Of a DNA stretch of 21,803 bases, positions 1 to 21,803 are shown one piece after another. The DNA lies in IMG/VR virus record IMGVR_UViG_3300032214_000147, positions 1 to 21,803 of that record; one strand, written 5' to 3'. Below the pieces are notes generated by a model, which was not told the origin of the DNA, searched no databases, and saw only the letters and a list, made by a program, of their open reading frames with translations. Position numbers and translations under genes: made by a program. Origin of the DNA: a virus. Each line of letters begins with the position of its first letter. Position 1 is the first letter of the stretch.

Positions 1-123
1 AAATAAGCCATTTTCTTCATGTCGCATGTATGACCACATTCAATACCCACTAAAACACGCTCTAAACGGCCGTTAAAGGCTTCTGAGTGGCATTGGTAGC
101 CCATCCTATGAGTATGCCCCGAC
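1..123. repeat. Left copy of exact 123-bp terminal repeat
   Basis: These 123 bases are identical to the last 123 bases of the window. The repeat lies inside the metallophosphoesterase coding sequence, and joining the two ends over it restores one uninterrupted 256-codon frame. The simplest reading is that the sequence is a circular (or circularly permuted) genome of 21,680 bp whose linear record overlaps itself. A true short direct terminal repeat is possible but less likely, because it would sit inside a coding gene. Confidence 0.95.
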
Positions 124-638
124 ACTACTCCGCGACCCCACCTTTTTGCTATGTTCAACGCCGTACCGCCGCCTGCCCTAGAGATTGTGCCTTCATCCCC
201 ATGACAAAGCACAAAGTTAGTACCAGGGATCGGGTAAGGCTGTTTAGCGTAATGGATGCCTAGATCATCAAAACCCATAAATTTTGCATACTGCAATTCA
301 GGCAACTCCATTAACCCAGGTATTCGGGCTACGGCTTTGTATAACCTATCTGAATGATTTGATCTACTAACTACATCTGTTTTTAAATCGTACAAAATAT
401 CCTGGCAGGTTGCCCGATCTGCATCAAGTGTTTGCATAAAGGATTCTGCCCGGCCTTCACTAAATCTACTGATGGTATTGAAATCCATTTCATCACCAGT
501 GTTAAGTACTAGATCAAACTTAAAAGTATTAACCAATTTTTTTAGATTAATTACAGCTTCTGTAAATTCAAATGGCACTTGCAAGTCTGACACCACCAAG
601 TAGCGTGCGTTAAATGTTTTATCGCGTTTAATCATCAT
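1..638 (-). CDS. Calcineurin-like metallophosphoesterase, N-terminal part (cut by window edge)
   Basis: This is the first 212 codons of a 256-residue protein whose remainder is at 21548-21680. It carries metallophosphoesterase signatures in order: VSDLQVPF (D18), NTGDEMD (D49), SNHS (N94/H95), CHGDEG (H146) and VSGHTHRMG (H175/H177). The family uses a two-metal centre to hydrolyse phosphomono- or diesters. The substrate here is unknown; nucleic acid, nucleotide or a cyclic nucleotide signal are all possible. Two positions depart from the textbook motifs: Q20 where DxH is usual, and SNHS where GNH(D/E) is usual. The start is ATG at 638, or the adjacent ATG at 635, and it overlaps the end of the preceding charged-protein gene by 8-11 bp, so translation is probably coupled. 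Confidence 0.85.
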   Translation of the reverse strand, partial: MMIKRDKTFNARYLVVSDLQVPFEFTEAVINLKKLVNTFKFDLVLNTGDEMDFNTISRFSEGRAESFMQTLDADRATCQDILYDLKTDVVSRSNHSDRLYKAVARIPGLMELPELQYAKFMGFDDLGIHYAKQPYPIPGTNFVLCHGDEGTISRAGGGTALNIAKRWGRGVVSGHTHRMGYQCHSEAFNGRLERVLVGIECGHTCDMKKMAY

Positions 639-891
639 CCTCATCTTCTGTTGGATCAATTCGGGGAATGATCTCAGTTGGTTTATTGTTCGGATTGACC
701 CAATCGGGTAGTGATGCACCTGGTTCTGTTATTAACCAAAATGCAACTTCACTACTAAAGCCGGCGGCTTTGGCCGCCCTGTACATTTCATTTAATGTGA
801 TGTAATGATTTTCTAATTTGTTTAACGCATCAGCTTTACCAGGTGTGCGCCGTTTGCGCTTTACTACTTTGCGGGGTTTTTTTGGGGTCAT
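628..891 (-). CDS. Small charged protein, function unknown (87 aa)
   Basis: I do not recognise a family. The first 20 residues are very basic (KKPRKVVKRKRR), which suggests nucleic-acid or anionic-surface contact. The middle is predicted helical (around 24-55), and the last 15 residues are acidic, ending in EDEDDD. A good Shine-Dalgarno (AGGG) precedes the ATG. The gene follows the sugar epimerase gene by 21 bp and overlaps the start of the metallophosphoesterase gene, so it is probably co-transcribed with both. A small accessory or virion-associated protein is possible, but nothing in the sequence decides this. Confidence 0.7.
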   Translation of the reverse strand: MTPKKPRKVVKRKRRTPGKADALNKLENHYITLNEMYRAAKAAGFSSEVAFWLITEPGASLPDWVNPNNKPTEIIPRIDPTEDEDDD

Positions 892-909
892 GGTATCCCT
901 AATTTTAGA

Positions 910-1788
910 TCATACTAATCCGCGAATAGCACGCTCAACGCCTTCTTCAAGACTTATTTTTGGCGTGTAGTAATCGCTCATCATTGTTGGATCGCCTACC
1001 CGATAGGCCACACCTGCCGGCTTATCGGTCAATATCTTGAATCTATTGGCAGATGTCTTTTCATATCCCAGGGTACTCATTGCTATTTTTGCTAACTCTA
1101 AAAAGGTGGTAGGCCTGCCGGTACATAGATTAACTGTTTGATTACACTCATTTTTAACCATCTCAATTGTTGCATCAACCACATCATCAATGTGAATGAA
1201 ATCCCTGGTAGTAGTTGCCTTACCCCAAATGTTAAATGGATTTGAGTTCATTATGGCACGCTGAATAATTGATGGGAAAGGGTAATCTAAATCTTGATCA
1301 GTACCATAACCGCTAAATGGTCTAAGGGTCAATACCTTTGTACCTTCTTCACGCAAATAATTCATAAGCATTTCACCGGTTAGTTTTGTCCAGCCATAGG
1401 TCATATCCGGCTTACCTATTTTGTTAAAATTTATATCCTTCTCTTTTAACTTCTTTTTCTTTGCCAGGGTTTGTAGCTCTATTGGATAGGCGGCAGATGA
1501 TGAGAAGTACACAACATAAGGCTGTTCGGTTCGCATAGCCCAAGTAGCAAACTCAGCATCAATGGCAAGATCAACAGCTAGTAATAATGGTTCATTTTCT
1601 ATAACCATGCGGCCACCAACTAATGCGGCTAGATGTATTACTAGATCATATTGTTTTTTTTCTAGCTGAAAGAATTTACGGCAATCAACACCTTGCTTTA
1701 AATCAACTAAGGTTAAATTGGCATAAGGTAGCGCACGCCTAAAGGCACGGCCTACAAAGCCATGTGAACCGGTGATGAGTATGTTCAT
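910..1788 (-). CDS. NAD-dependent sugar epimerase/dehydratase (extended SDR)
   Basis: This is a 292-residue extended short-chain dehydrogenase/reductase. The N-terminus has the Rossmann nucleotide-binding motif GSHGFVG (7-13). The active site is visible as SSSAAYP (96-102) and YGWTK (Y131, K135). Later segments such as LRPFSGYG and TTTRDFIHIDDV are typical of nucleotide-sugar epimerases and dehydratases, including GDP-fucose synthase and UDP-glucose 4-epimerase relatives. It should interconvert a nucleotide sugar in the cytoplasm; the exact sugar cannot be read from sequence. Its start overlaps the upstream glycosyltransferase gene by 4 bp (ATGA), so the two are likely a functional pair that makes and transfers a modified sugar, either onto the virion or onto a host surface glycan. 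Confidence 0.85.
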   Translation of the reverse strand: MNILITGSHGFVGRAFRRALPYANLTLVDLKQGVDCRKFFQLEKKQYDLVIHLAALVGGRMVIENEPLLLAVDLAIDAEFATWAMRTEQPYVVYFSSSAAYPIELQTLAKKKKLKEKDINFNKIGKPDMTYGWTKLTGEMLMNYLREEGTKVLTLRPFSGYGTDQDLDYPFPSIIQRAIMNSNPFNIWGKATTTRDFIHIDDVVDATIEMVKNECNQTVNLCTGRPTTFLELAKIAMSTLGYEKTSANRFKILTDKPAGVAYRVGDPTMMSDYYTPKISLEEGVERAIRGLV

Positions 1789-2468
1789 CTATATTTTCTA
1801 ACCAACTCTGCATACTCCGCGCTTGCTAAGTATCTTTGCAGTATAAGTAAATCCTTTTCATACCACTTAGGTTGATTAACCCTGGCATAACCTTCATCCA
1901 TCTCAGCCTTGCCTGCTACTGGGTGTAGATGCTCAATAATTACATCAGGTAAATACTTTAAATAGTTTAAATCTAAACCTAATTGTTTTACAAAGTTATC
2001 AAAGAATAGATGTACGCAACCTGGGAATGTCATGCCCTGTAACTCAACTACTAAATCACGGCTCATACCAAAGGCTGTTGGCAGGTTTGCACCTTGCAAT
2101 AAATCATCACCATAAACAATGCCGGTGTTAATGCCTAACGCTTGAATAAAGGCTTTATCCCAGTTTTGGGTTCTAGGCAAGTGATCATCACCCATGAAAA
2201 CAAAATAATCATATAAAGGATAGTTAGAAAAATCCAAAAGATAAACCGCACCGGTATTAAGAGAGTTAGCACAACCACCTGTTTTATTATCGGCAGGTAA
2301 ACATTGTAAATTTTTGTTTTTAACATATTCATCCCATTTCGGATCATCATTATCAATTACAAAATAAAGATCGGCTTCTGTATTAGTATCTTTAAAAGCC
2401 TTAGCCAACCTATCGGCGTTTTCAGGCCTGCCCCTACTGGGTACAACCACGCACATCTTCATGGCCAT
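1785..2468 (-). CDS. GT-A type glycosyltransferase (late block)
   Basis: This 227-residue protein begins with a beta-strand and loop typical of GT-A nucleotide-sugar binding (CVVVPSRGRP, 6-15), followed by VIDNDDP (37-43). FMGDDHLP (D94/D95) fits the metal-binding DxD position. It should transfer a sugar from an activated donor; donor and acceptor are unknown. The next gene is a nucleotide-sugar epimerase overlapping by 4 bp, which suggests the donor is made locally. The ATG at 2468 has little Shine-Dalgarno, and ATGs at codons 3 and 5 are alternatives that barely change the protein. Glycosylation of tail or capsid proteins, or of the host surface to block superinfection, are the main options. 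Confidence 0.75.
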   Translation of the reverse strand: MAMKMCVVVPSRGRPENADRLAKAFKDTNTEADLYFVIDNDDPKWDEYVKNKNLQCLPADNKTGGCANSLNTGAVYLLDFSNYPLYDYFVFMGDDHLPRTQNWDKAFIQALGINTGIVYGDDLLQGANLPTAFGMSRDLVVELQGMTFPGCVHLFFDNFVKQLGLDLNYLKYLPDVIIEHLHPVAGKAEMDEGYARVNQPKWYEKDLLILQRYLASAEYAELVRKYR

Positions 2469-2489
2469 AGGGTAGGGGATAAGGCTGAC

Positions 2490-2693
2490 TTACTTCTTAG
2501 ATATAAGGATTTCGTATAGCGTGTCTATTTTTTCTTCAATGCGTGATACCCGGCCTTCTAGGTTATGCCGGCCATTATTATCAGGCTTTAACTCACTTAG
2601 ATAGTGTTTAGTCAGCCAGCGCACTGATGCCACTAACGCACCAACAATTGTTACAGTTGATACCGCTAATGCAAGGATGTCGTTCATGGTCAT
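2490..2693 (-). CDS. Holin-like membrane protein with coiled coil (67 aa)
   Basis: One N-terminal membrane segment (about residues 4-27) is followed by a hydrophilic tail. That tail contains a predicted helical, coiled-coil-like stretch (VSRIEEKIDTLYEILI). This layout resembles XhlA/holin-associated membrane proteins of phages of Gram-positive bacteria. It sits directly after the first holin-like gene with a 4-bp ATGA overlap, and two genes after the M15 endolysin. A role in host-membrane permeabilisation or in regulating holin timing is the natural reading. The start may be codon 1 or codon 3 (both ATG). Confidence 0.65.
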   Translation of the reverse strand: MTMNDILALAVSTVTIVGALVASVRWLTKHYLSELKPDNNGRHNLEGRVSRIEEKIDTLYEILISKK

Positions 2694-2884
2694 TTACTAT
2701 TGATGCCAAACTTATTATCGGCAGGATCAAAATAGCGTGCCAAAGGTGCAACTAAAGCACCTGCCAAAATTGCATACTCAGCGTTCCAATCTGCAATTAA
2801 GGCTAATGCAGTTGTAATAGATGCGGCGGCAACGCTTCTTAGATAAGACTTAATAATCTCTTTTTTCTTAACATCTAATTTCAT
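2690..2884 (-). CDS. Holin candidate (64 aa, membrane)
   Basis: A short protein with a basic N-terminus (KLDVKKKEIIK) and two hydrophobic segments (about 16-30 and 35-50). Between and after them are the charged motifs DWNAEY and RYFDPADNKFG. Small size, two membrane segments and position immediately after the endolysin gene fit a class II holin, which would form lesions letting the endolysin reach peptidoglycan. Both gene ends make 4-bp ATGA overlaps, so all three lysis genes are translationally coupled. Which of the two small membrane proteins is the true holin cannot be decided from sequence. Confidence 0.65.
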   Translation of the reverse strand: MKLDVKKKEIIKSYLRSVAAASITTALALIADWNAEYAILAGALVAPLARYFDPADNKFGINSK

Positions 2885-3354
2885 TTTAATCCTAACTGTT
2901 TTATTTTTTGTTTAACCTCATTTTGATTCAACGCAATTTCAAAGTGCATATCATCTTTACGCCTTTTGTAATTACCGCCCCAGGTCAAACCATATTTAGT
3001 TATTAGTAGGTTAATTGTATTACGCTGATCCTTATTAAATGTATTTGACTTGCCCAAAGGATGCTTAATTGCATTTAAATCTATGGCTGTACCGGATGCG
3101 TGATTACTTAAAATTCTATCTGATCCCCTGGTTTGCCTAAAGGCGTAACCCCAATCATCTAATTGGCCTTCATCTATTGGCTCAACTAACTCATGAAAAT
3201 CTTTAGCAAAACTCACCAGGATTGGTGCAACGGCTTTGGCACATGCAAACCTGATCTTTGTGCCTGGCACTGTAAAAGTTTCAATGCCTAACGCTTTACG
3301 ATCTTCACTAGCCGGCCAACCATTAGGGCTGGTAAGTTCTCTAATAATGGCCAT
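2881..3354 (-). CDS. M15 family peptidase endolysin (D-Ala/L-Ala peptidase fold)
   Basis: A single-domain protein of 157 residues with the zinc signatures of peptidase family M15 (VanY/L-Ala-D-Glu peptidases). SNHASGTAIDLN gives H85 and D92, and DDMHFE gives H137 in this numbering. It should cut the peptide stem of host peptidoglycan for lysis. No signal peptide or separate cell-wall-binding domain is visible, so export should depend on the neighbouring holin. The ATG at 3354 is chosen; an adjacent GTG at 3357 is the alternative. The phage also carries a transglycosylase-like gene far away at 17838-18365, so two different wall bonds may be attacked by genes in different modules. Confidence 0.85.
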   Translation of the reverse strand: MAIIRELTSPNGWPASEDRKALGIETFTVPGTKIRFACAKAVAPILVSFAKDFHELVEPIDEGQLDDWGYAFRQTRGSDRILSNHASGTAIDLNAIKHPLGKSNTFNKDQRNTINLLITKYGLTWGGNYKRRKDDMHFEIALNQNEVKQKIKQLGLK

Positions 3355-3365
3355 CACCTACATGC

Positions 3366-3581
3366 TTATGAAAGCAATAACCTTGCTTCTTCTTCGGTGA
3401 TTCCCAAGCGATCTAATAAATCAGCCTTAGCAATTGCATCAGCGGCCTTCTTTGCTTCTTCTGCCGCTTTTTGTTCAGCATATTGTTCAGCCATAGCCTC
3501 ACGCTCTGCAATTTCCTCAGCGGTTAATGCAATCTCTTGCACCTCACCTGTTGAGCAATCTACTACGATTTTATTAGTCAT
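3366..3581 (-). CDS. Small coiled-coil protein near tail fibre genes (71 aa)
   Basis: The N-terminus (KIVVDCSTGEVQEI) followed by a long Ala/Glu/Lys-rich helix (about 19-55) and a short helical end is a pattern commonly seen in small phage proteins just after tail fibre genes. I cannot name a confirmed function; an assembly or trimerisation helper for the fibres is plausible. A strong Shine-Dalgarno (AAGGAG) precedes the ATG, unlike many coupled genes here, so it may be translated independently. It lies 12 bp after the last adhesion-like paralogue and 11 bp before the endolysin. Confidence 0.65.
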   Translation of the reverse strand: MTNKIVVDCSTGEVQEIALTAEEIAEREAMAEQYAEQKAAEEAKKAADAIAKADLLDRLGITEEEARLLLS

Positions 3582-3593
3582 TTTATTTTCTCC

Positions 3594-4097
3594 TTATGCG
3601 TTAGATATTCCATATAGATAAGCGGTTGAGTATTGTTTAAAATTAAATCCTTCGTATGAAACAATAGTAATGCTAGTTATTGCAGAAGATGTTGTAATTA
3701 AACCAGCGGCTAGTTGAGTTATAGCACTAGTCGCGTTATTTTCAGTTACCGCATCAATAGAAACTGATTTATTTCCAGAAGATAAATAATTTGGAATATA
3801 CCACTCTGAATTACCAAATGTATTACTGGTTTGAGCATCATTATTTGTATAATCTGACAAAGCGGTATCTGTAGCACTTGCGGCAGAAGAACCATTACCA
3901 TATAAAAATCTTAATGAATATGCAGAAGCACTATTTACAGTTAATTTATTTGAATCTGTATTTACTGACCTAGTGGTTCTTGTTGATAATTTTAAAAGTA
4001 AATCAGTATATGTAGCAGGTATGGAAGTAAACTCTATATTAGCCGCACCACCACTACCCACCGTAACACTTGCAATTAAAGTATATGTAGTAGCCAT
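3594..4097 (-). CDS. Adhesion-like tail protein, paralogue 3 of 3 (167 aa)
   Basis: Ser/Thr/Asn/Gly-rich, predicted mostly beta. The N-terminal motif YTLIASVTVGSGGAA, then FTSIPATYTDL, and the C-terminal SAITSITI ... YLYGI recur in the two genes just upstream, while the middle parts differ strongly. The even beta-rich composition and position after minor tail genes point to a short tail fibre, tip protein or receptor-binding subunit exposed on the virion. The start overlaps the upstream paralogue by one base (TAATG). Function is inferred from context and composition; the family is one I have a general impression of from environmental phages but cannot name. Confidence 0.7.
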   Translation of the reverse strand: MATTYTLIASVTVGSGGAANIEFTSIPATYTDLLLKLSTRTTRSVNTDSNKLTVNSASAYSLRFLYGNGSSAASATDTALSDYTNNDAQTSNTFGNSEWYIPNYLSSGNKSVSIDAVTENNATSAITQLAAGLITTSSAITSITIVSYEGFNFKQYSTAYLYGISNA

Positions 4098-4573
4098 TAT
4101 TCCGCCTTAATTCCGTAGAGTGTAAAGGTTGAGCCAGTTGAAAAAGTATCATTACTTTTAATAGTTATAGATGTAATTGCACTTGTACTGCGCCATAACC
4201 CTACGCTGGCGGCAACATATAACCCAGCACCACCTAATCTATTTAAGGCAGTTTTGTAAGTTGTAGCATTACTATAATTTTGTATTTGCCATAATGCTGT
4301 ACTATCTGAATTATTCCAGTTAAAAGCATACATTTGACTACTAGAAGTAAATCTACCGCTTGTTGCAGTAGTGCCATTGCCCCGCATATAAGTTGATGAG
4401 TAATTAGTGGCGGTGTCTGAGTTAAACCGTAATCCTAAAGTAGATTCACTTGAAGTTTTACCATTAGCAATAATAATTAAATCGGTATAAGTCCCTGCTA
4501 TAGAAGTAAAAGAAACATCTGCTGAACCACTACCTAAAGTAGTAGTCGCTATCTTTTCATATGTGGCTGTCAT
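4097..4573 (-). CDS. Adhesion-like tail protein, paralogue 2 of 3 (158 aa)
   Basis: It has the same architecture as its neighbours: N-terminal TYEKIATTTLGSGSADV and FTSIAGTYTDL, C-terminal SAITSITIKSND and FTLYGIKAE. The central 80 residues (around 40-125) have little obvious resemblance to the other two copies. TAATG one-base overlaps at both ends place it in an unbroken three-gene array. It probably forms part of the tail tip or fibre and contacts the host surface; this is inference from position, beta-rich composition and the conserved-ends/variable-middle pattern. Confidence 0.7.
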   Translation of the reverse strand: MTATYEKIATTTLGSGSADVSFTSIAGTYTDLIIIANGKTSSESTLGLRFNSDTATNYSSTYMRGNGTTATSGRFTSSSQMYAFNWNNSDSTALWQIQNYSNATTYKTALNRLGGAGLYVAASVGLWRSTSAITSITIKSNDTFSTGSTFTLYGIKAE

Positions 4574-5127
4574 TATGCTCCCTTAATTCCGTATAGGGCG
4601 AATTGAGAATACTGCGCTATATTTAGAGTAGGAATATTAAAAGATAAACTGGTTATAGCATTTGTATTTACTGCATATAAATTAGAATATAAAACTAACT
4701 CACCTGATCCGTTTAAATCTACGCCGTTCAAAGTCCTAATAGTTTTATTTTTATTAGTATTTGCATAATCTAAAATATCTATTACTGCCACACCAAAAAT
4801 ATTAGTAGAACCTGCACTACTTGTATTCATTACAACATTAGAACCACCTACTCCAGCCAACACCACAGAGCCATTAGCATATAGATAATGATTTTTAGTT
4901 AAACTGTTCCCGTTAATAGTCATACTAATTGTTTCTAAACTTGTACCTGCGTTATCTGATTTGGCTAAACATCTAACCTGTAAATGTGTATAGGTAGAAG
5001 GTATAGAACTAAAGGTTACAGTTGCACTTCCACCTGAGCCAACAGTTACAGTAGCAATAGATTCATAAGAACCTGCCGCACCTGCCGCCGCACCACCACT
5101 ATCTAATATCCCAAGTATTAAAGACAT
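4573..5127 (-). CDS. Adhesion-like tail protein, paralogue 1 of 3 (184 aa)
   Basis: The longest of three paralogues. An extra hydrophobic/Gly-Ala leader (MSLILGILDSGGAAAGAAG) precedes the shared core SYESIATVTVGSGGSA and FSSIPSTYTHL. The C-terminal AITSLSFNI and FALYGIKGA match the other copies. The leader could dock it to the tail while the others bind through the core; this is speculative. The start is placed at the ATG that overlaps the upstream stop by one base (TAATG at 5127). An in-frame start at 5154 would extend 27 bases into the previous gene and is less likely. Confidence 0.7.
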   Translation of the reverse strand: MSLILGILDSGGAAAGAAGSYESIATVTVGSGGSATVTFSSIPSTYTHLQVRCLAKSDNAGTSLETISMTINGNSLTKNHYLYANGSVVLAGVGGSNVVMNTSSAGSTNIFGVAVIDILDYANTNKNKTIRTLNGVDLNGSGELVLYSNLYAVNTNAITSLSFNIPTLNIAQYSQFALYGIKGA

Positions 5128-5507
5128 TAGGCAATGCCACCCACGATATACCAAGAATCTGTACTGACTTTAATTAAACTTGCCGCTTTAAATTGTCCGG
5201 TAATTGTTGGGTTAGTAGATACCGCACCACTTGATGCAAGCGTTACACCTGATCCCTGAATAATAGATACTGTGCCACCTGATCCAATTTTGATTACATT
5301 TACTACGCTTCCAGTTGTCATTGCCACTGTATTAAAAGGCGGCACTGTAATTGTGGTTGTGCCGGTATTTGAATAAGTAATAAGTTTATTATCTGCATCA
5401 GTTACAACTAAGGTGTCTGATGTGGCGGTAACAGCTCTAACCGATAGGTTGGCAATAGAGTTCATCTGCGCCGCTGTAAGTACCTGACCAACTGAAAAGG
5501 TTGCCAT
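5127..5507 (-). CDS. Minor tail protein, beta-rich (126 aa)
   Basis: The N-terminus FSVGQVLTAAQMN matches a motif that often opens phage tail fibre and baseplate proteins (vLTAaqlN). The remainder is Thr/Val/Gly-rich, with TTTITVPPF and repeated short beta segments, as in many appendage proteins. The gene lies between the 416-residue minor tail gene and the three adhesion-like genes. It may connect the appendages to the tail tip. A strong Shine-Dalgarno (TAGGAGAATATAG before the ATG) is present after a 10-bp gap. Confidence 0.7.
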   Translation of the reverse strand: MATFSVGQVLTAAQMNSIANLSVRAVTATSDTLVVTDADNKLITYSNTGTTTITVPPFNTVAMTTGSVVNVIKIGSGGTVSIIQGSGVTLASSGAVSTNPTITGQFKAASLIKVSTDSWYIVGGIA

Positions 5508-5517
5508 CTATATTCTC

Positions 5518-6768
5518 CTAATAGGCCAATGAATCTTCATCTAAAATTCCATCAACAGTAGAGTCTAGCAAAAATCCTGATGCAAAGGGTTGAGCGCATG
5601 TAAAATTTACTAGGAAAGATTTAGGGGTGATCTGATAGGTAAGGCCTGTTATTACGCTATCTGTAACCACATTGCCAGCCGGTAGGGTTTGAGTTACTTC
5701 TATTGGGTCAAATACATCTAAATTTAAAGCCGCTATCACACGGCTAGAATCATCCTCACCAAAGGCATCAACTGTTAGTGAGTTAAGCTGTAAATCTACG
5801 CCTTGCTCTTTTCGGCTTGCAATAATCATTCTTGCCTGATTAAGCGCATCCGCTTCTGTTTGCATGATGCCGCTTCTTACCCGGCTATGTTGAAAATAAT
5901 CATCAATGCTTGCCGTATCACTGGCAGTTTGTCCGGTCAATCCTGTTGGGGTAACTGTTACTTTATTGATCATTTGGTAATCTGAAATATCAAATTCCAC
6001 TGCCTGATAAGTAATATCACCTGAGCCTGGTACATCACTAAAAGCTGTTGCCGTACCACCTGATGCGGTAATAATGTCGGTGCGTGATAAGAACTTTGCA
6101 TAGCCGCGTTGATCCATATAAAAAGAACCTAAATCGGTGGCTTCAACTTCCTGGCACGCGGCCAGTAATGATCTTGAACTACCGGCATCTGCCTGTACTG
6201 TTGTAGTTGTGGTTGTAGATATATCACGCATACCACCCGGCCATTCCCCGGCATCCAACAAACTTGAAATTCTTTGTGCGGTAGTTTGTCCGGCAGTGCC
6301 ACCACTTACTGATGTTATTGTAGTTAGGTTTAGTAATTGAAATCCATCTACGCATGACAAAGTTACATACGCCGGATCAAATCCAGTAGGGCTTTGGTAA
6401 TTCCATTCCTGTACATACATAGAACCTAAGTTATATGTAACACCTAAATACTCTGCCGTAAACCGAATCTTACGCATAGGCTTAATCTTGCCGTATAAAG
6501 AAGAACCGGTATTGGCTGGATTAAATTCACCGGTTTCATCAACAAATGTAATGCGTGCAGTACCGCCGGTAAATGAATCTGATGATCTATTAAATGCACG
6601 CCTGATATAGCACTGAGTTACAAAGTCTGTTATATCAACTGTATCAGCGGCGGCAGTACCTAATACCGCTACATCCAATGGCGTTGCAGGATCATCTAAT
6701 ACTAATGCTGGGTCAAATGAAGCACCGCCTGAAAAGTCAATTTCAGCTCTAAATATTGCCGCTGGCAT
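5518..6768 (-). CDS. Minor tail protein / tail tip protein (416 aa)
   Basis: Located directly after the tape measure, where siphoviruses encode distal tail and tail-tip proteins. The N-terminal ~170 residues contain segments such as ITDFVTQCYIRRAFNR, ARITFVDETGEFNP and LGSMYVQEWNY. These resemble minor tail proteins in which a beta-sandwich domain binds the end of the tail tube. The C-terminal part ends in a short acidic tail (about 400-416). It should form the tail tip or hub. I cannot separate Dit-like from Tal-like regions by eye. The start makes a one-base TAATG overlap with the tape-measure stop. Confidence 0.75.
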   Translation of the reverse strand: MPAAIFRAEIDFSGGASFDPALVLDDPATPLDVAVLGTAAADTVDITDFVTQCYIRRAFNRSSDSFTGGTARITFVDETGEFNPANTGSSLYGKIKPMRKIRFTAEYLGVTYNLGSMYVQEWNYQSPTGFDPAYVTLSCVDGFQLLNLTTITSVSGGTAGQTTAQRISSLLDAGEWPGGMRDISTTTTTTVQADAGSSRSLLAACQEVEATDLGSFYMDQRGYAKFLSRTDIITASGGTATAFSDVPGSGDITYQAVEFDISDYQMINKVTVTPTGLTGQTASDTASIDDYFQHSRVRSGIMQTEADALNQARMIIASRKEQGVDLQLNSLTVDAFGEDDSSRVIAALNLDVFDPIEVTQTLPAGNVVTDSVITGLTYQITPKSFLVNFTCAQPFASGFLLDSTVDGILDEDSLAY

Positions 6769-8654
6769 TATCTTCCTAAATTAGTTAATTGAGTTACTGC
6801 ACCTGATCGGTTTAAGTTATACAAAGCATCTTGAATTACAGATTGCAATTCACCTTCTGATATAACTGACCCGGCTACATTAATATTTACAGTAGTTCCC
6901 ATACCACCCATTTTGTCTAGTGGTATTACCGCTTCTGATCCAGCTTCACCAATCAATGCAAGGGTTGGCTGATTAACAATGCCACCTTCTGCCATGCGTG
7001 GTATATCAAATAGTCTTTGATAATAATCTACCGCCTGCGCTGTATATCTTGCGCTTGATCCGGCCATAGCCGCATTTAAGCCTTCTTTTCTTAAATCTTC
7101 AAAAACTTGTTGGCCTAAAACATTTGGTGCTTCTCCTGTTAATACGGATTCTTGAAATCTTGGAGATGTTATTTGTTGAAATTGTTGCTGTTGATATTGG
7201 AATGTCATACCCACTGGCATTTTCTTTTTGCCAATTTCATCAAGCAATGCCAACATCTTGCGTAGTTCATCATTAGCGGCAAACAATGTGCGTAAGTAAA
7301 TAAGAACTTCTGTGGTTGTAACTCCCCACTTCTTAGCCAACATTTCAATTTCACCGGTTGTGATTTGGCCATCTTCAATAACCTTCAATACATCTGCATA
7401 GCGTTCGGCTTCATCAACGGCCTTTTTAGTACCATCTGCTAACTTCTGTAATATCTTTACACGCAACTCATCTTCGGCAGATAATTTACGGCTTAATGCC
7501 GCTTGTAGGTTGATCCGATCAAGATCAAACATGGCTTCTAGTTCGGCCTTCTTTTTATCTAAAGCCTGTTGTGCCAATTTTTCTTTAGTTAATTTCTTTT
7601 GTTTGTTTAAGGCTTCAGCCGCCATCTTGTCTAATCGTGCTTGTAATTTGGCTAACTTTTCGGCAATGGCTTTTTGTTCGGCGGATTGCTCTAAAGTATC
7701 GCCTGTACTTTCAGCAATCTTTTTACCTTCTTTTGCTAAACCTTCAAACCCTTGTAACCACCCACCAATAACAGGTATATTTTCTGCACTAAACAAAAAT
7801 TTAAGTACACGATTGCCTTCAATTTTTTTGGCTAAACCATCAAAAGCATTAGTAATTTTTTGCGCTTTATCTGCCAAAGCAATTAAAATATAACCACCAT
7901 TTAAACCCAATGATTCAAGTTTTGCGCCAAAATAATCAGAAGCATTACCACCACCAATAAGAATTTCAGTTGCAGTAATAAACCCTTCACCTAAACTTGT
8001 TTGTGCCGCACCTGCACTAATTTTTAAATTATCTAATTGACCACCAAAGGTTTCAGTAGCTCTTTTAGCCGCACCACCAAATTTTAAAGTTAAGTAATCT
8101 GTGATCTCTGCTAAGCCAATTTCCTTAGCAGTTACCGCATCAAAGCCTAAACCTAATGCGCCTAATGCCTTAAAGTTGCCCCGGCTTGCTTTACCTAACG
8201 CATCTGATACCTGGGTTAAATCAACACCTGCACCTACGCTGGTATCTACTGCAACATTAAATAAATCTTGCGCCTTTGTTAAATCGGCAGTTTGAATAAT
8301 TAAGCCATTGATTGCCGGGGTCAATCTATCTTTAGTAATATTGGATGCTTTTTCTATACCACTAATAAAAGAATTTACACTAGGCAATTGATCTAATTGG
8401 TTAATTGATCTTAAAGATTGTTCAACTGATTTATCTAATCTTTCCTGGGCTAACGCCGCCTGTATAGAATTTTTTGCAAAAATCGCCATGCCAGCCGCGG
8501 CCGCAATTGCACCAGCTTTGGCAAAGGATTTTAATCTAAATGTGCTAGTAGCAACTACCTTATCAAAACCTTGTAACTCTTTGGTGGCGCGCTCTAATCC
8601 TTTTTTATCAAACTTGGTTAAAAAGTTAATCGCAACATATTGAGCTAGTGCCAT
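6768..8654 (-). CDS. Tape measure protein (628 aa)
   Basis: The longest gene, following the tail chaperone region. Residues about 1-70 include KFDKKGLERATKELQGFDK and a hydrophobic Ala-rich segment (AKAGAIAAAAGMAIFAK) typical of tape measures. Long helical charged stretches run through about 340-470. The C-terminal motif ALIGEAGSEAVIPLDK is a hallmark of tape-measure proteins. It sets tail length during assembly and may help DNA entry. At roughly 0.15 nm per residue, a tail of about 94 nm is expected, short for a siphovirus. The gene starts 2 bp after the upstream stop. Confidence 0.9.
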   Translation of the reverse strand: MALAQYVAINFLTKFDKKGLERATKELQGFDKVVATSTFRLKSFAKAGAIAAAAGMAIFAKNSIQAALAQERLDKSVEQSLRSINQLDQLPSVNSFISGIEKASNITKDRLTPAINGLIIQTADLTKAQDLFNVAVDTSVGAGVDLTQVSDALGKASRGNFKALGALGLGFDAVTAKEIGLAEITDYLTLKFGGAAKRATETFGGQLDNLKISAGAAQTSLGEGFITATEILIGGGNASDYFGAKLESLGLNGGYILIALADKAQKITNAFDGLAKKIEGNRVLKFLFSAENIPVIGGWLQGFEGLAKEGKKIAESTGDTLEQSAEQKAIAEKLAKLQARLDKMAAEALNKQKKLTKEKLAQQALDKKKAELEAMFDLDRINLQAALSRKLSAEDELRVKILQKLADGTKKAVDEAERYADVLKVIEDGQITTGEIEMLAKKWGVTTTEVLIYLRTLFAANDELRKMLALLDEIGKKKMPVGMTFQYQQQQFQQITSPRFQESVLTGEAPNVLGQQVFEDLRKEGLNAAMAGSSARYTAQAVDYYQRLFDIPRMAEGGIVNQPTLALIGEAGSEAVIPLDKMGGMGTTVNINVAGSVISEGELQSVIQDALYNLNRSGAVTQLTNLGR

Positions 8655-8656
8655 GA

Positions 8657-9331
8657 TTAACCCCTAAATTCTTTGCCTAGATATTTTTTTAATACTCCGT
8701 ATAGATTATCATTTACTTGACCACCTAATTGTTGTGATGCCCTATAAATCAATCTTTTTTCTTTGTAAGCACCACTATTGGCAGTGCCTTGTAATTTACC
8801 AATAAATGATTCACTAGCATTTGGGTTACGGCTTACGCGCCTAGTTCTACCCCTTGATCTTGATGATCCAAAACCTGCCAACTCATAAATTATACCTGGT
8901 ACAGATTTGTTTATCACCGCTATTGCAGTTACACCAAATGTAACGCCTTTGATTCTTTGTACTTTACTTTTAGCTGTACTTACTCTTATGCCGCGTATAA
9001 CTTCTGTTTGCGACCATTTCCAACGGCTTCTTTTATCCTGGCCAATTGTTCTGCCCCGGTGTGCTTGATCGTTAGCCCAACCCCATTGTGGTGGATAGTT
9101 TGGCTCAACATCACGCCATCCTGGAAATGGTGAGTGTGGTACAAAACTTTGGGCTAATTTTGCAACAGGTTTAACAGCTTTACTTAATTCCCTTCTAAAT
9201 TCTTTTTGTAGATCAGGATCAACTTTTTTCATCTTTTCAAGAAGTTCAGTTAAATTTTCAACATGGATGGATGGTACTGCCGCCAATGATCTACTACGAC
9301 CAGGTAACCCTGAATATCTAGGATTAAGCAT
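8657..9331 (-). CDS. HK97 gp10-like tail/neck protein (tentative, 224 aa)
   Basis: The stretch LTELLEKMKKVDPDLQKEFRRE followed by KAVKPVAKLAQSFVPHSP is typical of HK97 gp10-like head-tail or tail completion proteins. These have a long helix and then a beta domain ending in a basic loop (SSRSRGRTRR around 160). The gene lies after the tail chaperones and before the tape measure, not in the usual place between connector and major tail protein. It could therefore act as a neck protein made out of order, or as a minor tail protein at the tube end. The start overlaps the chaperone extension stop (TAATG). Confidence 0.5.
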   Translation of the reverse strand: MLNPRYSGLPGRSRSLAAVPSIHVENLTELLEKMKKVDPDLQKEFRRELSKAVKPVAKLAQSFVPHSPFPGWRDVEPNYPPQWGWANDQAHRGRTIGQDKRSRWKWSQTEVIRGIRVSTAKSKVQRIKGVTFGVTAIAVINKSVPGIIYELAGFGSSRSRGRTRRVSRNPNASESFIGKLQGTANSGAYKEKRLIYRASQQLGGQVNDNLYGVLKKYLGKEFRG

Positions 9332-9749
9332 TACTTCCGCCTAACTGTTGCCTTCTTACTGTTGTAATGGCGTTCCTGTAAGATAGCTTTAATAGCTGAA
9401 TAAATCGCTGGATCAACCTCTAATAAATCTTTAGGGCTAATACCTGTTGCCACCGACACAGTAGCGACTTCATAAATTGATCCGTGCCGGTCTATCCATT
9501 TTTTGAATCATAAACCAAATCAACATCTAAATATTGATTGATATAGTCATCACCAAAAAGAAGTTCGGTTTTGCCGGCATCTTTTTCTAAACGCCAGGCA
9601 AACCACCACAAATCACTTTCCATTTGTAGTTCGCCTAATCTCTTACGCCAGCCGGTTTTAAATTCGGCCTCAAACGCCACCTTTGCGGATGGCGTAAGAT
9701 CATAGGTTACTTTCTTACCATCTTTTTTAACAATTTCAATCTTGTGCAT
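9331..9749 (-). CDS. Tail assembly chaperone, -1 frameshift fusion product (about 139 aa)
   Basis: Ribosomes that slip -1 on the heptamer at 9504-9498 bypass the TAG at 9494-9492 and read 55 more codons from TGG at 9498 to TAA at 9333-9331. The extension begins WIDRHGSIYEVATVSVATG and includes SPKDLLEVDPAIYSAIKAI and LQERHY, the pattern typical of the gpT part of tail assembly chaperones. The fusion (84 + 55 residues) would bind the tape measure and recruit tail tube subunits, as in lambda gpGT. There is no start codon or Shine-Dalgarno that would make the downstream part independently, and it exactly fills the gap to the next gene. Confidence 0.85.
9492..9749 (-). CDS. Tail assembly chaperone, short form (85 aa)
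   Basis: The zero-frame product ends KNG at a TAG stop just after an A-rich slip site. Its place between major tail protein and tape measure, its size and its helical charged sequence (LTPSAKVAFEAEFKTGWRK, then WWFAWRLEK) match gpG-like chaperones of siphoviruses. It should coat the tape measure and keep it soluble during tail building. A strong Shine-Dalgarno (AGGGTGGG) precedes the ATG. It is expressed with the longer fusion in an unequal ratio set by frameshifting. Confidence 0.85.
   Translation of the reverse strand: MHKIEIVKKDGKKVTYDLTPSAKVAFEAEFKTGWRKRLGELQMESDLWWFAWRLEKDAGKTELLFGDDYINQYLDVDLVYDSKNG
9498..9504 (-). promoter_or_regulatory. -1 ribosomal slippery site A AAA AAT
   Basis: In the coding direction the zero-frame codons are TCA AAA AAT GGA TAG. 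The heptamer A AAA AAT allows both tRNAs to re-pair one base back (AAA AAA), followed by TGG in the new frame. The stop is only two codons downstream. No clear pseudoknot is visible by eye. The continuous 55-codon extension in the -1 frame, with chaperone-like sequence, supports real use. Confidence 0.85.
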
Positions 9750-9767
9750 TGTCCCACCCTTTTCTTA

Positions 9768-10175
9768 TTACGCGCTTGTTGATTTTGTTAATGCAGTTAC
9801 CGGCAGTGATACAGATACGCTTGCTACCGCATCAACAGCACCATTTACAGGTGTCCATGATGTGATAAGGCATGACATTGTATAACTTGGATTTGTTGCG
9901 GTTACTGTTCCTGACACTGGTATCAATTTGATATTCAGTTTAGTGCCTAACGCATCTTCAAATAATGCGTTTACTGATGCTGATGCAAAATCATTGTACA
10001 GTTCAAGATTCAGTGTAGGTCTTTCAATTCCACCGATCATGTTCTGTATATTATCGTTCATCGCGCTTATATCAACCTGATCAATTTCGCGTGCAAGGCT
10101 TACAGTGCTGACATGATCAGTAATGGTAGTTGTACCTACTATCACGGCAACTTTGTTACCCATAAATATGGCCAT
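9768..10175 (-). CDS. Major tail protein (135 aa)
   Basis: A compact beta-rich protein located immediately before the chaperone gene, the standard place for the tail tube subunit. Segments such as KVAVIVGTTTITDHVSTVSL, DISAMNDN, IERPTLNLELYNDF and the repetitive Ser/Thr/Val C-terminus agree with the tube-protein fold. It would polymerise into the tail tube around the tape measure. A good Shine-Dalgarno (GAGAGGAAAACT before the ATG) suggests strong translation. An ATG at codon 5 is an alternative start. Confidence 0.75.
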   Translation of the reverse strand: MAIFMGNKVAVIVGTTTITDHVSTVSLAREIDQVDISAMNDNIQNMIGGIERPTLNLELYNDFASASVNALFEDALGTKLNIKLIPVSGTVTATNPSYTMSCLITSWTPVNGAVDAVASVSVSLPVTALTKSTSA

Positions 10176-10190
10176 AGTTTTCCTCTCTTA

Positions 10191-10601
10191 CTAACCTATC
10201 AACTCTACTGAATATTGATAACTTAGGTAGTCAATATTAGCGGATGTTATTGTTCCAGGGGATGCAGACACAACCCTCAGAGTTTGTACAGCACCGCTTA
10301 ATGTTTTATCAGCCTCAATCGCGGTTTTAATTGAAGTTGAACCGGATGAAGCAAGTAGCCCATCCAATCTTTCCTGCCCATTTCTTTCACTCATTCTACC
10401 TACTACAACAATGATCTGACATGATGCAGAATCAAAACCTCGGTTTAATGTGTAGTCATAGTTCATAGATAATTGGCCAACTATTGCAAAGGCGTTGTTG
10501 GTTGGGATATTTGTAGAATCAGGGACATAATCAAATACACGCAATCCAGTTATTGCTTGCAGTGCAGTTTTTAAATTATCTCTAACTGTACTTGGGGTCA
10601 T
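10191..10601 (-). CDS. Tail terminator / neck protein candidate (136 aa)
   Basis: Mixed alpha/beta protein opening with a helix (STVRDNLKTALQAI) and then strands such as AFAIVGQL and SCQIIVVVGR. This resembles tail terminator or tail completion proteins that cap the tube. It lies between the connector and the major tail protein and overlaps the connector by 4 bp (ATGA), in keeping with a neck role. Homology is not certain from sequence alone. Confidence 0.6.
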   Translation of the reverse strand: MTPSTVRDNLKTALQAITGLRVFDYVPDSTNIPTNNAFAIVGQLSMNYDYTLNRGFDSASCQIIVVVGRMSERNGQERLDGLLASSGSTSIKTAIEADKTLSGAVQTLRVVSASPGTITSANIDYLSYQYSVELIG

Positions 10602-11263
10602 GCAACCACTTCTTTTTTATATGCTCTAACCATTGCAGTTACATCTCTACCTAATGGCGACATTCTGACAACGCCTAAATCACCTAATCCTAATATTCCA
10701 CCTGGCGCATCTTTACGCTTGTACAGATCGGCGGTAAGAATCAAACAGGCCATATTTATATCATCCGGCACTGACGGCCAGCCCCATCTTGCAGTTACTT
10801 GCACACCCGGGCGTAATCCATTTTGTGTTAGCCCTGGAAATATTGGCCAGGTTTCAGTATTAGATACCATTGTTAATTGGGTATATGGTCGGCTTAAAGA
10901 TGGTGCGGTTAATGGGTCTAAAATATAATCTTGATTCAAAGTCAAAGTTTTTGCGTATGAGCCATTGCCGTTTGAATCAGTTTTTACAACTAAATCCGTT
11001 GTAGTACCTAAATCATCTATGTAAACAAAAATATCTGAGTAGGCGCGATAAAGCCGCGCTGATGCTACTGAATCTAAATAAAATCTTCTATTAGCAATGC
11101 GATCAATTGATCTTGATGCTGATTCAATTAAATCTTCTAACAAGTCATTATCAGTATTATCTGATATAGACATGTAACCCTTAATCTGAGTTAATGTTGC
11201 ATATCCATTTGTTATAGCCATGATCGGTATCCAAATCCTGTACTGCCCTGGGACATTAGACAA
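10598..11263 (-). CDS. Head-tail connector (gp6-like adaptor, 221 aa)
   Basis: Helical segments such as YATLTQIKGYMSISD, DLLEDLIESASRSIDRIANRRF and the C-terminal DINMACLILTADLYKRKDAP are characteristic of the gp6-like connector family. That family forms a ring under the portal. The gene is the first after the major capsid protein. Two starts are possible. The ATG at 11263 has a strong Shine-Dalgarno (GGAG, 8-base spacer). The ATG at 11221 begins MAITNGYATL, where recognisable family similarity starts, but has a weaker site. The longer form is listed. Confidence 0.75.
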   Translation of the reverse strand: MSNVPGQYRIWIPIMAITNGYATLTQIKGYMSISDNTDNDLLEDLIESASRSIDRIANRRFYLDSVASARLYRAYSDIFVYIDDLGTTTDLVVKTDSNGNGSYAKTLTLNQDYILDPLTAPSLSRPYTQLTMVSNTETWPIFPGLTQNGLRPGVQVTARWGWPSVPDDINMACLILTADLYKRKDAPGGILGLGDLGVVRMSPLGRDVTAMVRAYKKEVVA

Positions 11264-11296
11264 ACTCCATTCATTAAATACCGATCATAGTTAGAA

Positions 11297-11326
11297 TCCA
11301 GGCCACTGGAAGGGTAGCGGCCTGGA
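11297..11326 (-). terminator. Hairpin between capsid and connector genes (possible attenuator)
   Basis: An 8-bp perfect inverted repeat, TCCAGGCC paired with GGCCTGGA, flanks a 14-base loop that can pair a little further. It lies 12 bp after the major capsid stop, in one of the few intergenic gaps of the late operon. No run of U follows in the transcript, so it is not a classic intrinsic terminator. It could slow RNA polymerase or protect the 3' end of capsid mRNA and so help keep capsid expression above tail expression. Confidence 0.45.
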
Positions 11327-11337
11327 AACTTATTGGT

Positions 11338-12696
11338 TTAGAAACTTGGTGTTGCTAAACCTGTGCCGTTAATTTGTGCGATTGCTTTTGGATAACGCTC
11401 TGCGGTAAATGCTGACATACCGAATAGAACGATATTGATTGCAACCTTGCCTGATGGCTCTTCAAATGTAACATAGGTTGGTGCGGCGGCTTCTTCCCAT
11501 AGATGGGCTTCATTCAAATCAACCACAAAAATTGTGTCTTGATTTGTGCCTGCGCCTTGATTTGTTGCAATGTTAGCATCAACAATAATTGGCAATCCTA
11601 GAATTGAGTAACCTGAGTTACCATAAGTAGGTGTGCCGTTACCTGTACCCATTGCGTTCATTGGATTGTACGCTTGTGGCACAATCAATGGCCTGTTCTG
11701 ACTATCTACTCCAGCCAATAGCATGCCTAATCTGCGTGGGTGCATGATTACTGCATTTGGATTTACATAGATATTGCTTTGGATTTGTTGAATTGCATCA
11801 GCAATCTTTGGATATAAACCTGCAACTGTACCGGTTGTAGCGGTGTAAGTTACTAGAACTCCAGTTGTCATATTTAGAAGTCCTAATGGCTGGCCGTTTG
11901 AGCCTGTACCATTTAGAAGTGAGTTATCCAACTTAGTGTGGTAATCACGGATCAAATCACCTAGAACAATTCCCTCAATGTTGTATCCGCGTAGTAATGC
12001 TTGCTTAGATACTGATTGTTGTCCTGCAATTGTGTTTACATTTACAGTTAGGGTGTTGTCAGCAATATCTTGTGATACTGCGGCAGTGTTCTGAGATGTT
12101 TGATATGCAGTGGTTGTACCAGTATTGATCTTAGAGATAACTACTGACATACCCTGGGTTGGTAGTTGATGCTTGCGTGCGGCATCCGCGAATGGGCGGC
12201 CGGCGCGTGCTAATGGTGCGTATAGATCAACTAGGTATTGTGGCACTACTAAGCCTGCAAAATTGGATGTACCAACTGCACGCTTTTCAATTGCCATTTC
12301 CTGTTGATGGCGTGCGATTCTTGCACTTGCTTCACCATCAGTTTTAAATTGTGCTTTTAAAGCATCTGTTAAGAAATCATTGCTTGATCTCTCTGAGTAA
12401 GTAAGTGCTTCACTGGTAACTATAAAGCCACCTGCGCGTGCTTCTTTCTTTGGCTCAATGTTCGCATCAACTTTAGCGGCTAAATCTGCGGCTTTTTGAT
12501 TACGGATTTCAATATCGGACATCTGCTCAATTCGCTCATCCAACTTTTTAATCTCTAGGTTAAGGGCTTCTACATTAGCCAACTCAACTTCGGATAGATC
12601 GCGTGCTTCTTCTGCGGCACGATCTAAAGTTGCCTGAATTAGAGATGTCTTTGATTCGCGCTTCTCACGGAGAGAAGTTAAAAAAGTATTAGACAT
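11338..12696 (-). CDS. Major capsid protein, HK97 fold with N-terminal delta domain (452 aa)
   Basis: The first ~80 residues are strongly helical/coiled coil (LREKRESKTSLIQATLDRA, EALNLEIKKLDERIEQM), as in the HK97 delta scaffolding domain. The rest shows capsid-core features: GLVVPQYLVDL, an Ala/Thr/Asn-rich E-loop and spine-helix region, NGTGSNGQPLGLL and NPNAVIMHPRRLGML. The delta domain is probably removed by the protease two genes upstream, near EKRAVGTSNFAG (about 135-145). The gene starts after an 82-bp leader with a good Shine-Dalgarno (AGGAG). Confidence 0.9.
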   Translation of the reverse strand: MSNTFLTSLREKRESKTSLIQATLDRAAEEARDLSEVELANVEALNLEIKKLDERIEQMSDIEIRNQKAADLAAKVDANIEPKKEARAGGFIVTSEALTYSERSSNDFLTDALKAQFKTDGEASARIARHQQEMAIEKRAVGTSNFAGLVVPQYLVDLYAPLARAGRPFADAARKHQLPTQGMSVVISKINTGTTTAYQTSQNTAAVSQDIADNTLTVNVNTIAGQQSVSKQALLRGYNIEGIVLGDLIRDYHTKLDNSLLNGTGSNGQPLGLLNMTTGVLVTYTATTGTVAGLYPKIADAIQQIQSNIYVNPNAVIMHPRRLGMLLAGVDSQNRPLIVPQAYNPMNAMGTGNGTPTYGNSGYSILGLPIIVDANIATNQGAGTNQDTIFVVDLNEAHLWEEAAAPTYVTFEEPSGKVAINIVLFGMSAFTAERYPKAIAQINGTGLATPSF

Positions 12697-12778
12697 GGTT
12701 CTCCTGTTAGTTAGTTGTTTTAGTGAGAAGGTGTAACGCGCTGGATACCAGGGTTAGGTGTTCTACGACTTGACAAAA
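12697..12778 (-). promoter_or_regulatory. 82-bp leader before the major capsid gene
   Basis: This is one of the longest non-coding gaps in the late block and precedes the most highly needed structural gene. It ends in a strong Shine-Dalgarno (CAGGAGAACC before the ATG). A TTGTCA element near its upstream end could be a -35 box, but I find no matching -10 box at normal spacing. A capsid-specific promoter or a translation-enhancing leader is possible; neither is shown. Confidence 0.35.
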
Positions 12779-13015
12779 TTATATCTCTTTTTTTAAATCT
12801 TTTAGTATTTGTAGGGCAGTGTTAAATCTTGATTTTTCTTCTACCTGCTCTACGCTTTCAGATCGGTTTTCACCATACTCTGAAATGTTAATTGCGGTCA
12901 ATTGATCCTCAGCCTGGGATTGCATTTTGTGGCAACCCATTAGTTCATTGGTGTCAGTTTTAACAACTGCATACCCTTCACACTCAAGGTGGTTACTTAC
13001 TACGCTGTATGGCAT
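12779..13015 (-). CDS. Small GCH-motif domain protein between protease and capsid (78 aa)
   Basis: The pattern MPYSVVSN ... GYAVVKTDTNELMGCHKMQSQAEDQL matches a short domain found in many actinobacteriophages, often fused to the prohead protease or minor head proteins. Here it is a separate gene. Residues about 52-78 form a charged helix (EQVEEKSRFNTALQILKDLKKEI) that could bind head proteins. The gene overlaps the protease gene by 23 bp and comes just before the capsid gene, suggesting a role in head assembly. The exact role of this domain is not known to me. Confidence 0.65.
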   Translation of the reverse strand: MPYSVVSNHLECEGYAVVKTDTNELMGCHKMQSQAEDQLTAINISEYGENRSESVEQVEEKSRFNTALQILKDLKKEI

Positions 13016-13544
13016 CTAATATCTTCCTTGCTTCATCTAGTCTAGGTGTCATTGGTGGTTGGCCATCACGCATACCTGTAATGCTGGCCAGTTCGCCATA
13101 AGCACCAAAGGTTACAAGTGATACTTCAGCCAAATGTGCTTTGATTCTTTCCATAACCCCATCAGGGCGTTTTTTATTCTTGATTGGCATAAATCCAACT
13201 GATAGTTGATCTAACGCACCATCTTTGACTAACTCTAACGCTTCATCACCTTCACGCGTTTTTGAAATTTTAAATTCAGCATATAGTCCTTCTTCAGTTT
13301 CTCTAAGTAATGTGGCACGGCCTAGCACATTGTTTTCACCATGACCCCTAAGAAGTTTGACCCGGTGCGGTGCTTTGATAACTTCTGCAAACACGCCTTT
13401 TCTAAATACTTCAATCATTGTGCTGGTAATGCGCTGTTCTTTGTTGTAAGGCACGGCAATACCAAAAATGGTGCGGCCATCTCCATTGGCACGCAACTCC
13501 AAATTTACTGAGTAATTTCTATTTTCCATTTTTTCATCAGACAT
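12993..13544 (-). CDS. Prohead protease, HK97 type (183 aa)
   Basis: It has the features of HK97-family prohead serine proteases: the N-terminal strands (RTIFGIAVPYNKEQRI), RGHGENNVLGR carrying the catalytic His (H68) and DQLSVGF carrying the catalytic Ser (S115). It processes the capsid delta domain during head maturation. The start at 13544 (MSDEKMENR) is preferred because a GAGG lies about 9 bases upstream; an ATG three codons earlier is possible. The gene overlaps the portal gene by 8 bp. Confidence 0.85.
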   Translation of the reverse strand: MSDEKMENRNYSVNLELRANGDGRTIFGIAVPYNKEQRITSTMIEVFRKGVFAEVIKAPHRVKLLRGHGENNVLGRATLLRETEEGLYAEFKISKTREGDEALELVKDGALDQLSVGFMPIKNKKRPDGVMERIKAHLAEVSLVTFGAYGELASITGMRDGQPPMTPRLDEARKILDAIQRSK

Positions 13545-14724
13545 AGTTATCATCCTCTACTGTATCTTCTACATCACTTTGTAATGAATCATCTACGCCT
13601 TCTACTTCATCCCCTTCTTCATAATCCATTGGATCAAGATTTTCATAACTTCTAACTTCATCAACAGATAAGAAGCCATTAGATAATGCAGTTGCATAAG
13701 CGTTATATCTACTTGCTGTATCGGTCTTTAATAGTGAATCGTATTTAAATCCGGCTGTTTGACCCCGGACAAGTAAATCAGAAAATGCCGCTTCTATTCT
13801 TTCAGCAATTGGCTGTATTGACCATTTGATCAATTGTAAGTTTTCTTCTACAACATTGGAATAAGTACGGCTTGAATTAGGTGATCCTAAGAAGTAAGGC
13901 GGTAAACCTAAAATGTTTGCCGCTTCAGTAAGCCCGGCTGTTTGTGCTTCTACTAATTGTGATTCAGCCGCATTAGAACTTAACACTTCAAAATCAGTTG
14001 ATGAGTTCATAACTACCGGTGATCTATTGCGTGATGAGTACATTGCCATCCACGCGCTCTTTAGTGCATCCGCTTCTTCTTGTGAAAGATCAGGGTTTGC
14101 AGATTTAATAACTGCCGTTGGATTTACACCACCATCAAAATATCTTGATGCGTATTCATTGATTGCAATCTCTTTACCTAATGCTTGCTTGGCAACTGCC
14201 AATATACCTTTACCAACTAAATCACCTGGTAAAGTAAAATTCTTAATGTGCATAATCTCTGATTGATCGTAAGTACGCTCATCAATCTTGTAAATGATTC
14301 TACCTTTGTCGGTACTTACCTGTACGCGATCAGGTGATACTGGATAAATTGAATCAGGTAATCCATTAGCACCTGGTTCACCTAATACTGCAACATAATT
14401 ACCATGAATAATTAAAGCCGCCGCCATTGCACTGATTGTTTCCATTCGGGTTTCAGTAGGCACTGGGCGCATTAAAATTTGTGGTGTTGGTAATACTTCG
14501 CGCTTATTGCGATATGCACAAAGCGGAAGTGCACCAATCGCATCACTAATTAAAGTTATGCCGCGATAGATTGCCGGGATTCCTAAAGCGGTATTTTGAT
14601 CTACATAAGCACCTGCCCAATTGCCTTCAAAGAATCGGCCAACTCTACCCAAAGAATCTACATAGCCTGAAGATGTATAAACCATAGATGATTGAATTTG
14701 TCTTTTAAGCAATCGGCCTAGCAT
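13537..14724 (-). CDS. Portal protein, HK97-like (395 aa)
   Basis: Portal-family signals are clear: NTALGIPAIYRGITLISDAIGALPL near the N-terminus, IIHGNYVAVL, the central YFDGGVNPTAVIKS, the helix QEEADALKSAW, and NILGLPPYFLG with EENLQLIKWSIQPIAERIE. It forms the dodecameric ring through which DNA enters and leaves the head. The very acidic C-terminus (last ~35 residues) is common in portals. The gene begins with a one-base TAATG overlap with the small membrane-protein gene, so it is translationally coupled to it. Confidence 0.9.
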   Translation of the reverse strand: MLGRLLKRQIQSSMVYTSSGYVDSLGRVGRFFEGNWAGAYVDQNTALGIPAIYRGITLISDAIGALPLCAYRNKREVLPTPQILMRPVPTETRMETISAMAAALIIHGNYVAVLGEPGANGLPDSIYPVSPDRVQVSTDKGRIIYKIDERTYDQSEIMHIKNFTLPGDLVGKGILAVAKQALGKEIAINEYASRYFDGGVNPTAVIKSANPDLSQEEADALKSAWMAMYSSRNRSPVVMNSSTDFEVLSSNAAESQLVEAQTAGLTEAANILGLPPYFLGSPNSSRTYSNVVEENLQLIKWSIQPIAERIEAAFSDLLVRGQTAGFKYDSLLKTDTASRYNAYATALSNGFLSVDEVRSYENLDPMDYEEGDEVEGVDDSLQSDVEDTVEDDNYV

Positions 14725-14870
14725 TATTTACCTCTGTTTTCCAAAGCAATACCAAATAAAACTAAAAATGCACCTGATAATATTACCGCTATCAGTGGGT
14801 TAATTGTTGCGACACCTGCAACTATTACTAAAGAACCTATTATTTGTAAAACTGATGATATGTATTTCAT
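14724..14870 (-). CDS. Small two-segment membrane protein between large terminase and portal (48 aa)
   Basis: MKYISSVLQIIGSLVIVAGV opens the protein and is followed by a second hydrophobic segment (about 24-41) and a charged end (ENRGK). TAATG one-base overlaps join it to the large terminase gene before it and the portal gene after it, so it is a genuine coupled gene despite its size. Nothing links it to packaging by sequence. It may localise assembly to the membrane, modify host membrane potential or act as a third holin-like protein. No family recognised. Confidence 0.7.
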   Translation of the reverse strand: MKYISSVLQIIGSLVIVAGVATINPLIAVILSGAFLVLFGIALENRGK

Positions 14871-16285
14871 TAGTATATTTTACTCCTTGCAACCGGCTGA
14901 TCTTCTATTTTTGTTACCACACCATAGCGTGCCAGCGTAACCGCTACAAGTGGCGTGATGTTAGTTGTGCTTTGGCGATTCCATGCCCAGGAATCACCCA
15001 ATGGCCGTTTAGTTGAACCCATAATAGCTGTCTTTAAATTGGGATCATCCAGGTGGCATATAGTTTTAGCTTGTACTGCATCATAAAATGAACCACATGC
15101 CATAGCGTAATCACGCAAGTGGATAGACATAACGCCTATGTTTTCCTTTTCCAGTTCAGCTATAAGTGAAGCCGCCGGTGAGCCAGTATCAATTACCACC
15201 TTTGTGTTATATCTTTTACATAACTCAACTAAGCGTGGCAATACCCATGATGTGCCTTCTTTACATTCAATTAACTCAACTGGCGTAAAATCTCTTACTA
15301 AGCCTGATGCACCTATTGAAGCCTTATCACGCTCACGCGATATGTCCACACCAAAGACAATTTGATTGCCTACTGCAATATCTGTTCTAGCCAAAGAATC
15401 CCACAACTCAGTATTGATCACCTGTACCGCATCCCTTGATGGCCAAACATTCAACCATTCCTTTGTAAATATCTCAGGGCTGTTAGTTGTCGCCGCTTCT
15501 TTTACTGCATCTAGCAATACGCCTTTTTCTTCATGCAATGAAGGTATAGCCTGATACCACACTTCTTGATCCATATAATCAAAATCATCTAATGCTGGAC
15601 ACCATTCAAACCATGCTAATTTGTTTTGTGGTTCGGCTATTTCGCGGTGGCCTATCTCCCGGTAATGTTCTAATAACTCAGATTCTCCAGGCCTACCGGC
15701 ATTAGATAGAATCCATAATTGACCATTGCGCTTAGTTGCAAGGGTTGGCTGTAAATTAGCAATAAGTGATAGCGGATGGGTTAATGCTTCATCAATAACC
15801 ATAAGATTTAAACTAAGGCCGCGTGCGCCTTTATCATTAGGTGTAACAATTCCATAGGTTGAGCCATTACGCATGTATATCTTTTCACTGCCATTAACCC
15901 TTGATACTCTAGCAATGCGTTTAGCAAACTTAGGCGACATCTGAAAACTTAGTAAATGTTCTTCCCACTTACTCTTAGCCATATTGCGATCCTGGGCTGT
16001 ATAGGCAACATGTCTTTTAGGTTGTAATAGTTCATAAGCAATACGCGTTTCAATAAGTTTGCTTTTCCCGTTTTGGCGACCTACCTGAGCGCATACAGAC
16101 CTGTACTTGTACAACCCGGTTGCATCTTTTTCTAAACCTACATCAGCTACATAGCGTTGCCAATCAAATAAATCAAAACCTAATAATTTTGCTACCTGGG
16201 CTAATTTATCGCCATCTGTTTCACACGCTTCATCTCTTAATGATGCCCATCTAGGCGTACATAAGGATTTATTCAAATATATCAT
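14870..16285 (-). CDS. Terminase large subunit (471 aa)
   Basis: The N-terminal ATPase domain carries the Walker A motif GRQNGKS (69-75) and Walker B LMVIDEA (161-167; D165, E166), with a coupling segment near ILSNAGRPG. The C-terminal nuclease domain has acidic residues in FGVDIS (D314) and VVIDTGS. Together these cut concatemers and drive DNA into the prohead. The start at 16285 is chosen because it overlaps the end of the small terminase only briefly. An ATG two codons earlier (16291) is equally possible, and a much longer extension to 16375 would overlap heavily and lacks family similarity. Confidence 0.9.
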   Translation of the reverse strand: MIYLNKSLCTPRWASLRDEACETDGDKLAQVAKLLGFDLFDWQRYVADVGLEKDATGLYKYRSVCAQVGRQNGKSKLIETRIAYELLQPKRHVAYTAQDRNMAKSKWEEHLLSFQMSPKFAKRIARVSRVNGSEKIYMRNGSTYGIVTPNDKGARGLSLNLMVIDEALTHPLSLIANLQPTLATKRNGQLWILSNAGRPGESELLEHYREIGHREIAEPQNKLAWFEWCPALDDFDYMDQEVWYQAIPSLHEEKGVLLDAVKEAATTNSPEIFTKEWLNVWPSRDAVQVINTELWDSLARTDIAVGNQIVFGVDISRERDKASIGASGLVRDFTPVELIECKEGTSWVLPRLVELCKRYNTKVVIDTGSPAASLIAELEKENIGVMSIHLRDYAMACGSFYDAVQAKTICHLDDPNLKTAIMGSTKRPLGDSWAWNRQSTTNITPLVAVTLARYGVVTKIEDQPVARSKIY

Positions 16286-16541
16286 CCTCATCAGGTAATG
16301 CACATGAATCCCATATTTCACGCAACTCTTTAGATATGGATGGGATGGTGTGGCCACCTTTACCGGATTCTTCAATACGATCCCAGGCGCGTGCTAAACC
16401 TAATAACATTTCACGCTTAACATCATCAATATCATTACGGCCTTGCAATGATTTGACCATAGCGGAAGTGTGGCGGCCTAGCTTCTTTTTAGGCTTACCA
16501 CTTGCGACTATTTTTAATTGCTTTGCGTTTTGCATTTCCAT
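16269..16541 (-). CDS. Terminase small subunit (90 aa)
   Basis: A short basic-then-acidic protein directly before the large terminase, with helical segments (KSLQGRNDIDDVKREMLLGLARAWDRIEE). This matches small terminases of siphoviruses with an upstream HNH gene. It should recognise the packaging site on concatemeric DNA and recruit the large subunit. An AAGGGG Shine-Dalgarno supports the ATG at 16541; a GTG three codons upstream (16550) is the alternative. It overlaps the HNH gene by 47 bp and the large terminase start by 17 bp. Confidence 0.8.
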   Translation of the reverse strand: MEMQNAKQLKIVASGKPKKKLGRHTSAMVKSLQGRNDIDDVKREMLLGLARAWDRIEESGKGGHTIPSISKELREIWDSCALPDEDDIFE

Positions 16542-16755
16542 ATTTAGCACCCCTTGAATAGTTACAGCTTGAACATGCTGGCCTTAATGAACCCACCCAA
16601 AGTTCCGGTGACGGAAAGGAATCAATGGGTGGTTCATGGTCTAGCGTGGTTGCGACAGCCTTTTTACAGTAAAAACATTTTGGTTTTTGAGCCAAAACAA
16701 TTTCTCTGATTTTCTTATAGTTCCCATTATATTTTCTACTTTTTAAAGTTTTCAT
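16495..16755 (-). CDS. HNH endonuclease next to terminase (86 aa)
   Basis: Compact HNH nuclease with a zinc-binding pair CFYC (C27, C30), the catalytic DH (D39, H40) in TLDHEPPI and the second zinc pair CSSC followed by N65 (CSSCNYSRGA). HNH proteins directly upstream of the small terminase are known to assist cohesive-end cleavage during packaging in HK97-like phages. The gene is therefore probably part of the packaging machine rather than a homing endonuclease. The ATG lacks a clear Shine-Dalgarno. Confidence 0.85.
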   Translation of the reverse strand: MKTLKSRKYNGNYKKIREIVLAQKPKCFYCKKAVATTLDHEPPIDSFPSPELWVGSLRPACSSCNYSRGAKYGNAKRKAIKNSRKW

Positions 16756-16865
16756 TTTTAATTAGTTTTTTTTCTGCACAATTTTGGATCGGCCGGGGAG
16801 AGAGAAAACGCGAACGGCGGCGTATTACAGACGCGCTCAAAATGGGAAAAAACGGCCATTTTTAT
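16756..16865. other. 110-bp non-coding region with GC-rich core: candidate cos/packaging site
   Basis: In an AT-rich, gene-dense genome this stretch stands out: bases 16788-16835 contain GGCCGGGGAG, GAACGGCGGCG and ACGCGC, flanked by T- or A-rich segments. It lies immediately before the HNH, small terminase and large terminase genes, where many phages have their cos site. I see no gene in it. A short GC-rich overhang could lie within it, but the cut position cannot be read from a circular assembly. A late promoter for the structural operon may also be present here. Confidence 0.4.
16839..16862. repeat. Inverted repeat after the 85-aa gene (weak terminator or cos-associated element)
   Basis: Arms AAAATGG (16839-16845) and CCATTTT (16856-16862) surround a 10-base loop rich in A. 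It lies just after the stop of the gene at 16866-17123. In the minus-strand transcript the trailing U tract is mostly inside the stem, so termination would be weak. It could instead be part of a packaging or regulatory site. Confidence 0.3.
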
Positions 16866-17123
16866 TTAATCTACCTTACTTACCAGCACATGAAGCGGGC
16901 CTGTACCTGAACCACTTACAGCCCACAAATCTTCACCCTCTGTTAATGACAACCTAACTTCATCACCATTGTCCATTAGGTAACCATTGCTTGATGTCAC
17001 ACCACTATTGCCAATGTACACTGCATGTTTAGCATGTAACAGTACATCTCTTTGTACATTATCCACGCTGATTATTGATTGACTTGTTGTAGTTACTGTT
17101 ACCTGACTATTTATTATTGCCAT
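16866..17123 (-). CDS. Small beta-rich protein, possible virion decoration or tail accessory (85 aa)
   Basis: A short protein made mostly of predicted strands. Its segments SQVTVTTTSQSI, HAVYIGNSGVTSSNGYLM, GDEVRLSL and LWAVSGSGTGPLHVLVS recall a widespread small phage protein type with the pattern YIG-x-SGV...NGY. I would guess a virion surface or attachment accessory, but the role is not established. The ATG at 17123 has a Shine-Dalgarno (GAGGAAC) and overlaps the end of the upstream glycosyltransferase gene by 17 bp. Confidence 0.6.
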   Translation of the reverse strand: MAIINSQVTVTTTSQSIISVDNVQRDVLLHAKHAVYIGNSGVTSSNGYLMDNGDEVRLSLTEGEDLWAVSGSGTGPLHVLVSKVD

Positions 17124-17847
17124 TGATTTGTTCCTCACTTTGTAATCTAGCACGCCTGAACCGTGCAAAGTCTGTATGTTGCTTCTTACCTATCCACATC
17201 TTGCGTTGATGTTCCATCTGCACGCCTGTGTGTGCATATAGTTTATACCCAAAGCTCTTAGCTCTAATGCACCACAACAAATCTTCACCCACCCATTCTT
17301 TATGCAATGGCATATCCTGGTAGAAGCACCACTTACTACCCTGATGTGTTTGATCAGCCTCTTTAACAAACCTTTCAAACACTGATCTATGCACAATGAT
17401 TGCACCTGTGCCAGCGGCATCTATCTCAATCACACTATCTTCTTCATAATCATGTACTGCATATAAGCCATTGTCACTACCTAACTTAAATATGCACGGC
17501 ACTGGTTCTAAGTACAACTCTCCAACATCCCAACCACCATGCACTACACCTGACACAATAGGCCGCTTATCCTTATCTGCCGCGGCTATTAACTTCTTAA
17601 AGTGATCAACAGTAAATCTCTGATCTGTATCTATCTGTAATAGCCAATCATCTGTAGTTTTCTCTAAAAAGGTTGCAACAATCTGATTGCGTAATCTACT
17701 GATAACACCTGATCCTTGTAAGCTAATAAACTGCCCTAACTGTTTTTGTGATCTAGCCACATCTAAAATGCTGGTCATAAAGTCTGTTACTACGAACCCA
17801 GGTGATGTAACCCCAATTGTAATTTTCTCTGTATCTTTCAATGCCAT
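17107..17847 (-). CDS. GT-A type glycosyltransferase (early/middle block)
   Basis: A 246-residue protein with a GT-A donor site: the N-terminal strand (KITIGVTSPGFV), the segment SRLRNQIVATFLE, and WLLQIDTDQRF, whose DTD (D73/D75) is the metal-binding DxD. AGTGAIIVHRSVFE and GEDLLWCIRAKSFGYKLYA are also seen in phage glycosyltransferases. It transfers a sugar to an unknown acceptor such as virion protein, DNA base or host surface. The ATG at 17847 is preferred; one at 17880 is possible but would overlap the transglycosylase gene more. It is unlike the other glycosyltransferase (1785-2468) in sequence. Confidence 0.8.
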   Translation of the reverse strand: MALKDTEKITIGVTSPGFVVTDFMTSILDVARSQKQLGQFISLQGSGVISRLRNQIVATFLEKTTDDWLLQIDTDQRFTVDHFKKLIAAADKDKRPIVSGVVHGGWDVGELYLEPVPCIFKLGSDNGLYAVHDYEEDSVIEIDAAGTGAIIVHRSVFERFVKEADQTHQGSKWCFYQDMPLHKEWVGEDLLWCIRAKSFGYKLYAHTGVQMEHQRKMWIGKKQHTDFARFRRARLQSEEQINGNNK

Positions 17848-18365
17848 CCCTTCGTAGCCCAATGTTGTAATGCCTTGCAAGCATTAGGTATTCCGGCCTT
17901 TTCATCTATCCAGCCATACCGGTGGCCAATATAACGCTTTCCCCATTCAATTTGTTTTATGCCACCTACTGTTTTTAAATATTTTGATCTGCCCTGTGGA
18001 ATCCCATAATGACTACCATTACGCGCTTTGGGGTCAAAACGGCTTTCATGGTGGTATAGCTCAATTAGGCAATAGGTCTGTTCAATATCGTATTTTAAAC
18101 TAATGTAAATATATTGTTTGTAATGATTTGGCTTATAGTGGGGTAACCCAAAAGCGGGTTTTATATTTATCAATAATATTATTAAAACCAATAAAGCAAT
18201 TATTAGTTTTTTATTGGATACCCTGGTAACTAGATTTTGTGATGCCCCCCCCAAACCCCCCCCACGGCTGGATGCCTGGATTGGCTGAGAAGATGGCAAT
18301 TGAATACCCTGTATAACTGAGTTTCGCTTAGCCCCCTGGGATGAAAGATATAACATAAACACCAA
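17838..18365 (-). CDS. Membrane-anchored lytic transglycosylase-like protein (175 aa)
   Basis: Residues 1-50 are hydrophilic and Ser/Gln/Gly-rich. A hydrophobic segment (about 54-70, LIIALLVLIILL) is either a membrane anchor or a signal peptide ending near AFG. The remainder has the SLT-like catalytic pattern YHHESRFDPKARNGSHYGIPQ, with E107 as likely catalytic acid, and WGKRYIGHRYG. Lytic transglycosylases cleave the glycan strand of peptidoglycan; this one may act late in lysis, in superinfection control or in DNA entry. Two runs of eight G lie inside codons 35-41, making the N-terminus prone to indels. No good alternative start exists downstream of them. Confidence 0.7.
   Translation of the reverse strand: MVFMLYLSSQGAKRNSVIQGIQLPSSQPIQASSRGGGLGGASQNLVTRVSNKKLIIALLVLIILLINIKPAFGLPHYKPNHYKQYIYISLKYDIEQTYCLIELYHHESRFDPKARNGSHYGIPQGRSKYLKTVGGIKQIEWGKRYIGHRYGWIDEKAGIPNACKALQHWATKGWH
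18245..18263 (-). repeat. G8-T3-G8 homopolymer tract inside the transglycosylase gene
   Basis: In the coding direction the sequence is eight G, three T, eight G, coding Gly-Gly-Gly-Leu-Gly-Gly. It is the most extreme base run in this AT-rich window. Runs like this slip during replication and could switch the reading frame on or off. The tract also has enough G triplets to fold as an intramolecular G-quadruplex in mRNA or single-stranded DNA. Sequencing or assembly error in run length is a real alternative. Confidence 0.85.
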
Positions 18366-18379
18366 CTTTCAAATTTAGT

Positions 18380-18484
18380 CTAATAACCGGCGTGTTTGGC
18401 TTTATCCAATAACTTGCAGGTAAGGCACGGATCATCTCTCATAATCCATGAACCACATTGATCACATCTGATTGGTTCGTTCAT
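18380..18484 (-). CDS. 34-residue zinc-ribbon mini-protein
   Basis: A very short frame starting MNEPIRCDQCGSWIM, with two CxxC pairs (C7/C10 and C20/C23, the latter in PCLTCK), which is the minimum for a structural zinc site. It overlaps the nuclease gene by 23 bp and ends 14 bp before the transglycosylase gene, filling the gap exactly. A purine-rich AGAAAGAG precedes the ATG. It may bind nucleic acid or a host polymerase; this is inference from the fold type. The real-gene call rests on the cysteine pattern and tight packing. Confidence 0.6.
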   Translation of the reverse strand: MNEPIRCDQCGSWIMRDDPCLTCKLLDKAKHAGY

Positions 18485-18965
18485 GCGCTCTTTCTAATAA
18501 CAGATCAACCATCTCTACAAATGGCCTGCAATGCCTTCTACTGGTCATGTAGAACCTATCTTGTATATCCCGATCAACATCATGGTAACTTCTTATTGTC
18601 CAATATTGTTTAGTAGCTGTTGGAATAACAAACATACCTTCTGTGATTTGGCTCACAATGACATAAGCCCAGGGCTTGACTACTTTCGCATCAAACCCAT
18701 TAACTGTATCAACCATTACCTGATCATAGGGAAAGTCATAACCTGATCTAAAGCTTAAATTACGACTTTTAACTTCAAGTATCAGATCATCCACTAACAC
18801 ATCCTTTTCATTCAGTGTTTTATCTAATCTTTCCTGGGCATTACTGGCATCCCATAGTTCAGGTACAGATACATTGGGTACACCAAAGCTTTGTAATACC
18901 TCAGCTACATACTCATTGTATTTATGACCTTTATGGAATGATGCCATGTAATCAAACTGTGTCAT
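18462..18965 (-). CDS. PD-(D/E)XK-type nuclease candidate (167 aa)
   Basis: The core DDLILEVKSRN provides acidic residues (D59/D60), E64 and K66, the arrangement of the PD-(D/E)XK nuclease active site. An upstream helix (HKYNEYVAEVLQSFG) could give the usual additional Glu. The fold is used for recombination exonucleases, Holliday junction resolvases and restriction-like nucleases. Next to an ERF-like annealing protein, a DNA-end processing or recombination role is the best guess. The ATG at 18965 is chosen; the longer frame to 19007 would lie wholly inside the upstream zinc-ribbon gene. Confidence 0.65.
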   Translation of the reverse strand: MTQFDYMASFHKGHKYNEYVAEVLQSFGVPNVSVPELWDASNAQERLDKTLNEKDVLVDDLILEVKSRNLSFRSGYDFPYDQVMVDTVNGFDAKVVKPWAYVIVSQITEGMFVIPTATKQYWTIRSYHDVDRDIQDRFYMTSRRHCRPFVEMVDLLLERAHERTNQM

Positions 18966-19131
18966 TGTTACACCCACAACCCACACATTTACGCAAACCA
19001 TCTTCACTTAATATGCGTGGATCATTGCAAAATTGACAACACTGATCAAATGGCACAATATCTAATTCAACGCCTGCATCAGTGAATGTAGCTTTGACCC
19101 CATGCTTGTCAATCATTTCCATATCACCCAT
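18952..19131 (-). CDS. 59-residue zinc-ribbon mini-protein
   Basis: The frame starts MGDMEMIDKHGVKATF and carries CCQFC (C32/C35 as CxxC, plus C31) and KCVGCGC (C49/C52, plus C54). This gives a four-cysteine zinc ribbon of about 25 residues. It overlaps the annealing-protein gene by 8 bp and the nuclease gene by 14 bp, forming a tight three-gene unit. Likely roles are nucleic-acid binding or bridging between recombination proteins. A specific function is not recognisable. Confidence 0.65.
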   Translation of the reverse strand: MGDMEMIDKHGVKATFTDAGVELDIVPFDQCCQFCNDPRILSEDGLRKCVGCGCNNDTV

Positions 19132-19855
19132 TGCTTGCCCCAGGGTAGAACCACTTGCCGTCTTTGCTCATGGTTGCCCACTTAGCCGGACAACCTTTAG
19201 GGCATGTATATCCGTAATACGGCGTGCCACGACCCTTTGCAATTCCCTGTTTAAGAATCATTTGACCATGTTCACAATACTGAATTGCAGGTACATCTGA
19301 TGCAACTGCATCAACTACCTGCTCTAAACTCATTGGTACTGGATCAACATCAGGCTTTGATTCCTCTACAAACTGATGGCGCATAATCCTTTCCATCAAT
19401 GCTGATTTACTGCCAGGCCTACCATAAATTGCTTTAACAGGTTCTTCCGTAATTGGCCTAGCTAATAAATCTTGATCTAACTTGTCAGTTGGTGTAACTG
19501 CCCATGTTTGCCTAGCCTGAGCCGCTATCACTTCTTGCTTTGATGCAACGCGCTTGGTTGCAGTTTTCATAGCCGCAACTATCGCTCTACCCCATGCACT
19601 AGTTTCACATATCATAAGTTCACTACCAGCGGTCATGCCCTTACCTGGGATTTGTTCCCAGGCAACGGCTACCCCAGGGCGAACATCATGTGGATCGCGG
19701 TAACAGGCGGCTGTATAAACCACATAACTTTTACCTTCAACCTGCACAATCTCATAAGGTTTATTTGGGTTGTATGGTTGCAATGATGATTCCGGATAAG
19801 CTTCTTTTAACTGCGCTATGCGCTCAGCTACATCAACATAATCATTCATGTTCAT
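19124..19855 (-). CDS. ERF-like single-strand annealing protein with Cys-rich C-terminus (243 aa)
   Basis: The N-terminal ~110 residues include DYVDVAERIAQLKEAYPESS, a strand-rich stretch and ETSAWGRAIVAAM (84-96). This matches the ET(S)A-x-GRA segment of ERF-family and related phage annealing proteins. These promote annealing of complementary single strands in recombination-dependent replication. The C-terminal ~50 residues hold CEHG and CPKGC, probably a zinc-binding module that may bind DNA. A TAATG overlap couples it to the upstream membrane-protein gene. Family placement is from pattern memory and moderately sure. Confidence 0.65.
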   Translation of the reverse strand: MNMNDYVDVAERIAQLKEAYPESSLQPYNPNKPYEIVQVEGKSYVVYTAACYRDPHDVRPGVAVAWEQIPGKGMTAGSELMICETSAWGRAIVAAMKTATKRVASKQEVIAAQARQTWAVTPTDKLDQDLLARPITEEPVKAIYGRPGSKSALMERIMRHQFVEESKPDVDPVPMSLEQVVDAVASDVPAIQYCEHGQMILKQGIAKGRGTPYYGYTCPKGCPAKWATMSKDGKWFYPGASNG

Positions 19856-20148
19856 TATTTGTTCTCCCTATCCCAAAGGCTTACAACCTTTTCCATTAAG
19901 TAATCATTATCTTCTTGCAATTGCTTAGTACGCAATGCTGGATGGTTATTTGTTGGATAATTGCTTACTGTAAATTTTTGTACCTTGACACTTGATTGTC
20001 TAGTATCGGTACTACCGCGTTTATAGCCACTCTTAAATCCTTTGTCGTAGCCATTTTCTACTGCAATGATCCAGGTTGCCATAACAATAAACCCAACCAA
20101 TGCAAACAATGTGATGGTAATTAACCACCCTAGTACTTCATAGTTCAT
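19855..20148 (-). CDS. Small membrane protein with charged cytoplasmic helix (97 aa)
   Basis: One N-terminal membrane segment (about 8-30, ITITLFALVGFIVMATWII) is followed by GYDKGFKSGYKRGSTDTR, a basic repeat-like stretch. A C-terminal coiled-coil-like helix (TKQLQEDNDYLMEKVVSLW) completes it. I do not recognise a family. The position inside the replication block suggests a membrane link for replication or an early takeover or exclusion function. It overlaps the preceding gene by 11 bp and couples to the annealing-protein gene by TAATG. Confidence 0.65.
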   Translation of the reverse strand: MNYEVLGWLITITLFALVGFIVMATWIIAVENGYDKGFKSGYKRGSTDTRQSSVKVQKFTVSNYPTNNHPALRTKQLQEDNDYLMEKVVSLWDRENK

Positions 20149-20335
20149 ATTTCACCGCTTCCTTGAACTTGTCTAACCAATAGGCTTCAACCATTTTGGC
20201 TGATAGCCTTCCTCTGATCTGCCTAGCACCAATAGCCTTTTTGGCGTGTTGGCGGATCAAAGAAGCTTTTACAAAATGCTTGCGTTTTTCATCCACATAA
20301 GCACCTGATTGTTTATCATATTTAACTAATTCCAA
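20138..20335 (-). CDS. Small basic protein with TTG start (65 aa)
   Basis: Basic (many Lys/Arg) and predicted helical, with KHFVKASLIRQHAKKAIG and ARQIRGRLSAKM. It may bind DNA or RNA. No ATG is available near the start: translation probably begins at TTG (20335), which has an AAGGTG Shine-Dalgarno five bases upstream inside the end of the primase gene. It overlaps that gene by 10 bp and the next gene by 11 bp. Function unknown. Confidence 0.6.
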   Translation of the reverse strand: MELVKYDKQSGAYVDEKRKHFVKASLIRQHAKKAIGARQIRGRLSAKMVEAYWLDKFKEAVKYEL

Positions 20336-20811
20336 CTCATCACCTTATCTAACTCAGCCGGCAATGCCACCGGATCAACATCATTGATTACCTGGTATGT
20401 ACTGCCATTTGGGTGTATTGATGGTGGTAGTACTACATAACCCTTATGTTTAATATCTATACCTGGTATTAGTTTGCCTTTAAATTGCTTATCCTTATCA
20501 GCTACATAATAAAAGTGAAATCCATTATCTGTTTTAACTGTATGGGTATTAGACTTAACACATAGCCGGCGATAATCTTCCCATAGGGTTCTTGAAGCTA
20601 TATTGCGTATATCAAAATCAAGCACCACTAAGTTAGATTGCACAATAGCCAACCCAATATTGCGATCTTCTTCTTTAAACCATCTTTGTACAGTGGTTAG
20701 ATCATTGCTTGCATCAAGGTAGCCATGCCTTAAAAACTTACATGGCTCTTTAGATTGTGGTTTAAGTGGTAGTACAAACCAACCCTTTTCTACATAGGTT
20801 ACGGCGTTCAT
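20326..20811 (-). CDS. Prim-pol type DNA primase/polymerase domain protein (161 aa)
   Basis: It matches the N-terminal bifunctional primase-polymerase domain: GWFVLPLKPQSKEPC near the start, the catalytic DxD pair in VVLDFDIR (D65, D67), the TDNGFHFYY segment with H99, and GIDIKHKGYVVLPPS. It should synthesise primers and perhaps short DNA stretches at the phage origin. It is a minimal version: there is no fused helicase, and none is seen nearby. The start is the ATG forming an ATGA overlap with the preceding gene at 20811; longer starts upstream lack family similarity. Confidence 0.85.
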   Translation of the reverse strand: MNAVTYVEKGWFVLPLKPQSKEPCKFLRHGYLDASNDLTTVQRWFKEEDRNIGLAIVQSNLVVLDFDIRNIASRTLWEDYRRLCVKSNTHTVKTDNGFHFYYVADKDKQFKGKLIPGIDIKHKGYVVLPPSIHPNGSTYQVINDVDPVALPAELDKVMSWN

Positions 20812-21077
20812 GCATAAACCCATGATCCGCGGTAATTGGTTGTAAAGCAATATTGACCAACAGCATTATCAAAAGAGATGCTGAAATCATATTTATTTTG
20901 CTTTAAAAACTCAATAGCTAATATTGCAGAAGCATAATTTTCTACCCAGTAAATAAACAGATGCGACCAACAAATTGAATCTTCAAACCTATCTTTTTGT
21001 TTAAGCCAATCCGGTTCAGTTGCCCATTCCATTTGTGCATTAGTTAGAGCTTCAAATTGATTCTTTGTAATTTTCAT
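20808..21077 (-). CDS. Early protein of unknown function (89 aa)
   Basis: No family recognised. It is rich in aromatic residues (seven Trp/Tyr/Phe within SICWSHLFIYWVENYA and nearby) and predicted alpha then beta (YDFSISFDNAVGQYCFT). The aromatic content and size fit a compact protein-protein binder. It lies between the HicB-like gene and the primase, with TAATG and ATGA overlaps. Early placement suggests a host takeover or anti-defence candidate, without direct evidence. Confidence 0.6.
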   Translation of the reverse strand: MKITKNQFEALTNAQMEWATEPDWLKQKDRFEDSICWSHLFIYWVENYASAILAIEFLKQNKYDFSISFDNAVGQYCFTTNYRGSWVYA

Positions 21078-21283
21078 TAGTGGTTCACCTTTTGATTGTG
21101 TACATACTCAGCTAATAAACCAAACAATTTAGATTTTAATCTACGCACTGCATCATCAGGCGTTTTACCAAATGATGTGAAATCGCCTAATACATTTGAT
21201 GTAGATGCAACATAATTATCTTCATCTTTTACATACCTAAAATCAATCTTGGTTTGTAATACGCTTTCAATAACTATAATCAT
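21077..21283 (-). CDS. HicB-like small protein (68 aa)
   Basis: The stretch YVKDEDNYVASTSNVLGDFTSFGKT followed by PDDAVRRLKSKLFGLL resembles the HicB antitoxin core: strand, G-containing turn, strand, then the (D/E)EA helix. HicB proteins neutralise HicA mRNA interferases and often act as repressors. No HicA-like gene is visible next to it, so this would be an orphan, possibly inhibiting a host HicA toxin or acting as a regulator. It has a 4-bp ATGA overlap upstream. Assignment is by pattern, so moderate. Confidence 0.55.
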   Translation of the reverse strand: MIIVIESVLQTKIDFRYVKDEDNYVASTSNVLGDFTSFGKTPDDAVRRLKSKLFGLLAEYVHNQKVNH

Positions 21284-21450
21284 GCGTTCACCATGATCAT
21301 CTTGTAAGCGTTAGCCTTGATTTCTTTACGCACAATTTTGCAATCAGCACACCAACATTTACGCACGCGTAGATTGCTATCACTTGATATACAGATTGTG
21401 TCTAAACAGTATTGATTACAATTACATACTTGGTTCTTTGTAGCTTTCAT
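21280..21450 (-). CDS. Cys-rich mini-protein, first gene of the early block (56 aa)
   Basis: The frame starts MKATKNQVCNCNQYCLDTIC and contains a second cluster KCWCADCK. The six-plus cysteines in CxC/CxxC spacing suggest one or two zinc sites. A strong Shine-Dalgarno (GGAAGGGG, about 7-base spacer) supports the ATG at 21450, and the gene couples to the next by ATGA. As the first gene after a non-coding stretch it is probably made very early and in quantity. It may bind host transcription or nucleic-acid machinery; function unknown. Confidence 0.7.
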   Translation of the reverse strand: MKATKNQVCNCNQYCLDTICISSDSNLRVRKCWCADCKIVRKEIKANAYKMIMVNA

Positions 21451-21547
21451 AATTAACCCCTTCCGGTCAATTGCGTTTGTAAATGCAATTAAACACTAGC
21501 CCACTGACAAATGCAATATGCCATAGGGGTGTGTCATGTGATCTACC
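21451..21547 (-). promoter_or_regulatory. Candidate early promoter region
   Basis: This 97-bp non-coding stretch separates the last late gene from the first early gene. In the coding direction TTGCAT, a 17-base spacer and TTTAAT make a weak sigma-70-like pair, with the dyad at 21490-21469 just downstream. It is the most likely transcription start for the early block; the individual boxes are only moderate matches. Confidence 0.4.
21469..21490. promoter_or_regulatory. 22-bp dyad in early leader (operator or hairpin)
   Basis: AATTGCGTTT and AAATGCAATT are near-perfect inverted arms around a 2-base centre (nine Watson-Crick pairs and one G-T). It lies 18 bp before the first early gene and next to the possible -10 box. 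That fits a repressor operator or a short RNA hairpin controlling early expression. No repressor gene is evident in the phage, except possibly the HicB-like protein. Confidence 0.5.
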
Positions 21548-21803
21548 TCACCCAAAGGCCTTACCCATAGCTGTAAATGAACCATCTGCATTGAAGGGAA
21601 TCATCTCCGCGCTTACATTGCCGCGCTTAATATGTATGATCACTGCCGCGGCTTGCCAGTTTGCATAGCCTCTAATGCCCAAATAAGCCATTTTCTTCAT
21701 GTCGCATGTATGACCACATTCAATACCCACTAAAACACGCTCTAAACGGCCGTTAAAGGCTTCTGAGTGGCATTGGTAGCCCATCCTATGAGTATGCCCC
21801 GAC
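21548..21803 (-). CDS. Calcineurin-like metallophosphoesterase, C-terminal part (cut by window edge)
   Basis: This is the end of the gene whose beginning is at 1-638. The part within the repeat (21681-21803) duplicates GHTHRMG to MAYL, and the unique part (21548-21680) adds the last 44 residues, ending GKAFG at TGA. A start at the internal ATG (21784) would remove the metal-binding residues and is an artefact of the cut. Seen as one gene the protein is 256 residues, a normal size for a single-domain enzyme of this family. Confidence 0.85.
   Translation of the reverse strand, partial: SGHTHRMGYQCHSEAFNGRLERVLVGIECGHTCDMKKMAYLGIRGYANWQAAAVIIHIKRGNVSAEMIPFNADGSFTAMGKAFG
21681..21803. repeat. 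Right copy of exact 123-bp terminal repeat
   Basis: Identical to bases 1-123. Deleting one copy and closing the circle gives an intact metallophosphoesterase gene. It indicates a complete circular assembly rather than a fragment. Confidence 0.95.

Follow-up and report, generated by a model that had tools for sequence, protein, structure and literature searches.

The usual picture of a phage adhesin tip is a homotrimer that evolves through mutation or through the swap of one tail-fibre gene. Three-gene tail heterotrimers and variable recognition islands are, in addition, already known. In the virophage DSLV2, three consecutive paralogous tail genes (QIG59353-55) form trees that group by position and not by virus, and co-expression yields a 1:1:1 heterotrimer that can be purified and binds cells (PMC12724248). 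The consecutive baseplate-associated proteins gp35, gp36 and gp37 of the mycobacteriophage Mysterious assemble into a beta-sandwich heterotrimer, present in six copies around the baseplate (PMC13252515, a cryo-EM preprint of 2026). Two Planktophila phages, LanE43AprE7 and LanE43AprF5 (E7 and F5 below), were both isolated on one strain, Planktophila LanE-43, and a 5-kbp variable tail island including 'three proteins encoding DUF2541' was reported in them, for which host recognition was suggested (PMC10202952). Finally, near-identical phages with metaviromic islands, or flexible gene variants, carry alternative host-recognition alleles (tail fibre, C1q-like), a pattern attributed to recombination, and homing endonucleases are enriched at these variants (PMC3909814, PMC7468147).

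We analyzed a viral record of 21,803 bp (IMG/VR IMGVR_UViG_3300032214_000147; this whole stretch is the window below) that carries three consecutive paralogous tail genes, named A, B and C in their order of transcription on the minus strand. As in DSLV2, the three paralogues form position-specific lineages. The DSLV2 proteins, however, have a PF07484 collar and likeness to the T4 gp37 needle and are encoded beside a minor capsid gene, whereas A-B-C are predicted beta-sandwiches in a tail module; PF07484 had no match in A, B and C of the window or in 75 relatives of C. Subunit-by-subunit allele exchange is not described for DSLV2 (PMC12724248). Mysterious, an actinobacterial siphophage that we compared by its description, has three consecutive genes and a beta-sandwich like A-B-C, but gp35 carries a beta-hairpin arm at its N terminus and gp37 a C-terminal segment that forms a bridge, whereas A, B and C are compact and of similar length. 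The 'DUF2541' proteins of E7 and F5 are probably A-B-C; DUF2541 itself had no match in any A-B-C member scanned (A, B and C of the window and the 75 relatives of C). Their report does not describe them as paralogues, as an obligate ordered set, as a heterotrimer or as individually exchanged (PMC10202952). A-B-C share with the metaviromic islands a divergent region between otherwise near-identical phages, as seen by genome comparison, but those islands concern single recognition genes, whereas A-B-C are three linked paralogues that are exchanged singly while the set and its order stay fixed. We found no description of an obligate paralogous triplet with subunit-by-subunit exchange in the open-access literature, and this is the part of the present analysis that appears to be new.

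The tail module and its three paralogous genes

The window ends in an exact 123-bp direct repeat (1-123 and 21681-21803), suggesting that the record is probably complete and represents a very small genome of the siphophage type, with about 21.7 kb of unique sequence. A metallophosphatase-like ORF spans the join of the terminal repeat. A nucleotide search of GenBank phages with the whole window gave no match. Outside the tail module, the window encodes a stand-alone N-terminal Prim-Pol domain protein (20326-20850; PF09250, E 1e-29) and, upstream of the terminase genes, a small HNH/endonuclease VII-like ORF (16495-16755) with a weak Pfam match (E 0.003).

In the window as in its relatives, A-B-C belong to the tail module, where they follow the tape measure and distal tail genes and precede those for lysis (Table 1). 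The order MTP, g85, gp224, TMP, dit416, g126, A, B, C, g71, endolysin/holin is conserved in the relatives, including that of dit416 among its neighbors, and the major tail protein gene is upstream of A in the window also. Judging from its position, we infer that dit416 is a distal-tail protein. The genes downstream of A-B-C encode g71, an M15 endolysin, small membrane-like proteins, a glycosyltransferase-like protein and an epimerase. These epimerase (PF01370) and glycosyltransferase-like genes (910-2468), which follow the lysis genes, are kept in 21 and 27 of the first 150 loci. The small protein g71 is present in 136 of the 150 loci of the first fetched set and in 388 loci overall, and its window copy had no match in a Pfam scan. 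Because its divergence tracks that of C (rho 0.32 between distance matrices), g71 is possibly an assembly chaperone.

Table 1. Features of the A-B-C locus in the window, in order of transcription.
Feature	Position	Strand	Basis or remark
Tape measure protein	6768..8654	-	PHROG tail length tape measure, E 4e-9
dit416, 416-aa tail protein, adjoins tape measure gene	5518..6768	-	PHROG 5313, E 2e-15, family without a named function
g126, 126-aa tail protein, directly upstream of A	5127..5507	-	Minor tail protein PHROG, E 3e-10
Allele-exchange island, whole A-B-C cassette	3594..5127	-	Identity profile of the window against L074
Gene A, 184 aa from ATG, first of triplet	4573..5127	-	Class A lineage among 297 distinct triplets
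A/B junction, TAATG stop/start overlap	4560..4590	-	Sequence; AAGGGAG ribosome-binding-like stretch inside the C-terminal codons of A (GGAATTAAGGGAGCATAATG)
Gene B, 158 aa, second of triplet	4097..4573	-	Class B lineage
B/C junction	4085..4115	-	Sequence; layout as at A/B (GGAATTAAGGCGGAATAATG)
Gene C, 167 aa, third of triplet	3594..4097	-	Class C lineage
g71, 71-aa small Ala/Glu-rich protein after C	3366..3581	-	Kept in nearly all relatives
Endolysin (M15 peptidase), last of tail module	2881..3357	-	PF13539, E 2e-15; PHROG endolysin, E 7e-25

Pairwise BLASTP confirmed that A, B and C are full-length homologues with a similarity far beyond chance (E values of 2e-15 for C and B, 2e-14 for C and A, and 3e-11 for B and A, at 30-35% identity over nearly the full length). 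The N- and C-terminal motifs that a first-pass annotation of this DNA had pointed out in three consecutive genes were invariant in a three-way alignment, and its coordinates for them were correct. Its picture of divergent middles holds in that variable parts exist, but not as one divergent block: homology runs through the proteins, and variable loops are separated by conserved strands. At both inner junctions the TAATG overlap is preceded by a very similar stretch (GGAATTAAGG...). As this stretch is made up of the codons of conserved C-terminal residues, the conserved gene ends partly double as translation signals. Neither Pfam nor PHROG gave a significant match for A, B or C of the window, the best ones being weak or below the cut-off, and profile searches against the sequences of solved structures (PDB) gave nothing significant.

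An obligate triplet of ancient origin

Seven scans of viral contigs, in which A, B and C each served as a separate bait, returned several hundred related loci. In a census of these loci with class-specific profiles, 278 non-truncated loci read ABC, 10 read ABCABC and 2 read ABCABCABC, in a survey that is similarity-ranked and not exhaustive and in which some contigs were counted more than once. Most of the remaining loci were cut off by a contig end. The exceptions were an extra B (L290, L309 and L356), one ambiguous third gene (L429), three unclear loci (L208-L210) and one locus (L177) from an Acidimicrobiaceae MAG with three members that resist clean assignment to the classes. Although each class was used as its own bait, no intact A-only, B-only or AB-only locus was present among the loci retrieved. 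These results show that A-B-C is an obligate set of fixed order.

Each of the three classes was monophyletic in a tree of 115 triplets (support of 0.996 for A, 0.993 for B and 0.997 for C). In a tree of 297 triplets the A class was clean, and one sequence was misplaced between B and C with low support. Because each gene position forms its own lineage in these trees, the triplication is ancient and older than all sampled relatives, one ancient triplication being the simplest reading of the sequences. A recent duplication was ruled out by the same two trees. The 297 triplets also revealed conserved residues that differ by class at equivalent positions (His48 in A, as against Asp31 in B and Asp32 in C), and arginines that are specific to a class (Arg52 in A, Arg40 in C, Arg112 and Arg128 in B), as expected for subunits that are not interchangeable.

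The divergent triplet of the Acidimicrobiaceae MAG (L177, 9153-11052), which does not sort cleanly into A, B and C, is possibly an early branch of the family. Streptomyces phage LazerLemon gp30 (L436, 5425-6621) is a long protein with one copy of the domain at its C terminus. The gp30 proteins of LazerLemon and Crosby match A-B-C weakly, each as one long protein with no neighboring paralogue detected, and a gp30-like protein is a possible single-gene ancestor of the triplet.

Selection within the triplet

The first-pass annotation had, as one option, explained the divergent middles by triplication followed by diversifying selection on residues 40-130. In favor of a recent triplication with positive selection for amino-acid change in the central regions, the loops do change at roughly twice the rate of the core: dN/dS, taken from 12 independent close pairs, was 0.47-0.54 in the loops and 0.23-0.30 in the core. 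However, no region had a dN/dS above 1 in the pairwise averages of these 12 pairs, the triplication predates every relative sampled, and near-clonal phages differ by the replacement of whole genes (see below). Selection on A-B-C thus appears, from these ratios, to be purifying overall, with freer loops, and we regard the explanation by recent triplication and positive selection as largely refuted and extremely improbable. The source of diversity described in the next section, replacement of whole-gene alleles, had not been proposed in that annotation.

Replacement of whole-gene alleles

Genome comparison showed that A-B-C are much more variable than the neighboring structural genes. The nearest relatives of the window phage are nearly the same as it apart from this cassette. 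Between the window and one of them (L074), nucleotide identity is 91.9% in the tape measure gene, 95.4% in dit416, 96.3% in g126, 97.2% in g71 and 94.5% in the endolysin gene, but only 67.8% in A, 62.7% in B and 60.9% in C; it falls at about position 5100 and recovers at about 3650-3594. Two further loci (L086 and L121) show the same drop at A-B-C against the window. Among pairs in which dit416 is at least 90% identical, g126 is at least 75% identical in 96% and g71 in 71%, whereas A, B and C reach this level in just 3, 2 and 2%. Distance matrices of dit416 and g126 are correlated (rho 0.68), whereas those of A and B (0.02), A and C (0.10) and B and C (0.16) hardly are. Mean divergence is similar across the compared genes, so that saturation does not explain these low values.

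The three genes are also exchanged separately. B alone differs while A and C match in the pairs L109/L112 and L072/L050, and C alone differs while A and B match in L003/L015. Conversely, L054/L058 and L005/L092 have C in common at 97% on a background of about 45% identity. Of the identity transitions, 60% fall within 60 nt of a gene boundary, compared with 26% if they were uniform, a clustering that is partly an artefact in that the conserved gene ends attract the call and limit exact mapping. These comparisons demonstrate that whole-gene alleles, single genes among them, are replaced in A-B-C, and new variants arise mainly in this way. Swapping genes separately may be how these viruses keep pace with changing hosts.

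Extra genes were found at the junctions in 12 loci, 10 times at A/B and 4 times at B/C. The four inserts that were scanned are HNH_3 endonucleases and the remainder are HNH-like by eye, with more than one HNH type represented. The HNH endonucleases may drive conversion of the neighboring gene, or they could be passengers. The loci with inserts are L025, L037, L050, L072, L103, L137, L171, L213, L333, L336, L393 and L430. No reverse transcriptase, as of a diversity-generating retroelement, was found among the larger window ORFs, which were scanned with Pfam.

A possible link to the host

Phages E7 and F5 (OX376640, OX376641) carry A-B-C. Only 1 base differs between their cassettes in 1,569, whereas divergence of up to 12% per 500 bp is seen across most of the tail sequence that flanks them. 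A shared cassette in two phages of one host strain is what a host-specificity cassette would predict, although one pair is not proof. Besides the Acidimicrobiaceae MAG, two further triplets lie in an actinobacterial MAG. Because Planktophila phages and actinobacterial MAGs carry A-B-C, the host of the window phage is probably, but not certainly, an aquatic (freshwater) actinobacterium, as judged from these relatives.

The same data bear on whether A-B-C contact the host at all. The triplet could instead serve the structure or assembly of the tail tip, with a diversity that tracks, for example, evasion of host surface proteases or superinfection exclusion. The short family members have no obvious binding domain and selection is purifying overall, both of which would suit such a role. 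A structural part should, however, vary with its neighbors, and these are near-identical where A-B-C differ; moreover, B and C have fusions to glycine-rich adhesin domains (see below), and E7 and F5, selected on one host, have virtually identical cassettes. We therefore consider a purely structural role very unlikely.

Predicted fold and domain fusions

AlphaFold modeled C as a twelve-strand, all-beta beta-sandwich (pLDDT 91.9) and A as a beta-sandwich with a matching strand pattern (pLDDT 87.5). Among predicted viral structures, the fold had 113 matches at E<=1e-3, many of them annotated as fibronectin type III, collagen-repeat, Stf-repeat or glycine-rich phage proteins. Solved structures match weakly; the recognizable ones are jelly-roll/beta-sandwich proteins such as galectin-8 and the Tuc2009 receptor-binding head. 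The A-B-C domain is thus confidently predicted to be a beta-sandwich that is widespread in phage tail-fibre proteins, and with no close solved structure at hand the proposal of trimerization draws on analogy. As findings that would speak against its reading, the first-pass annotation had named unrelated folds, or a location outside the tail module together with uniform purifying selection in related phages. The models of A and C share their strand pattern, and the genes sit in the tail module of the relatives; together with the fusions described below, module position and fold support its description of A-B-C as adhesion-like tail proteins.

Some relatives have the glycine-rich domain PF21722 (Gly_rich_2; phrog_2295, tail fibre tips) attached C-terminally to B and C, a domain that the short A, B and C proteins of the window lack. 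Among the 297 distinct triplets, an N-terminal extension occurs in 18 A proteins but in no B or C, whereas a C-terminal extension occurs in no A but in 37 B and 52 C proteins. In the cases tested, the extension of A holds fn3 and those of B and C are Gly_rich_2. This polarity fits an orientation of A toward the tail and of B and C toward the host, with A as the putative proximal, tail-attached subunit. The long forms of B and C coincide in 36 triplets where 6.5 would be expected, and in 16 triplets only C has a glycine-rich tip. The nearest-neighbor A of long-form triplets also belongs to a long-form triplet in 29 of 53 cases, compared with 9.4 by chance. The joint extension of B and C and the likeness of A in long-form triplets suggest that the subunits are not fully independent.

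Inter-protein coevolution was assessed with mean-field couplings in the 297 triplets and then in 216 short-form triplets with g71 as a control. Couplings within the proteins were strong and recurred at equivalent positions in A, B and C. Couplings of A with B, B with C and A with C were no stronger in the 216 short-form triplets than those with the g71 control, and for this reason we left them out as evidence for a heterotrimer.

A candidate heterotrimeric tail tip

Two arrangements of the three proteins have to be weighed. A, B and C could each form a homotrimer, either stacked (A3-B3-C3) or as three separate fibres, with all three needed but no mixing of subunits. Most phage fibre tips are homotrimers. 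The almost independent inheritance of A, B and C and the inter-protein couplings at control level agree with such an arrangement, and the 16 triplets with a glycine-rich tip on C only fit a C at the end of a stack. On the other hand, it does not readily account for the strict one-of-each composition, the multiples of three and the fixed order; the 36 triplets in which B and C are both extended C-terminally are awkward with B under C; and A never has a distal domain of its own (0 of 297). Because the couplings did not exceed their control and independent inheritance suits separate fibres, we give homotrimers a minor but real chance, while considering them unlikely.

We favor, with moderate confidence, the reading that A-B-C form a receptor-binding A:B:C heterotrimer at the tail tip whose subunits are exchanged one at a time. 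The obligate triplet, the fusion polarity, the fold, the allele island, linkage, single-gene swaps, the HNH genes at the joints and the E7/F5 pair count in its favor. Against it count the couplings at the level of the g71 control, the correlations of 0.02-0.16 among A, B and C, which would be expected of three separate fibres also, and the extra B in three loci. The first-pass annotation had offered a hetero-oligomeric tip of three related subunits as one option, and the strict co-occurrence of A, B and C, the role-specific extensions and the experimental precedents lend it support. We infer the 1:1:1 trimer itself, its contact with a receptor, endonuclease-driven exchange and an effect on host range.

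In such a tip, one copy each of A, B and C would fold as a beta-sandwich and assemble into the receptor-contacting heterotrimer, with the N terminus of A toward the tail and the loops, or in some relatives the glycine-rich C termini of B and C, toward the host. Position-specific conserved residues would keep A, B and C distinct while leaving the alleles of each class plug-compatible. Co-infecting phages would then recombine, with the conserved gene ends as guides and probably with help from the HNH endonucleases at the joints, so that one, two or three of the genes would be replaced and new adhesin combinations would arise on an unchanged tail.

A broader proposal, which we put forward only tentatively and hold to be somewhat less than an even bet, is that a large group of aquatic phages, probably of actinobacteria, has its host specificity set by a combinatorial code, in which the subunit alleles of the heterotrimer are drawn independently and reshuffled at gene boundaries with the help of HNH endonucleases. 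If so, a few hundred alleles could give very many receptor specificities. A tip of three separately exchanged paralogues would be a modular generator of specificity, common in aquatic metagenomes, and it offers a concrete hypothesis as to how the phages of abundant freshwater actinobacteria keep up with microdiversity among these hosts. The alleles of A, B and C could also serve as sequence tags for assigning phages from metagenomes to host strains. With the cassette present in two cultivated Planktophila phages, these ideas are testable now.

Some loci carry two or three complete A-B-C sets in tandem (L139, L182, L192, L193, L195, L378 and L239), sometimes one short and one glycine-rich.
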